The notes beneath the pieces are model-generated. The model was not told where the DNA came from. It ran no database searches and saw nothing but the letters and a program-made list of their open reading frames with translations. A stretch of DNA of 64,000 nt from Brevibacterium sp. ZH18 (lineage in GTDB: Bacteria > Actinomycetota > Actinomycetes > Actinomycetales > Brevibacteriaceae): the NCBI RefSeq assembly GCF_022748595.1, contig NZ_JALDSX010000009.1:1-64000 (forward strand), read 5' to 3'. Both the position numbers and the translations under genes were made by a program. Shown here piece by piece: positions 1 through 64,000 of this stretch (position 1 is its first letter; every line of letters begins with the position of its first letter).

Positions 1-18
1 AGCGCCCGAAGGGTTGCT
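1..18 (+). repeat. Partial copy (right arm) of a 26-8-26 hairpin repeat
   Basis: The first 18 bases match the distal 18 bases of the right arm of the two complete hairpins at 5638-5697 and 6846-6905, with one A-to-G difference from the copy at 6880-6905. The left arm lies outside the window. It is the third member of the same intergenic repeat family. Confidence 0.75.
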
Positions 19-73
19 CGCTGTTTGGCCGCGCCTGGACGCAGGGCTCCGCGCGGAAATTTTCCTCACCGGG

Positions 74-103
74 TTGACTCCGTCGATCGGCCGAGCCTAT
101 GCT
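74..103 (+). promoter_or_regulatory. Candidate housekeeping promoter for hyi-glxR-gcl
   Basis: TTGACT (74-79) and TATGCT (98-103) are separated by 18 bp, a good match to a primary-sigma promoter. The IclR-type operator begins 13 bp downstream of the -10 box, around the expected transcription start, which suits repression. Confidence 0.55.
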
Positions 104-116
104 GTTTTCATTAAAC

Positions 117-141
117 GGAAATAAACTTCCATGATACGGAA
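117..141 (+). promoter_or_regulatory. IclR-type operator upstream of hyi
   Basis: GGAAATAAACTTCC (117-130) is an inverted repeat GGAA-N6-TTCC. After 7 bp a further GGAA half-site follows (138-141). The same geometry recurs before glxK, uraD and malic enzyme. It resembles the published E. coli IclR consensus TGGAAATNATTTCCA. The likely binder is the IclR-family regulator at 13955-14740. Confidence 0.65.
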
Positions 142-183
142 ACATCAACAGCTGAGACTCGCAGAGACGCGAAGGAGACTCCC

Positions 184-996
184 ATGGCGACATTCGATTT
201 CACCAAGGCAGACAGCTACGTCCTCAACTGCTCCACCCTGCTCACCGAACTGCCGGTGATGGAGCGCGCTCAGGCCGCCAAGGACGCCGGCTTCACCCGG
301 GTCGAGTTCTGGTGGCCCTTCGACGGGGACCCGACCCCCACCTCGGCGGAGGTTGACGAATTCGTCGCCGCCCTCGATAACGCAGGGGTCGAACTCAAGG
401 GCCTCAATTTCTGGGCGGGCAGCATGGCCGACGGCGACCGCGGCATGGTCTCGATCACCGGTGCCGAGGCGGACTTCGCCGCCAACGTCGAGATCGTCAA
501 GGAGATCGGACGCCGCACCGGCTGCCGCGCCTTCAACGCCCTCTACGGACTGCGCACCGAAGGACAGACTGCTGAGGAACAGGACGACGTGGCCGTGGCC
601 AACCTCAAGCTCGCCGCAGACAGTGTCGCTGAGATCGGCGGAACCGTCCTCGTCGAACCGGTCTCCGGAGCCGACGCCTACCCGCTGAAGAAGGCAGGCG
701 ATGCCGCCGAGGTGGTCGCGAAGGTCCGTGCCCAGGGCATCGACAACATCGCCGTCCTCGCCGACTTCTTCCACATGTCCGTCAACGGCGACGACGTCGC
801 GGCGGTCATCGAAGCCGACGCCGCCTCGTTTGGCCACATCCAGATCGCTGACGCCGAAGGTCGCGGAGCACCGGGAACCGGCTCGCTGCCGCTGAAGAAC
901 TGGATCGAACGCTCCTACGAGCTCGGCTATACGGGCTCGGTCGCCCTCGAATTCAAGCAAGACCGCGAGACCGCATTTGCCTGGCTCGGCAACTGA
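184..996 (+). CDS. hyi: Hydroxypyruvate isomerase
   Basis: A 270-residue TIM-barrel protein of the Hyi family, which interconverts hydroxypyruvate and tartronate semialdehyde in the glycerate branch of glyoxylate use. By position, expected metal and catalytic residues are Glu158 (in VLVEPV), Asp194 (in LADFFH), Gln220 (in HIQIAD) and Glu256 (in ALEFK), matching the E-D-Q-E pattern of the family. The ATG is preceded by GAAGGAGA at 171-178. It is the first gene of a hyi-glxR-gcl array with 83-bp gaps, so probably one operon from the promoter at 74-103. Hyi next to GlxR and Gcl makes the assignment firm, as the fold alone would also allow other sugar isomerases. Confidence 0.93.
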   Translation: MATFDFTKADSYVLNCSTLLTELPVMERAQAAKDAGFTRVEFWWPFDGDPTPTSAEVDEFVAALDNAGVELKGLNFWAGSMADGDRGMVSITGAEADFAANVEIVKEIGRRTGCRAFNALYGLRTEGQTAEEQDDVAVANLKLAADSVAEIGGTVLVEPVSGADAYPLKKAGDAAEVVAKVRAQGIDNIAVLADFFHMSVNGDDVAAVIEADAASFGHIQIADAEGRGAPGTGSLPLKNWIERSYELGYTGSVALEFKQDRETAFAWLGN

Positions 997-1079
997 GCTC
1001 CTCCAGCCCGTTGAGCACTCGCTTCAACCACCCCCGCTGAGCATTCGCTGCGACCAACACTTGAGTAAGGATTTCGAAC

Positions 1080-1967
1080 ATGAGCACGACAATCGCATTC
1101 ATCGGACTCGGCATCATGGGCCTGCCGATGGCCAAGAACCTCGTCAACGCCGGCTTCACCGTCCGCGGCTACAACCGTTCACCGCAGAAGGCCCAGGATC
1201 TCGCCGCTGCGGGCGGTCAGGCCGCAGGCACCATCGCCGAGGCGGTCGACGGTGCCGATGTCATCATCACGATGGTCCCGGACTCGCCCGACGTCGAAGA
1301 CGTCCTGACCCGCGAGGACGGCATCCTCGCCCACGCGAAGTCCGGCGCCTATTGGATCGACAACTCGACGATCCGCCCCGACGTCGCCAAGAATCTCTCC
1401 GCACAGGCGGCCCAGAGGGGCCTCAAGCCCCTTGACGCCCCGGTCTCCGGGGGCGAAGCCGGCGCGATCAACGGTGCGCTGTCGATCATGGTCGGAGGGG
1501 AACAGGCGGACTTCGATGCGGTCTCCGATGTCTTCGCCGCCATCGGCACAACCATCGTCCTCGTCGGGCCTTCCGGCTCGGGTCAGACCGTGAAGGCCGC
1601 GAACCAGCTCATTGTCGCCGGCAACATCGAACTCCTCGCAGAGGCCGTCGTCTTCCTTGAGGCCTACGGAGTCGAGACCACCTCGGCGCTCCAGGTCCTC
1701 GGCGGCGGACTCGCCGGATCCAAGGTTCTCGACCAGAAGGGCCAGAAGATGCTTGACCGCTCCTTCGAGCCCGGCTTCCGCCTGGCCCTGCACCACAAGG
1801 ACATGGGCATCGTCACCGCCGCCGCTCGTGAGGCCGGCGTCGCCATCCCGCTCGGCTCGGCCGTCGCGCAGCTCGTGGCCTCGACCGTCCAGCAGGGCAA
1901 CGGTGGACTCGACCACTCGGGTCTCCTCACCGTCGTCGAAGCGCTCTCGGGCAAGAACCAGAGCTGA
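1080..1967 (+). CDS. glxR: Tartronate semialdehyde (2-hydroxy-3-oxopropionate) reductase
   Basis: A 295-residue beta-hydroxyacid dehydrogenase that reduces tartronate semialdehyde to D-glycerate using NAD(P)H. Visible are the N-terminal Rossmann glycine motif GLGIMG (9-14), the substrate-binding segment APVSGGEAGA (about 120-129) and the catalytic lysine, Lys172 in GQTVKAANQ. Length and motifs are standard for GlxR/GarR. It lies between hyi and gcl, which supplies its substrate. The Shine-Dalgarno (AAGGA near 1066-1070) is weak and slightly distant. Note that glxR here is the enzyme and not the corynebacterial CRP homologue of the same name. Confidence 0.93.
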   Translation: MSTTIAFIGLGIMGLPMAKNLVNAGFTVRGYNRSPQKAQDLAAAGGQAAGTIAEAVDGADVIITMVPDSPDVEDVLTREDGILAHAKSGAYWIDNSTIRPDVAKNLSAQAAQRGLKPLDAPVSGGEAGAINGALSIMVGGEQADFDAVSDVFAAIGTTIVLVGPSGSGQTVKAANQLIVAGNIELLAEAVVFLEAYGVETTSALQVLGGGLAGSKVLDQKGQKMLDRSFEPGFRLALHHKDMGIVTAAAREAGVAIPLGSAVAQLVASTVQQGNGGLDHSGLLTVVEALSGKNQS

Positions 1968-2049
1968 ACCACCGCCTCGGCGACAGAGTCGACGCCGGCT
2001 CACGAGCTCGGTCGACTCGAATCCGGGCCACTGACACGAAGGAAGAACA

Positions 2050-3861
2050 ATGACACGTATGCGCGCAGTAGAAGCGGTGGTGCTCATCCTCGAAAAGGAA
2101 GGCGCCACCCAGACATTCGGGCTGCCGGGAGCGGCCATCAACCCGCTGTACTCGGCGATGAGGTCGCACGGCGGAATCAACCACACACTGGCCCGCCACG
2201 TCGAAGGTGCCTCGCACATGGCCGACGGCTACACGCGAGCCGCGGCCGGCAACATCGGCGTGTGCCTGGGTACTTCGGGCCCGGCCGGCACCGACATGAT
2301 CACCGGGCTCTACGCGGCCGCCGCGGACTCACAACCGATCCTGTGCATCACCGGCCAGGCCCCGGTCGCCGTGCTCGACAAAGAGGACTTCCAGGCCGTC
2401 GACATCGCCTCGATCGCCAAGCCCGTGACCAAGATGGCCAAGACCGTGCTCGAGGCCGGCCAGGTGCCAGGCGTCTTCCAGTCGGCGTTCCAGCTCATGC
2501 GCTCGGGCCGTCCCGGACCGGTCCTCATCGACCTGCCGATCGACGTGCAGCAGACCGAGATCGAGTTCGACATCGAAACCTACGAACCGCTCGTGCCCGC
2601 GAAGCCTGCGGCCACCTCGGCGCAGGCGGAGAAGATCCTCGATCTCATCGCGGAGGCGAAGCACCCGCTCATCATCGCCGGCGGCGGAATCCTCAACGCC
2701 GATGCTGCTGATCGGCTCGTCGAATTCGCCGAACTGACCTCGATCCCGGTCTCGCCGACCCTGATGGGCTGGGGCACGATCCCCGACGATCACCCGCTGC
2801 AGGCGGGCATGGTCGGCATCCAGACGCACGTGCGCTACGGCAATGCCTCGTTCCTCGAATCAGACCTGGTCATCGGGCTCGGCAACCGCTGGGCCAACCG
2901 CCACACCGGGGACCTCTCGGTGTATCGGGCAGGACGGAAGTTCGTCCACATCGACATCGAGCCGACGCAGATCGGGCGCGTGTTCTCACCCGACTACGGT
3001 GTCGTCTCCGATGCTGGCGCCGCCCTCGACGCGCTGCTGAGCGCGGCTCGCAGTCGGAGCGCAGGTGCTGGTGTTGCGGGCGGGAGCCTGCCTGACTTCA
3101 CCGACTGGGCGAACGAGTGCACGAAGCGCAAGGGCTCCGAACACCGCAAGACCAACTACACGGATGTGCCGATCAAGCCGCAGCGGGTCTATCAGGAGAT
3201 GAACTCGGCTTTCGGTCAGGACGTCACCTATGTGTCGACGATCGGGCTGAGCCAGATCGCCGGTGCGCAGATGCTTCACGTCTACCGCCCTCGCCACTGG
3301 ATCAACGCCGGCCAGGCGGGACCGCTGGGCTGGACCGGACCGGCAGCGCTGGGTGTGGCCAAGGGCAAGCCGGGTGAGACCGTCGTTGCGCTCTCCGGCG
3401 ACTACGACTTCCAGTTCATGATCGAAGAGCTGGCCGTCGGTGCCCAGCACAAGATCCCGTATCTCCACGTCGTCGTCAACAACTCCTACCTGGGTCTGAT
3501 TCGTCAGTCGCAGCGCGGATTCGACATGGATTACCAAGTGTCGCTGGCCTTCGACAACATCAATTCCTCAGGTGCCGCTGCCGGTTACGGCGTCGACCAC
3601 GTGGCCGTGGCTCTGGGCTTGGGCTGCAAGGCGCTGCGCGTCGAAGATCCGGAGCTCATCGGTGAGGGGCTGCGCGTGGCGCAGGAGCTCATGAGCGAGC
3701 ACCAGGTTCCGGTCGTCGTCGAGGTCATCCTCGAGCGGGTCACGAACATCTCGATGGGCGCCGCGCTCGACAGCATCAACGAGTTCGAGGTTCTCGCCCA
3801 GACTCCGGCAGACGCGCCCACCGCGCTGACGCCGATGGACGAGCTCGTCGCCGCGAAGTGA
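2050..3861 (+). CDS. gcl: Glyoxylate carboligase (tartronate-semialdehyde synthase)
   Basis: A 603-residue ThDP enzyme that condenses two glyoxylates to tartronate semialdehyde and CO2. A decisive signature is Val51 in the segment [14 protein letters not shown]: Gcl is known for having valine where nearly all other ThDP enzymes carry the catalytic glutamate, and the E. coli enzyme also has it at position 51. The ThDP/Mg motif GDYDFQF lies in the C-terminal third, with the central FAD-type domain before it. SD GAAGGAAG precedes the ATG. It is the third gene of the glycerate-pathway operon. Its stop codon lies inside a 24-bp tandem duplication and a strong terminator follows. Confidence 0.96.
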
Positions 3862-3904
3862 CCCGGTGAGCGAGTCAGAAAAGTGACCCGGTGAGCGAGT
3901 CAGA
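3856..3904 (+). repeat. Perfect 24-bp tandem duplication across the gcl stop codon
   Basis: A 24-base segment beginning AAGTGACCCGG occurs at 3856-3879 and again, identical, at 3881-3904, one base apart. The first copy contains the last codon and TGA of gcl. The second copy reproduces that end downstream, so a recent duplication of the gene tail is likely and the protein is unaffected. Confidence 0.85.
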
Positions 3905-3953
3905 GAGGAGCCCGGTCGCCGGAGGGTGGTTACCTCCGGTGACCGGGCTCCTC
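3905..3953 (+). terminator. Stem-loop terminator after gcl
   Basis: Arms 3905-3925 and 3933-3953 are 21-bp complementary with one G-T wobble and a 7-base loop. There is only a weak T-rich tail (GTCGTTGG). It ends the hyi-glxR-gcl unit. The remaining sequence to 4166 holds a candidate operator and presumably the allB promoter; I see nothing else there. Confidence 0.75.
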
Positions 3954-4038
3954 GTCGTTGGTGCTGACGCCCGCGTGAACACGCGCTGCGCTGTTCCCAG
4001 CTGCCTACTCGGCAGATTCGAAGAGAGATATCGGGCGA

Positions 4039-4060
4039 TGGTATACCGAAAATAGGGTAT
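4039..4060 (+). promoter_or_regulatory. Candidate GntR/FadR-type operator upstream of allB
   Basis: TGGTATACCG (4039-4048) is one base from the palindrome TGGTATACCA typical of FadR-subfamily GntR sites. An imperfect inverted partner GGGTATC follows at 4055-4061. No GntR gene is in the window. The GGAA-N6-TTCC operator of the neighbouring genes is absent here, so allB may be controlled separately. Confidence 0.35.
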
Positions 4061-4166
4061 CGACGACTAGACTTGAACCGAAAGCCAGACACCGATTGTG
4101 CCGGTCGAATCATCCGCTGTCATCGACCGGGTACGAACTGGCAGCAACGGACACGAAGGAGTATCC

Positions 4167-5585
4167 ATGAATGCCAATCAGGCCTCAGAGCCCACCTCCA
4201 CCGATGCATCCGCCCCATCACCTCGAGATTCCGCCTCGGCGAATGAATTCGACCTCATCATCCGCGCTGATCGGGCGATCCTGCCCGAAGGTGAGAGTGC
4301 AGTGCAGGTCGGCGTGAGCGGCGGGACGATCGTCGAAGTTGCCACCGGGGGAGCGGAACTGAGCGGGACCGCCTCGGCGGATGCGAAGGTCATCGACGTC
4401 GACGCGTCCCAGGTCCTTCTGCCGGGACTCGTCGATTCCCACGTGCACGTCAACGATCCCGGTCGCAGCGAATGGGAGGGCTTCGCCAGCGCCACCCGCG
4501 CGGCCGCGGCCGGCGGCGTGACGGCGATCGTCGACATGCCGCTCAACTCCCTGCCGCCGACGGTCAACGTCGAATCCCTTGACATCAAACGCGAGGTCGC
4601 TGCCTCGAAGGCCTTCATCGACGTCGGCTTCTGGGGCGGTGCGATCCCCGGCAACACCGGCGACCTCAAGCCCCTCTATGACGCCGGAGTCTACGGATTC
4701 AAGTGCTTCCTTGAGGACTCAGGTGTCGACGAATTCCCGCCGCTCGAGCCCGAGGAACTGCGCGCGGACCTGGCCGAGCTTGCGAAGTACGACGGTCTGC
4801 TCATCGTTCACGCCGAGGACCACTCGGTCATGGCGGGGGCGCCGAAGAACTCGGGCCGCAAGTTCAGCGACTTCCTCGCCTCCCGTCCGCGCGAGGCCGA
4901 GAACGTCGCGATCGCCCGAGTCATCGACGCCGCCCGGGAGACAGGTGCCCGCGCCCACATCCTCCATCTGTCTTCGGCTGACGCGCTGCCCCAGATCGCT
5001 GCTGCCAAGGCTGAGGGCATCAAGCTCACGGTCGAGACATGCCCGCACTACCTCGTGTTCACCGCCGAGGAGATCCCGGATGGGGCGACCACGCACAAGT
5101 GCTGCCCGCCCATCCGTGAGGAGTCCAACCGTGAGGCGCTGTGGCAGGGGCTCATCGACGGGACCATCGACTGCATCGTCTCCGACCACTCGCCGTCGAC
5201 GGCTGAGCTGAAGCTCCTCGACACCGGTGACTTCGGTGCAGCATGGGGCGGAATCTCCTCGCTGCAGCTGGGCCTTCCCCTCGTGTGGACCGAGGCTGCG
5301 AAGCGCGGAATCGCCCTCGCCGATGTGGTCTCCTGGATGTCATCGGCGCCGGCGGCCGTGGCTCGCGTGGAGAACAAGGGCTCCATCGCCGTCGGCAACG
5401 ACGCGGACTTCGCTCTCTTCGCCCCCGATGCGGAGTGGACCGTCCACGCGACAGAGCTCTATCACCGTAACCAGATCAGCGCCTACGATGCACGCACGGT
5501 CCGCGGCGAGGTCAAGCAGACCATCCTCCGCGGCGCTCCCGTGGACTTCTCCGAGCCGCAGGGCCACCTCCTCCGCGCCCGCTGA
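4167..5585 (+). CDS. allB: Allantoinase
   Basis: A 472-residue cyclic amidohydrolase that opens (S)-allantoin to allantoate. Binuclear metal ligands are all present: His92 and His94 (SHVHVNDPG), the carboxylated Lys179 (GFKCFLEDSG), His215 (VHAEDH), His267 (HILHLSS) and Asp340 (SDHSPST). The SHVHVNDPG and SDHSPST motifs favour allantoinase over dihydroorotase or hydantoinase. The ATG at 4167 has GAAGGAG about 8 bases upstream; the reading frame stays open 69 bases further 5' but without a ribosome site. The first 27 residues are a low-complexity Ser/Ala/Thr extension. It acts between UraD upstream in the pathway and allantoate amidohydrolase, which is not in the window. Confidence 0.94.
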   Translation: MNANQASEPTSTDASAPSPRDSASANEFDLIIRADRAILPEGESAVQVGVSGGTIVEVATGGAELSGTASADAKVIDVDASQVLLPGLVDSHVHVNDPGRSEWEGFASATRAAAAGGVTAIVDMPLNSLPPTVNVESLDIKREVAASKAFIDVGFWGGAIPGNTGDLKPLYDAGVYGFKCFLEDSGVDEFPPLEPEELRADLAELAKYDGLLIVHAEDHSVMAGAPKNSGRKFSDFLASRPREAENVAIARVIDAARETGARAHILHLSSADALPQIAAAKAEGIKLTVETCPHYLVFTAEEIPDGATTHKCCPPIREESNREALWQGLIDGTIDCIVSDHSPSTAELKLLDTGDFGAAWGGISSLQLGLPLVWTEAAKRGIALADVVSWMSSAPAAVARVENKGSIAVGNDADFALFAPDAEWTVHATELYHRNQISAYDARTVRGEVKQTILRGAPVDFSEPQGHLLRAR

Positions 5586-5637
5586 CAGGCGCCCGCACCT
5601 CAGCCTCCCCGCCGTCGCTCATCGCATCCGACGCCAC

Positions 5638-5697
5638 AGCAACCTTTCGGGCGTCCAGCAACCATTAGACGGGTTGCTCGACGCCCGAAAGGTTGCT
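5638..5697 (+). repeat. 26-8-26 inverted-repeat element, copy 2
   Basis: Left arm 5638-5663 and right arm 5672-5697 are complementary at 25 of 26 positions around an 8-base loop. Inside each arm the word GCAACC/GGTTGC occurs twice around a CTTTCGGGCG core, so the arm is itself internally repetitive. It lies after allB and before the DUF559-like gene. It could act as a terminator, but the same element recurs at 6846-6905 and at the window start. Confidence 0.9.
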
Positions 5698-5772
5698 CGC
5701 TCGTTTTGCTGCCAACGTTCGGGTAGCCATACGGCCGCAGGGTTTCCGGGTGGGTGGTTTCTATACACAGGG

Positions 5773-5793
5773 TTACCCACAGGGTTATCCACA
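5773..5793 (+). other. Two DnaA-box-like 9-mers in tandem
   Basis: TTACCCACA (5773-5781) and TTATCCACA (5785-5793) sit 12 bp apart in the same orientation. The second is a perfect E. coli-type DnaA box; actinobacterial boxes usually read TTGTCCACA. They lie 52 bp upstream of the start of the gene at 5845, in a short AT-richer stretch. This is not a chromosomal origin (no dnaA/dnaN or box array). Confidence 0.5.
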
Positions 5794-5844
5794 GTTTTAA
5801 GTTTCTTGTTGCAGTTTGTTGTGGAATGGTGCAGTTTAGTATCC

Positions 5845-6846
5845 ATGTATACGCAATTCACCGCGGCACGTCTGCTGCGTTTAGGCTTCTCTCGTGCCGA
5901 GGTGAAACGTGCGCAGGGCTGCTGTCTGCAACGCGTAGCGCGAGGACGGTATGTCACCGAACGCGTGTGCTCCAACCCTGCCCACAACCGGTTGTGGGAG
6001 TCAGTCAAGACCGGCTCCAGCGACGAATTCCCTCAGTTCGGCGACATCCGTGACCGGGTAGAGCGGCTCAAGGTGCTCATCCGCGCGAGAGCAGAGCATC
6101 TTCAAGCAGCGCAATTGAATCAGTCGTCACCCCGCGGGGGCGAGCTGTTCAGCCATCTGTCCGCTGCGCTCATCCATGAGCTGCCGGTCAGTGGCTTCAA
6201 CGCGCAGAAGGTGGAGGTCGTGCGGCCGGCAGTGAGTCGCACCTACGCCCACTTGCGGGTCCGACGTCGATCGATCCCCGAAGGTCAGCACACCCGCACC
6301 GGCATCTATCCGGTGACGTCATTGGAGCGGACTCTCATTGACGTCGCTCGTGACTACTCGCTCGAGATGGCGGTGCCGATGTTCGACCACGCCCTGCGCA
6401 GTCGTTCGACGACTCTTGATGCTGTCAGGTCCAGTGCTCTGGAGTGTGCTGAGATCAACGGCGCCCGAAAGGTGGAGACCGCTATCGAACTCGCTGACGA
6501 GCGGCGTGAGTCTGCGGCCGAATCAATCTGCGGAGTTCGATTCTTCGAGTTCGGCATCAGCGGTTTCGTCCCTCAGGTGAACATATTCGATAGCGACATG
6601 AACTGGCTGGGCCGAGTCGACTCCTGCCACGAGGCGGCAAAAGTCATTGTCGAGGTCGACGGATTGGGCAAGTACAGTCTCGGCTCAGGTAATCCGAACC
6701 GCGAGATCGAGAAGGAGAAGCTTAGGGAATCTGCACTTAGCGCGGCCGGGTATCTGGTGATCAGGCTAACCTGGCGCCAATTGTTCAGGTCGGAGCTGTT
6801 CACTTTCATTCTGAGTGCGACCGCAGAGCGACTTGCGTCGAAGTGA
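5845..6846 (+). CDS. AbiEi-like N-terminus plus DUF559/Vsr-like nuclease-fold protein
   Basis: A 333-residue protein of a type common in actinobacteria. The first ~45 residues (FTAARLLRLGFSRAEVKRA, then RGRYV at 34-38) resemble the winged-helix domain of AbiEi-family antitoxins. Residues ~225-312 resemble DUF559, a Vsr-like PD-(D/E)XK fold, with GRVD (256-259), VEVDG (269-273), Lys276, a basic helix and a C-terminal LTWRQL. Function is unknown; DNA binding or nicking is inferred from fold only. The reading frame is open back into allB, but ATG 5845 (or GTG 5821) restores normal family length. No clear SD is seen. No cognate AbiEii-type toxin is adjacent. Base composition is less GC-rich than its neighbours, and near-identical hairpins bracket the gene, its TGA sharing a base with the 3' one. 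This suggests an acquired unit. Confidence 0.7.
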   Translation: MYTQFTAARLLRLGFSRAEVKRAQGCCLQRVARGRYVTERVCSNPAHNRLWESVKTGSSDEFPQFGDIRDRVERLKVLIRARAEHLQAAQLNQSSPRGGELFSHLSAALIHELPVSGFNAQKVEVVRPAVSRTYAHLRVRRRSIPEGQHTRTGIYPVTSLERTLIDVARDYSLEMAVPMFDHALRSRSTTLDAVRSSALECAEINGARKVETAIELADERRESAAESICGVRFFEFGISGFVPQVNIFDSDMNWLGRVDSCHEAAKVIVEVDGLGKYSLGSGNPNREIEKEKLRESALSAAGYLVIRLTWRQLFRSELFTFILSATAERLASK

Positions 6847-6905
6847 GCAACCCTTCGGGCGTTGGGCAACCGTTGCTTGGGTTGCTCAGCGCCCGAAAGG
6901 TTGCT
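6846..6905 (+). repeat. 26-8-26 inverted-repeat element, copy 3
   Basis: Left arm 6846-6871 and right arm 6880-6905 pair at 23 of 26 positions around an 8-base loop, the same architecture as the copy at 5638-5697. It sits between the convergent genes ending at 6846 and 6945, so it may also terminate both. Its first base is the last base of the upstream stop codon. Confidence 0.9.
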
Positions 6906-6944
6906 GTGGCTCGGCGGGCTCGTAGAGTCGAGCTACGCGCCGAG

Positions 6945-7412
6945 TTACGCGCCGAGCTTTTCGCGGAGGCGGCGGACGTGGCCTTCTGCGTCGACGTTGT
7001 ACTCGACGCTGGACAGCTTGCCGTCCTCGTCGATGACGAACGTCGAGCGCAGCGTGCCCTCGAGGGTCTTGCCGTTGACTGTCTTCTCGCCGAACGAGCC
7101 GTAGGTCTTCGCGAGCTCAGCGCCCGGATCCGAGAGCAGCGGGAAGGTCAGGCCTTCGTCTGCGGCAAAAGCCTTGAGCGCCTCAGCCTCGTCGGGGGAG
7201 ACTCCGAGCACCTGGAATCCGGCGTTGGCCAGCGAAGAGAGGTTGTCGCGGAAGTCGCAGGCCTCGGTCGTGCAGCCCGGCGTCGCAGCCTTCGGGTAGA
7301 AGTAGAGGATGACCTTCTTGCCGGCGAAGTCCGACTTCGAATAGGTCGTGCCGTCTGCGTCGGCCAAGGAGAAATCCGGAGCGTCCTGTCCGACTTTGAG
7401 TTCAGTTGTCAT
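6945..7412 (-). CDS. bcp: Thioredoxin-dependent peroxiredoxin (BCP/PrxQ)
   Basis: A 155-residue peroxiredoxin Q that reduces H2O2 and organic peroxides with thioredoxin. The PGCTTEAC motif gives the peroxidatic Cys47 and resolving Cys52, the i+5 spacing typical of PrxQ. SD AAAGGAA precedes the ATG. It may protect against H2O2 from the nearby urate oxidase, but the gene order does not prove a link. Its leader contains a CA-rich tandem repeat (7425-7490). Confidence 0.93.
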   Translation of the reverse strand: MTTELKVGQDAPDFSLADADGTTYSKSDFAGKKVILYFYPKAATPGCTTEACDFRDNLSSLANAGFQVLGVSPDEAEALKAFAADEGLTFPLLSDPGAELAKTYGSFGEKTVNGKTLEGTLRSTFVIDEDGKLSSVEYNVDAEGHVRRLREKLGA

Positions 7413-7424
7413 GCTGGTTCCTTT

Positions 7425-7490
7425 CGTTGGTGTTGCGTTGGTGTTGCGCTGTGTTGCGTTGGTGTTGTGCTGCGCTTCGTTGGTGTTGCA
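7425..7490. repeat. Degenerate 11-bp tandem repeat in the bcp leader
   Basis: CGTTGGTGTTG occurs at 7425-7435, 7436-7446, about 7457-7467 and again near 7479-7489, with shorter degenerate units between. On the minus strand this gives a CAACACCAACG-rich stretch between glxK and the bcp start, directly 5' of the bcp ribosome site. Expansion by slippage is plausible. Confidence 0.7.
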
Positions 7491-7547
7491 CTGCGTCGCT
7501 CAGCTGAGCTGGTCGATTGGTCGAGGTGACTGACTGTGGGTGGGTGT

Positions 7548-8738
7548 TCAGTTCTGCAGCGCGGGCGAGGACGTCGATCCCGCAGCCAGCAGTGCGCAGG
7601 CGTGGGCGGCTGCGGACTCGATGAGCTCCTCGGCTTGGTCGGAGAGCTCCGATAGCTCGGCCGGGCCCGGCGCGATCGACAGTGCTGCAGTGATCCCGGC
7701 AGCGCGGCACTCCGCCGGGGTGAGCGCGACGCGTCCTGCAATGACGACGATACTCGCCGAGGCGGGGGCGTGGTCCCGGACGGCCGCGACGACCTTGCCG
7801 CCGAGGGACTGGGAATCGAAGGAGCCTTCGCCGGTCAGGACGATGTCGGCTCCGGCGAGGGCGTCGGTCAGCCCCACCGCCTCGGCGACCATGCTGGACC
7901 CGGGCACCACCTCGGCGCCCAGAAGTGCGGTCAGGGCCATCGGGATCCCGCCGGCTGCACCGAACCCGGGCGTTGCGGCCAGGGTCTCGGCGGAAGTCTC
8001 GCCGGAGCTGGCGAGCACCTCGGCGAGGTGGGCCAGCCCGGAATCGAGAACAGCCACGGACTCCGGGGTCGCGCCCTTCTGAGGGCCGAACACCGCAGCC
8101 GCACCGTGGGGGCCGGTGAGCGGATTGTCGACGTCGACGGCGATGCGCCAGCGGACATCGAGGGCGCGAGGGTCGAGGTTCGTCGTGTCGACGGAGGCAA
8201 GGGCCGACAGGCCACCGCCGCCCGGGGCGATCGGTTCACCGGAGCCATCGGTGAAGGTGGCGCCGAGTGCGGAGACGATGCCGACGCCGCCGTCCGTGCT
8301 CGCCGATCCGCCGATGCACAGGAGGATCTCTTCGACGCCGAGTGCGAGTACCTGACGGGCGATGAGGCCGACGCCGTAGGTGTCGGCGCGCTCGGGTTGG
8401 AGGTCGACGTCGGAGACCTGGGGGAGGCCGTTGGCCTGGGCCGCCTCGATGACTGCGGTCTTTCCATCGGCGGACAGGCCGAAGCGCGCGGTGGCCGGGC
8501 GGCCGATGGCATCGACGACTTCGACGGTGCGTGCGGGTGTGCCCCAGACGGCGAGCAGAGCGTCGAGGGTGCCCTCGCCCCCGTCGGCGAAGGGCAGATC
8601 GGTGATGTGCGCGTGCGGGAATGCCTGCCGGGCGCCGCGGGCCAGGGCGGCGGCGGCCTCGGAGGCGCCAGCTGACCCCTTGAAGGAATCGGGCGCGCAG
8701 ACAATGGTGGGTGTGAGTGTCGAAGCTTCCCTGCTCAT
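7548..8738 (-). CDS. glxK: Glycerate kinase (GlxK/GarK type)
   Basis: About 396 residues of the glycerate kinase type 1 family, which phosphorylates D-glycerate to 2-phosphoglycerate, the exit step of the glycerate pathway. The N-terminal APDSFKGSAGASEAA and the segments FADGGEGTLDAL, CIGGSASTDGGVG and TGEGSFDSQSLGGK are hallmark motifs. I place the start at ATG 8738, which has GAGG upstream; ATG 8756 in the same frame would add six residues (MRLNDV) without a clear ribosome site. It is divergent from uraD; its upstream operator at 8844-8867 matches the hyi operator when read on the minus strand. Confidence 0.93.
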   Translation of the reverse strand: MSREASTLTPTIVCAPDSFKGSAGASEAAAALARGARQAFPHAHITDLPFADGGEGTLDALLAVWGTPARTVEVVDAIGRPATARFGLSADGKTAVIEAAQANGLPQVSDVDLQPERADTYGVGLIARQVLALGVEEILLCIGGSASTDGGVGIVSALGATFTDGSGEPIAPGGGGLSALASVDTTNLDPRALDVRWRIAVDVDNPLTGPHGAAAVFGPQKGATPESVAVLDSGLAHLAEVLASSGETSAETLAATPGFGAAGGIPMALTALLGAEVVPGSSMVAEAVGLTDALAGADIVLTGEGSFDSQSLGGKVVAAVRDHAPASASIVVIAGRVALTPAECRAAGITAALSIAPGPAELSELSDQAEELIESAAAHACALLAAGSTSSPALQN

Positions 8739-8843
8739 GACGTCATTCAACCTCATCGTCGTGAATTCCGTGGCGGTGTGCTCAGCAGTCGGACCGCGCC
8801 CGCACCCCAGGGGCGTGAGCGAAACCTCACTGCACGCCTATTA

Positions 8844-8867
8844 TCCGTTATGTGGAATAAAGTTTCC
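8844..8867 (-). promoter_or_regulatory. IclR-type operator for glxK
   Basis: TGGAATAAAGTTTCCA (8853-8868) contains GGAA-N6-TTCC. On the minus strand the order is GGAA-N6-TTCC-N7-GGA, the same orientation relative to glxK as the hyi site has to hyi. This directionality supports assignment to glxK and not to the divergent uraD, which has its own copy at 8992. Confidence 0.65.
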
Positions 8868-8991
8868 AAATCAAGCGATGCCCGGCCTGGTCCGTTTTGC
8901 CCGGCCCTGCTCGTATCGCCCGGCCCCACCCGCGTCCCCGGCTCGGATTTGACATCAGATCACCCTCGCGCCACACTCGGATCTACGAAAC

Positions 8992-9016
8992 GGAAATAAC
9001 ATTCCGAGATGCGAAA
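8992..9016 (+). promoter_or_regulatory. IclR-type operator for uraD-uraH
   Basis: GGAAATAACATTCC (8992-9005), then seven bases and GAAA (9013-9016), repeats the geometry of the hyi site. It lies 55 bp upstream of the preferred GTG start of uraD. The rest of 8739-9060 shows no gene. Confidence 0.65.
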
Positions 9017-9060
9017 CGATGCGAAACCGCCGTCGCACCCCGATTCCCGAGGAGGTCAAT

Positions 9061-9555
9061 GTGGACCTGGACGCGTTCAATCGGTACTCCACAGACGAGG
9101 CCCGCGAGGCTCTGCGCCCGTGCCTGGACGTCGATCGCTGGATCGACGGAGTCGTCGACGCCAGGCCGTTCTCGACCGTGGAATCGGCTCTCGAGGCTGC
9201 TCATTCGAGCGCGAATCCCCTCAGTGACGATGAGATCGCGCAGGCGATGTCCCACCACCCCCGGATCGGTGAAAAGGCCGAAGGCTCCTCCGCCGAGGCG
9301 GCTCATTCCTCCCGCGAACAGGCGAGCCTGGGTGATCTCGACGGCAGCGTCCAGGCCCGACTCGCCGCCGGCAACGCCGCTTACGAGGAGCGCTTCGACC
9401 GCGTCTTCCTGATCCGCGCCGCAGGTCGCACCCCCGACGAGATCCTTGCCGAACTCGAACGCCGCATGAGCAACACCGACACTCAGGAACTCGCCGAAGT
9501 CGGCGAGCAGCTGATCCAGATCGCCGTCCTCCGCCTCGAAGGAATACTTGCATGA
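9061..9555 (+). CDS. uraD: OHCU decarboxylase
   Basis: 164 residues from GTG 9061. It stereospecifically decarboxylates 2-oxo-4-hydroxy-4-carboxy-5-ureidoimidazoline to (S)-allantoin. The family signature is SHHPRIGEK with the catalytic His66; the C-terminal segment RAAGRTPDEILAELERRM is also typical. An ATG 42 bases upstream is in frame, but the GTG has a perfect GAGGAGGT ribosome site (9049-9056), and the later start leaves the operator at 8992-9016 free. uraH overlaps its stop by 4 bases. Confidence 0.93.
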   Translation: MDLDAFNRYSTDEAREALRPCLDVDRWIDGVVDARPFSTVESALEAAHSSANPLSDDEIAQAMSHHPRIGEKAEGSSAEAAHSSREQASLGDLDGSVQARLAAGNAAYEERFDRVFLIRAAGRTPDEILAELERRMSNTDTQELAEVGEQLIQIAVLRLEGILA

Positions 9556-9875
9556 GCTTCATCTCCGCACACGCTCTCGACTCCACACTGGGCACCCCGG
9601 CCGCTGACCTCGAGGTCACTCTGCTCGCCGGGGCCGAGGTGCTCGCGAACTCCCGCACGGACGGCAACGGCCGCGTCTCGGAATTCGGACCGGAGAACCT
9701 TGAGCCGGGCGATTATCGGATCGTATTCGGTACCGGCGCCTACTTCGACGCCCAGGGGCAGGATCACTTCCACCCTCAAGTGTCGATCGACTTCAGCGTC
9801 AAAGCCGGCGAAGCCCACTACCACGTGCCGCTGCTGCTCAGCCCCTTCGCCTACAGCACGTACCGCGGCAGCTGA
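9552..9875 (+). CDS. uraH: 5-hydroxyisourate hydrolase
   Basis: A 107-residue transthyretin-like protein that hydrolyses 5-hydroxyisourate, the product of urate oxidase, to OHCU. The N-terminal SAHALDSTLGTPA, the central HFHPQ and the C-terminal tetrapeptide YRGS are diagnostic and distinguish it from true transthyretin. It overlaps uraD by ATGA, so translation is probably coupled, and the two act consecutively. Confidence 0.95.
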   Translation: MSFISAHALDSTLGTPAADLEVTLLAGAEVLANSRTDGNGRVSEFGPENLEPGDYRIVFGTGAYFDAQGQDHFHPQVSIDFSVKAGEAHYHVPLLLSPFAYSTYRGS

Positions 9876-9999
9876 GCAGCCCGCACCTCCAGCAGCACCC
9901 ACGAATATCAGGGGAAGCAGGCCCCCTGTAGGATCGAGATCCTCAACAAACCGCCGAAGTTCGCCGGAGACAGAAGCCGGCAACCTCGCTAATCAAATT

Positions 10000-10020
10000 G
10001 GTCACAGTGGTCACGACCAC
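10000..10020 (+). promoter_or_regulatory. Palindrome upstream of pucL
   Basis: GTGGTCACGACCAC (10007-10020) is a perfect 6-2-6 palindrome, and GGTCAC is repeated directly just upstream (10000-10005). It lies 105 bp before pucL. It does not match the GGAA-N6-TTCC operator, so a different regulator, or none, may bind. Confidence 0.35.
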
Positions 10021-10124
10021 CTCGGCGCCGGTCGACGATTCCGTCGGATCGGTTAGACACCGCACCTGCGGTACTTCGCTCGCCGAGGCGGTCCGACCGC
10101 TGACAGCGCAACAGGAGCAAGAAG

Positions 10125-11009
10125 ATGAGCAAGGTAAGACTGACAACGAATCAGTACGGCAAGGCGGAGAACCGGTTGATGAGGGTCTACCGTGACACCG
10201 ACCGTCACGAGATCCGCGACCTCAATGTCACCTCGCAGCTGTGGGGCGACTTCGAAACGGCCCACACCGATGGCAACAACGAGCATGTCGTGGCCACCGA
10301 CACCCAGAAGAACACGGTCTTCGCGAAGGCCAAGGAGCTCGGCGTGACGTCGCCCGAGCAGTTCCTCATCGGCCTCGCCGACCACTTCACCACCAGCTTC
10401 GACTGGGTCACCGGCGGACGCTGGGCCGCCGAGGAATACGGTTGGAGCCGCATCAACGACCACAAGCACTCGTTCTACAAGTCAGCGCCGGAGACCCGCA
10501 CCACGGTCTTCACGCGCGACGGCGACAAAGACACCCTGATCTCGGGCTTCTACGGACTCACCGTGCTCAAGACCACCGAGTCGGGATTCGTCGGCTATCC
10601 GAAGGACAAGTACACGACCCTGCCGGAGACCGAGGACCGCATCCTTGCGACCGACATCGCAACCCGTTGGATCTACAACACCAAGGACCTCGACTTCGAG
10701 GCGACCTACCGACAGGTCAAGGAGATCATCCTCGACTCGTTCACCGACCACTTCTCGCATGCTCTTCAGCACACCCTGTACCAGATGGGTGAGAAGGTCA
10801 TCGAAGCTGTGCCGGAGATCGATGAGATCCGCTTCTCCTGCCCCAACAAGCACCACTTCCTCTACGACATCGAGCGCTTCGGTCTGGAGAACCCGAACGA
10901 AGTCATGATCGTCGCCGATCGGCCCTACGGTCTGATCGAAGCCACCTTCACCCGCGACGGTGTCGACGAGAACAAAGAAGCCTGGGCTCAGATCGCTGGC
11001 TTCTGCTGA
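10125..11009 (+). CDS. pucL: Factor-independent urate oxidase (uricase)
   Basis: A 294-residue cofactorless urate hydroxylase that converts urate and O2 to 5-hydroxyisourate and H2O2. Two T-fold halves are expected. Visible catalytic-dyad candidates are Lys13 (QYGKAENR) and Thr58 (VVATDTQKNT), with the conserved histidine in PNKHHFLYD near residue 245. A good AGGAG-type ribosome site precedes the ATG. It follows uraH by 249 bp and probably has its own promoter. A stable stem-loop separates it from aceE. Confidence 0.96.
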   Translation: MSKVRLTTNQYGKAENRLMRVYRDTDRHEIRDLNVTSQLWGDFETAHTDGNNEHVVATDTQKNTVFAKAKELGVTSPEQFLIGLADHFTTSFDWVTGGRWAAEEYGWSRINDHKHSFYKSAPETRTTVFTRDGDKDTLISGFYGLTVLKTTESGFVGYPKDKYTTLPETEDRILATDIATRWIYNTKDLDFEATYRQVKEIILDSFTDHFSHALQHTLYQMGEKVIEAVPEIDEIRFSCPNKHHFLYDIERFGLENPNEVMIVADRPYGLIEATFTRDGVDENKEAWAQIAGFC

Positions 11010-11020
11010 TATGAATCGCA

Positions 11021-11055
11021 GTCGGGTCCATGGGAACACCTCCCGTGGACCCGAC
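11021..11055 (+). terminator. Stem-loop between pucL and aceE
   Basis: Arms 11021-11030 and 11046-11055 form a perfect 10-bp stem, extended by GGGA/TCCC inside. No T-run follows, and the structure ends 19 bases before the aceE ATG. It could be a weak terminator, a processing site or a leader element of aceE, since only 65 bp separate the two genes. Confidence 0.5.
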
Positions 11056-11074
11056 TCGTATGAGAGGGACAACT

Positions 11075-13873
11075 ATGACCGAACTGTCATCACAGCCCGG
11101 TGAGAACTTCAGCACCACCTCGGCGATCCCGAGAGGCACTGGAGATGAAGAGGTCGACGAATGGCTCGAGTCCTGGGAGGGGCTCGTCAGCGAACGCGGC
11201 ACCATGCGCGCGAGCGAGATCATGGAGGCACTGCGTCGTCGCGCAGCGTCGAACTCCGTGGCCCAGCCCAAAGTCACCACCACCGACTACGTCAACACGA
11301 TCCCGGCAGACCAGGAACCGGTCTATCCCGGCGACGAACGACTCGAGCGCAAGTACCGCAAATGGCTGCGCTGGAATGCCGCGATGCTCGTCCATCGTGC
11401 TCAGCGCCCCGAGATATCTGTCGGCGGTCACATCTCGACCTACGCCGGTGCTGCGACTCTCTACGAGATCGGGTTCAACAACTTCTTCCGCGGCCAGGAC
11501 CACGCCGGCGGCGGTGACCAGGTCTTCTTCCAGGGCCACGCCTCACCCGGCATGTACGCCCGCGCCTTCCTCGAGAACCGACTGAACGAGAAGCAGCTCG
11601 ACGGTTTCCGACAGGAGGCGTCGAAGGCTCCCAATGGTTTGAGCTCCTACCCGCACCCGAGGCTGATGCCCGAGTTCTGGCAGTTCCCGACCGTGTCGAT
11701 GGGTCTGGGGCCGATCAACTCGATCTACCAGGCGCAGATGAACCGGTACCTGCACAACCGCGGCATCAAGGACACGTCCGACCAGCGGGTCTGGGCGTTC
11801 CTCGGCGACGGTGAGATGGACGAGCCCGAATCACGCGGCGCCCTGCAGCTGGCGGCCAACGAAGGACTCGACAACCTCACCTACGTCATCAACTGCAACC
11901 TCCAGCGCCTCGACGGCCCGGTCCGCGGCAACGGCAAGATCGTCCAGGAGCTCGAAGCGGTCTTCACCGGCGCCGGCTGGAACGTCATCAAGGTCCTGTG
12001 GGGCCGCGAATGGGACTCCCTGCTCGAAGCCGACCGCACCGGCGAACTCGTCCGAATCATGAACGAGACCCTCGACGGCGACTACCAGACCTTCAAGGCC
12101 GAGTCCGGCGGGTTCATCCGCGACAACTTCTTCGGCCGCTCACCCGTGACGAAGAGCCTCGTCGAGCACCTGTCCGACGACGACATCTGGAACCTCAAGC
12201 GCGGCGGCCACGACTACCACAAGGTCTACGCGGCCTACGAGCAGGCAGTGAACATGACCGGCAAGCCGACCGTGATCCTCGTCCAGACCGTCAAGGGCTA
12301 CGGTCTGGGCACGACCTTCGAGTCGCGCAACGCCACACACCAGATGAAGAAGTTCACTGCTGCCGACGTCAAGGCCTTCCGCGACCGGATGGACATCCCG
12401 ATCACCGACAAGGTCATCGACGAGGATCCCTACGCGGTGCCCTACTACCACCCGGGCAACGACGCCGAAGAGATCCAGTACATGCTCGAGAAGCGGTCCA
12501 AGCTGGGAGGGTTCCTGCCCAACCGGAAGCCGGAGAACAGCAAGAAGACGCTTCCCGCAGTCAGCGACAAGGCCTTCTCGCAGACCAAGAAGGGCTCGGG
12601 CCACCAGCAGGCTGCGACGACGATGGCCTTCGTCCGTCTGCTCAAGGACCTCATGCGGGAGAAGGGCATCGGCAACCGGATCGTGCCCATCATCCCCGAT
12701 GAGGCGCGGACCTTCGGCATCGACGCGTTCTTCCCGACCGCGAAGATCTACAACCCGAACGGGCAGAACTACCTCGCCGTCGACCGTGAATTGTTCCTCT
12801 CCTACAAGGAGGCGACCAACGGCCAGCTGCTCCACGTCGGCATCAACGAAGCCGGTGCGGCAGCGGGATTCACCGCCGCCGGAACCTCGTATTCGACGCA
12901 CGGCGAGCCGATGATCCCGATCTACGTGTTCTACTCGATGTTCGGGTTCCAACGCACCGGCGATGCCTTCTGGGCAGCCGGCGACCAGATGACCCGCGGG
13001 TTCATCATCGGCGCCACCGCCGGGCGCACAACGTTGACCGGTGAGGGTCTGCAGCACGCCGACGGCCATTCGCCGGTCCTGGCTGCGACCAACCCGGCTG
13101 TGCGGATCTACGACCCGGCCTACGGCTACGAGATCGGCCACATCATGCGCGACGGCCTGCACCGCATGTACGGCGAGCACGACCTCGGCGACGATGCGCG
13201 CAACGTCATGTACTACCTGACCGTGTACAACGAGCCGATGCTCCAGCCGCCGGAGCCCGAGGATGTCGACGTCGATGGGATCCTGCGCGGAATCCATCGC
13301 GTCGCAGAAGCCGGCACCGCTGGTGCGGATGAATCCGGCGCCGAGGCGGGGGCCGGGAACCGCCCGCAGGCTCAGCTGCTCGCGTCCGGGGTTGCAGTCC
13401 CATGGGCGTTGGAGGCTCGTGGGCTGCTGGCTCAGGAGTGGGGCGTGGATGCGGCCGTCTGGTCGGTCACGTCGTGGGCCGAGCTGCGCCGTGATGCCCT
13501 GGCCTGTGAGGCCGATCGTCTCGAGAAGTTCGAGGCCGAGCCGCGCGTGCCCTATGTGCGTGAGCGTCTGGGTGCCGAGGCCGGGCCGATCGTCGCGACC
13601 AGCGACTTCGACTCGACTCAGCCCGACCTCATCCGTCCGTTCCTCAAGCAGGACTTCGCGACGCTCGGGGCCGACGGCTTCGGCTTCTCGGACACGAGGG
13701 CTGCGGCCAGGCGCCACTTTAAGATCGACGCTCACTCAATGGTCGTGCGCACTCTGCAGCTGCTCGCCGATCGTGGCGAGATCGAGCGTTCGGTGCCCGT
13801 CGAGGCGGCCAAGAAGTACCGCCTGAACGAGGTCAACGCGGGAACCTCAGGCACCGCCGGAGGCGATTCCTGA
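11075..13873 (+). CDS. aceE: Pyruvate dehydrogenase E1 component, homodimeric type
   Basis: 932 residues of the AceE type, the ThDP-dependent first enzyme of pyruvate dehydrogenase. The ThDP/Mg motif GDGEMDEPE followed by [16 protein letters not shown] is clear. The ATG at 11075 has GAGAGGGA upstream. The C-terminal third carries a Gly/Ala/Glu-rich insert (about residues 750-775) not expected to be catalytic. Such genes are normally solitary in actinobacteria; its position 65 bp behind uricase, inside the purine/glyoxylate island, is notable and fits supply of acetyl-CoA for glyoxylate condensation. A strong terminator follows. Confidence 0.95.
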
Positions 13874-13886
13874 GCAATCGCGAAAA

Positions 13887-13918
13887 AGCGGCCCTGGAGC
13901 ACACGCTCCAGGGCCGCT
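13887..13918. terminator. Bidirectional terminator between aceE and the iclR-type gene
   Basis: A perfect 14-bp stem (13887-13900 with 13905-13918) and a 4-base loop, with AAAAA on the left and CTTCGTT on the right, serves both converging genes. Confidence 0.85.
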
Positions 13919-13954
13919 CTTCGTTGCTGTTGCGGAGGCTGCTGCGGGTGTGAG

Positions 13955-14740
13955 CTACGCCGTTCCGCGCATGTCTGCCGAGATCGCCTCGGCGGCGGAC
14001 TTGAGCAGCGGGATCGCACGATCGGCGAAGGCCTGGTCGACTCGGCTGATCGGTCCCGAGACCGAGATCGCCAGGGGGGCGGGGGCATTGGGGATCGACA
14101 TTGCGAAGCAGCGCACGCCCAACTCCTGCTCCTGCTCGTCGATCGAATACCCGCGCTCGCGGATGCGCACGAGCTCGGCTTCGAGCTCCTCGACGGTGGC
14201 GATGCTGTATTCGGTCGGCGTCGGCATTCCCGCCGTGGTCACGATGTGGCGCACATGCTCGGGATCGAGTCCGGCGAGGATCGCCTTGCCCACGCCGGTG
14301 TCGTGCATATGGGTACGGCGTCCCACCTCGGTGAACATGCGCATCTGCCGCTGGGAGGCGACCTGATCGACGTAGACGACCATGTCGCCGTCGAGGGTCG
14401 CGACGTTCGCCGATTCCCCGAGTTCCTGGACGAGGGTACGCAGATACGGGCGCGCGATCGCACCCAGCTGCTCGCCGGCCAGGTTGCCCAGCCGGACGAG
14501 TCCCGGCCCCAGCGCATAGCCGCGGTTGGGCAGCTGCCTGACCACTCCGAGGTTGACCAAGGTGTTGAGCAGACGATGGATCGTCGGGAGCGGGAGGCTC
14601 ACCTCGGCGGCGATATGACTCAGTGTGGCCGACCCGGAGGAGTTGGCGATGCACTCGAGAAGCCCGAAGGCGCGCTCGACGGACTGGACGCCGCCCTTCG
14701 TCTGCCGGATTGCTGGGGCCTTCGTCTCGTTGCTGGTCAT
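13955..14740 (-). CDS. IclR-family regulator, probable purine/glyoxylate repressor
   Basis: 261 residues. A winged helix-turn-helix spans about 17-75 (VQSVERAFGLLECI, then HIAAEVSLPLPTIHRLLNTL), and an IclR effector domain follows, with the typical HDTGVGKAILAGL and CFAMSIPNAPAPLAISVSGP segments. Position inside the island, and operators of IclR type before hyi, glxK, uraD and malic enzyme, make an AllR-like role likely. The effector is unknown; glyoxylate or allantoin are candidates by analogy with E. coli AllR. It is divergent from malic enzyme across the densest operator cluster, so autoregulation is plausible. The symbol allR is withheld as binding is unproven. Confidence 0.85.
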   Translation of the reverse strand: MTSNETKAPAIRQTKGGVQSVERAFGLLECIANSSGSATLSHIAAEVSLPLPTIHRLLNTLVNLGVVRQLPNRGYALGPGLVRLGNLAGEQLGAIARPYLRTLVQELGESANVATLDGDMVVYVDQVASQRQMRMFTEVGRRTHMHDTGVGKAILAGLDPEHVRHIVTTAGMPTPTEYSIATVEELEAELVRIRERGYSIDEQEQELGVRCFAMSIPNAPAPLAISVSGPISRVDQAFADRAIPLLKSAAEAISADMRGTA

Positions 14741-14896
14741 CCCTTTTCCTCTTCCTCAAGTCGTGAACTTCGCGAGCGTCAACATCGACGCAGAGTGTCT
14801 CGGTCCCGACTGTCCATCGCAGCCGATGAGCCGTGGGCGTCGTGGAAATTCGACGTTCTTCGCTCAGTGAAGCTACCGCTCAGTCTAGTCCTGAAA

Positions 14897-14971
14897 TGGA
14901 AGAAAGTTTCCACTGGAGTGAATCTCAAGTAGATATTCCACAATACAGAATATAGGATCCGTGATACGGAA
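14897..14971 (+). promoter_or_regulatory. Cluster of IclR-type operators between the regulator and malic enzyme
   Basis: TGGAAGAAAGTTTCCA (14897-14912) is the best GGAA-N6-TTCC match in the window. Further half-sites follow: TTCC (14936-14939), AGAA (14947-14950), and TCC-GTGATAC-GGAA (14958-14971), the last reproducing the 7-bp-spaced part of the hyi site. The arrangement suggests several dimers controlling the divergent pair. Confidence 0.65.
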
Positions 14972-14997
14972 AAGATCTATCAGGGAGGATATCTTTC

Positions 14998-16377
14998 ATG
15001 GCTGCTCCAAGCCCCGGATACTCAATCACTCTTCGAGTGGCTGCTGCAGTGGATCGGACATCGACGTTCGACCTCGTGGCCGCCGCCGCAGCGACAGGCG
15101 CTGCGATTACGGCACTCGACGTCGTCGAATCCACCCCGCACACCGTCATCATCGACGTCAGTGCCGATACGCGCGGCGTCGACCACGCTGACGAAGTCGC
15201 AGCGGCGGTGGGCAAACTCGATGGCGTCGAGGTCAAGAAAGTCTCCGACCGGACCTTCCTGCTCCACCTCGGCGGGAAGCTCGAATCCACGCCCAAGGTC
15301 CCGTTGCGCAACCGCGACGACCTCTCCCGTGCCTACACCCCGGGTGTGGCCCGTGTGTGCCAGGCCATTGCGGAGAACAAGGCCGATGCCAGGCGTCTGA
15401 CGATCAAGCGCAACACCGTCGCCGTCGTCACTGACGGGACCGCGGTACTGGGCCTCGGCGACATCGGCCCCGAAGCCGCCATGCCGGTGATGGAGGGCAA
15501 GGCTGTTCTGTTCAAGCAGTTCGCCGGCGTCGATGCCTGGCCCGTGGCCCTCGATGCGAAGGACACCGAGGAGATCATCTCGATCTGCAAGGCGATCGCA
15601 CCGGCCTACGGCGGCATCAACCTCGAAGACATCTCCGCACCGCGCTGCTTCGAGATCGAGCGCCGTCTGCGCGACGAGCTCGACATCCCGGTCTTCCATG
15701 ATGACCAGCACGGCACGGGCATCGTCACCCTCGCGGCGCTGAAGAACGCACTCAAGGTCGTGGGCAAGAACCTCGAGGACCTGCGCATCGTCGTCTCCGG
15801 AGTGGGTGCGGCAGGCAACGCGATCATCCGCCTCCTCCAGGTTGCAGGAGCGAGGAACATCATCGCCTGCGGCCGCGGGGGAGCGATCGGACCGAACTCG
15901 AGCGTCGACACCGAACACAAGGTGTGGCTGCAGGAGAACACAAACCCGGAGGGCTTCGAGGGCAGCCTCAAGGAGGCTGTGGTCGGCGCCGACGTGTTCG
16001 TCGGAGTCTCCGCTCCCAACGTCCTCGACGGCAGCGACATTCAGGCGATGAACAAGGATGCGCTCGTCTTCGCGATGGCCAACCCTGATCCCGAGGTCGA
16101 CCCCGCCGAGGCGCTCAAGTACGCGGCCGTCGTCGCCACCGGACGCAGCGACTACCCGAACCAGATCAACAACGTGCTCGCCTTCCCCGGCATCTTCCGT
16201 GGTCTTCTCGATGCCGAGGCGACCGACGTCAACGAAGAGATCATGGTGGCGGCAGCCGACGCGATCGCCTCGTGCATCCCCGAGGACGAGCTCCATCCGG
16301 GCTACGTCATCCCGTCCGTCTTCGATCCGGAGGTTGCGAAGAAGGTTGCGGCTGCGGTCGCAGCAGTCTCGTCCTGA
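14998..16377 (+). CDS. ACT-domain malic enzyme (malate to pyruvate)
   Basis: A 459-residue malic enzyme that decarboxylates malate to pyruvate with NAD(P)+. Residues ~8-75 form a small ACT-like regulatory domain, which is characteristic of one actinobacterial malic-enzyme subgroup. The catalytic part shows [28 protein letters not shown], the metal-binding [12 protein letters not shown] and FHDDQHGTG, and a Rossmann segment [21 protein letters not shown] precedes the ATG. The upstream operators tie it to the island, where it would return malate made from glyoxylate to pyruvate for AceE. Confidence 0.92.
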
Positions 16378-16382
16378 AGCAG

Positions 16383-16419
16383 CGGCCGGTCGCCTGACAC
16401 AGGGGCCGGCCGTCTTTCT
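16383..16419 (+). terminator. Terminator after malic enzyme
   Basis: CGGCCGG (16383-16389) pairs with CCGGCCG (16406-16412), flanking a partly paired interior, and TCTTTCT follows. It ends 8 bases before a possible GTG start at 16428 of the next frame, which argues for a later start of that gene. Confidence 0.7.
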
Positions 16420-16526
16420 GTCGACCTGTGACCATCCTTCGGCTGGCCTTCCACCATCGGCCCTCGGATGAGAGACAATGGTCACAGGCGAGAGACTTCC
16501 GCGAACTGAATGCGACGAAAGAGAAC

Positions 16527-17840
16527 GTGAAATTGGATCAATCAACGCTGGCCGACATCGATGCGCTCCTGTCGGACACGGATGAGCTGCTGACCACGAG
16601 CTACCCCGGTGATCGCGATGTGCGCCAGCCCGTGCACACCGTCTACGTCCCCGGGGACCAGTCGACACCCGACGTGACCCGTGAATGGGGGCAGCAGGCC
16701 TTCGATTTCGTCGAGGCCAACGGCGGCATGGTGCAGTTGGCTGAACGGGTCATCATCGCCACCCGCAAGGAGGCGGGATCCCAGGTCAGCCAGACGATCC
16801 CGAACCTGCACCAGGTCGCCCGGGAAGCTGAGATGCTCGCCGAGGCGGTCGCCCGGAAGCTGTCCACCGAACCCATCGAGGACCTCCGGATCGACTTCGA
16901 AGACGGGTTCGGCAACCGCGACGACGAGACCGAGGACGACTGTGTCCGCAAGGCGGCCCGCAACGCCGTCGCAGGCCTAAGCGGAGACGCGGCCCCCGCG
17001 TTCTTCGGCATCCGGTTCAAATGCATGGAGGCTGACACCCGAGCCAGAGGTCTGCGGACCCTCGACCTGTTCATCTCCGAGGTGATCGCCGCCCACGGCT
17101 CCCTGCCCAAGCAGCTCGTGCTCACTCTGCCGAAGGTCAGCACCGTCGACCAGGTCAGGGCCATGGTCCTCGCGTGCAAGTCACTCGAAGCCGAACACGG
17201 TCTGCCGGCCGGCGCGATCACTTTCGAGGTGCAGGTCGAGACCCCGCAGCTCATCCTCGGCGCAGACGGATCCGTGCCGGTGGCACCGGCCCTGCACGCC
17301 GGGGAGGGACGCGTGACCTCGCTGCACTACGGAACCTACGACTATTCTGCGTCAATGGGAGTCGCTGCGGCGTACCAGGCGATGGACCATCCGGTGGCTG
17401 ACTTCGCGAAGAATCAGATGCTGCTCGCGGTCGCCGGCACCGGCGTCCACATGTCCGACGGGTCGACGAACATCCTGCCCTTGGGTGAGCCCGAGGATGT
17501 CCAGCGTGCGTGGGCACTGCACTCCGGACTCGTCCGCAGGCATCTCAAGCGCGGAATCTACCAGGGCTGGGACATGCACCCGCATCACCTGCCGACCCGG
17601 TTCCTTGCGACCTTCCGCTTCTACCGCGAAGGCGCCGAGGCGGCTGCGACACGACTGCGCAACTACGTGTTCAAAGAGGATTCGGCAGTCCTCGACGAGC
17701 CCGCGACTGCGAAGGCCATGGCCCGCTACCTGCGCCGTGGACTCTCCTGCGGGGCCCACACCGAGGAATTCGTGGTCGACCGCACGAAGCTGTCGATCGA
17801 GACCCTCGCGCAGATCGCCCGCACCGGCTCAGCCGAATAG
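16527..17840 (+). CDS. DUF6986-type HpcH/HpaI-CitE-like TIM-barrel protein
   Basis: About 437 residues from GTG 16527; an earlier in-frame GTG (16428) would add 33 residues next to the terminator. The protein resembles the citrate-lyase beta/HpcH aldolase superfamily. It has an Asp/Glu Mg motif DFEDGFGNRDDE, an arginine-containing RFKCMEA, LPKVSTVDQV, a metal glutamate in FEVQVETPQ, LHYGTYDYSASMG (like the FGSNDLAADLG loop of CitE) and GIYQGWDMHP (like the G-x-W-x-I-H-P end). Its reaction is unknown. The place between malic enzyme and allE suggests acting on glyoxylate, malate or a ureido acid. The classical malate synthase signature is absent. I infer a possible non-canonical glyoxylate-condensing or cleaving enzyme. 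Confidence 0.75.
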   Translation: MKLDQSTLADIDALLSDTDELLTTSYPGDRDVRQPVHTVYVPGDQSTPDVTREWGQQAFDFVEANGGMVQLAERVIIATRKEAGSQVSQTIPNLHQVAREAEMLAEAVARKLSTEPIEDLRIDFEDGFGNRDDETEDDCVRKAARNAVAGLSGDAAPAFFGIRFKCMEADTRARGLRTLDLFISEVIAAHGSLPKQLVLTLPKVSTVDQVRAMVLACKSLEAEHGLPAGAITFEVQVETPQLILGADGSVPVAPALHAGEGRVTSLHYGTYDYSASMGVAAAYQAMDHPVADFAKNQMLLAVAGTGVHMSDGSTNILPLGEPEDVQRAWALHSGLVRRHLKRGIYQGWDMHPHHLPTRFLATFRFYREGAEAAATRLRNYVFKEDSAVLDEPATAKAMARYLRRGLSCGAHTEEFVVDRTKLSIETLAQIARTGSAE

Positions 17841-17906
17841 GCCCAGCCGTATGAGCCCAGCGCTCACCCCAGACACACGCACTGATTCGAAGGAGATTCC
17901 ACGCTC

Positions 17907-18731
17907 ATGACGACGACCGATCCCTACACCTATTGGGCTCCGACCGGCGGACACCCGCCGCAGACGGACCTGCTCACCGACCGCGCGATCGTCACCGAGG
18001 CGTACACGGTCATCCCGCGCGGAGTCATGCGCGACATCGTCACCTCGAACCTGCCCGAGTGGACCCAGACCCGCGCGTGGGTGCTGAGCAAGCCGGTGGC
18101 CGGGGGAGCGGTGACGTTCTCGCAGACCATCCTCGAAGTCGCCCCGGGCGGCGGCGCGGACAAGCCCGAACCGCAGGTCGAGGTCGAAGGGTTCATCTTC
18201 GTCATGGCCGGCCAGCTCGACATCGCCCATGAGGGCCGGACCCACACGCTGACCCCAGGTGGGTACGCGTTCCTGCCCGCCGGTTCGACGTGGAGTGCGA
18301 AGTCCACCGGCACCGAGGCTGCTCGCTTCCACTGGATCCGCAAGCGCTACCAGCCCGCCGCGGGTCTGACCCCCGAGGCGGCCTTCGGCAACGAGGTCGA
18401 CGTCGAGCCTGCGGCGATGCCCGGGACCGACAACCGCTGGCGCACGACGCGCCCGCTGGACCCGGAGAATCTGGCCTACGACATGCACGTGAACATCGTG
18501 ACGTTCGAACCCGGCGCGGTCATTCCCTTCGCCGAGACCCACGAGATGGAGCACGGCCTCTACGTGCTCGAGGGCAAGGCCGTCTACCGTGTCAACGGCG
18601 ACTGGGTCGAGGTTCAAGAGGGTGACTTCATTTCGATGCGCGCCTTCTGCCCGCAGGCCTGCTATGCCGGTGGACCGGGGCGCTTCCGCTACCTGCTCTA
18701 CAAGGACGTCAACCGCCAGGTCGAACTCTGA
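17907..18731 (+). CDS. allE: (S)-ureidoglycine aminohydrolase
   Basis: A 274-residue bicupin that releases ammonia from (S)-ureidoglycine, giving (S)-ureidoglycolate; Mn-dependent in the characterised enzymes. Two cupin barrels are visible. The C-terminal one carries the metal-binding pattern PFAETHEMEHGLYVLEG with E/H/Q-type ligands and ends in FCPQACYAGGPGRFRYLLYKDVNR, very typical of AllE. SD GAAGGAG lies about 11 bases before the ATG. It follows the DUF6986-type gene by 66 bp and is probably co-transcribed with it. Confidence 0.93.
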   Translation: MTTTDPYTYWAPTGGHPPQTDLLTDRAIVTEAYTVIPRGVMRDIVTSNLPEWTQTRAWVLSKPVAGGAVTFSQTILEVAPGGGADKPEPQVEVEGFIFVMAGQLDIAHEGRTHTLTPGGYAFLPAGSTWSAKSTGTEAARFHWIRKRYQPAAGLTPEAAFGNEVDVEPAAMPGTDNRWRTTRPLDPENLAYDMHVNIVTFEPGAVIPFAETHEMEHGLYVLEGKAVYRVNGDWVEVQEGDFISMRAFCPQACYAGGPGRFRYLLYKDVNRQVEL

Positions 18732-18744
18732 GGCACTGACAGAC

Positions 18745-18778
18745 GAAGAACGGCGGACCATCAGGTCCGCCGTTCTTC
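18745..18778. terminator. Bidirectional terminator between allE and mqo
   Basis: A perfect 15-bp stem (18745-18759 with 18764-18778) and a 4-base loop; the right arm ends in TTCTTC, the left starts GAAGAA, so it can end transcripts from both sides. Confidence 0.88.
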
Positions 18779-18812
18779 TGTTCTCAGCTATGCCGACTCA
18801 TGCCGGCAGCAG

Positions 18813-20288
18813 TCAGATGAGCTGCAGGGTGCGAGCCGTGTACTCGGAGAGCTCCTTGAGCAGAGTCTCGTCGTCGGCCAGGCTGTGGCCCAGCGACGGC
18901 ACCATGTCCTTGATCGCAGGCTCCCACGCGTTGTACTGGCGAGGGAAGCAGGTCTTGAGCAGGTTGAGCATGATCGCCACGGCGGTCGATGCGCCCGGAG
19001 AAGCGCCGAGCAGAGCGGCGATCGAGCCGTCGGCCGAGGAGATGAGCTCGGTGCCGAAGCCGAGGACTCCGCCCTTCTTCGGATCCTTCTTCATCACCTG
19101 CACGCGCTGTCCGGCCTGGATGAACTCCCAGTCGCTGGGATCGATGTTCGGGATGAACTCGTTCATCGACTCAAAGCGGGACTTCTTCGACGATGCCAGC
19201 TCGGTGAGCAGGTAGGTGACGAGGTCCGTGTTGTCCTTGGCGACGTTGAGCATCGTGGGCAGGTTGTTTCCGCGCACCGAGAACGGCAGGTCGGTGAACT
19301 TGCCGCCCTTGAGGAACTTCGGTGAGAAGCCGGCGTAGGGGCCGAACAGCAGGTACTCGTTGCCGTCGACGACACGGGTGTCGAGGTGAGGCACGGACAT
19401 GGCCGGGGCCCCGAAGGAGGCCTGACCGTAGACCTTGGCCTGGTGGCGGGAGACGAGTTCAGGGTTCGAGGTCCGCAGGAAGATGCCCGAAACCGGGAAT
19501 CCGCCGTAGCCGCGGCCCTCAGGAATGCCGGACTTCTGCAGCAGCGGCAAGGCGCCGCCGCCGGCGCCGACGAAGACGAACTTCGCGCTGACCTTGTGGG
19601 TCTCGCGTGAGAGCAGGTCCTTGACGGTGACAGTCCAGCCGTCGGAGGAGCGTTCGAGGTCGGTGACCTGGTGGCTTGTGCGGATCTTCGCACCCTTGTC
19701 GCCGACGTAGTTGAGCAGCTGACGTGAGAGTGAACCGAAGTCGACATCGGTGCCGATCTTCGTCCGCGAGACGCCGTTGACCTGTCCGGGACCGCGGCCC
19801 TCGAACATCAGGGGCAGCCACTCGGCCTGGGTGTCAGGATCGTCGGTGAACTCCATCTCGGAGAACAGAGGATTGCGAACCATCTGCTCGCGACGGTTCT
19901 TGATGTAGTCGCGGCCCTTCTCACCTCGGCCGTAGCTGATGTGAGGGACCTGGTTGATGAACGACGTCGGGTCTGGCAGGACTCCGTTGTCGACGAGGTG
20001 CGACCAGTACTGGCGGGTGTGGTGGAACTGCTCGTTGATCTGCGAGGCCTTCGCGAGATCGATGTGGCCGTTCGCATCCTCGGGGGTGTAGTTGAGCTCG
20101 CACAGGGCAGCGTGACCGGTGCCTGCGTTGTTCCACGGATCCGAGCTTTCCTTGGCGACATAGTCGAGCTTCTCGTAGACCCGGATGTCCCATTCGGGCT
20201 GAAGCTCGGTCAGCATGGCGCCCAAGGTGGCGCTCATGATGCCGCTGCCGATCAAGACAACGTCGACCTTTTCCTGCGTAGAGGGCAT
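18813..20288 (-). CDS. mqo: Malate:quinone oxidoreductase
   Basis: A 491-residue FAD-dependent peripheral membrane enzyme that oxidises malate to oxaloacetate and passes electrons to quinone. The N-terminal FAD motif reads VLIGSGIMSATLG; DPWNNAGTGHAALCELNYTP, GAGGGALPLLQKSGIPE and the C-terminal LGASPGASTA are family hallmarks. I chose ATG 20288 (GAGAG upstream) over an in-frame GTG at 20312. With malic enzyme nearby it gives malate two fates, pyruvate or oxaloacetate. The intergenic 20289-20550 shows no convincing site. Confidence 0.95.
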   Translation of the reverse strand: MPSTQEKVDVVLIGSGIMSATLGAMLTELQPEWDIRVYEKLDYVAKESSDPWNNAGTGHAALCELNYTPEDANGHIDLAKASQINEQFHHTRQYWSHLVDNGVLPDPTSFINQVPHISYGRGEKGRDYIKNRREQMVRNPLFSEMEFTDDPDTQAEWLPLMFEGRGPGQVNGVSRTKIGTDVDFGSLSRQLLNYVGDKGAKIRTSHQVTDLERSSDGWTVTVKDLLSRETHKVSAKFVFVGAGGGALPLLQKSGIPEGRGYGGFPVSGIFLRTSNPELVSRHQAKVYGQASFGAPAMSVPHLDTRVVDGNEYLLFGPYAGFSPKFLKGGKFTDLPFSVRGNNLPTMLNVAKDNTDLVTYLLTELASSKKSRFESMNEFIPNIDPSDWEFIQAGQRVQVMKKDPKKGGVLGFGTELISSADGSIAALLGASPGASTAVAIMLNLLKTCFPRQYNAWEPAIKDMVPSLGHSLADDETLLKELSEYTARTLQLI

Positions 20289-20550
20289 TTGAACTCTCAC
20301 ATTCCTCGTCACTGACTACAAGTATTCGCCTTAAACACTACTCTCCGCCGTCGGTCAACCAGTAACCCGGGCCGAGGGTCGAGGGTGGTGATGCGAGCAT
20401 TCTCACAGCCGATGGCACTTCGACCGCCAGCGGAAGTCGCTTCGGTCGCCGAGGGATGCCCGTCCGGAGGTGGCGGCATTTTCCGACCAATCGGACTTTT
20501 CGTTATGGACGCCGTGTGTCCCTGGACACAGGATGTGCAAATATGGGCAC

Positions 20551-21636
20551 ATGTCGAACCGATTCCTGCTTCGTGATGCCCTCGCCCAGTTCCCGCCCTA
20601 TGTACCGGGCAAACCGCCGGTCAGCGCGCCGGGTCTGACACCGTACAAGCTGTCGTCGAATGAGAACCACCTGGCACCGCTGCCCGGTGTGCCCGAGGCC
20701 GTCGCGACCGCCTCGGCGCTGCCCGCGAACTACCCCGATCCGACCTCCGCGAAGCTCGTAAAGGCCATCGCTGCCCACTTCGACGTCGATCCCGCCGAGG
20801 TGGTCCCCGGCGCCGGTGCCTCCGAGGTCCTGTCCGCGCTGACGAACATCACGCTCGAAGCGGGCACCTCCGTGGTCTACCCGTGGCCGTCGTTCGAGAT
20901 GTACCCGATCCTCGCCTCGGCGCGGGGTGCCGAGAAACGGCCCGTCGACCTTCTGTCCGACGGTCGGCACGACTTCGCCGGCCTTGCCGCCGCGATCGAT
21001 GACACGACCCGGCTCGTCCTCCTCTGCTCGCCGAACAACCCGACCGGACCCTCGATCACCACCGACGAGCTCGACGGTTTCATGGCCGAGGTTCCGGAGA
21101 ACGTCATCGTCGTCCTCGACGAGGCGTACTGGGAGTTCGCCACCGCCGCCGAGGTGGTCGACGGGGTGGCCGCGTTCGCCGAGTACCCGAATCTCGTCAT
21201 TGCCCGCACCTTCTCGAAGGCGCACGGGCTCGCGGGACTGCGCGTGGGCTTCGGCATCGCCGATGCAGAGATCGCCTCTGCCCTGCGCCAGGTCATCGCC
21301 CCGTTCAGCGTCTCCGCAGGCGCCCAGGCCGCAGCCCTCGAATCTCTTGCCCGCGGCGATGAGGTGATGGTGCGCGCGAAGGAGGTCGCTGCGACCCGCG
21401 ACCAGTTCGCACAGGACCTGCGCGACCTCGGCTTCACCGTCCCTGACACTCAGGCCAACTACGTGTGGATCGCACTGGGCCCCGAGGCGGCCGTCGAGTT
21501 CGAAGGAGCCTGCGCCGCACAGGCCGTCGCGATCCGCCGACTCTCCGGCGGAGTGCGCGTGAGCATCGGTCCTGATGAGGCCCTCGATCGAGTGCGCAAG
21601 GTCGCCGCGGAATTCGCGCAGGCCGCTCGCTCATGA
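20551..21636 (+). CDS. HisC-like class I/II aminotransferase
   Basis: 361 residues of the histidinol-phosphate/aromatic aminotransferase group (PLP-dependent). Motifs are YKLSSNENHLAP at the N-terminus, SPNNPTGPS, LDEAYWEFA and the PLP-lysine segment RTFSKAHGLAGLRVG. In actinobacteria such stand-alone HisC paralogues are often aromatic amino acid transaminases. No histidine genes are nearby, so I withhold hisC. The ATG at 20551 has no close Shine-Dalgarno. The stop overlaps the next gene by 4 bases, so it is translationally coupled to a GlcD-like oxidase. Confidence 0.85.
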   Translation: MSNRFLLRDALAQFPPYVPGKPPVSAPGLTPYKLSSNENHLAPLPGVPEAVATASALPANYPDPTSAKLVKAIAAHFDVDPAEVVPGAGASEVLSALTNITLEAGTSVVYPWPSFEMYPILASARGAEKRPVDLLSDGRHDFAGLAAAIDDTTRLVLLCSPNNPTGPSITTDELDGFMAEVPENVIVVLDEAYWEFATAAEVVDGVAAFAEYPNLVIARTFSKAHGLAGLRVGFGIADAEIASALRQVIAPFSVSAGAQAAALESLARGDEVMVRAKEVAATRDQFAQDLRDLGFTVPDTQANYVWIALGPEAAVEFEGACAAQAVAIRRLSGGVRVSIGPDEALDRVRKVAAEFAQAARS

Positions 21637-23051
21637 GTGAGGGAACCTTGCAGGTCAGCTCCAGGGTCGACGATCTCGCGACGCTGGCATCTCAGCTGAG
21701 CCCTGGTGCTCTGGTCACCGATCGTGATGTCATCGACAGCTATGCCTCCGACAAGGCGCTCTTCTGTCCCGCGGGTCGGGCGCTCGGCCTGATTCGGGCG
21801 CGGTCGGTCGACGACGTCGTGGCCGTCATGCGCTTTGCCACCGAACACCGGATCCCCGTCGTCACCCAGGGTGCACGGACCGGACTCTCCGGCGCTGCCA
21901 ATGCCATCGATGATTCTCTCCTGCTCAACGTCGCGGGAATGAACGAGATCGTGGCCATCGACCCGGTCAACCAGACGTGCCGGGTCCAGCCCGGAGTCAT
22001 CAACCAGGACCTCAAAACGGCGCTGGCCGAGTACGGACTGTCGTATCCTCCCGACCCCGGGTCGGTGGCGATCTCGACGATCGGCGGCAATGTCGCGACC
22101 AATGCGGGCGGCATGTGCTGCGTGAAGTACGGGGTGACGAAGGACTACGTCCGCGCCATGACCGTGGTGCTCGCCGACGGCACTGTGACGAAGCTGGGTC
22201 GGCAGACGGCCAAGGGCGTCGCGGGCCTGGACCTGCCGGCGCTCCTCGTCGGCTCAGAAGGAACCTTGGGCACCATCGTCGAGGTGACTCTGGCCCTCAA
22301 ACCGGCACTGGCCCCGCCGATCACCGCCGTCGGAATCTTCCCCGACACTGCGTCCGCCGGTCGCACGGTCACCGAGTACATGGGATCCGGTGCCAGCCCC
22401 TCGCTGCTTGAACTCCTCGACGGACCTACAGTGAAGATGGTCAACGACTACGGCGACTTCGGTCTGCCCGACGATGTCGGTGCCTTGCTGATCGTGCAGT
22501 CGAATGCCACGGGTGGCGGAGCAGTTGAGGAGCTTGAAGCCTTCCAACGAGTCGCCGAAGCCAACGGCAGCAGTGAGGTCTTCGTCTCCGATGACCCGGC
22601 GGATTCCGAGATGCTCGTCGCTGCCCGTCGTGCGGTCGGGCCGGCGATGGAGAAGTATGCGCACACGCGTGGTGGGGGAGAGCTCATCGACGATGTCTGC
22701 GTGCCGCGTTCGGCTCTGGGCGAGTTCTTCGAGAAGCTGCGCCTCATCGATGCTCAATTCGATGTTGAGGTCGCCACAGCCGGTCACGCCGGTGATGGGA
22801 ACATGCATCCCTCCGTCGTCTTCGACGCCGGTGATGAGGCACAGGTGGCACAGGCACAGGAGGCGTTCGCCGCGATCATGCAGCTGGGCCTCGATCTGGG
22901 TGGCACGATCACCGGTGAGCATGGAGTCGGGTTCCTCAAACGGGAGTGGCTCGGACATGAGCTCGACGCCGGAGCACGACTGATGCATACGCAGATCAAG
23001 GACGCCCTCGATCCGCTGGGTATCCTCAATCCGGGGAAGATGTTCGGCTGA
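21633..23051 (+). CDS. GlcD-like FAD-linked 2-hydroxyacid oxidase
   Basis: 472 residues of the FAD-binding PCMH/VAO family with the GlcD-type C-terminal domain. The FAD-binding segment TQGARTGLSGAAN, the PPDPGSVAISTIGGNVATNAGG loop and the metal/substrate motifs HAGDGNMHPS and GEHGVGFLKREWL are clear. Substrate could be glycolate, D-lactate or an aryl-lactate. A glycolate role would feed glyoxylate to gcl, while coupling to an aromatic-type aminotransferase would favour aryl-lactate. The GlcE/GlcF partners are absent, so a single-subunit D-2-hydroxyacid dehydrogenase is most likely. Confidence 0.88.
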   Translation: MSEGTLQVSSRVDDLATLASQLSPGALVTDRDVIDSYASDKALFCPAGRALGLIRARSVDDVVAVMRFATEHRIPVVTQGARTGLSGAANAIDDSLLLNVAGMNEIVAIDPVNQTCRVQPGVINQDLKTALAEYGLSYPPDPGSVAISTIGGNVATNAGGMCCVKYGVTKDYVRAMTVVLADGTVTKLGRQTAKGVAGLDLPALLVGSEGTLGTIVEVTLALKPALAPPITAVGIFPDTASAGRTVTEYMGSGASPSLLELLDGPTVKMVNDYGDFGLPDDVGALLIVQSNATGGGAVEELEAFQRVAEANGSSEVFVSDDPADSEMLVAARRAVGPAMEKYAHTRGGGELIDDVCVPRSALGEFFEKLRLIDAQFDVEVATAGHAGDGNMHPSVVFDAGDEAQVAQAQEAFAAIMQLGLDLGGTITGEHGVGFLKREWLGHELDAGARLMHTQIKDALDPLGILNPGKMFG

Positions 23052-23151
23052 AAGCAGGCGTGTGACGTTTCGTTGCGCTCGATGACTTTCCGGCAATGTC
23101 CTCGTGGCGGCTCGGCGTAATGTGCTGAGCACCCACGAAAGGACTCCTGCA

Positions 23152-24153
23152 ATGACGCTCAGTCGACTCCCCATCCTCGACCTCAGTCTCGCCGATGACC
23201 CCGCCACCGCCGAGGGGTTCCGGGCAGACCTGCGCCGGATCACGCACGAGATCGGTTTCTTCTATCTCGTCGGGCACGGCATACCCGCTGCCGAGTTCTC
23301 CCGCATCATCGATGTTGCGCAGACGTTCTTCTCCCTGCCCGAGGAGGAGAAGCTCGCAATCGAGAACATCAACTCACCGCACTTCCGCGGCTACACTCGC
23401 ACCGGCGGCGAGCGCACGCGTGGTCAGGTCGACTGGCGCGAGCAGATCGACATCGGTCCCGAACGCGAACCCGTGGCCGAGCCGGAATTCGACTTCGACA
23501 ATCTCACCGGTCCGAACCAGTACCCGGAGTCACTGCCTGAGCTCAAGGCAGCCACAGATGAGTGGCATGCCCAGCTGACCGAACTGGGCAACAGACTCCT
23601 CGAGCAGTGGGCGCTGAGTCTGGGCCAGCCCGCCGATCACTTCGCATCAGCGTTCGACCGCGATCCGGAGTCGTTCATCAAGATCGTCCGCTACCCCTCG
23701 GCCGAGAGCGACGATGTGACTCAGGGCGTCGGAGAGCACCGCGACGGTGGGACCCTCACCTTGCTCTATCCTCAGCCGGGAACCACGGGGCTGCAGGTGC
23801 TGACTGAGGATGGCTTCATCGATGCGGATCCGATTGAGAACGCCTTTGTCGTCAACATCGGCAAACTGCTCGAGGTTGCGACGAACGGCTACCTCAAAGC
23901 CACGGTCCACCGGGTCCTGCCGACGAAGCCGGGGGAGGACCGGATCTCGATCCCGTTCTTCTTCAACCCGGCGCTGCGCAGTCAGCTGCCCGCTGTCGAC
24001 CTGCCGCCGGAGCTAGCTGCCCAGGCGCGCGGAGTCTCCGTCGACGAACTCGATGCGCTTCATTCGGTCTATGGGCAGAACGCGTTCATGTCGCGTCTGC
24101 GCTCGCACCCGAATGTGGCCGAGAAGTACTACGCCGAGTACCTCACGGACTGA
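23152..24153 (+). CDS. Isopenicillin N synthase-family Fe(II)/2-oxoglutarate-type oxygenase
   Basis: A 333-residue non-haem iron oxygenase. An N-terminal DIOX_N-like region (PILDLSLADDP to FYLVGHGIP) is followed by the double-stranded beta-helix, with iron ligands in EHRDGGTLTLLYP (His-x-Asp) and KATVHRVLP (distal His), and the 2-oxoacid-binding RISIPFF (Arg-x-Ser). Substrate is unknown. I chose ATG 23152, with GAAAGGA upstream, over a GTG 48 bases earlier. The frame starts 100 bp after the oxidase gene, and a divergent function cannot be excluded. Confidence 0.87.
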   Translation: MTLSRLPILDLSLADDPATAEGFRADLRRITHEIGFFYLVGHGIPAAEFSRIIDVAQTFFSLPEEEKLAIENINSPHFRGYTRTGGERTRGQVDWREQIDIGPEREPVAEPEFDFDNLTGPNQYPESLPELKAATDEWHAQLTELGNRLLEQWALSLGQPADHFASAFDRDPESFIKIVRYPSAESDDVTQGVGEHRDGGTLTLLYPQPGTTGLQVLTEDGFIDADPIENAFVVNIGKLLEVATNGYLKATVHRVLPTKPGEDRISIPFFFNPALRSQLPAVDLPPELAAQARGVSVDELDALHSVYGQNAFMSRLRSHPNVAEKYYAEYLTD

Positions 24154-24158
24154 GCTGC

Positions 24159-25082
24159 TCAGATCCGCAGCAGGGCGCGAGCCAGGCCGTCGATGTCGGC
24201 CGGTGTGGTCCGGCAGCAGCCGCCGATGAGGCGGGCGCCCGCGGTCACCCACGGTGCCAAGGCCGCCGGACTCGTGTCGAAGGACGCGCCCTCATGCCAG
24301 TCCATCGTCGCCGCATCGTAGACCTCACCCGAATTCGGGTAGGCGATGAGCGGACGATCCGTGGTACTCGCCAGAGCATCCAAGGCCGGAAGGACGAGCG
24401 AGGGTCGGACGCAGTTGACGCCGAGGGCACGAATCATCGCTGACCCGGCGACCGCCTCGGCGAGGTCGGTCAACGGGGTGCCGTCGGCCATGTGTCCGCC
24501 GTCGGCCAGTGTCACGCTCAGCCACGCGGGGATCCCGTACTCATCGGCGAGGGCCGCGAGCACTCTGACCTCTGGCAGACGTGGCTGGGTCTCGATGGCG
24601 AGCAGATCCGCGCCGGCACTGACCAGGGCCTCGATGCGGGGGCGGTGGAAGTCCGCGAACTCGGCGTCGCTGAGATGGTAGTCGCCGGTGTATTCGGCGC
24701 CGTCGCCCAGGGCTGCGCCATAGGGTCCGACGGACCCGGCGATGAGAACCCGGCCATTCGCGGAATCGGCGGCCCGCCTGGCGATCACGACGCTGCGCTC
24801 CACGAGACGACGGCCCTCCTCGGCCGGAATCGATGCCCTTTCGAAGCCCAACGGTGTTGCCTGGTAACTGGCGGTCGTGACGATCCGGGCACCGGCGCGG
24901 ATGAAGTCGGCGTGCACCTCGGCGAGGGTCTCCGGTGCATCTCGGAGCAGGGCCGCCGACCACAGCTCGTGGCTGAGATCGATGCCGCGGGACTCGAGGG
25001 CAGTGCCCAGGCCCCCGTCGATGATGATGGGCTCGCCGGTGGTGCTTGCTGTCTCGAGGATCTGGATGAAGGTCGTGGGCAT
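24159..25082 (-). CDS. mmuM: Homocysteine S-methyltransferase
   Basis: 307 residues of the MmuM type, which transfers methyl from S-methylmethionine or SAM to homocysteine. Zinc ligands are the cysteine in GVNCVRPS and the Cys pair in GGCCRTTP near the C-terminus; the N-terminal IDGGLGTALESRG is typical. It ends 6 bp from the convergent oxygenase gene and starts only 21 bp from the divergent tgt, so the two promoters must overlap. Confidence 0.92.
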   Translation of the reverse strand: MPTTFIQILETASTTGEPIIIDGGLGTALESRGIDLSHELWSAALLRDAPETLAEVHADFIRAGARIVTTASYQATPLGFERASIPAEEGRRLVERSVVIARRAADSANGRVLIAGSVGPYGAALGDGAEYTGDYHLSDAEFADFHRPRIEALVSAGADLLAIETQPRLPEVRVLAALADEYGIPAWLSVTLADGGHMADGTPLTDLAEAVAGSAMIRALGVNCVRPSLVLPALDALASTTDRPLIAYPNSGEVYDAATMDWHEGASFDTSPAALAPWVTAGARLIGGCCRTTPADIDGLARALLRI

Positions 25083-25094
25083 GGTCCCAGTTAA

Positions 25095-27107
<2,013 letters not shown>

Positions 27108-27133
<26 letters not shown>

Positions 27134-29777
27134 CGGTGATTTCCTTCCCTCCGGTGACTGCCAGCAGCTGCTCGTACGTCAGCGGTATCACCGAATTCGG
27201 TGTACCGGCGGCAGCCCAGAGAACAGGATAGTCCTTCAGCGCCGCGTCGACGTACGTGGGAATCGGCTGCGGGTGGCCGCAGGGTGCGACTCCGCCGATG
27301 ACCTGTCCCGTCGAGGCGCGGACGAGATCTTTGTCGGCGCGGTCAAGCGAATCGACGCCGATCGCCCGGGCAACGAAGTCCGTGTCGACACGGTGACGTC
27401 CCGAGGTCATGATGAGCACCGGGTCACCTCCGGCGGAGAAGATCAGACTGTTCGCGATCGCGCCGACTTCGACGCCGACCTTCTTCGCCGCCGAGGCTGC
27501 CGTCGGAGCCGCATCGTCGAAGAGCCGGATCTGCGGTTCGATTCCCTTGGACTGCAGCACATGAGCGACCGCAGCGTTGTTCCGGTGCAGCTGTGAGTCA
27601 CCTTCAGCCGTCGTCCCGGCAGCGGAGTCGGACGAGGACTCAACCACTGATTCGGGCTCGGTCGCGGCCGAGCCGGCCCCCGCCTCGGCGGACTCGGGCG
27701 TCTCGTCCGTTTCGGGAACAGCAGCAGTCTCGTCAGCCTCAACCGGCTCGGCCAGCCCACGGCGGCGCAGCAGCGGCGCGACATCGGGCCGGGTTCCGAA
27801 GAACTTCTCGATCGCGGTCATCGGGTCGACCGAGTAGCCAGGGGCGAGGATGGCCTCGCGGAAGGCATCGCCGGCCTCGCGGTTGAGTCCGCCTTGGTCC
27901 TCGAACCACTCGGTGACCCAGGCCGCGATGACCTCGGAGTAGATGTAGGAGTAGTAGCCCGAGGCGTAGCCGGAGGCGAAGATGTGGCCGAAGTACGTGG
28001 TGCGATAGCGCGGTGGTACGAGTCCGGAGAATCCGGATGCGGCCAGAACCTCGGATTCGAAGGACAGGACGTCGGTGATGTGCTCACCGGCCTCGAGCGA
28101 ATGCCACGACAGATCGAGCATTGCAGCAGCCAAGTATTCGATCGTGTCGAAGCCCTGACCGAATTTCTCGCTGGCGATGAGGGCAGAGATAAGCGACTCC
28201 GGCATCGGCTCGCCGGTCTCGACGTGTAGGGCGAAGTGGGGGAGGACCTGTGGGTGGAAACGCCACATCTCGTTGAGCTGGGAGGGGAACTCGACGTAGT
28301 CGCGGGGAACGGCGGTGCCCGCGCTCGAGGGGTAGGTCGAGTTCGCGAAGAGTCCGTGGAGGACGTGGCCGAACTCGTGGAAGAAGGTCTTGAGCTCGGT
28401 GGGGCTCAGCAGCGTCGGCCTGCCCTCTCCTGGCTTGGCGAGGTTGAGTGAGAGAGTGACGACGGGCAGGTGCCCGGTCAGTCGTGAGCTGGACACGAGC
28501 TGGTCCATCCACGCCCCGCCGCGTTTCGTGTCACGCGAGTAGGGGTCGATGAGGATGAGTCCCAGGGTGCGTTCGTTCGCGTCGGTGACCTCAACGGCGC
28601 GGACGTCCTCGTGCCAGCCGGCGATGTCCGTGCGCGGGGCGAACGTGATCCCGTAGAGCCCGGTCGCAGCGCGGAAGACGCCCTCGTTCAGGACAGTGTC
28701 GAATTCGAAGTACTTGGCGACCTCATCGGCATCGATGCCGAATTCGTCGTGGCGGTACTTCGCGAGGTAGTACTTCACATCTTCGGCTGCGACATCGTCG
28801 ATCCCGTAGCGTTCCTGGACGGCCGCGAGTTCGGCGGCCAGCTGTGCGTTGGCAGGAGAGATGAGGGAGGAGACGATGTCCGCGGCCGCATCTGGTCCAC
28901 CTGCGGTCTGATTGTCGATCGCGAACGAGGAGAACGACGGGTATCCCAGAAGCTTCGCCTGCAGCGCGCGCAGGGCTGTGGTGTCGGCGACCTGGGTGCG
29001 GGTGTCGCCCGCACCGCCCAGAGCACCGCGGGACATCGAGTTGTGCAGCACCACAGCACGAGTCGACTTCGATTCGAGTGAGCCGAGCACGAGCTGCTGC
29101 GTGAAATTGTTCAGCGGCAGCAGGTAGCCGTCGACTCCGCGTTCGCTCGCCCGCTGTGCGGCAGCGGCGACGTGGTCCTCGCTGAGCCCGGCCAGTTCCC
29201 CCGCCTCGCCGAGGTGGACCGCGAGTTCGCGCGTATCCTCCGCCAGGGCGCGGGAGAAGGAAGACTCGAGGTTCGTGAGTTCGGCCACGATCGTGGTCAT
29301 CTGATCGCGCTCATCCTCGCCGAGGCGGGCTCCTGCACGGACGAACATTTCGATCGTCAGCTCCTGCTGGCGTTTGTCCTCGGGGTTGAGGTCGGTGACC
29401 GGGACCTGTTCGATGCGGTGGAAGAGATCGACGTTGAGCAGGATAGCGGTCCGGGACGCGGACAGCCGGGCCCATACCTCGGCGACGGCATCAGTGAGTT
29501 CTGGACGCAGATGATTCGATTCGACGGCGCTGACCACGGAGGAGATCCGGGTCATCGGGATGGAGGCGGATTCGAATCTCACGGTCGTGGAGACGAAGGT
29601 CGGCTCATTCTCGTCGTTGATGATGTCTTCGACCTCGGCACGGGCAAAGTCCGTGGCTGAGCGGGCCGCAGCGATCAGCGATGCCGGGGTGACGGCGGAG
29701 AAGTCGGGAAGTGAGAACTCGCCCTGCGGGTCGAGGAAGACGTCCCAGACATCGATGCTGTTCGGATCGGAGCTCAT
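27108..29777 (-). CDS. M3 metallopeptidase fused to a YbaK/ProX-like editing domain
   Basis: 889 residues. Residues 1 to ~680 form a complete M3 (Dcp/oligopeptidase A-like) zinc peptidase, with FFHEFGHVLHG containing HExxH and the downstream glutamate in SQLNEMW. An acidic Ser/Glu/Ala linker (~681-729) joins it to a YbaK/EbsC-type domain (~730-889; LHRNNAAVAHVL, VGAIANSLIF, SGRHRVDT, GVAPCGHPQPIPTYVD), which in other proteins deacylates mischarged tRNAs. Each part matches the full length of stand-alone homologues, so this looks like a genuine gene fusion. The frame is continuous with no frameshift. Whether the editing domain is active cannot be told. Confidence 0.88.
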
Positions 29778-29884
29778 CGTCGACGTACCGCTTTCTTCAC
29801 TGCTTAGGGGATTGTGTCAGGTCTGCCATCGATCCTAACGTGTGCGGCCCTTGCGCTGCATGGTCGCTGGCTACACTGGGGTTC

Positions 29885-30955
29885 ATGGGCAAAGGGCAGG
29901 GGAAGACCCTCACACTCAACAGCGCGTTCCGGGTCGGGTTCACCGGCACCCTCGGCGTTGGGTTGGCGATCGGACTGATGATGGCCCTGCAGTCGGTGGC
30001 GACGGTCATCATCTACATCGGTCTGGCCCTGTTCCTCGCGCTCGGGCTCGAGCCGATCATCCTGTGGCTCGTCGAACGCAAGCTGGCACGGTCTGTCGCA
30101 GTCGTCCTCGTCGTTCTCGCGTTCGTCATCGTCGTTGCGGGTGCCGTGCTGCTCATCGCCCCGGCCGTGATCAGCCAGATCCAGCAGTTCATCGGGGATC
30201 TGCCGGGCATCGTCGCGAACATTTCGTCGACGGGGTGGGTGACCGACCTCGAGCAGAGATTCACCGGTGCCGTCGACCTCGATGCGATCTTTGCGAGCCT
30301 CGGCGATTGGGTCTCGGATCCGAAGAACGTGCTGTCCCTGGGCGGCGGCGTCGTGTCCATCGGGGCGGGCATCCTCAGCTTCGTCACGGGTGTCATCATC
30401 GTCGTCATCCTCACGATCTACTTCGCAGTGACGATGCCGACGATCAAATCCGCGATGTTCTCCCTCGTTGCTGCCAGCTCCCGGCCGACGGTCGAATCCG
30501 TCACCGAGGAGGTCACTCGTTCCATCGGACGCTACGTTCTGGGGCAGGTGTCGTTGGGCATCGTCAATGGTGTGTGCTCGGCGATCTTCCTGACGATCAT
30601 CGGCGCCCCGTTGCCGGCGCTGCTCGCGTTCGTCGCGTTCCTCGCTTCGCTGATTCCGCTCGTCGGTCCGATCACTGGCGCGGTCATCATCACGGCGTCG
30701 TGCCTCATGGTCTCGCCGGGGCTGGGCATCGCAGCCGGCATCTACTATCTCGTGTACATGCAGGTCGAGGCGTACCTGCTCAGCCCGCGCATCATGAAGG
30801 CGGCCGTGGATGTGCCTGGTGCTCTCGTCATCATCGCGGCCATCGCCGGGGGCACTTTGGGCGGAGTCCTCGGTGCAGTCGTCGCAGTTCCCGTGGCCGC
30901 CTCGGGTCTCATCATCATCCGCAAAGTCGTCGTGCCTGCGCAGGCGAAGAAGTAG
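29885..30955 (+). CDS. AI-2E family transporter
   Basis: A 356-residue polytopic membrane protein of the AI-2E exporter superfamily (TqsA/PerM/YdiK-like), with about eight hydrophobic segments and the conserved C-terminal region LIPLVGPITGAV and GGTLGGVLGAVVAVPVAA. Substrate is unknown; relatives export autoinducer-2 or Na+/Li+. I chose ATG 29885 (MGKGQGKT) over the long upstream extension, which has arginine-rich out-of-character sequence. Confidence 0.87.
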   Translation: MGKGQGKTLTLNSAFRVGFTGTLGVGLAIGLMMALQSVATVIIYIGLALFLALGLEPIILWLVERKLARSVAVVLVVLAFVIVVAGAVLLIAPAVISQIQQFIGDLPGIVANISSTGWVTDLEQRFTGAVDLDAIFASLGDWVSDPKNVLSLGGGVVSIGAGILSFVTGVIIVVILTIYFAVTMPTIKSAMFSLVAASSRPTVESVTEEVTRSIGRYVLGQVSLGIVNGVCSAIFLTIIGAPLPALLAFVAFLASLIPLVGPITGAVIITASCLMVSPGLGIAAGIYYLVYMQVEAYLLSPRIMKAAVDVPGALVIIAAIAGGTLGGVLGAVVAVPVAASGLIIIRKVVVPAQAKK

Positions 30956-30974
30956 GGGCTGCCGCGGCGCAGTT

Positions 30975-31187
30975 CTAGTGCGGGTCGTCTCCGCGGCCTC
31001 GGCGCATGAAAAGCCGGATGACGAGCTGGGACAGGAAATACGTCCCGAAGTAGGCGACGACGGCGATGACCAGGGTCAGCAGCAGGTTGCCGTCACGGCC
31101 GATCACGGCCAGGGTGGCGAACACAGTGACCGTGATCGCCAACAGATAGGGAACCAGCCGCGCGACGGGGCTGTCAGTGTCGCTCAT
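30975..31187 (-). CDS. Small two-helix membrane protein, unknown function
   Basis: 70 residues with two hydrophobic helices (about 11-29 and 35-57) and a charged tail MRRGRGDDPH. Similar small DUF-type proteins are common next to transporters in actinobacteria. The ATG at 31187 is chosen because the further upstream frame is low-complexity. No function can be assigned. Confidence 0.6.
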   Translation of the reverse strand: MSDTDSPVARLVPYLLAITVTVFATLAVIGRDGNLLLTLVIAVVAYFGTYFLSQLVIRLFMRRGRGDDPH

Positions 31188-31407
31188 GGTTTCGAGCGTA
31201 CCAAGTGCCGGTGACACAGCAGGACCGGGTGTCCGTCTGCCGCATCGAGTCCTAATCCCCACTACGACCGCACTCCCTGTCTGATCAATCTGTCTGATCA
31301 ATGGTGATGCCGTTGAAATGAGATCGTCGGTCCTGCTCAGGAGAAACAACAGCGCAGCTTGAGTTCATTTGCTGAGACGTGACTGTAGTATGGGAAACGA
31401 CCTGATA

Positions 31408-31423
31408 TGTGATACGCATCACA
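31408..31423 (+). promoter_or_regulatory. Perfect CRP/GlxR-type operator upstream of aqpZ
   Basis: TGTGATACGCATCACA fits TGTGA-N6-TCACA exactly. A likely -10 box, TAGTAT, lies at 31386-31391, so the site sits downstream of the presumed start of transcription and 16 bp before the ATG. That position suggests repression. Binding by a cAMP-type regulator is inferred from the motif. Confidence 0.6.
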
Positions 31424-31439
31424 GATAGGATGATCCCTC

Positions 31440-32198
31440 ATGGCTGTCCAGCAGAAACCCACACTTCTCTCAAAGATCTTCGCCGAATTCCTCGGCACAT
31501 TCGTCCTCGTCTTCGGTGGTTGCGGTGCTGCTGTATTCGCTGCGAAGGTCGTCGGTGATGACGGAATCAACATGGGGATCGGATTCCTCGGAGTCGCACT
31601 GGCTTTCGGTCTCACCGTCGTCGTGATGGCCTTCGCCGTCGGGCATGTCTCCGGTGGGCACTTCAATCCCGCAGTGACGTTGGGCTGCGTGCTCGCGGGC
31701 CGGACCCCGATCAGGGACGCAGTTCCCTATTGGATCACTCAGATGGTCGCCGGCATCGTCGCCGGTGGAGTCGTCCTTCTCATCGCTTCAGGCAATCCCG
31801 ACTATTCGCTTGCGAAGGACGGTCTGGCCACAAACGGGTATGGAGAATTCTCCCCGAACGGATTCTCCTTGGCCAGCGTCCTCATCGCCGAGTTCATCCT
31901 CACCGCCATCTTCCTCTATGTCATCCTCGGGACAACCGATGACAGAGCTCCGGTCGGAATGGCCCCGTTGGCGATCGGCCTCTCGCTGACGCTCATCCAC
32001 CTCGTCGCCATCCCGATATCGAATACCTCAGTCAACCCGGCGCGTTCATTCGGAGTTGCGGTGTTCGCCGGTGGGGATGCGCTCGGCCAAGTGTGGGTGT
32101 TCTTCCTCGCGCCGCTCGCTGGTGCCGCCGTTGCCGGACTCACCTATAACCTGCTGTTCCCGAAGGCAGCGGAAGTGCCCATCACCGAGGGTGGATGA
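31440..32198 (+). CDS. aqpZ: Aquaporin Z
   Basis: A 252-residue MIP channel with both NPA loops (HFNPAVT and VNPARSFG). The first motif is preceded by [10 protein letters not shown] and the aromatic/arginine filter includes the Arg after the second NPA, which is typical of water-selective AqpZ over glycerol facilitators. An AGGA site (31427-31430) lies about 10 bases before the ATG. It has its own CRP/GlxR-type site. Confidence 0.93.
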
Positions 32199-32239
32199 TT
32201 CTGCCGCCCTGGCCTGCATTCTCTCCGGCTTTTGGGCAG

Positions 32240-32362
32240 GTCATGCTGCGAGCGGTGGACGAGCGAGACGTCGCGATCGGTCACTGTGGGCTTTGGTTGA
32301 AAGAACTCGACGAAGGGCGGGCTAGCGCGGGCTATGCGATCATCCCGGCGAAGAGAAAACAA
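32240..32362 (+). pseudogene. Probable remnant of a GNAT acetyltransferase
   Basis: Translation in the frame of the following dehydrogenase gives [19 protein letters not shown] and [15 protein letters not shown], which resembles the acetyl-CoA-binding core of RimJ/RimL-type GNAT proteins (IGxxGL...GYxxxPxxRGxG). The N- and C-terminal parts are missing. The remaining 32363-32539 shows nothing beyond the dehydrogenase ribosome site. Confidence 0.4.
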
Positions 32363-32539
32363 GTCCCGACATGCGCGCCCAAACCTTGCGAACTCAACGA
32401 CGAAGCAATGACGCCTATTGTCCCTGCGCACTGTCCGGCCTATGGTGAGAGGACGCTACTCATCCACTCGGTCGGCACCGGTCAGAGCACCGGAGATGAC
32501 AGACGATTTCGAGTGGATGGACTCACACGAAGGAGTGTC

Positions 32540-34062
<1,523 letters not shown>

Positions 34063-34063
<1 letters not shown>

Positions 34064-34503
34064 TGAATGAGACAGCCGAAACAACAGTCCTCGAATCGAC
34101 TCCGACCATCGACGGAGAGGAGAAGTCACGGGTCGCGATGACCCAGGCCACCATCGACCTCCTGGGGCCGCTGATCGTCAAACACGGACAGCTCATGTTC
34201 CACCAGTCCGGAGGCTGTTGTGACGGCTCATCGCCGATGTGCTTCCCGGAGGGCGACTTCCTCACCTCGGATGCCGACGTCCTGCTCGGCCACTTCGAGG
34301 TGCCAGTGCCCGACGCTGCCGGTGCAGATGGCGATGCCACCACCTCGGGCATCGACTTCTGGATGTCGGTCGAACAATTCGAGTACTGGAAGCACACGCA
34401 CCTGACCGTTGATGTCGTCCCCGGCCGAGGAGGCGGCTTCAGCGTCGAATCCCCGACGGGCAACCGCTTCATCATCCGGTCCACGCTTATGGACGTCGGC
34501 TGA
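34063..34503 (+). CDS. DUF779 protein
   Basis: 146 residues. A family of unknown function nearly always encoded next to aldehyde dehydrogenases. It has the characteristic motif QSGGCCDGSSPMCF, a possible metal- or thiol-active centre. Its start overlaps the dehydrogenase stop (TGATG), so the two are translationally coupled. A maturation or accessory role for the dehydrogenase is inferred from context only. Confidence 0.9.
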
Positions 34504-34537
34504 GGCCAGACTGGTCACCGTCAAACGGGAGTTGGCA

Positions 34538-35137
34538 CTATTCTGCGCCGAGGTGCCGCTTGGGTGCTGCTCGGACATGGGCTCGTTCGCCCTGCTTGCC
34601 GACAAGACTGAGGAACTCGACGTGTCCTGAACTCGTGGCACCGAACCAGTGTGGGGTGCGGGTGTCGAACTCGGCGGCTTCACCGGGTTCGAGGATGAGA
34701 TCGTGTTCGCCGAGCACGAGGCGGAGCCTGCCGTTGAGGACGAAGACCCAGTCATAGCCCTCGTGGGTGCGCAGCACGGGCTCCTCGCCGTCATGTCCTG
34801 CCGGCAGCACGAATTTGTAGGCCTGGATGCCGCCGGCGCGACGCGACAGCGGCAGGATCGTTCGGCCGTCGCGAGTGGGGATCGGGCGTAAGTTGACGCG
34901 CGGATCTCCGGTCGGCGGCGCGTCGACGAGTTCATCGAGAGTGGTTCCGAACGCTCGCGCCAAGGGCAGCAGCTGCTCGAGGTTGGGACGGCGGTGGCCG
35001 GCTTCGAGTCGGGACAGTGTGCTGATCGAGATACCGGTCTCCGCAGAGAGATCTGTCAGAGTGATGTCGCGACGCTGTCGCAGCTGCTTCAGCCGTGGCC
35101 CAACAGCATCAAGAGTGCGATCCAAGAGTTCATCCAT
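34538..35137 (-). CDS. XRE-family regulator with C-terminal cupin
   Basis: 199 residues from ATG 35137. The N-terminal helix-turn-helix (LKQLRQRRDITLTDLSAETGISISTLSRLE is the region, residues ~16-45) is joined to a cupin sensor (about 100-180; HEGYDWVFVLNGRLRL, LEPGEAAEFD). Such proteins sense small ligands. It is divergent from the methyltransferase gene and converges on DUF779, so it may control the former. A longer frame to 35296 is rejected as it would occupy the whole shared promoter region. Confidence 0.88.
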   Translation of the reverse strand: MDELLDRTLDAVGPRLKQLRQRRDITLTDLSAETGISISTLSRLEAGHRRPNLEQLLPLARAFGTTLDELVDAPPTGDPRVNLRPIPTRDGRTILPLSRRAGGIQAYKFVLPAGHDGEEPVLRTHEGYDWVFVLNGRLRLVLGEHDLILEPGEAAEFDTRTPHWFGATSSGHVEFLSLVGKQGERAHVRAAPKRHLGAE

Positions 35138-35283
35138 GCTCACCAGTTTGCCATTTGGAAAAATCGTTTGCAATAGTGCCTGGTCGTCGTCACCATTGGA
35201 GTTATCAACACCACCCCCATCCCCACGGACCTTGATCACGCAGTGGTGGATCTGGCCAACAAGCAAACAGAGAAGGCGAGCTG

Positions 35284-35907
35284 ATGACTCACTCATTCGA
35301 CAAGAACTACTGGGACCGGACCTGGAGCGGTGAACGGGCGCCGGGGATGAGTTCCGGAGACCCGAACCCTCATCTGGTCCATGAGACAGGAGGCCTCGTT
35401 CCTGGAATGGCCCTCGACGCTGGCTGTGGTGCCGGGGCAGAAGCGATCTGGCTGGCAGCCCAGGGCTGGGACGTCACCGGGGCCGATGTTGCGGACGCAG
35501 CACTTGGCTACGCGAAGGACCGCGCCGCGGCCGCCGGAGTCGCGGACCGGGTGCGCTGGGTCCAAGCGGACCTCTCCGTCTGGGAGCCGGACACGCAATT
35601 CGACCTGGTCACCACTCACTACGCCCACCCCGCGACGGGGCAGCTGGAGTTCTACGATCGCATCGCATCCTGGGTGGCACCGGGCGGAACACTGCTCATC
35701 GTCGGACACCTCCACCAGCACTCATCGGCCGGTGACACGCATCCGCCGGCCACAGCCTCGGCGACTGCTGCCGCGATCACAGACCGTCTCGACCCAGCGG
35801 TATGGGAGATCATCATGGCAGAGGAGTCGCATCGCTTCGTCATTGGTCCCGGAGGCCGCCCCAACGCCATCGACGACGTCATCGTCAGAGCACTGCGCCG
35901 CGTCTGA
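35284..35907 (+). CDS. Class I SAM-dependent methyltransferase
   Basis: 207 residues. SAM-binding motif I is ALDAGCGAGAEAIWLA, with an acidic residue at the end of strand 2 (VTGADVAD), and AHPATGQLEFYDRIASWVAPGGTLLIVGH covers motifs post-II to III. The N-terminus YWDRTWSGE resembles tellurite/thiopurine-type TehB/TPMT-like methyltransferases. Substrate is unknown. Paired divergently with an XRE-cupin regulator. Confidence 0.85.
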   Translation: MTHSFDKNYWDRTWSGERAPGMSSGDPNPHLVHETGGLVPGMALDAGCGAGAEAIWLAAQGWDVTGADVADAALGYAKDRAAAAGVADRVRWVQADLSVWEPDTQFDLVTTHYAHPATGQLEFYDRIASWVAPGGTLLIVGHLHQHSSAGDTHPPATASATAAAITDRLDPAVWEIIMAEESHRFVIGPGGRPNAIDDVIVRALRRV

Positions 35908-35914
35908 GGCCGGC

Positions 35915-37291
35915 TCACTTCCCGGGAGTCAGCACCTCGGGCTCTCCGAGGGAGAGCATGAGGCGGTTGGCCCAGTTGAAGAAGGCTGCGCAGTTGAGGG
36001 CGTCGATGATGTCCCCGTCGTCGAGGCCGGCTTCGCGCAGTGCGCTCACGTGCGAAGGACCGAATGCCTGTGGGGTGAGCGTGAGCGCCACCGAGGCATC
36101 GACGACGGCATCCCAGACCGGATCGCCGAGGTTGGACGATGTCCCGATTCCCTCGTCGAGCAGCGTCTGCACAAGATCCCGGCGGCCGGATTCCTCCGTC
36201 GCCCGATCCGAATGGATCGACGCGCAGAACAGGCAACCGTTGAGTCGTGAGGCCGCAGTCGCTGCCAGTTCCCGTTCGGCCCGCCCGAGCCCGTCGGTCG
36301 TGTTGAAGAATATGTCGAGATCCGTCAGGGTCCGTGCACGCAAAGCCGCCGGATCCCTGGCGAGCAGGCGGAAGTAGGGGTTCTTCGCCCGCCCCGCTTC
36401 GATGAGTGCCTCGCGTTGGACCTCGCTCAGCTCCGCCTCGTCGACGGGTGCGATCCACGGCACCCAGCCGAGTCCCGACTGTTGGAAAAGCTGTGGGCGT
36501 GTGAGATCGGGGTACGTGCTCACGCGCTCGCCCACCTTCTTCAAGGCCGTGGCGCCTTTCGCTGCGGCTGCGTCCCGCGCCGAGGTGGTCCCGCCCTTGC
36601 CGCCGCCCGCAGAGGAATGCTCGGGCTGGCTTTTTGAACCCGTCGGTGTCGGCACTGCGTCGGAGACGGGCACGTCGACGGCAGCAGGAGCATGGGAGAG
36701 CGCCGCCAACCCCGTGCTGATGCGGATCTGGAAGTTGAGGAACGACACCAGCTGCGCCAGTGTCACGATCATGTCCTCGTCCCATCCGGCGTCGAGCAGC
36801 CGTGCCATGTGCTCGGGCCGCGAACCCCGAGGATGCAGAACGAGCAGATGGGCGAACTCGAGTCCTGCAGCGAGAAGAGGGCCAAGGATGTCGACGGACT
36901 TCTCGTCGACGACCAGCCAGGGCCCGGCGACATTCTCACTGGAGAGCTCGGCGGATTCGAAGATGCCGTAGGGCCCGCGCACGTCCGAGCGTGAGTCGAG
37001 TTCGAGCAGTGCCTCATCGAGAAGTTCCGCAATAGTCCACGAGGCGACCTCGTCTTCGTCGCGGAGGAGATCGCGATAGAACTCCTCAGCGGACGAGGAG
37101 CCGAGCAGCCCGGCGGTGAACGCGGCCACGGCGTAGCGGTCACGGTGGGAGAACCCGCCCGGGTCGACGGGTTCGAGCAGAGCCTCGAAGCTGAGCTGGG
37201 CGTTTTCCTTCGCCTGTGCCCGGTGATCGCGGAGTGCGTCGAGGGGGTCCTGGGCCGAGATTCCGGCGAGGGTGTTGATGATGTCGGGCAT
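35915..37291 (-). CDS. Fused double CMD/AhpD-like protein
   Basis: 458 residues with two alkylhydroperoxidase-D-like halves. The N-terminal half (~1-200) resembles the CMD-domain Avi_7170 family and lacks a CxxC. After a Gly/Ser/Ala linker (~205-245), the C-terminal half (~250-458) resembles the Avi_7169 family and keeps the redox site NGCLFCASIH. In known loci of this type the two are separate genes next to a luciferase-like monooxygenase and a peptide-type ABC importer, exactly as here, so this is a fusion. It is the last gene of the operon, 1 bp after the monooxygenase. Function is unknown; peroxide or radical handling is inferred. Confidence 0.85.
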   Translation of the reverse strand: MPDIINTLAGISAQDPLDALRDHRAQAKENAQLSFEALLEPVDPGGFSHRDRYAVAAFTAGLLGSSSAEEFYRDLLRDEDEVASWTIAELLDEALLELDSRSDVRGPYGIFESAELSSENVAGPWLVVDEKSVDILGPLLAAGLEFAHLLVLHPRGSRPEHMARLLDAGWDEDMIVTLAQLVSFLNFQIRISTGLAALSHAPAAVDVPVSDAVPTPTGSKSQPEHSSAGGGKGGTTSARDAAAAKGATALKKVGERVSTYPDLTRPQLFQQSGLGWVPWIAPVDEAELSEVQREALIEAGRAKNPYFRLLARDPAALRARTLTDLDIFFNTTDGLGRAERELAATAASRLNGCLFCASIHSDRATEESGRRDLVQTLLDEGIGTSSNLGDPVWDAVVDASVALTLTPQAFGPSHVSALREAGLDDGDIIDALNCAAFFNWANRLMLSLGEPEVLTPGK

Positions 37292-37292
37292 G

Positions 37293-38336
37293 TCAGACCG
37301 CCTGTTCCGTGGTCAGTGCCAGGCCGAGTGCCGGGGCAACTTCGGTGGCGAGCAGTTCGATCGATCGCAGGGTGGTCTCATTCGTCGCGGGCACGGAGTG
37401 GACCTGGAAGCTGACGTCGGTGGCCTGCCCCAGAACGCGATCGTTTGAGAGGCGTTCGCTGACCTGCTCGGGGGTGCCGAGGTAGGTGTCGGTGGCCACG
37501 AGCAGCTCATCGAAGGTCAGGCCGGAGGTGTCGTAGCCGACGAGGCGGTCGGCCTCGGAACGCAGTGCCGGCTCGGTGAGTGCACGCAGCTGAGGCAGTG
37601 ATTCGGCATCGGCGACGACGGCCGTGCGTGAGGCAAGGATTCGCGGTTCGATCCCGTCGGGCAAGTTCGACAGGTAGGCGTCGATGACCGGAAGCTGCAC
37701 CTCGTCGAGGGTTGCTCCGGGGTTGCCCTGGGGCCTGGGCTGGGTGCGCGAGAGCATGAGGCCGTCTCCGGCAGCACCGGCCGCGGCGGAACCTCCGGAG
37801 GAGAAGGTGGCCTGCCACAGACGATCGACGAGCCCGACACCGTCAGACTGACCAACCGGCTCCGGGTAGAGCGCATGCCCGGTCTCCAGTGACTGACCGG
37901 CCAGCAGCGTCTTCAACGCAGCGAGGTTGCTCGCGAAGACTTCGCGGCGCTCGTCGAAGCTCGTGCCGAAGGCAGGGAAGGACTTCGGGTTGCCGCCCGA
38001 GCCGAGTCCGATCTCGAGGCGTCCGCCGGAGAGCGCATCGGTGACCGCTGCGTCTTCGGCCACGCGCACGCCGTTCTCCATGGGCAGGGTGATGATCGCC
38101 GTGCCCAGACGGATCCGCGAGGTCTGTGCCGCAGCGTGGGCGAGGAAGACGAGAGGGGAGGGCAACCCGCCCTCGGCTGCGGAGAAGTGGTGCTGGGCGA
38201 CCCAGGCGGAGTCGAAGCCGACGGCCTCGGCGCGGTGGATCTGTTCGAGGGCGTACTGGTAGCGCAGAGGCGCGGGAGCGTCCTCGAGCAGGCGGGTGAA
38301 GAAGCCGAGCTTGGGGCTGCGGGTGGTGCTTGTCAT
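37293..38336 (-). CDS. Luciferase-like FMN monooxygenase
   Basis: 347 residues of the LLM-class flavin oxidoreductases, probably the KPN_01858 subfamily. Motifs include FDSAWVAQHHF near the N-terminus, GRLEIGLGSGGNP, and a C-terminal VATDTYLGTPEQVSERL. It uses reduced FMN and O2 in relatives, often in oxidative cleavage of sulfur or carbonyl compounds. Its substrate is probably imported by the ABC system upstream in the same operon. Confidence 0.87.
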   Translation of the reverse strand: MTSTTRSPKLGFFTRLLEDAPAPLRYQYALEQIHRAEAVGFDSAWVAQHHFSAAEGGLPSPLVFLAHAAAQTSRIRLGTAIITLPMENGVRVAEDAAVTDALSGGRLEIGLGSGGNPKSFPAFGTSFDERREVFASNLAALKTLLAGQSLETGHALYPEPVGQSDGVGLVDRLWQATFSSGGSAAAGAAGDGLMLSRTQPRPQGNPGATLDEVQLPVIDAYLSNLPDGIEPRILASRTAVVADAESLPQLRALTEPALRSEADRLVGYDTSGLTFDELLVATDTYLGTPEQVSERLSNDRVLGQATDVSFQVHSVPATNETTLRSIELLATEVAPALGLALTTEQAV

Positions 38337-38346
38337 CGTGTTCGTC

Positions 38347-40080
38347 TCATCTTTCTGCTGCTGCGTGCAAGGTTGGACTCTCGGAGTCCTCGCCGCCGTG
38401 GAGCATCACGGGGCGCGGGATCGCATCGAGGAGTGTGCGTGTGTAGTCGGTCTGCGGGCGGGCGAAGAGACCCTCCGTCGGTCCGTTCTCCACCAGGCGA
38501 CCGTGCGACATCACCGACGCCGTATCAGCGATCTGGCGCACGACCGCGAGATCGTGGGAGATGAAGACGTACGTCAGCTCGAGGTCGGTCTGGAGTTCGT
38601 CGAGGAGGTCGAGGATCTGCGCCTGCACCGTCACGTCGAGGGCCGAGACCGCTTCATCGAAGACGACGAGTTCGGGACCCGCGATGAGCGCCCGGGCGAT
38701 GGCCACACGCTGCAGCTGTCCGCCGGAGAGTTCCTGCGGCCGGCGGTCGAGATAGGTCCTGGGCAGGGCCACCCGTTCGAGGGTCTCCTCGACGAGTGCC
38801 GGCCGTGACTCCCGGGTGCCGATGCGGAAGTTGCGCAGGGGCTCGGTCACGGTCTGGCGGATCGAGTGTTTCGGATCCAGCGCCGAATACGGATTCTGGT
38901 GGACGAGCTGAACCGTGCGACGGAAGTCCTGAAGTCGCGCGCGAGCACCGCGACCTCGCTGCTGACCCAGATTCGCCGCGTCGAAGTCCCCGACGAGCAG
39001 TCGCCCGGACTGCGGAGCGAGGAAGCCGGCCAGAGCCTTCCCCGTCGTGGTCTTTCCGGATCCGGATTCGCCGACGATGCCGTGGGTGGTCCCGCGCTCG
39101 ACGGTGAAGGAGACGTCCTCGACGCCGATGACCTGGTCGCCGCTGCGAGTGAAGACCTGCGTCAGACCCTCGACCGAGACGAACGCACGACCAGGCTCGA
39201 CCGAAGACCCAGACCCAGCGCCCACCTCGGCGGCGGTCGGGGCCCCAGCTTCGATGGCGGTCGGGGCACGTCGGGATTTCGTCTTCAGCGCGGGAGCATC
39301 GGCGAGCAGCCGGGACGTGTAGTCAGTCGCGGGCCGGGAGAAGATCCGGTCAGCGGACCCGGCCTCGACGACCTTCCCGGACTGCATGACGACGACCTCA
39401 TCGGCGCGCTCACCGGCGACCGCGAGATCGTGGGTGATGAACAGGATGCCCATGTCGGTCTCCGCACGCAGGTCGTCGAGGAGGTCGAGGACCTGTTTCT
39501 GCACGGTCACATCGAGGGCCGAGGTCGGCTCGTCGGCGATGAGCAGACGCGGACGCAGTGCGATGGCCGAAGCGATGAGCACCCGTTGACGCATACCGCC
39601 GGAGAGCTCGTGCGGGAACTGATCCGCGCGCATCTCGGGACGGTCGATGCCGACCTTCTCCAGCAGATCGAGGACCTGGGCTCGTGCGGACTTGCGGTCG
39701 GCGCGCCCGTGGATCCGCAGCGCCTCGGCGACGGACTTCCCGATCGTCTGCAGCGGGTTGAGCGAATTGCCGGGGTCCTGCGGAACGTAGCCGATCTGAC
39801 TGCCGCGCACACCCCGCCAGGCGGTCGTGCCCAGCGAACCCAGATCGACCGAGCCTAAGTGGATGTGGCCGCCCGTGACTCGTGCGGTCTCGGGGAGGAG
39901 GCCGATGACCGCGTTCGCCGTCGTCGACTTTCCCGACCCGGATTCGCCGACAACCGCGGTCATCGATCCGGGCCGGACCACGAGATTGAGCCCGTCGACA
40001 GCCGGGGGTGCCGATTCGCCTCGGCGGGAGAAGTCGACGGTGAGTCCCTCGACCTTCAGCAGCGGAGTCGCATCGGTCAT
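38347..40080 (-). CDS. Peptide/nickel-type ABC importer, fused double ATPase
   Basis: 577 residues with two complete ABC ATPase domains (DppD-DppF type). Walker A motifs are GESGSGKSTTA (about residue 40) and GESGSGKTTTG (about 350); signatures are LSGGMRQRV and LSGGQLQRV, each with a Walker B (LLIADEP; LVVFDEA). A linker joins them at ~270-310. The ATG at 40080 overlaps the permease stop. It energises the two permeases encoded upstream. Confidence 0.92.
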   Translation of the reverse strand: MTDATPLLKVEGLTVDFSRRGESAPPAVDGLNLVVRPGSMTAVVGESGSGKSTTANAVIGLLPETARVTGGHIHLGSVDLGSLGTTAWRGVRGSQIGYVPQDPGNSLNPLQTIGKSVAEALRIHGRADRKSARAQVLDLLEKVGIDRPEMRADQFPHELSGGMRQRVLIASAIALRPRLLIADEPTSALDVTVQKQVLDLLDDLRAETDMGILFITHDLAVAGERADEVVVMQSGKVVEAGSADRIFSRPATDYTSRLLADAPALKTKSRRAPTAIEAGAPTAAEVGAGSGSSVEPGRAFVSVEGLTQVFTRSGDQVIGVEDVSFTVERGTTHGIVGESGSGKTTTGKALAGFLAPQSGRLLVGDFDAANLGQQRGRGARARLQDFRRTVQLVHQNPYSALDPKHSIRQTVTEPLRNFRIGTRESRPALVEETLERVALPRTYLDRRPQELSGGQLQRVAIARALIAGPELVVFDEAVSALDVTVQAQILDLLDELQTDLELTYVFISHDLAVVRQIADTASVMSHGRLVENGPTEGLFARPQTDYTRTLLDAIPRPVMLHGGEDSESPTLHAAAER

Positions 40081-40940
40081 GATGTTGCCTTTCGCAGGGT
40101 GTTGCCGATCTGGTGGGTGGCCAGGACGATGGCCATGACGACGAGGCCGGGGAAGACCGTCAGCCACCAGGCGGTGGCGACGAAGTTGCGGCCCTCGGCG
40201 ATGATGAGACCCCATTCCGGGGTCGGCGGGGGAGTGCCGTAGCCCAGGAAGCCCAGCGTCGAGATCTGCAGGATCGCGGATCCGATCTGCAGGACGGCCA
40301 GGGACAGCACAGGGGAGATCGAGTTCGGCAGGATGTGTCGGAACAGGACTGAGAAGAACGTCCCGCCCGATCCGTAGGCTGCGGCCACGAAGTCGCTCGT
40401 GTTGATCCGTACGGCCTCTGACCTGGCCAGCCGGGCGAACTGGGCGATGGCCGTGACGCCGACGGCGATGGCCGCGTTGATCGTGCCGAAGCCGAGGACG
40501 ATGACGATCGAGAGGCTGAGCAGGATCGCAGGGATCGAGAGCAGCACGTCGATGAAGCGCATGAGCACATCGTCGAGCCAGCCGCGTCGAGTCCCGGCGA
40601 TGAGGCCGATCGCGGTGCCCACGATGAGGCCGACGCCCACTGCCACCAGCGCCGCCAGCAGTGACTGCGAAGCGCCGTAGACGACACGGGTGAACGCGTC
40701 ACGGCCGGTCTGGTCGGTGCCGAACCAATGGTCGAGGCTCGGCGCGAGCAGAGCTGCTGTGTCCCCGCCGTCGTTGGGATCGTGGTGGGTGAACAGGCTC
40801 GGGAAGAGCGCCCACAGGACTGCGATGAGCAGGATGAGCGCCGAGACGATGGTTGCCGGTCCGATGGCATTGGCGCGGCGGCTGCGGCCGGGGCGGGTCG
40901 CCTCGGGGGAGGTGCGGGTGATCGCGGTGAAGAGGCTCAT
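40077..40940 (-). CDS. ABC importer permease (DppC type)
   Basis: 287 residues of the BPD_transp_1 family with an N-terminal OppC_N-like helix and five more hydrophobic segments. It has the typical EAA-like loop (SEAVRINTSDFVAAAYGSG). Overlaps both neighbours by 4 bases. Confidence 0.92.
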   Translation of the reverse strand: MSLFTAITRTSPEATRPGRSRRANAIGPATIVSALILLIAVLWALFPSLFTHHDPNDGGDTAALLAPSLDHWFGTDQTGRDAFTRVVYGASQSLLAALVAVGVGLIVGTAIGLIAGTRRGWLDDVLMRFIDVLLSIPAILLSLSIVIVLGFGTINAAIAVGVTAIAQFARLARSEAVRINTSDFVAAAYGSGGTFFSVLFRHILPNSISPVLSLAVLQIGSAILQISTLGFLGYGTPPPTPEWGLIIAEGRNFVATAWWLTVFPGLVVMAIVLATHQIGNTLRKATS

Positions 40941-42055
40941 GAACGCGGACCTTTCGTCTCGTGCGACGCGGGGGAGCGGCCCGGCTCGGAACTCTCGTCC
41001 CAGCCGAGGTCGACGCCGACGCTGCCGGCCGTCGTGGCCAGGGCTCGGCGGGTGGAAGCGTCCGCTTTGGTCGACGACCGGAATGCCCCCGCCGAGGCGG
41101 TGCTGGCCTGACTGCGCAGGCGAACGTCGATGATCGGGTAGAGGAGATCGACGATGAGGTTGATGATGACGTAGGCGAAGGTCGCGATGACCACGACGGC
41201 GAGCAGGATCGGATTGTCCCGGTGGGTCACGGCCTGCGCGGTGATCTGCCCGATGCCGTTGCGGCCGAAGACGGTCTCGGTGACCACGGCGCCGGCGACG
41301 AGCTCACCGAAGACGAGTCCGATGATGGTCAGACCCGGCAGCACCGCATTGCGGGCGACCGTGTGGACGAGGATCCACAGTTCGGACGCACCCTTCGCCG
41401 AGGTGACCTTGACGAAGCCGGAGGCCTTGACGTCGGTGATCGAACGGATGAGGACCTGTGCGATCGGGGCCGACAGCGGAACCGCCACGGTCAGCGTGGG
41501 CAGGACGAGCGCCTCGGCGGGGCCGGGGGAGACCACGGAGACCACCCCCAGCTGAAACGAGAACACCTGGATGAGCAGGATGCCGAGCCAGAACACCGGG
41601 ATCGAGATGAACAGACTGGGGACCGAGTCGAGGACTCGCCGGACCCAGGACAGAGGTCCGGTCGCCGGCCCGAAGGTCGCGAGCACCGCGATGACCACGG
41701 CGAGGACCAGCGCGGTGGTGAACCCTGAGAGCGCGAGCACTGCGGTCGAGGGCAGAGCCGCGGCGATGATCGTCGAGACCGCGGCACCGGTTTGGACGGA
41801 GAAGCCGAAGTTACCGGTGAAGAAGCCGCCGAGAGCGAGCAGGTAGCGGCTGAACCAGGGTTCGTCGGCACCGGTTTCGGTGCGGATCTCGGCGACCTGG
41901 TCGGCCGAGAGGCCGAGCGCCGGATCGGCAAAGCGCGCGGTGACGCCGTCGCCGGGAATGAGGCTGAGCAGGATGAACGCTGCGGTGAAGGCGAGCAGGA
42001 GCACGAGCAGTGCCTGGCCCAGCCGCAGGAAGAGGTAGCGGGTGTCGATGATCAT
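40937..42055 (-). CDS. ABC importer permease (DppB type)
   Basis: 372 residues of the BPD_transp_1 family. About six hydrophobic segments and the EAA-type loop (SITDVKASGFVKVTSAKG) are visible. The C-terminal ~50 residues are hydrophilic and extend beyond the usual DppB length. Overlaps the substrate-binding protein gene and the second permease by 4 bases each. Confidence 0.92.
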   Translation of the reverse strand: MIIDTRYLFLRLGQALLVLLLAFTAAFILLSLIPGDGVTARFADPALGLSADQVAEIRTETGADEPWFSRYLLALGGFFTGNFGFSVQTGAAVSTIIAAALPSTAVLALSGFTTALVLAVVIAVLATFGPATGPLSWVRRVLDSVPSLFISIPVFWLGILLIQVFSFQLGVVSVVSPGPAEALVLPTLTVAVPLSAPIAQVLIRSITDVKASGFVKVTSAKGASELWILVHTVARNAVLPGLTIIGLVFGELVAGAVVTETVFGRNGIGQITAQAVTHRDNPILLAVVVIATFAYVIINLIVDLLYPIIDVRLRSQASTASAGAFRSSTKADASTRRALATTAGSVGVDLGWDESSEPGRSPASHETKGPRS

Positions 42056-43788
42056 TTCTCTCCTGCCAACCAGGCGCTGTAGAAGTCGGGACGGCCCACA
42101 GGTTCGGTCGCGAAGCCGTGGACGTGGCGGCGGAAGGCGAAGACCTGGGGCTCTTCGAAGAAGGGCAGCACGTAGGCGTTGTCGACCAGGTAGTCCTGGA
42201 CCTTCTCGGCAGCCTTCTGCCGCTTCTCGGTCACGGGCTCAGAGGCGAGCGCGTCGAGGAGCCGGTCGATCTCCGGGTCGATGCTCTCTTCATCGGCATC
42301 CGTGCGATCCTTCCCGTTGAGGAAGACGTCGCGGTTGACCGAGGAATAGTTGGACCGCAGATTGTCGAAGTCCGCGCGGGCGACCATCGAGTGATAGATC
42401 TGGACCGTCTCGAGATCGAGTGCGTCGAGCGTCTGCTTGGACTGGTCGCCGGGGTTGATGGAGAGTCGCACGCCGACGCGGCGCAGCTGCTGCTGGATGA
42501 GGGTCTGAACCTCATTCGACCGTGGCTGCGGCAAGGCGATGTTGACGACAAGGGCCAGCACCTGACCGTCCTTGGTGCGAAAGCCCTGCCCGTTGCGCTC
42601 GCCCCAGCCGGCCTCGTCGAGGAGGCTGTTCGCTTCATCCGGGTTGTGGACCCAGGAGTCGGACTGGTCCTTGTAGCCCATCGCGCCCTTGGCCAGCAGG
42701 CCGGTCGCCAGCGGGTAGTTGGGAGTGAAGAGCTTGTCGACGATCTCCTGCCGGTCGATGGCGGCGATGATGGCCTGGCGGACCTTGAGGTCAGCTAGCA
42801 GTTCGTGCCGGAACCGGAAGTTGATGCTGTTGTTGATGCCGTTCGTGGCCTTCGCGAAGAGGCGCAGCCCCTGTTCCTTCACCCGCGGCTCATCCGGAGC
42901 TTGGACGTCGCGGACACCGTCGGCCTGGCCAGAGAGGACCGCGCCGATACGCACCGAGTATTCGTTGTTGGCCAGGTAGTCGATGCCGTCGAGGTGGGCT
43001 CGGCCTTGGTGGGACAGATGCGGCGGTGCCCAGTCGTAGTCGTCTCGAGCGCGGACGGAGAGCTTCGTGCCGATAGTCTCCTCGGTGATGTGGAACGGCC
43101 CGCAAGTGTGGATCTGCGTGGCTCCGCCGGGACCGAAGCCCTCGGCGTCCAGTGCCAGCGTCGAGTCGGCGAGGAGGCCCGCATTCATCGTCGACGTCGC
43201 CTGCGCGAAGCCGGGGGACGGGGCGCTGAAGTGGAAACGGACGCGGTTCTCACCGAGCACTTCGCTGCGCTCATAGTTCGAGATCTGTTCGGAGACCGGC
43301 AGTGTGCGCGCCTCGTCGCCCTTACCGAAGAGATCGAAGTTCGCAGCGACGTTCTTCGCCGTCAGCGGTGATCCGTCGGAGTAGGTCACACCATCACGGA
43401 TCGTGAACGTGAACTCGGTGGCATCGGCATTGATCTCGGGCAGCTCAGTGGCCAGCCAGGGGTGGAGGTCGAGGGTCGTCGGATCCTGCCACAGCAGGCG
43501 GGCCGAGATGTTGTTCAGGATGCCGCCGTTGGGGTAGAACCCGACCGAGGGCGGATAGAGCAGCGTCCAGGTCTGGGGTTCGAAGTACGTGAGCACTCCG
43601 CCCTTGACGGGCTGACCGGTATCGGCCAATGGCGCGTCATCGGTGGGGGTGCAGGCGGAGAGTGTGATGATCGTGCCCAATCCCAGCCCGAGGCTGAGGA
43701 AATTGCGCCGGCCGACAGTGCGCGAGGGACGTCCCGCATGTGAGGTGCGGGCGTCATGCGCCGAGGCGAGGGGACGGAGATCCGTCAT
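42052..43788 (-). CDS. ABC importer substrate-binding lipoprotein (SBP family 5)
   Basis: 578 residues. A twin-arginine-like motif (GRRNFLSLG) leads into a hydrophobic segment and a lipobox LSAC with Cys45, so Tat export as a lipoprotein is likely. The mature part is an extracellular solute-binding protein family 5 (DppA/OppA type). With a luciferase-like and CMD partner it belongs to the KPN_01854-like group. First gene of the minus-strand operon 43788 to 35915, with all junctions overlapping or within 10 bp. Ligand unknown. Confidence 0.9.
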   Translation of the reverse strand: MTDLRPLASAHDARTSHAGRPSRTVGRRNFLSLGLGLGTIITLSACTPTDDAPLADTGQPVKGGVLTYFEPQTWTLLYPPSVGFYPNGGILNNISARLLWQDPTTLDLHPWLATELPEINADATEFTFTIRDGVTYSDGSPLTAKNVAANFDLFGKGDEARTLPVSEQISNYERSEVLGENRVRFHFSAPSPGFAQATSTMNAGLLADSTLALDAEGFGPGGATQIHTCGPFHITEETIGTKLSVRARDDYDWAPPHLSHQGRAHLDGIDYLANNEYSVRIGAVLSGQADGVRDVQAPDEPRVKEQGLRLFAKATNGINNSINFRFRHELLADLKVRQAIIAAIDRQEIVDKLFTPNYPLATGLLAKGAMGYKDQSDSWVHNPDEANSLLDEAGWGERNGQGFRTKDGQVLALVVNIALPQPRSNEVQTLIQQQLRRVGVRLSINPGDQSKQTLDALDLETVQIYHSMVARADFDNLRSNYSSVNRDVFLNGKDRTDADEESIDPEIDRLLDALASEPVTEKRQKAAEKVQDYLVDNAYVLPFFEEPQVFAFRRHVHGFATEPVGRPDFYSAWLAGEK

Positions 43789-43989
43789 GGAATGTGGTCC
43801 TTTGTACAGGTCAACGGTGAGCAGGGCAGTGAGTGGGGTGTGAAAGATAGCTCAACAATTGGAGCTGGTCACCAGCATGAGGTCGACGTGGAGGCGGTGC
43901 CACCACATTTGCTTCTCCGCGTGCATCTGCATGCCTTGAGTTAAGCGCATCGGTGTACTGACAGTCAATTGGAGGCTTAATATTGAGAC

Positions 43990-44634
43990 ATGTTGATTCC
44001 TTCGAATGTCGACCACCTCGTGATTGCGGCTCCAGTCCTCGCTGAATGTGTTGAGCAATGTCACGCGAACCTTGGGGTGCTTCCCATTGCCGGCGGAGTG
44101 CATCCCGGCCTCGGTACGGCCAATGCCCTGCTCGGCCTCACGACTGCAGGCGCCCACCGCGTCTACCTTGAACTCATCGGTCCCGACCCCGAGCAGGACC
44201 CGGACCTCGCTGCCGCTCGCCTGGCCGGGATCACCGAGCCCACGGTGCAGCGGTGGGCCATCTGCCCGGACGATTTCGATTCGGCCGTCGCGACTGCTGC
44301 GAAATCGCAGGACCCGATTGTCGACCTCGGCGAGGTCTATGACATGTCCCGGCGCATTCCTGAGGGCGAGCTTCTCGAATGGCGGCTGACGCGGCGGACT
44401 CCGCTGGCGCTGGGAGGAATCCAGCCGTTCCTCATCGATTGGAAGTCCTCGCCGCATCCTTCGGAGCAGGCGATGCCCGCCGTCGAGCTCGAAGCGTTCT
44501 GGGCCACGAGCCCGGATGCGGATGAGACGCGCAGTATCCTCGACGTTCTGGCGGCTAGGATCGAGACAGAGGCAGGAGTCTCCGAATCCCTGCACGCCAC
44601 GCTGAAAGGTCCCGGTGGATCATGGACGATCTGA
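43990..44634 (+). CDS. VOC/glyoxalase-like protein 1
   Basis: 214 residues of the glyoxalase-like domain type (PF13468-like). It starts with SNVDHLVIAAPVLAECVEQ, then GGVHPGLGTANALLGL, and ends in a hydrophobic glycine-rich LHATLKGPGGSWTI. Divergent from the ABC operon. It is a paralogue of the next gene and overlaps it by 13 bases. Substrate unknown. Confidence 0.82.
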   Translation: MLIPSNVDHLVIAAPVLAECVEQCHANLGVLPIAGGVHPGLGTANALLGLTTAGAHRVYLELIGPDPEQDPDLAAARLAGITEPTVQRWAICPDDFDSAVATAAKSQDPIVDLGEVYDMSRRIPEGELLEWRLTRRTPLALGGIQPFLIDWKSSPHPSEQAMPAVELEAFWATSPDADETRSILDVLAARIETEAGVSESLHATLKGPGGSWTI

Positions 44635-45290
44635 ACTCGATTCCCTCCAATCTCGACCATCTCATCATCACGGTCCCCGAGCTCGAAGCCGGGATCGCCG
44701 AGTTCGAGCGACTGACCGGAGTCCGAGCTGTCGCCGGCGGTCGTCATCCGGGACGGGGAACGGCGAACTTCCTCGTCGGCCTCGCGCCCGCTGGGTGGTC
44801 GACCGGTGCGCACACGTACCTTGAGATCCTCGGCCCCGATCCGCAGCAGGAAGCTCCGGCCGATGGCACTCTTCCTCTCGACGCCCACCTGGCCCAGGGT
44901 CTGACTCTGCAGACGTGGGCCATCCATCCGCCCGCATTCCTCGCGAAGGTCGCCGGCGCCAATACCGAGGGAGTCGACTTCGGTGAGGTCCGCGACATGT
45001 CCCGGGAGACCGCGGACGGTGACCTCCTTGAGTGGCGGCTGACGTCGAAGCAGCCGCTGCCGCACCAGGGGACGCAGCCGTTCCTCATCGACTGGGGCGA
45101 GTCGACCCACCCCGCCGAGGCGGCTCTGCCCTCCGTCGAACTGCTCGAGTTCTCGGTCGAATCTCCTGATGCCGAGGCCACGCGTGCAGCACTCGCCGTG
45201 CTCGGTGCCCCGGACGCTGTGGTCGTCGATGGCCCTGACTATCGACTCCATGCTCGGCTGCGTGGTCCCGGCGGCGTGCTCGAGTTCTGA
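44622..45290 (+). CDS. VOC/glyoxalase-like protein 2
   Basis: 222 residues, clearly related to the preceding protein (SNLDHLIITVPELEAGI; GGRHPGRGTANFLVGL; LHARLRGPGGVLEF), which points to a tandem duplication. The start lies inside the upstream gene. No metal-site assignment is attempted. Confidence 0.82.
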   Translation: MDDLNSIPSNLDHLIITVPELEAGIAEFERLTGVRAVAGGRHPGRGTANFLVGLAPAGWSTGAHTYLEILGPDPQQEAPADGTLPLDAHLAQGLTLQTWAIHPPAFLAKVAGANTEGVDFGEVRDMSRETADGDLLEWRLTSKQPLPHQGTQPFLIDWGESTHPAEAALPSVELLEFSVESPDAEATRAALAVLGAPDAVVVDGPDYRLHARLRGPGGVLEF

Positions 45291-45344
45291 GCCTGCTGGC
45301 GACCAACGGTTGACGCTCGCGGTCGCTTCGACCCGTATCTGAGA

Positions 45345-46214
45345 GTGTCTCGCGATAGACTCACAGACGTGTCGAGACTTCCGCGCCCCACCCCGTTTTC
45401 CTCCGCCTCCTCCGTCCGCTCGTTGCGCTCCTCCGTCCATCCGTTGCGCGTGGGCGCGATGCTCATCTTCGCCTCCCTGCTCATCGGTTTGAGCGCCTGC
45501 GCCCCCGACTCGGTTGAGGAGACGAGACCGACTTCTGCCGCGGCCGAACCGGCTGCATCCTCCACGGGCGCGAGTGCGGGAACGGCTCCGAGCGACTCCG
45601 GCAGCCCCAGCGAGTCTGCAGGACCTACTGAGAGTGCAGGGTCCGACGGTGCAGAAGCTGCCGGTGCCGAGGGCATCAGTGAGAGCGACATCGATATGAG
45701 TGGCAGCGGCGAATGGGACCGCCCGGAGAAGGAGACCGGGCCCAATCGCAAAGGAGGGAAGACCTTCAAGGTCGCCCTGCGAGTCGAAGACAATCTGCCG
45801 ATCGACGTCGATGGGGCTGCAGCCTTCATCATCACGACTCTGCAGGATGAGCGCGGTTGGCAGGATCTCGACGATGTGAACATCGAAATGGTCGATAAGG
45901 GCCAGGACGCGATGATCAGCATCGCCAGCCCCGACACGGTGGACTCGATGTGCCTGCCGCTGCGCACCCTGGGCAAGCTCTCGTGTCGCAACGGCAACAA
46001 CGTCATTCTCAATGCGAAGCGCTGGGTCTCCGCCACGGACGAGTTCGACGACATCACTCAGTACCGCCAGTACCTCATCAACCACGAGGTCGGCCACGCT
46101 TTGGGCCACAGCCACGAGAACTGTCCAGGTCCAGGCAAGACGGCTCCTCTCATGCAGCAGCAGACCAAGGGCCTGCAGGGCTGCGAACCCAACGGGTGGC
46201 CCTCGAAGGCCTGA
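45345..46214 (+). CDS. DUF3152 metalloprotease-like lipoprotein
   Basis: 289 residues. A signal region ends in the lipobox LSAC, followed by a Ser/Ala/Glu/Gly-rich spacer (about residues 60-125). The C-terminal DUF3152 domain has the zinc-protease pattern [14 protein letters not shown] (HExxHxxxxxH). Two GTG starts (45345, 45369) are possible; 45345 has a weak GAGA ahead. Function is unknown; extracellular proteolysis is inferred from the zinc motif. Confidence 0.85.
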
Positions 46215-46226
46215 TGGATCCGGGTG

Positions 46227-46252
46227 GGAATAAGACTGCACCTTCCGTCGTT
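46227..46252 (+). promoter_or_regulatory. SigH/SigR-type stress promoter for clpC
   Basis: GGAAT (46227-46231) and GTT (46250-46252) are separated by exactly 18 bp, the established consensus for actinobacterial SigR/SigH (GGAAT-N18-GTT). The start of transcription would fall a few bases downstream, inside the HAIR box. Confidence 0.75.
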
Positions 46253-46254
46253 TA

Positions 46255-46273
46255 TTGAGTCATACACGCTCAA
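46255..46273 (+). promoter_or_regulatory. HspR-binding HAIR box
   Basis: TTGAGT-N7-GCTCAA matches the HspR consensus CTTGAGT-N7-ACTCAAG at 11 of the 12 inner positions. It overlaps the predicted start point from the SigH-type promoter, ideal for repression. Confidence 0.75.
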
Positions 46274-46292
46274 CTTTCAACAGGAGGTCAGA

Positions 46293-48914
46293 TTGGCCAC
46301 ATTCTTCGGACCTGCCGGCTCCGGCGGAGACTCGTTCGACGAGTTCCTCGCCCGCTACCTGCAGGGTCAGCACGGTGCCCGTCAAGGACGCAGCGTCGAC
46401 ATCAACAAGCTGCTGAGCAAGCGCAGCCACGAGGTCATCGACAATGCCGCGGACTACGCCCGCGAACACGGTCAGTCAGAGGTCGACGCGCTGCACATCC
46501 TGCGGACCATGGCCGAGACGGAACCCGGTATCTCAGCGATCCGCCAGGCTGGCGCGGACCCGAAGCAGGTTGCGCACTCCGTCGAGGAACGCCTCCCGGC
46601 TGCCACGGACACTAGGCCCGAGGGCGCTCTGACGCTGACCGGCTCCGGCCAGCGTGCGCTCCTCGACGCCTACCAGGTGGCGCGTGCGTTTGGGTCGACC
46701 TACGTCGACCCCGAGCACCTGTTCTTCGCCTTCGTCCTCAACCATGAGATGCCCGCCGGACGTATCCTTGCGCAGGCGGGAGTGACTCAGGAGAGGCTGC
46801 AGGCCGGTGCCGAGGGCGCCGATATGGGCGACCCCGATGACGACGCATCTGGCGCAGGTCAGACTGGCGGGTCCATGCTTGAGAAGTTCGGCACGGATCT
46901 CACAGCTCTGGCCGCCGATGGTGAGCTCGACCCGGTGATCGGTCGTGGCAAGGAGATCGAGGAGACCATCGAGATCCTCGCTCGTCGCACAAAGAACAAC
47001 CCTGTCCTCCTCGGTGAGGCAGGCGTCGGCAAGACCGCGATCGCGGAGGGCCTGGCACAGGCCATCCAGTCCGACGACATCCCGGCTCAGCTCTCGGGGA
47101 AGCGCGTCATCGCCCTCGACCTGCCGGGTATGCTCGCCGGCACCCGCTACCGCGGTGACTTCGAAGAACGACTGACCGGTGCCCTCGACGAGATCGCCGA
47201 GGACGGCAACATGATCGTCTTCGTCGACGAGCTGCACACGCTCGTCGGGGCCGGCGGAAACGGCGAGTCCAACTCGATGGACGCCGGCAACATCCTCAAG
47301 CCTCGGTTGGCTCGCGGTGACCTGCATATGCTCGGAGCGACCACGCTCAAGGAATATCGCACGATCGAGAAGGACTCCGCGCTCGAGCGCCGGTTCCAGC
47401 CGGTGCGCGTCGGTGAGCCGAACATCGAGGATGCCGTGAAGATCCTCGACGGGCTCAAGGACCGTTACGCCGAGCACCACAACGTCACCTACACACCGGA
47501 AGCGCTGCGTGCGGCAGTCGAACTTTCCGATCGCTACATCAGCGATCGGTACCTGCCGGACAAGGCCATCGACCTCATCGACCAGGCCGGTGCTCGGCTG
47601 TCCCTGCGCCGCGGCCCCAAGGCCGATCCTGAGGCGATGAAGGCAGAGATCGCTCGTCTCGAGACCGAGAAGAACTCAGCCATCGGCGAAGAGAACTACG
47701 AGCGCGCCGGCGAACTCCGCGACGAGATCATGGACTTGGGTGAGAAGCTTCTGGCGGCGGAGAACCCGCAGAAGTCCGCGGCACAGGCTGAGGCCCCGGC
47801 TGACCATGAGGGCCGCCACAGTCTCGCTCAGAACAAGGACGACGGTCTCGCTCAGAACAAGGGCGACGAAGTCGGCGTCGTCGACTCCGATCAGATCGCC
47901 CAGGTCGTGTCCCGGGCCACCGGCATCCCTGCCGCGAGCATGACTCAGGACCAGAAGGCCCGACTCGCGCACCTCGAGGATGTCCTCCACGGTCGTGTCA
48001 TCGGTCAGAACGATGCGGTGACGGCAGTGTCGAAGGCCGTTCGCCGTTCGCAGATGGGCATGGGAGATCCCGATCGTCCGATCGGCAGCTTCCTGTTCCT
48101 CGGCCCCACAGGCGTGGGCAAGACCGAGCTGGCTAAGGCGCTCGCATCGACGCTGTTCGATGACGAGTCGGCCATGATCCGTTTCGACATGAGCGAATTC
48201 GGGGAGCGCCACACGGTGTCGCGTCTGGTCGGTTCGCCTCCCGGATACGTCGGCTACGAAGAGGCCGGCCAGCTCACCGAGCAGGTCAGGCGGCGTCCGT
48301 ACTCGGTGATCCTCCTCGACGAGGTCGAGAAGGCCCACCCCGATGCGTTCAACCTGCTGCTCCAGGTCCTCGACGACGGTCGACTGACCGACGGACAGGG
48401 CCGGACCGTGGACTTCCGGAACACTGTCATCATCATGACGAGCAACCTCGGCTCCGAGTTCATGGCAGGCACCACTCCGCTGGGCTTCGCCTCGACCGAT
48501 GCGCAGGTCACCGAGAAGGATCTGCGCTCGAAGGTGATGGGCAAGCTCAAGGAGGTCATGCGTCCCGAGTTCCTCAACCGGATCGACGAGACTGTGATGT
48601 TCTCACGCCTCGATCGTGAGCAGCTGCGCGTCATCGTCCGCCTCCAGCTGGAGCACTCCGTTGAGCGTCTGGCACGCCAGGGAATCAGCCTTACGGTGTC
48701 CGAGGACGCCGTGGACTTCCTGGCCGAGACCGGATACGAGCCCGAATTCGGTGCCCGTCCGCTGCGCCGCGTGATCCAGCGTGAGCTCGACGACCGCATC
48801 GCTGATCTCCTCGTCAACGAGGCGGTCACCGATGGTGGAACCGTCAGCGCACGAGTCGTCGACGGGCAGCTGCAGGTGACCTCCGGATCACCCGAGGTAC
48901 CCGTGGCAGCTTGA
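46293..48914 (+). CDS. ClpC-type AAA+ unfoldase
   Basis: 873 residues from TTG 46293, which has a perfect AGGAGG five bases upstream. An ATG further up at 46224 would put the promoter and HAIR box inside the gene. An N-terminal Clp_N pair of repeats is followed by two AAA+ modules, Walker [10 protein letters not shown] and GPTGVGKTE. The short middle region carries a UVR motif ([14 protein letters not shown]), not the long coiled coil of ClpB, and D2 has an LGF tripeptide that could dock ClpP. So it is ClpC-like, a protease partner, despite a ClpB-like control by SigH and HspR. A low-complexity repeat, [16 protein letters not shown], lies near residue 530. Confidence 0.9.
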
Positions 48915-48964
48915 GCACCGCCTCGGTGGCTGTGCCCGCCGAGGTGACAAGCGAAGTGCATAAC

Positions 48965-49008
48965 AGCAGGCCCGGACCGGAGGATCATTCCTCCGGTCCG
49001 GGCCTGCT
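48965..49008. terminator. Bidirectional terminator between clpC and yidC
   Basis: A perfect 20-bp stem (48965-48984 with 48989-49008) and a 4-base loop. It is the strongest hairpin in the window and is shared by convergent genes. Confidence 0.88.
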
Positions 49009-49036
49009 CTACGTGGCAGCCATGCCCCCGCAGCAC

Positions 49037-49879
49037 TCAGCCGGCTGAACTCTTCTGGGCCGCATCCGGAATCTCGTCGGCCTTGAGGAGACGGTTGAGT
49101 ACGATCCGTTCGCACAGCGTCCATGAGGTCGTCGTCATCAGGTAGAGGGCGGCGGCGAGAGGGACGAAGAGCGCGATGACGGCAGTGATGAACGGCATGA
49201 AGCTCAAGGTCTTCATCACCCCGGACAGATCGGGCACGGCAGGCGTCCCTGCCACGGAGTTCTGCGTGACAGGAGCGTTCTGCGTGGCCTCCGACTGCTG
49301 CCTGGCGTTCGTCTCCGGTGCGGCCGGAGTCAGGAGATGTCGCGACAGCCCGGCGACGACCGCGATGACTACGACGATGACGGCGTAGACCGTGAGCGTG
49401 ACCGGCGTCAGATCGCCCGCGCCCAGCAGTCGGACGAAACCGGTGTTGAGCGGGATGCCCAGCAGCGAATGGCTGAGGAGTTCATTGGTATGTCCGCTGA
49501 TCGTGGGTTGGATGAAGATCCCGTACACGGCCATGAGCACGGGCATCTGTGCCAGGACCGGCAGGCAGCCAGCTATCGGAGAGGTCTTCTCCTCTTTGTA
49601 GAGCTCCATGAGCTTCTGCTGCATCAACTCGGGATTCTTCTTGTGCCGAGCCTGCAGCTCGGCGATCTTCGGTGCAAGGCGTTTGCGCGTGATCCCAGCT
49701 TTGACCTGAGATAGGCCGACGGGGATGAGCAGGCAGCGCACCGCGATCGTGAGGACGACGACGGCCAGTGCTGCGCTCGCCGTGCCGGCCAACGGTTCGA
49801 GGAGTGCGCTGAGCCAGGTGACGATCCAATAGGCGGCGTTGACAAGGAGTTCGATGGGTGGGAATTCATAGATGTTCAT
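49037..49879 (-). CDS. YidC/Oxa1-family membrane insertase (paralogue)
   Basis: 280 residues with about five hydrophobic segments and the core YidC motifs: groove arginine in AVRCLLIPVGLSQ, then LMQQKLMELYKEEKTSPIAGCLPVLAQMPVL. No jag/rnpA/rsmG genes are near, so this is probably a second YidC copy and not the essential one. A Gln/Asn/Thr-rich insert precedes the last helices. Likely co-transcribed with the small membrane protein upstream on the minus strand. Confidence 0.88.
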   Translation of the reverse strand: MNIYEFPPIELLVNAAYWIVTWLSALLEPLAGTASAALAVVVLTIAVRCLLIPVGLSQVKAGITRKRLAPKIAELQARHKKNPELMQQKLMELYKEEKTSPIAGCLPVLAQMPVLMAVYGIFIQPTISGHTNELLSHSLLGIPLNTGFVRLLGAGDLTPVTLTVYAVIVVVIAVVAGLSRHLLTPAAPETNARQQSEATQNAPVTQNSVAGTPAVPDLSGVMKTLSFMPFITAVIALFVPLAAALYLMTTTSWTLCERIVLNRLLKADEIPDAAQKSSAG

Positions 49880-50053
49880 GGTGGGCGGCCCTCCTGGGCA
49901 CTGCTGGAGCAGCTGAGGCTCTCAGCAATCGTGGTTTCGTCATGGGTGTTCGTCGTCCGAACGACGCATGGCGACACCGCGGCCGCGCACAGACAGGCGG
50001 GCAGGGGAGACGTCAGTGACCGTGCCTTGGAGACACGTCGGGAGAGTCGTCGT

Positions 50054-50359
50054 TCAGGCGAAGGAGCGAACGACGAGTGAAGGGGCTCTGGCCCAGGCTG
50101 TTCCAGGAGTTCCCGGCTCAGAGGGCATGCGGAAGTCGCGGACCTCAGCCTGCTCGCGACGCATCCACGGGCGGTGCGTGGCGAGGGAGAGAGCTCTCGC
50201 GAGTGCGGCAGTAGCCCACGAGGCAAGAGGCGAAAGAAGGGCAGCGCCCAGGAGAACGAGGATGAGCAGATGTGATGGTGACTGCTGCAGGGTCGAGTCG
50301 ACGTCAGCGCCGAGGAGCACCACGAAGAAATGCACTGTCATCCACAGATTCAGCAGCAT
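50054..50359 (-). CDS. Small membrane protein (DUF6412-like)
   Basis: 101 residues with two hydrophobic segments and a basic tail. Proteins of this size and layout are found next to yidC paralogues in related genera. The assignment to DUF6412 is from general resemblance and is tentative. No function is known. Confidence 0.55.
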   Translation of the reverse strand: MLLNLWMTVHFFVVLLGADVDSTLQQSPSHLLILVLLGAALLSPLASWATAALARALSLATHRPWMRREQAEVRDFRMPSEPGTPGTAWARAPSLVVRSFA

Positions 50360-50468
50360 TCTCGTCGACCTTTCCGCTCGATTCGTGAGTCGACTTTATC
50401 ACGCGGAGAGCGAGTGAACCTGGTGCAGCGAGCGGGCAGGACCGCGTGTGAACGGTTCCGCGGGGGAC

Positions 50469-50482
50469 TGAGGTATACCTCA
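50469..50482. promoter_or_regulatory. Perfect 14-bp palindrome upstream of the iron-binding lipoprotein
   Basis: TGAGGTATACCTCA is fully palindromic, 30 bp upstream of the IdeR/DtxR-like box. It may be a second metal-regulator site or a GntR-type operator core (GTATAC). Confidence 0.45.
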
Positions 50483-50512
50483 CAAATGTTTCAAATCCTT
50501 CGAAAGATTAAG

Positions 50513-50531
50513 TTAGGCTGTCCTATGTAAT
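50513..50531 (+). promoter_or_regulatory. IdeR/DtxR-like iron box
   Basis: TTAGGCTGTCCTATGTAAT agrees with the consensus TTAGGTTAGCCTAACCTAA mainly in TTAGG, CCTA and the AA near the end (about 11 of 19). Its place before an iron-siderophore binding protein supports iron repression. Confidence 0.5.
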
Positions 50532-50573
50532 GAACGTGGGGTCGATCACGACCCAACTGTCGGAAGGGCAGGA

Positions 50574-51602
50574 ATGACAGCTCATCTCACTCGCCGGGCC
50601 ATGGCCATCGGCACCATCATCACGCTCGCTTTCAGTGCGAGCGCGTGCAGCCAGGACTCAGCAGCGTCGGAGACGACCGCATCGAGCGACTTCCAGCCTG
50701 TGACCATCGAACACGCGCTGGGCAAGGCCGTCATCGAGTCCGAGCCCAAGCGCGTCGTCACCCTCGGGCAGGGTTCGACAGAGACCGCCATCGCCCTGGG
50801 CAAGACCCCGGTCGGCATGGAGGAGTACAAGTGGGGCAGCGACGACTCGGGCTACATGCCGTGGATCCATGAAGAAGTGGAGAAGCGAGGCGACACACTT
50901 CCCAAGCAGTTCCAGGGCGACACGGAACTCGATGTCGAAGCAATCGCCGAGCTTGAACCCGACGTTATCCTCGCTCCCTGGTCGGGCATCACCGCCGACC
51001 AGTACAAGCAGCTCGACCAGATCGCACCGACCGTCGCCTATCCCGAGCAGCCATGGACGATCGAGTGGGATGACCAGATCACGACGATCGGCAAAGCCCT
51101 GGGTGAGGAGAAGGAATCTGAGGGCCTCGTCGAGGACATCAAGAAACAGCTCAAAGATGCCAAGCGCCCCGAATATGACGGGCTGACCTTCTCCTTCATC
51201 TACAACTCGGGCCCCGGCACACTGGGTGTCTTCTATCCGGGCGAGCAGCGCGTGTCGATGGTCTCAGCACTCGGATTGACCCCCGACCCTGTTGTCGACA
51301 CTCTCAAGAAGGACTTTGATGCGCCGGGCACCGATTCCGCGCTCATCGGTCTGGAGAATGCGGACAAACTCAACGACTCGGACCTCATCTTCACGTTCTA
51401 CTCGGATGATGCCAACCGCAAGGAGATCGAATCCCAGGGACTGTATGCGAACATTCCGGCGATCAAGAAGGGTGCGGTCGTCGCCCCTGACGACCAGCCG
51501 TTCGTCACGGGATCATCGATCATCAATCCGCTGACCGTGCCGTGGACGCTCAAGCGCTACGTGCCGATGATCGACGAAGCCGTCAAGAAGCTCGACAAAT
51601 AA
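50574..51602 (+). CDS. Iron-siderophore ABC transporter substrate-binding lipoprotein
   Basis: 342 residues. Signal region with a lipobox-like SASAC (Cys25), then a periplasmic-binding type III fold (FepB/FecB-like): PKRVVTLGQGSTETAIALG, then ELEPDVILAPWSGI. No permease or ATPase gene is adjacent, so it must use partners encoded elsewhere. SD AGGA sits close to the ATG. Upstream are the iron-box and palindrome. Confidence 0.9.
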   Translation: MTAHLTRRAMAIGTIITLAFSASACSQDSAASETTASSDFQPVTIEHALGKAVIESEPKRVVTLGQGSTETAIALGKTPVGMEEYKWGSDDSGYMPWIHEEVEKRGDTLPKQFQGDTELDVEAIAELEPDVILAPWSGITADQYKQLDQIAPTVAYPEQPWTIEWDDQITTIGKALGEEKESEGLVEDIKKQLKDAKRPEYDGLTFSFIYNSGPGTLGVFYPGEQRVSMVSALGLTPDPVVDTLKKDFDAPGTDSALIGLENADKLNDSDLIFTFYSDDANRKEIESQGLYANIPAIKKGAVVAPDDQPFVTGSSIINPLTVPWTLKRYVPMIDEAVKKLDK

Positions 51603-51631
51603 TTGCTCGCCGAGGCTGGTCCTGGGGTCCC

Positions 51632-51653
51632 GCGCGCACGATGCTGTGCGCGC
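51632..51653. terminator. Stem-loop between the iron-binding protein and L,D-transpeptidase genes
   Basis: GCGCGCAC (51632-51639) and GTGCGCGC (51646-51653) form a perfect 8-bp stem with a 6-base loop between two convergent genes; no T tract. Confidence 0.55.
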
Positions 51654-51697
51654 CGGGTCCGGGCTCGGGCCAGGTCATTGGGTGCCCGCAGGGCACA

Positions 51698-53266
51698 TCA
51701 GTCGAGCGCGCTCATCTTCTTCCAGTCGCTCCAGTCGTAGACCCAGTCGGAGATGTCGCTGTCCTCGGTGGACAGGTTGACGTCCGAGCCGGTGATCTCG
51801 ACAGGATCGCCGAAGATGGCCGTGTCGTAGTACTGCTTTGCGCGCGCAGTCGAAAGGTTGATGCAGCCATGGGAGACGTTGGCTGAGCCTTGAACGCCGG
51901 TCGACCACGGGGCAGCGTGGATGAATTCGCCGTTGTTGTGAATGCGCACGGCCCATTTGACGTCGGTTTCGTAGTCCCATTTCTGGGACTTCATCGTGTA
52001 GTCAGCCGACTTCGACATGACGACGTGGGTGCCGTTGTAGGACGGGGATTTCGGGGCGCCCAGTGAGGCCGGGAAGTTCATGGTCTGCTTGCCGTCGCGT
52101 GTCACCGTCATGCGGTGGGACTTGGCGTCAGCCTTGACGACCTGCTTGCGGCCGATCTCGAAATCGAGGGTGAGGTCGTTCTGCCCGACAGTCTTGTCGG
52201 TCGTCGGCACGTTCTTCAGCGGAGCGTCGACGGAGACCTTCGAATGTGCAGGCCAGAAGTCCTTGGGGCGGAAGTGCAGTCGCGACTGCGGGTCGTCGGG
52301 CAGCCAGGCCCATGATCCTTCGACCTTGCGTTTCTTGCCGTCCTTGTCGGTGACCTTGACCGAGAGGCGATGTTCGACGTCATCGCGGTACTGCTTGGCC
52401 ACGGTCGACCCGAAGCTGAAGATGATCGGTGCGCCCACGCCGACTGTCTGATCGTCGGAGAGGGTCGTGCGCACGGACATCGGCGAAGCGTCGCTCGAGG
52501 TGTTCGTGGTGACCGTCGCAGTGAAGTTGTGCTCCTGCCCGTCCGCCGAGGTGGCAGTGGCAGTGAGATCGTAGGTGCTGTCGCCGGTGAGGTCGTACGT
52601 GGAGACCCAGGCGGCGGCATCGTCGGGAGCGGTGACAGTGTCGGCCTTCTCCTGCTTGCTCTTCTCATCCTGCGGGTCCTCTGTGGCACCGTCGGTGGAT
52701 TCCTTGGTGCTCTCGTCCGTGGGCCCCTCCGACTGAGTGGGGTCCTCCGACTGAGTGGGCTCCTCCGTCGACTCTGAGTTTCCGGACTTCTCGTTTGCAG
52801 CGTCGTCGGCCTTGACCGCGTCGAGCTGAGATCCCGAGGTGTCGAAGAACTGGCCCGGGTCGGTGGAGATGCGCGGATGATCGACGTCCGAGATCGAGAT
52901 GTCGCTGAGCACGGCGCCGTCGACGTTGAGGCTGAGTCGCTGCCCTGGGTCGACCGTGATGTCCGAGCCGGAATCGACGACTTCTCCGGCCTGTTCGGGA
53001 GCGGGTGCTGTCGTGCTCGTGGGGGCGGCTGATCCTGTCGGTGCTGCGGGCTCTGTCGACGCAGCGCCTGTCTTCGATGAGGCGCTGTCATCGGCCGCAG
53101 CGTCGGTGATCGTGCCGACGCGGAAGACGGGATCGGCGGCTGCTTCGGCAGACTCCTTCGCATCATCGCGAGTGGTGTCGGGGTTGGAGCCAGAGGGCGT
53201 GCACGCCGCCAGGAGGACCACTGCTGACAAGGCAGCAACGGCCCCTTGAATCTTCTTGTGTGACAA
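51698..53266 (-). CDS. L,D-transpeptidase lipoprotein
   Basis: 522 residues from TTG 53266 (GAGG nine bases upstream), giving a classical lipoprotein signal ending LLAAC (Cys22). ATG 53311 in frame would add 15 residues without a ribosome site. A long Ser/Thr/Glu/Asp-rich region (to ~residue 225, with repeats of TQSED type) spans the wall, then Ig-like LDT domains follow. The catalytic YkuD domain is C-terminal with SHGCINLS (catalytic Cys) and an upstream histidine (FIHAAPW). It makes 3-3 cross-links in peptidoglycan in homologues such as LdtMt2. Confidence 0.9.
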   Translation of the reverse strand: MSHKKIQGAVAALSAVVLLAACTPSGSNPDTTRDDAKESAEAAADPVFRVGTITDAAADDSASSKTGAASTEPAAPTGSAAPTSTTAPAPEQAGEVVDSGSDITVDPGQRLSLNVDGAVLSDISISDVDHPRISTDPGQFFDTSGSQLDAVKADDAANEKSGNSESTEEPTQSEDPTQSEGPTDESTKESTDGATEDPQDEKSKQEKADTVTAPDDAAAWVSTYDLTGDSTYDLTATATSADGQEHNFTATVTTNTSSDASPMSVRTTLSDDQTVGVGAPIIFSFGSTVAKQYRDDVEHRLSVKVTDKDGKKRKVEGSWAWLPDDPQSRLHFRPKDFWPAHSKVSVDAPLKNVPTTDKTVGQNDLTLDFEIGRKQVVKADAKSHRMTVTRDGKQTMNFPASLGAPKSPSYNGTHVVMSKSADYTMKSQKWDYETDVKWAVRIHNNGEFIHAAPWSTGVQGSANVSHGCINLSTARAKQYYDTAIFGDPVEITGSDVNLSTEDSDISDWVYDWSDWKKMSALD

Positions 53267-53451
53267 AACAGGAAACCTCGTTCGGGCAAAGGGATGAGAG
53301 CCGCATTCCATGGTAATGAAGCCAAATCACGAAAGTATTAAAGAAAGTTGCCAAACCAATGGCACAGTGCGCGTCTTTGCTGTCCGGGTGGTCTCTGACC
53401 TGGGCTGACACAGGGGAAGGGGAGTTGTGGAATTGTGACCTTGGGAGATAG

Positions 53452-53541
53452 AGGACTCCCCGTGCACCCGCCAGAGCTCGCTTACCCTTGCTGCCTTCCG
53501 GCCCTGGGGGAGTTCACAAGATGACGCCGCACGGGGAGCCA
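53452..53541 (-). ncRNA. ffs: SRP RNA (4.5S type)
   Basis: On the minus strand the universally conserved SRP apical region GGCCGGAAGGCAGCAAGG is present, embedded in a long hairpin closed by CTCCCCGTGC with GCACGGGGAG. This short form lacks an Alu domain, as in most actinobacteria. Ends are approximate. The rest of the 459-bp gap 53267-53725 shows no gene. Confidence 0.93.
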
Positions 53542-53725
53542 ACGAACAGTCTAGTCGAGAGCATGTCGAGGCACAAAACGAGTTCCCGGCGTCGCGGGGC
53601 GGTGGTTCTCCGGCGTGAAAACTCTGACAAGGTATCTGTTATGTTTCTGTGACTCCACCGACGCTTGACCTGCGGTTTTGCTCGATAGAGTGGTCGAATC
53701 TCGTCACCTATCCTCCGAAGGAAAC

Positions 53726-54853
53726 ATGCACATCTTCCGTCGCGTCATTCTGCCTCTCGCCTTTCTTGTCGTATTCGTGGTGATCGCCGCGCTTCTGGGG
53801 TGGATCGCCTTCAAGCCGGCTGCCGACGACGGATTCGACGGTGTCGAAGCAACGGGTGAACCCGAGGGTTCGGTCATCACCGCTGAACGTGGAGACATCT
53901 CCAACACCATCGAAGCCAAAGGCACGATCAACGTCGACGCACCGACCGCGGTGAAGGCCGCTCATGAGGGCGTGGTCAACCACTTCTTCGTGCAACCCGG
54001 AGACGAGGTGCTTGAAGGTGCAGAGCTGTTCCAAGTCAGAAGCGAAGAAGCAGACGACACGCAGCCTCCGGCGTCTTCGGGCAGCGATTCTGAGACCGAC
54101 GCCCCGGATGATTCGCAGGCTGAAGAGGGACAGGATCCCGTGAAGCCGAAATATCACACGGTCACCGCAGCAGCCGATGGGACCGTGGGCGACTTCGCCG
54201 TTGAGAAGAACGAACACGTTTCGCCGGACACACAGGTGAACGAGCTGCTGAAGAACACCTTCAGTGCCAGGGCGCCGATCGAAGCGGTCGATCTCTATCG
54301 GGTGCCGAAGCTTCCGGAGACTGCGAACATCACCATCACTGATGGGCCCGAGCCCTTCGACTGCGAGAATCTGCGCCTTGATCAGGGTGCGGGGACACCT
54401 GCGGCATCGAAAGCTCAGGGTGATGACCTTGCAGACGACGCTGCCTCTGGTGAGTCCTCTGCTGAGGAACCGGCCGCTGACGAAGGTTCAGGGGCAGGTG
54501 CCGAGTCAGGGCCGCAGATGATCTGCAAAGTCCCCAAGGATGTCACGGTGTACAACAGCCTGGGCCTGACCATGACAGTTGAGGCGGGAGCTGTCAGTGA
54601 CGTCATCACCGCGCCCGTTACTGCTGTGCGCGGTCTCACGGACTCGGGGACGGTGTGGGTCATCGGAGACGATGGTCAATCGGAGGAACGCAGCGTGCGT
54701 CTCGGGCTCAACGACGGTTCCATGGTTGAAGTGAAGTCGGGTCTCAAGGAAGGTGAGGAGATCGAGGAATTCGTACCGGGAACCGAACCCGAAGATGACG
54801 AGATGGACGGCGAGTTCGAAGACGGCTCGTACATGGAAGGCGGCGAGGAGTGA
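53726..54853 (+). CDS. Membrane-fusion (HlyD/MacA-like) component
   Basis: 375 residues. One N-terminal membrane helix (residues ~5-27), then a biotinyl-lipoyl-like segment (GDISNTIEAKGTINVDAPTAVK; GVVNHFFVQPGDEV), and two acidic low-complexity inserts. The C-terminus ends acidic. ATG 53726 has CGAAGGA upstream. Overlaps the ATPase gene by 4 bases, forming a MacAB-like export unit. Confidence 0.85.
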   Translation: MHIFRRVILPLAFLVVFVVIAALLGWIAFKPAADDGFDGVEATGEPEGSVITAERGDISNTIEAKGTINVDAPTAVKAAHEGVVNHFFVQPGDEVLEGAELFQVRSEEADDTQPPASSGSDSETDAPDDSQAEEGQDPVKPKYHTVTAAADGTVGDFAVEKNEHVSPDTQVNELLKNTFSARAPIEAVDLYRVPKLPETANITITDGPEPFDCENLRLDQGAGTPAASKAQGDDLADDAASGESSAEEPAADEGSGAGAESGPQMICKVPKDVTVYNSLGLTMTVEAGAVSDVITAPVTAVRGLTDSGTVWVIGDDGQSEERSVRLGLNDGSMVEVKSGLKEGEEIEEFVPGTEPEDDEMDGEFEDGSYMEGGEE

Positions 54854-55596
54854 GTCCCACCGAGCCGATGGCCTCGACCTTGCTGTCACTGCGACACGTG
54901 TCCCGGTCGGTACCCATTGCTGCAGGCCAGGCTCTCACGATTCTCACCGACGTCAATCTTGAGGTGGACAGTGGGGAGCACATCGGCATCGTCGGTCGCT
55001 CAGGAACCGGAAAGTCGACGCTGCTCAATATCCTCGGCCTCCTCGATGCGCCGACGACCGGCGACATGGAATTCGCAGGGACCCCAGTGCAGAAGATTTC
55101 CCCAAACCGCGCGGCCGCGTTCAGGGGACGCGACATCGGATTCGTCTTCCAGCAATTCAATCTTCTGCCCGGGCGCACCGCCGTCGAGAACGTCGAAGCT
55201 CCGCTGATGTACGGCAGTGGCCGGGAGTTCAGGAATCGGAGAATGATCGCAGAAGAGATGTTGGGCAGGCTCGGCCTAGGGGATCGAATGAATACGAAGC
55301 CGAACCGGCTCTCCGGTGGTGAACAACAGCGGGTCGCGATCGCCCGATCCTTGGTGCGCGAACCCAGACTCGTGCTTGCAGACGAGCCGACAGGTGCCCT
55401 CGACGTCGATACGGGAGTGCAGGTCATGGAGATCCTCGACGGCATCACCAAGGATTCCGGGGCTGCGCTCATCACCATCACCCACGATCTGGCAATCGCA
55501 AACATGGCATCTCGGCAGTTCTCACTCGGTCAAGGTCAGCTGCATCCGGTCGTCAACGGTGTGACCGCCGAGGCTCTGGCAGGTGGACGTCCATGA
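54850..55596 (+). CDS. MacB-type ABC transporter ATPase
   Basis: 248 residues from GTG 54850. Walker A GRSGTGKST, Q-loop FVFQQFNLLPG, signature LSGGEQQRV and Walker B LVLADEPTGALD place it in the LolD/MacB family. Overlaps both neighbours by 4 bases. Confidence 0.93.
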   Translation: MSPTEPMASTLLSLRHVSRSVPIAAGQALTILTDVNLEVDSGEHIGIVGRSGTGKSTLLNILGLLDAPTTGDMEFAGTPVQKISPNRAAAFRGRDIGFVFQQFNLLPGRTAVENVEAPLMYGSGREFRNRRMIAEEMLGRLGLGDRMNTKPNRLSGGEQQRVAIARSLVREPRLVLADEPTGALDVDTGVQVMEILDGITKDSGAALITITHDLAIANMASRQFSLGQGQLHPVVNGVTAEALAGGRP

Positions 55597-56792
55597 TTAC
55601 CGGTTTTGCGGCATCAATCGTCGAAGCGTGGCAAGAGCTGCGCGTTCACAAGGTGCGTGTCCTCATGTCCCTCATCGGAGTCGGGGTCGCGGTCTGTGCC
55701 CTGACGCTGGTGGTCGGGTTCGGTGACATGATGCAGAAGGGCTTGGCAGACGAATACGAGCAGCAGGCGGGCCGCGACTCGACCTACACTTTCAGCTTCC
55801 AGCCCATTGAATCGGACATGGGCGAGTCCGAGGTCGAAAAGGTCGATGCTGCACTCAAAAGCACCACCGAACGATTCGGCATCCGCCATGTGTCGGCCTT
55901 CGGGCAGATCGACACGTCGATCTCGGGCCCGACAGGCAAGGTCAGCGCAACGATGTACATTGTTGATCCGGCCTTTGATGACATGCGCAGGCTCAAGGTC
56001 GAACATGGGCGGTGGTTCACCGAAGCAGACAAGAACAACTTGTCGCCGGCCCTCGTCGCAGACGAGGATTTCCTGAACGAATATGGAATCGATCCGGCCA
56101 GTCTGCCTGCCACGATCACACTGCCCGGTGAGACTCAGTCAACAGGCACGGTCATCGGTTCGGTCGAGTCCACGGAATACGCCGAATACGGAAGCCTCTA
56201 CGTGCTCAACGGCCAGGAAGACAAAGTCAGCACTGAAGTCGCGGCCCCCACAGAGTTTGAGATGTGGCTTCCGCCGGACGAGGGCAAAGAGCTGAGCAAG
56301 CAGGCGGTGGCCGATCTCAAACGGCAGCTGCCCGATTTCGACGTCTACGCAGACAGAACCGACTTCGCCTCGGACATGGATGAGTCCTTGGGGCCGGTGA
56401 AGAACGTCCTGCTCACCATCAGTGTTCTCATCCTCTTCATGGGCATGCTCGGCCTTCTCAACATTTCTTTGGTCACGATCCAGCAGAGAATCAGAGAGAT
56501 CGGCATCCGTCGGTCATTCGGTGCGACCAGCCGACGGATCTTCTTCTCCGTCATGATGGAGAGCGTCGTCGCCACAACCATCGCCGGAGCTGTGGGCGTT
56601 CTCATCGCCGTTCTCGTGCTCAAGGCACCGTTCGTCTCTGAACTCATGTTCGGAGCCGCGAGCTCACCTCAGGTGCCGTTCACTGCCGTCACCGTGGGCA
56701 TGCTGGTCTCAGTCGGCGTTGGCGCTCTTGCCGGACTGATCCCGGCCATCGTCGCTACGAAGGTGCGCATCATTGACGCGATCCGAGCCTGA
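55593..56792 (+). CDS. MacB/FtsX-type ABC permease
   Basis: 399 residues: one N-terminal helix, a periplasmic-type MacB_PCD domain (~50-270), and three C-terminal helices of the FtsX domain, including RIREIGIRRSFGATSRRI. Together with the upstream genes it forms a tripartite-like exporter; cargo unknown. Confidence 0.92.
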   Translation: MITGFAASIVEAWQELRVHKVRVLMSLIGVGVAVCALTLVVGFGDMMQKGLADEYEQQAGRDSTYTFSFQPIESDMGESEVEKVDAALKSTTERFGIRHVSAFGQIDTSISGPTGKVSATMYIVDPAFDDMRRLKVEHGRWFTEADKNNLSPALVADEDFLNEYGIDPASLPATITLPGETQSTGTVIGSVESTEYAEYGSLYVLNGQEDKVSTEVAAPTEFEMWLPPDEGKELSKQAVADLKRQLPDFDVYADRTDFASDMDESLGPVKNVLLTISVLILFMGMLGLLNISLVTIQQRIREIGIRRSFGATSRRIFFSVMMESVVATTIAGAVGVLIAVLVLKAPFVSELMFGAASSPQVPFTAVTVGMLVSVGVGALAGLIPAIVATKVRIIDAIRA

Positions 56793-56841
56793 AGCCCGGT
56801 GGAGGAGAGCGCGGAGGCTGACGGGGATTTCACCCGAGATT

Positions 56842-56859
56842 AGTGTGATGGTTCACACT
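56842..56859. terminator. Palindrome after the MacAB-like operon
   Basis: AGTGTGA and TCACACT form a perfect 7-4-7 inverted repeat 50 bp after the permease stop. The spacing of 4 does not fit the CRP consensus (6), so a weak terminator is more likely. Confidence 0.4.
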
Positions 56860-56909
56860 GGGCCGTCTTGATTTCGCATTGTCGACACGACTCGGATAGG
56901 CTGGCTCGC

Positions 56910-56994
56910 GGAGGATTCGCCTAGTGGCCTATGGCGCTCGCCTGGAACGCGGGTTGGGTTAACGCCCTCAGGGGTTCGAATCCCCTATCCTCCG
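56910..56994 (+). tRNA. tRNA-Ser(GGA)
   Basis: Acceptor GGAGGAT pairs with ATCCTCC, discriminator G94-type, and the CCA end is not encoded. The anticodon loop CTGGAAC gives GGA, reading UCC/UCU. A long variable arm follows, and the T arm is GGGGTTCGAATCCCC. Type II architecture confirms serine. Confidence 0.96.
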
Positions 56995-57003
56995 CGTAGA
57001 GTC

Positions 57004-57041
57004 GAAGGCCCTCACCTGGAAGCATCCGGGTGAGGGCCTTC
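57004..57041 (+). terminator. Terminator after tRNA-Ser
   Basis: A 13-bp perfect stem (57004-57016 with 57029-57041), 10 bases after the tRNA. A short direct repeat of GCTCAAT (57050-57070) follows. The interval to 57153 holds nothing else I recognise. Confidence 0.85.
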
Positions 57042-57153
57042 GTCGTCTGTGCTCAATGCTCAATGCTCAGTGTTCGGTCGTCGAATCGGCGTCCGGTCGG
57101 CTGGCGAGATGGGCCTCAGGGCTCGGCTGGCGCGGTGGGACTCAGGACACGGC

Positions 57154-58728
57154 TCAGCCCACGGTGAACGTCGCTGAGCGCAGACCCAGCTTGCTGCGCA
57201 GCTGGGCGCCGGTGAGGCTAGAGGTCTGGCCGTTCGTCGAAGTCGCCTTCGCAGTCTTCACGAGGCCGGACCCAGTTCGGGTGACGACGATCGTGCGAAC
57301 GTCCTTGAGGCCGAAGGCATTCGCCGCAGTCGACTGCTTGAGAGTGGCCGTCCAGCTGGCGTACGGGTTGCCCGCCGCCTTCGACTTCGCAACGGAGTCG
57401 TCTCGGGATTTCAGGTAGGGGACCGAACTTCCCCACACCTCGGCGGCGGAATTCGTCTTCCCTCCGGAGGACGGCGAATACACGGCGTTGATGAGAGAAC
57501 CCTTGTAGGTGACGACCTTCGCGGACTTCACGCTTGAACCCGAGACGTTCTGAGTGGCGGCCACGGCCTGTCTCCAGGGTGAGCTGCCCGAGGCGTTCTC
57601 GTGGCTCCAGCCGAGGAAGCGCTGCGAGGTGACCTCGTCGTAGACATTGCATGCGCACGCGGACTTGAGGGAGCCGAGGTTGCGGTAGGCATACGTGCGG
57701 GAAGCGATGGCCTGCGCGCGCAGCGCCTCCTGCTGCCAGGACGCGGGCATCTCCGCGATGCCGGGCAGATATTCGCTGTTGACGCGGAGCACGCCCAGTA
57801 CATTGAGCGCCTTCGACAGCTGGCGGATCTCGAGTTTCCCGTGGCGATAGGTGCCGGTCGAACCGTTCTGGGCAGAGCTCACCGCGACGGTGGTCTTCTG
57901 GCTGCCGGTCCAATATCGGGTGCCCTGCCACTCCACGGAGATCCATGAGCTCTGATAGGACTTGCCGTTGACGCTGACCTTGACCGTGCCTGCCGAAGTT
58001 CGTTCGACGGTGATCTTCTGGCTCGACTCGATCTTCTTCGATCCGACGTGCACCCGCAGGCGTCCCGCGGATGGGGTGACGGTGACGGACTGCTTCCCCG
58101 ACACCAGCTGCACCTTGAGGTTGGCATTGGCGCTCTTCGTCGTCGAGGTCACCTGTGCCGGATCATAGTAGTGCTCAAGGATCTGTGTCGCGCTCTTCCC
58201 CTGCACCGCCATGCCCCTGGCGCCGTACTGGCTCAGGCCGACGCCGTGGCCGTAGCCTGCGCCCTTGAGCGAGAACGACGCCGTGGCCTTGGCCAAGATC
58301 ACTGCGGCGCCGCGTGAGCTGCTCCAGGTGATGCGGCCCTTCTGAAAGCTCTGACGAGTCTCGGACCCGGACTTGTACTCGTTGCTCGTCGGGTAGCCCA
58401 GTGCCCCCTTCTCCCAACCTGACTTCTTCCATGCTGTGCGGATGGCGCCCCAGGTCGCGTGCGCACCGGTGGTCTTCGTCCAATGGATGCTTCCGTTTCG
58501 GAAGGACTGATAGCAGCCGTTCTGAATGAGAGTGCAGTGCTCGGACCCCGTGGCCGGGCCGAGTCGACCCGAGCTTCCGCCCAGCGATTTGTACACCTTT
58601 CCGATGCCGCCACCCGTCGGGTAGGCGGCATGGACCGGTGACGGTTCAGTGGCGATGAGAAGAAGCAGACTGACTGCGAAGGCAGAGATCATGAGTGCCG
58701 TCAGTCTGACGGCAGCAGAGGCGCGCAT
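57154..58728 (-). CDS. SpoIID/LytB-domain protein with LGFP repeats
   Basis: 524 residues from ATG 58728 (a 13-residue longer start at 58767 is possible). A signal peptide ends near VHAAY. Residues ~35-135 show LGFP-like wall-binding repeats (GRLGPATGSEHC; GALGYPTSNEYKSG). The SpoIID part follows: YGHGVGLSQYGARGMA, then LRVNSEYLPGIAEMPASWQQEALRAQA-type region around residues 330-360, SPSSGGKTNSAAEVWG. SpoIID proteins are lytic transglycosylases in endospore formers; here, in a non-sporulating type of organism, a cell-wall hydrolase role is inferred. Confidence 0.88.
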   Translation of the reverse strand: MRASAAVRLTALMISAFAVSLLLLIATEPSPVHAAYPTGGGIGKVYKSLGGSSGRLGPATGSEHCTLIQNGCYQSFRNGSIHWTKTTGAHATWGAIRTAWKKSGWEKGALGYPTSNEYKSGSETRQSFQKGRITWSSSRGAAVILAKATASFSLKGAGYGHGVGLSQYGARGMAVQGKSATQILEHYYDPAQVTSTTKSANANLKVQLVSGKQSVTVTPSAGRLRVHVGSKKIESSQKITVERTSAGTVKVSVNGKSYQSSWISVEWQGTRYWTGSQKTTVAVSSAQNGSTGTYRHGKLEIRQLSKALNVLGVLRVNSEYLPGIAEMPASWQQEALRAQAIASRTYAYRNLGSLKSACACNVYDEVTSQRFLGWSHENASGSSPWRQAVAATQNVSGSSVKSAKVVTYKGSLINAVYSPSSGGKTNSAAEVWGSSVPYLKSRDDSVAKSKAAGNPYASWTATLKQSTAANAFGLKDVRTIVVTRTGSGLVKTAKATSTNGQTSSLTGAQLRSKLGLRSATFTVG

Positions 58729-59009
58729 GATCAAAGCATAAGGAGTGGTGTCAAGGCTCAACGCCATAGAACGAAGAACTCCCCGATTGAATAAGGCTCA
58801 GGGAGTTTCGAATCTGAGCGCCGAGGTGGTTGGACCCGTCACTGAGGCCGATGTCGACGAATTTCAACTCAGATGACGGCGGATTGCGAACTGCGTCGGT
58901 ATGACGCCGTGCGACGAGGTGAGTAACCCAGGGCTCTGCTGTTCAGGGATCTCAGTACGCTGAATCCGTCATCCTCACCAGCGACAGTGATGCAAGGGAG
59001 CTAAGCGAT

Positions 59010-60163
59010 ATGACCGAGATCCACGCCAATCCAATCTGGACGGGTGAACCCGAAGACCTCAAATTCGCCTACTGGGTGCCCAACGTCTCCGGTGGGCTGG
59101 TCGTCTCGAGCATCGAGCAGCGCACCGACTGGAACTATGACTACAACGTCAAACTCGCCCAGACGGCTGAGAACGTCGGCTACGAGTACGCGCTCAGTCA
59201 GGTCCGCTACGCTACCTCTCCAGCTACGGCGCCGCACAGCAGCATGAGTCCACTGCCACATCGTTGGCACTGGGACTGGCCACTGAGAAGCTCAAGGTCA
59301 TCGCAGCCATCCACCCGGGCATCTGGGAGCCGGCGGTGCTCGCGAAATTCATCCTCAGCGCCGACCAATTCACCCACGGCCGAGCTGCCATCAACGTGGT
59401 CTCCGGATGGTTCAAGGACGAGTACACGAAGCTCGGCCTGCCGTGGTTGGAGCACGGTGAGCGCTACCGCCGATCGGCAGAGTTCATGGACGTCGTCCGC
59501 AAACTCTTCACCGAGGAGAACGTCGAGTACCGCGGCAACTTCTATACCGTCGACGACTTCGCTCTCCGGCCCGGGCCGTACCCGGTCGAGGGACGGCCGT
59601 ACCCGGAGATTTTCCAGGGCGGAAACTCCAGTGCCGCCCGCATCAACGGCGGTCGTCATGCCGATTGGTACTTCTCCAACGGCAAGGACTTCGATGGATT
59701 TCGCGAACAGTATGACGACGTCACCGAGGTGGCCCGAGCACACAATCGCAAGGTCCGCTTCGGGCTCAACGGCTTCGCCATCGTCCGCGACACCGAGGCC
59801 GAGGCACGCGAACAGCTGCGCGAGATCATCGCCCATGCAGATGAAAGTGCGGTCGAGGGCTTCCGTAGATCGGTGCAGGAAGCCGGTGCCTCGACTTCGG
59901 ATGGCAAGGGCATGTGGGCCGACTCCAGCTTCGAAGATCTGGTGCAGTACAACGATGGATTCCGCACCCAGCTCATCGGAACCCCTGAACAGGTCGCCGA
60001 CAGGATCATCGAATACAAGAAGATCGGTGTCGACCTCATCCTCACCGGCTTCCTCCATGTCCAAGAGGAGCTCGAGGCGTTCGGTCAGACCGTCATCCCG
60101 ATCGTGCGTGAGAAGGAAGCCGAATTGACCGCGAAGGGGATCCTCACACCTGCCGGAGTTTGA
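59010..60163 (+). pseudogene. sfnG: Dimethylsulfone monooxygenase SfnG-like, frameshifted
   Basis: A typical SfnG begins at ATG 59010 (AAGGGAG upstream) with FAYWVPNVSGGLVVSSIEQR, but the frame breaks at a tandem duplication GCTAC-GCTAC (59206-59215). Removal of one copy gives QVRYLSSYGAAQQHESTATS and joins the second frame, which continues from about 59217 to the stop at 60163 with all remaining motifs intact (VIAAIHPGIWEPA; NVVSGWFKDE; FQGGNSSAAR). Intact, it would be ~382 residues and would convert dimethylsulfone to methanesulfinate with FMNH2. It has no reductase neighbour here. Confidence 0.9.
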
Positions 60164-60207
60164 GGACGAATCCTCACGACTGTCAACGTCTGAGGACACG
60201 GAGACGA

Positions 60208-60242
60208 GAAACTCCCCGGATCACCACGATCCGGGGAGTTTC
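60208..60242. terminator. Bidirectional terminator after sfnG
   Basis: A perfect 15-bp stem (60208-60222 with 60228-60242), with GAAA on the left and TTTC on the right, between convergent genes. Confidence 0.87.
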
Positions 60243-60260
60243 ACTGTCAGCGTCTGATCT

Positions 60261-60284
60261 CAGCTCAGCTCAGCTCAGCTCAGC
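60261..60284. repeat. CAGCT microsatellite at the 3' end of the PfpI-like gene
   Basis: Five tandem copies of CAGCT run from 60261 to 60285, followed by a partial copy. The array overlaps the stop codon (60280-60282) of the minus-strand gene. Each 15 bases of the array carries a TGA, so copy-number change alters only the last residues. Confidence 0.9.
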
Positions 60285-60813
60285 TCAGCGCCTCTGCGAT
60301 GGCCTTGTTGAACGCGTCGAGGTCGCCGGGATTGCGCGAAGTGATGAGGTTGCCGTCGACAACGACCTCGGCGTCGGTCCAGTCCGCGCCCGCGTTGACC
60401 AGGTCGGTCTTCGTCGAGACGAACGAGGTCAGCTTCCGACCCTTGGCCACGCCGGACTCGGCGAGGATCCATGGGGCGTGGCAGATTGCGGCCACGGGCT
60501 TGTCCGCGGCGAAGAAGGCCTTGACCAGCGCGACCGCGTCCTCATCGAGGCGCAGGGCATCGGCGTTGAGGGTTCCGCCGGGAAGTACGAGTGCGTCGTA
60601 GTCATCGGCCGAAGCCTGAGCGACGGGCACGTCGACAGGGAATTCGTCCGCGTGCTCCCAATCTCCGTTCATCGCCTGGAGCGACTTGTCGGACGGAGAG
60701 ACGATGACCGTTGTGGCCCCGGCCTCGTCGAGTGCGGCGCGAGGATTCGTCAGTTCGACCTGCTCGACCCCGCGGGTGAGGAGGAATGCGACCTTCTTGT
60801 CTGAGATAGCCAT
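60280..60813 (-). CDS. DJ-1/PfpI family protein (YhbO/PfpI-like)
   Basis: 177 residues of the class-I glutamine amidotransferase-like superfamily. The nucleophile elbow AAICHAPW supplies Cys, with an upstream Glu in RGVEQVEL and the PGGTLNADALR segment. Homologues act as stress-induced glyoxalase or deglycase enzymes or peptidases. ATG 60813 is chosen over a start 60 bases earlier, which would add a basic stretch. Confidence 0.9.
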   Translation of the reverse strand: MAISDKKVAFLLTRGVEQVELTNPRAALDEAGATTVIVSPSDKSLQAMNGDWEHADEFPVDVPVAQASADDYDALVLPGGTLNADALRLDEDAVALVKAFFAADKPVAAICHAPWILAESGVAKGRKLTSFVSTKTDLVNAGADWTDAEVVVDGNLITSRNPGDLDAFNKAIAEALS

Positions 60814-60874
60814 TGTGTGTGCTCCTGACTGTCGTGTGCGTCGTTCGACCACCTGTGGCGGTTCACTTCGCACA

Positions 60875-60919
60875 ACACCGAGGTGGGGGCGCAGTATTCC
60901 ACGCCCCTCCCACCTCGGT
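60875..60919 (-). terminator. Stem-loop after the DUF4333 gene
   Basis: CACCGAGGTGGG (60875-60886) pairs perfectly with CCCACCTCGGTG (60908-60919), extended by GGCG/CGCC; on the minus strand TTGTG follows. Confidence 0.65.
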
Positions 60920-60926
60920 GCTGGGG

Positions 60927-61652
60927 TCAGCCGATGTTCGGGAAGTCCAGCTTGTAGCCGACGTAGTTGCCCGAGACAGAGGTCACCGAGACCGTGCCGT
61001 AGCGCTTTTCTCCATGGGCTGTGACACTGCAGCTGGTGGAGCCGCGCTTGAGGGTGATGCGCAGATCGTAGGAGCAGTCGACGTCGTCGACAGTTGTGCC
61101 CTGCTTCGAGTACGCCTTCTTGATGTCCTTCTCGAGGTATTCGGCGGGGATGACACCGTTGCCGTCGTCGTCCATTTCGAACCCGGGTCCTGCATTCTGG
61201 TCCTGACCGATCGACGAGCTGTCGCTGTTCGAGCTGCTGGAGGAGGAGTTGCTGCCGTCGTCAGCGCCCGACGAGGACGACGACCCCGACGAGGTTCCTG
61301 ACGATGAGGAGGTTCCAGAGGACGTGGAGGTTCCCGAGGACGTGGAGGTTCCCGAAGTGGACGATCCGGATGAGGAGTCGGAGGTCGACGAGGCGTCTGA
61401 GGTCGACGAGGTGTCTGAGGTCGACGAGGATCCATTCGACGAGTCGGTGCCCTGGCTCGCATTGTCGGATTCCGCAGCCGGTTCCTCCGGATTGGTCGAG
61501 GGTTCCTGCGGTTCCTGGTGTTCTGGTCCATCCTGGGTCTGTTCTGGGTTCGAGCCACCGAACGTGACCTTCATGTCACAGGCCGACAGGGACAGGGCTG
61601 CGGCGAGGGCGCCGGCGACGGTGAGGGAACGGATCAGCTTCGTGGTCTTCAT
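60927..61652 (-). CDS. DUF4333 lipoprotein with Ser/Thr-rich stalk
   Basis: 241 residues. Signal peptide with lipobox LSAC (Cys25), a long low-complexity Ser/Thr/Gly/Asp spacer (~30-150, with SGTSTS and STSD units), then a DUF4333 domain (~165-241) with two cysteines (VDCSYDLRI; TSCSVTAHG) likely forming a disulfide. Surface-exposed, function unknown. Confidence 0.87.
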   Translation of the reverse strand: MKTTKLIRSLTVAGALAAALSLSACDMKVTFGGSNPEQTQDGPEHQEPQEPSTNPEEPAAESDNASQGTDSSNGSSSTSDTSSTSDASSTSDSSSGSSTSGTSTSSGTSTSSGTSSSSGTSSGSSSSSGADDGSNSSSSSSNSDSSSIGQDQNAGPGFEMDDDGNGVIPAEYLEKDIKKAYSKQGTTVDDVDCSYDLRITLKRGSTSCSVTAHGEKRYGTVSVTSVSGNYVGYKLDFPNIG

Positions 61653-61991
61653 GATGGGCTCCTGATGACGTGGGGGTCGGGTATGACTTCACTCTGTCAG
61701 CGCAGTCCAGGCGGCGGGGCGTATCCGTGTTCGCATTCGGAGACCCGTGTTCCAGGTCGGTTACATCGCCGAATCACAGAGGCTGCACCGGCGGGCCCGC
61801 TCCGGCCGGCTCGTTCCGCCCCGGCCCGTTCCAACCGGCCAGAGTCGAACGGCCCAGTTCGGCCCCTCGGATTCGCGCGGTCAGTCACTTAACCTGGAAG
61901 AGATCTCGGCAGCGATGTCGAGAATGCGCCCGCAGCTTCGTCCCAGGGGTGTCAGCGAACAACAGGGTTCGCGACGGAGGAGGAGAAGATC
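61653..61991. other. Intergenic region, no gene recognised
   Basis: GC-rich, with runs of CCGGCC/GGCCGG type. It holds the divergent starts of the DUF4333 and YCII genes and a GGAGGAG ribosome site just before 61992. I see no convincing promoter or operator. Confidence 0.5.
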
Positions 61992-62399
61992 ATGGCTAGG
62001 TATCTGATGCTCAAGCACTACAAGATGGCTCCGGAGTACATGGACTACACGCCCATGGACCAGTGGACACCCGCCGAGGTCGACGCCCACGTGAAGTACA
62101 TGAACGACTTCGCAGAGCGGCTCAAGGAGACGGGGGAGTTCGTCGACTCACAGGCGCTCTCGCCCGAAGGCACGTTCGTCCGTTCCGATGGGAAGGGCCG
62201 GCCACCGGTCACCGACGGGCCGTTCCCTGAGACCAAAGACCTTATCGCCGGATGGATGGTCATCGACGTCGACGACTACGATCGAGCCCTCGAGCTCGCC
62301 GGGGAGCTCTCGGCGGCGCCGGGTGCCGGTGGCGAACCGATCCGGGAATGGCTGGAACTGCGGCCCTTCCTCGGCGAATCGCCCGTAGTCACTGAGTGA
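61992..62399 (+). CDS. YCII-related protein
   Basis: 135 residues of the YCII (DGPF) fold: MLKHYKMAP at the start and the VTDGPFPETKDLIAGW signature in the middle. Such genes are typically followed, as here, by an ECF41/DUF6596-type sigma factor. SD GGAGGAGAAG precedes the ATG. Enzymatic function is unknown. Confidence 0.9.
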   Translation: MARYLMLKHYKMAPEYMDYTPMDQWTPAEVDAHVKYMNDFAERLKETGEFVDSQALSPEGTFVRSDGKGRPPVTDGPFPETKDLIAGWMVIDVDDYDRALELAGELSAAPGAGGEPIREWLELRPFLGESPVVTE

Positions 62400-62414
62400 G
62401 AGCGGCTGATCGGC

Positions 62415-63595
62415 ATGGACGATGAGCAGCTGCGGACACTCGTCCCGGCCGTGATCGGCATCCTTCGGCGGCGCGGAGCAGACTTCGCCGCCGCCGAGGA
62501 TGCCGTTCAGGATGCGCTCGTCGAGGCCGTTGACACGTGGGCCGCAGACCCTCCTCGGGATCCGCGCGGATGGCTGATCACGGTCGCTTGGCGCAAATTT
62601 CTTGATCGGACGCGTGCCGAGTCTGCGCGTACAGCGCGGGAGGAGCGGGCACTATCCGAGACGGTCAATGCGCTGTCCATTTCGGCCGATGACACCGTCG
62701 ACCTCTACTTCCTGTGCGCACATCCGGATCTCAGCCCAGCCTCGGCTGTGGCCCTGACCCTGCGTGCGGTCGGGGGACTGACCACCCGGCAGATCGCCGA
62801 GGCATATATGGTCCCCGAATCGACGATGGCTCAGCGCATCAGCCGGGCGAAGGCAACAATCGCCGGCCGCCGGGTCAACCGGCCGGGCACCGTCGCGGAG
62901 GTCCTCACCGTTCTCTATCTCGTGTTCAATGAGGGATATTCCGGTGACGTCGACCTCGCTGCCGAGGCCATCCGCCTGACTCGGACTCTGCAGGCGTCGA
63001 TCAATGACGCCGAGGTGGCCGGGCTTCTCGCCCTCATGCTCATTCATCAGGCTCGCCGTTCAGCCCGGTTCAGCCCCGACGGAGCGCTCATCGCGTTGGC
63101 GGATCAGGATCGTTCGCGCTGGGACACGACTCTCATCGCCGAGGGCATCGCCATCCTCCAGGACGCGCTCGCCCGCGATGATGTGGGGGGGGGGAGTTCC
63201 AGGCACAGGCCGCGATTGCCGCGCTGCACGCCGATGCCCCGAGCGTTGAGGAGACTGACTGGGTACAGATCGTCGGCTGGTACGACGACCTGGTGGAACT
63301 GGGCAACAGCCCGGTGGCCCGGCTCAATCGCGCCGTGGCGGTGGGTGAGGCCGACGGGCCAGCGGCAGGGTTGGCGCAGCTGCGTGATCTCGACGAGGCT
63401 CTGCCCAGGCATTCTGCGGTCGAGGCGCATCTGCGTGAACGTGCCGGCGAATTCGAGGTGGCCGCTCGCCTCTATGCACGGGCGGCGGCCGCGGCGACGA
63501 ACCGCGCCGAACGTGACCACCTCACCCGGCAGGCGGCACGACTGAACACAGAGCACCACCCGAATACTGCTCGCCGACAGAGACTCGATCCCTGA
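62415..63595 (+). pseudogene. ECF sigma factor (DUF6596 type), frame broken at a G10 tract
   Basis: Starts ATG 62415, 15 bases after the YCII gene. Sigma region 2 (FAAAEDAVQDALVEAVDTW; PRGWLITVAWRKFLD) and region 4 (TLRAVGGLTTRQIAEAYMV; TMAQRISRAKATI) are intact. At 63185-63194 ten consecutive G put the rest out of frame; with 8 or 11 G the frame continues into EFQAQAAIAALHADAPSV and reads through the DUF6596 C-terminal domain to the stop at 63595 (about 392 residues). Without correction the product ends at 63545 with unrelated arginine-rich sequence. Slippage, phase variation or sequencing error are all possible. Confidence 0.85.
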
Positions 63596-63765
63596 CTGAA
63601 ATCAGGGCGCCACCCGAACTCAACGGCGACCAGGGACACGGCCGCCCAATTGGTGGCCATCCTCATAATGCGCCCGCGAACCCGCCCCGCCGAACTGCAC
63701 ATCACCCTTCGCTCCAACCTGGATCACGGAGATCGTTCGCCGGAAGTCAGAGGCCTGAGAACTCT

Positions 63766-64000
63766 TCACTGAACCGTCTCCGGCTCGACTACACGGCGAT
63801 GATCTGGGGGGTGCTGCCGGTGGAAGTCCGTGGCCTGTTGGAAGCTGTGCCCGGCCGCGAGCAGCAGAGATTCCTCGAAGTCGCCGGCCACGAGCTGCGC
63901 AGCGAGGGGAGTCCCGCGGTCGGTGAAGCCAGCGGGCAGAGTGATCGAGGGCATTCCGCAGCTGTCGATCGGTCCTGTCGGAATTGTCACGGCATTGAAC
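63766..64000 (-). CDS. Amidase (amidase-signature family), C-terminal part only
   Basis: The minus-strand frame enters at the window edge with FNAVTIPTGPIDSCGMPSIT, then LPAGFTDRGTPLAAQLVAG and ends at 63766. This is the C-terminal end of an amidase-signature enzyme (GatA/AmiE-like). The catalytic Ser-Ser-Lys region is outside the window. Between 63596 and 63765 I see no gene. Confidence 0.8.
   Translation of the reverse strand, partial: FNAVTIPTGPIDSCGMPSITLPAGFTDRGTPLAAQLVAGDFEESLLLAAGHSFQQATDFHRQHPPDHRRVVEPETVQ

Follow-up and report, generated by a model that had tools for sequence, protein, structure and literature searches.

The window, by which we mean the whole stretch of DNA analysed, corresponded to the initial 64 kb of C126, a contig in a draft genome of 3.8 Mb. 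It held a gene for a nuclease-like protein of 333 aa (5845..6846, + strand), located between allB and bcp and flanked by two palindromic hairpins. The upstream hairpin (5638..5697, no strand assigned) had arms of 26 nt and a loop of 8 nt, with 25 of 26 positions paired. The downstream hairpin (6846..6905, likewise without strand) had the same arm and loop lengths, with 23 of 26 positions paired (script score 17). The upstream hairpin ended 147 nt before the ATG start codon at 5845, and the last base of the TGA stop codon (6844–6846) was the first base of the downstream hairpin, a shared base already noted in the initial annotation. That annotation had also described the two 26-8-26 hairpins as near-identical; their geometry and their position around the gene held up, but at 82% identity "near-identical" was generous. 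Both belonged to hairpin class A, in which the arm carries an AGCAACC-type repeat with a spacing of 19 nt (class representative L054). An intrinsic terminator is a GC-rich hairpin that stands behind a gene and has a T run after it; reading from the sequence, a TTTT stretch lay seven nt past the upstream hairpin, and no T run followed the downstream hairpin. The third, half copy reported earlier was present at 1..20 (no strand assigned) and is incomplete because the contig starts there.

We take the neighbouring genes to be hyi, glxR, gcl, allB, bcp, glxK, uraD, uraH, uox and aceE. Nine of these labels were supported by Pfam at the family level (all but uraH, which was left out). The direct neighbours of the nuclease-like gene in the window were metabolic genes, encoding by Pfam an amidohydrolase (allB) and, on the opposite strand, an AhpC/TSA peroxiredoxin (bcp). 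The half hairpin at 1..20 lay 5′ of hyi, a site where genomes G021, G028 and G052 had a class-A hairpin as well. A 25-nt direct tandem repeat (3856–3905, 96% identity) began at the extreme end of gcl.

The initial annotation had predicted a wHTH combined with a Vsr-like nuclease, and structural modelling agreed with this. An AlphaFold2 model based on 58 aligned proteins had a mean pLDDT of 86.9 and a pTM of 0.83, with one poor stretch at residues 58–66. Model residues 1–218 matched AbiEi (6y8q_A; Z 10.3, 167 aligned residues, rmsd 7.0), and residues 221–331 matched the catalytic domain of the homing endonuclease I-Bth0305I (3r3p, Z 12.3), NGO0050 (3hrl, Z 12.3) and Vsr (1cw0, Z 10.3). Residues 73–217 aligned, too, with the nucleotidyltransferase toxin MenT1 (Z 8.1; all comparisons by VIA-align). 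PADLOC AbiEi models matched the middle of the protein (residues 73–209, E 7.2e-10). Going by the model, the window protein appears to have the AbiEi wHTH plus CTD fold followed by a Vsr-like PD-(D/E)XK fold with conserved acidic residues. E226, D259, E270, G273, K276 and R294 were invariant among 84 aligned homologues, and these candidate active-site residues are as would be expected for an active nuclease.

Other searches with the window protein itself were less productive: the Pfam DUF559 match (17.7 bits) was below the gathering cut-off (20.6), NCBIfam gave no match, a profile search of PDB sequences yielded weak matches (best E 0.064), and Foldseek returned nothing at E 0.001 or better, the top match being AbiEi at 3e-3. 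Among the 58 aligned proteins, which include the window protein although it had no Pfam match at 0.001, 27 matched DUF559, 17 MTES_1575 and 10 AbiEi_4 at E 0.001 or better; the families found at this threshold were solely DUF559, MTES_1575, AbiEi_4, AbiEi_3_N and RAP. No Y1/HUH transposase domain was matched by Pfam in these 58 proteins, and the C-terminal domain of the model fitted Vsr-like folds. No gene for an AbiEii nucleotidyltransferase toxin partner lay beside the gene within the window.

Homologues of the protein were detected in 54 of 57 genomes of the genus, with up to 14 per genome, and in 92 of 248 genomes of the order (E 1e-10 or better). Both allB and bcp flanked 28 of the 30 best homologues; in the other two, the contig ended on the allB side (L061) or extra DNA placed bcp beyond the 1.5-kb flank (L074). 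Hairpins were found on both sides of 26 of the 30 allB-locus homologues at the script threshold. Several of the first 20 paralogue loci had other hairpin pairs, and some had none.

We scored the pairing of each gene with its hairpins by comparing the 400-nt upstream with the 300-nt downstream flank on both strands, the downstream flanks of loci in other groups serving as controls. The test covered 107 of 110 loci (L117, L152 and L155 had no tblastn hit and were omitted): 30 allB-locus genes, 40 in-genus paralogues (fetched as 20 + 20) and, from 40 distant loci fetched (38 from other genera), 37 other loci, of which 35 were from other genera and two were distant ones from the same genus. The window gene scored 51 against a 99th percentile of 23.5, so its hairpin pair is not due to chance. 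The own-flank score exceeded the 99th percentile of the controls in 86 of the 107 loci (29/30 allB-locus genes, 27/40 paralogues, 30/37 other loci), the genomes being akin to one another and the counts, consequently, not independent. The remaining 21 loci had no matching pair by this test. Mean own-pair scores were 56.7 (allB-locus), 35.7 (paralogues) and 49.7 (distant), compared with permuted means of 34.3, 15.4 and 17.6, and the permuted means reached the own mean 0 times in 10000.

A second set, drawn from named genomes and sharing some genomes and species with the first, gave a similar picture. With L218, L219, L239 and L240 left out for their short flanks, 74 of 78 genes were used; 49 of them scored above 24.6, whereas only 8 did so among 295 control genes taken at these loci, and scores of at least 40 were obtained for 34 of the 74 genes and one of the 295 controls. 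The set's own 99th percentile was exceeded in 36 of 48 Brevibacterium loci and 15 of 26 other loci. Pairing extended to other genera, in which the proteins were about 30% identical. Chance pairing was ruled out by the mismatched-flank, permutation and control-gene tests, and the REP/RAYT-like layout remarked on in the initial annotation recurred across the family. Judged from sequence, such genes tend to lie between two copies of a gene-specific palindrome, and a coupling between gene and hairpin repeat is very probable.

Upstream of the window gene, at 5785..5793 (+ strand), 60 nt 5′ of the start codon, lay the DnaA-box-like motif TTATCCACA. Of the 30 allB-locus homologues, 27 had the same motif 59–60 nt ahead of the start codon; it was also present in the upstream flanks of 11 of 40 paralogues (mostly at 60–62 nt) and of four among the 37 distant loci. 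Downstream flanks lacked it at all 107 loci, including the 30 allB-locus homologues. Expression of the gene may be linked to replication.

The hairpins of the allB locus fell into four classes by sequence: A (five genomes; GCAACC), B (19 genomes; CTACCTGACGGCGGCCCAGCAACC), C (five genomes; CTAAACCTCCC-TGACGTCACTAA) and D (one genome, G007). Among paralogues of one genus, hairpin sequences differed from gene to gene. The repeats were single palindromes of about 45–78 nt. Their internal structure was assessed with a hairpin of 46–92 nt found in 74 of the 107 loci, giving 33 classes, of which 32 had a sufficiently long arm. A direct repeat inside the arm at exactly 19 nt (5 of 6 or better) was present in 16 of these 32 classes, with 1.0 expected from shuffles, and any other offset was seen in at most three. 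An earlier clustering, based on 10-mers in common, lumped dissimilar classes together (11 clusters, four with an internal repeat at p ≤ 0.05) and was replaced. Among 40 class-B copies, of which 34 were distinct, 92.9% of cells were paired and seven pairs had changed on both sides; slid pairings gave 54% or less and at most three, respectively, and the shuffle control 12/500. The two hairpins of a class-B gene were more alike than permuted pairs (0/20000), and this likeness was weaker in class A (345 of 20000 permutations) and class C (1334 of 20000), with five loci each.

A genome-wide count of the hairpin, proposed in the initial annotation, turned up dispersed copies whose abundance tracked the gene for class B; these counts were made for classes A and B. 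In the source genome, a permissive pattern search and BLAST with a typed consensus detected about a dozen more class-A copies, full or partial. Among 24 loci around such matches, seven had a full class-A hairpin at the script threshold, and in none of the 24 did tblastn detect a homologue of the gene up to about 1.5 kb away. Inside the window, loose 14-mer matches were not in excess (29, with 32 expected). Class-A copies occurred in all five class-A genomes and in 11 of the 52 genomes without a class-A gene at the allB locus. The class-B arm pattern had 7–77 forward matches in each of the 19 genomes with a class-B-bracketed allB-locus gene, many of them with 55–77; the remaining 38 genomes had at most three per strand apart from G014 (55), G017 (10) and G049 (4), and a reversed-pattern control gave 0–2. 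By these counts, class-B copy number is linked to gene class. The 11 genomes with class-A copies but no class-A gene at this locus, and G014 with its 55 class-B copies and no gene at the allB locus, count against a tight coupling of gene and copies.

The setting of the dispersed copies was examined in G003, in 20 regions picked for class-B matches and with a heuristic gene call. For the 23 copies found there, the median distance to the nearest assigned stop codon was 15 nt; nine lay between convergent genes, nine in tandem settings, one between divergent genes and four inside called ORFs. In locus L039 (G000, contig C43), an integrase-core transposase gene was inserted within a class-A hairpin at about 4433–6069, and a second hairpin copy lay in a tandem duplication just 5′ of the insertion. 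In G053, 5′ of hyi (L169), a half hairpin with the changed stem described below adjoined DNA that looked foreign by eye, possibly another insertion into a hairpin. Contigs C126 and C84 each started within a class-A half hairpin, and in other draft genomes, several class-B matches lay <50 nt from a contig start; the hairpins therefore seem to break assemblies.

G053 differed from the other class-B genomes in the sequence of its stems. Both of its gene-flanking hairpins had GGCGCCCC, with a matching change in the opposite arm, where the other class-B genomes mostly had GGCGGCCC. The GGCGCCCC-type variant was counted 18 + 18 times on the two strands of G053; three other genomes had no more than one per strand, and 53 had none. 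The usual 13-mer was found 4 + 3 times in G053 versus 66 + 61 times in G003. From the rarity of the G053 form we infer that it is derived. We compared 12 G053 hairpins (10 dispersed, two gene-flanking) with G003, whose partner regions were found partly by expected position. All 12 coincided in position with a G003 hairpin, the flanks being 78–96% identical and two G003 hairpins lying nearby in one case, and all 12 carried the new stem on both arms, their G003 counterparts having the usual stem. Because selection of the G053 regions had required the variant in one arm or both, what the comparison adds independently is the shared position and the change in the second arm; 6 of 14 regions had no hairpin fitting the two-arm pattern and were excluded. 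The loops of the G053 hairpins varied between copies, and a simple recent sweep from a single source therefore fits poorly. Parallel change under selection for protein binding also fits.

The G053 protein departed from otherwise invariant class-B columns at positions 18, 19, 89, 95 and 293, the first two falling in a modelled helix (residues 17–23). This co-occurrence of residue and stem changes is one case and is suggestive. In whole-segment comparisons, the wHTH region was not more divergent between classes than the rest of the protein. G042 is a possible second stem shift for which the evidence is partial: the variant GGCGGCTCAG was counted 23 + 17 times and the usual form 4 + 3 times, with the variant reaching up to 14 per strand elsewhere and its exact form present in the downstream flanking hairpin of G042 but not in the upstream one.

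The initial annotation had considered a mobile unit. A freely mobile one was rejected: the 30 best homologues share one allB–bcp gap, so the unit is not freely jumping. No homologue was detected in a plasmid collection (E 1e-15) or a phage collection (E 1e-8). Orthologous sites without the gene, which that annotation had proposed to look for, were encountered in 7 of 12 genomes checked, where allB adjoined bcp; the other five were uninformative, G054, G055 and G023 having no allB match (E 1e-100) and G001 and G034 having a match without adjoining bcp. The gene-free gap held one plain hairpin in G032, G006, G012, G035 and G043, two unlike hairpins in G050 and a solo class-B hairpin in the class-B-rich G014. 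Some of these hairpins (L261, L264, L265, L266) were terminator-like, with a stem core that by eye resembled class B in G032 and G012 and class A in G035 and G043; these could be remnants of solo hairpins that have decayed, or else the source of the stems. The converse situation, a gene conserved in place in relatives that lack the hairpins, which the initial annotation had named as a refutation, was not found: relatives with the gene at its place also had hairpins, of other sequences.

Turnover at the locus was seen most clearly between G016 and G017, one of which carried a class-B and the other a class-A unit in the allB–bcp gap. Identity per 100-nt bin was 81–100% on both sides (edges aside) and 38–68% over the unit, falling just 3′ of the allB stop codon and recovering near the end of bcp. 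Going by this alignment, the change appears as a replacement of the unit between close genomes. At another site, 3′ of aceE (window about 13874; L162–L181), different hairpin families, or none, were present depending on the genome.

The organisation resembles that of REP/REPIN sequences and their RAYT (TnpA_REP) transposases, in which the gene lies beside its own palindromic repeat family and the repeats are dispersed between genes (PMC3116915). The same source describes distinct repeat groups for each RAYT within one genome and proposes co-evolution of protein and repeat. Flanking by an own palindromic repeat family, as found in the 86 loci, makes the present genes RAYT-like in organisation, not by homology: the protein has a predicted AbiEi-like wHTH and a Vsr-like PD-(D/E)XK fold instead of a Y1/HUH domain, and the repeats, unlike REPs/REPINs, are single palindromes, half of whose classes have the 19-nt-spaced internal direct repeat. 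AbiEi, which represses its operon by binding a pair of 23-bp inverted repeats with 3 bp between them (PMC3985639), is alike in fold over model residues 1–218, and its 23-3-23 palindrome is near the 26-8-26 hairpin in geometry. Unlike AbiEi of the type IV toxin–antitoxin system AbiE, the present protein has an extra nuclease domain, its palindromes lie on both sides and are also dispersed, and no toxin gene adjoins it in the window. With the Vsr-like nucleases, I-Bth0305I, DUF559 and MTES_1575, it shares the C-terminal fold, the invariant acidic residues and lysine, and the Pfam matches given above, but its gene lies, by position, between two genes instead of in an intron or intein and is bracketed by palindromes, and its nuclease domain is fused to an AbiEi-like part. 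Homing endonucleases cut the allele without the element, which repair then copies in; what was observed for the present genes is replacement of the unit and sites free of the gene. RAYT-associated palindromes bear a GTAG or CGTC tetranucleotide at their foot. The CGTC-tagged REPs are likewise palindromes located mostly behind genes and are said to lack a dedicated transposase (Di Nocera 2013, PMC3733652); a term search of the main text of that paper found no Actinobacteria, Corynebacterium, Mycobacterium or Arthrobacter.

The best reading of these observations is that the gene and its own palindromic repeat family form one genetic system, apparently organised like RAYT and REP/REPIN around an unrelated protein. 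We put the probability that the protein recognises its hairpins and somehow maintains or spreads them at roughly 0.55. Alternatively, the protein could be an AbiEi-type autorepressor, with the two palindromes as its operators, the dispersed copies as decoys or regulated sites and the nuclease acting elsewhere, for example in defence. The AbiEi fold match, the repression by AbiEi through 23-bp inverted repeats upstream of its operon (PMC3985639) and the likeness of the 19-nt-spaced repeats to protein sites speak for such a role, as does the single case of G053, whose protein has residues 18 and 19 (helix 17–23) unique within class B together with a changed stem. However, operators would account neither for the copy downstream, at the stop codon, nor for the 55–77 copies per genome in many class-B genomes, and one of the 23 sampled copies lay between divergent genes compared with nine between convergent ones (heuristic gene call), although the nine in tandem may have promoter roles. 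We consider this account unlikely.

That the hairpins are ordinary terminators of the genus, coincidentally bracketing the gene, was raised as an objection in the initial annotation, and part of it stands: tens of class-B copies do lie at unrelated 3′ ends, just behind stop codons, with 9 of 23 between convergent genes, and the gene-free allB–bcp hairpins of G032/G012 and G035/G043 share by eye the look of the B and A stem cores. The number of copies follows gene class, however, and coincidence would not give matching flanks to 49 of 74 of these genes versus 8 of 295 controls, different pairs to paralogues within one genus, or pairing that persists where protein identity has dropped to about 30%, in other genera; the probability left to it is small. 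Slightly less improbable is that a RAYT or IS transposase encoded elsewhere in the genome moves the hairpins, with the nuclease gene as a passenger. Other enzymes do act on the hairpins, as the transposase gene interrupting one in L039 shows, and in other systems REPs are linked to Y1 transposases (PMC3116915), but a passenger would not be expected to be bracketed in many genera by a repeat whose sequence is locus-specific. We give the least weight of all to a defence or selfish nuclease whose palindromes mark self DNA or tolerate cutting, the repeats not being copied. The mid-protein match to PADLOC AbiEi models would suit it, and the unit was replaced between close genomes, as defence alleles might be; it does not predict the in-place change of dispersed hairpins, and the direct neighbours in the window are metabolic.

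If the protein does maintain or spread its hairpins, the following route can be envisaged. Given the AbiEi fold and the adjacent 26-8-26 palindrome, binding of the palindrome by the AbiEi-like part would be the simplest reading, and the likeness of the second domain to homing endonucleases and Vsr suggests that it would nick or cut the DNA at this palindrome or close to it. A further copy would then serve as the template for repair, rewriting or spreading the repeat, which could produce an in-place, two-armed change as in G053, and copies kept 3′ of genes may also serve as terminators. Such cutting and conversion in particular is a tentative proposal, with somewhat less than even odds, and selection for matching sites without cutting would also yield the G053 pattern. 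A touch more speculative is a hairpin-directed drive, in which the protein would recognise its private palindrome, the homing-type nuclease would break unmatched or outdated copies and repair would rewrite tens of hairpins, so that gene, specificity and repeats co-evolve.

Among the papers listed by our searches of the open-access literature (preprints aside), none joined DUF559/AbiEi proteins with flanking palindromes in its title or abstract opening. Our analysis suggests that the gene–hairpin system is an overlooked counterpart of the partnership between REP repeats and their transposase, run by a different enzyme. It would be a second, independently evolved solution of the REP/RAYT type, with a Vsr/homing-type nuclease replacing the HUH transposase. 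It would give a large set of actinobacterial DUF559/AbiEi-like proteins a testable function and account for a class of dispersed actinobacterial hairpins. G053 would offer a natural case of repeats changing in place, making the concerted change of bacterial palindromes testable. Should the drive be real, actinobacterial genomes would carry many of these gene–repeat pairs side by side and draw part of their terminators from them.
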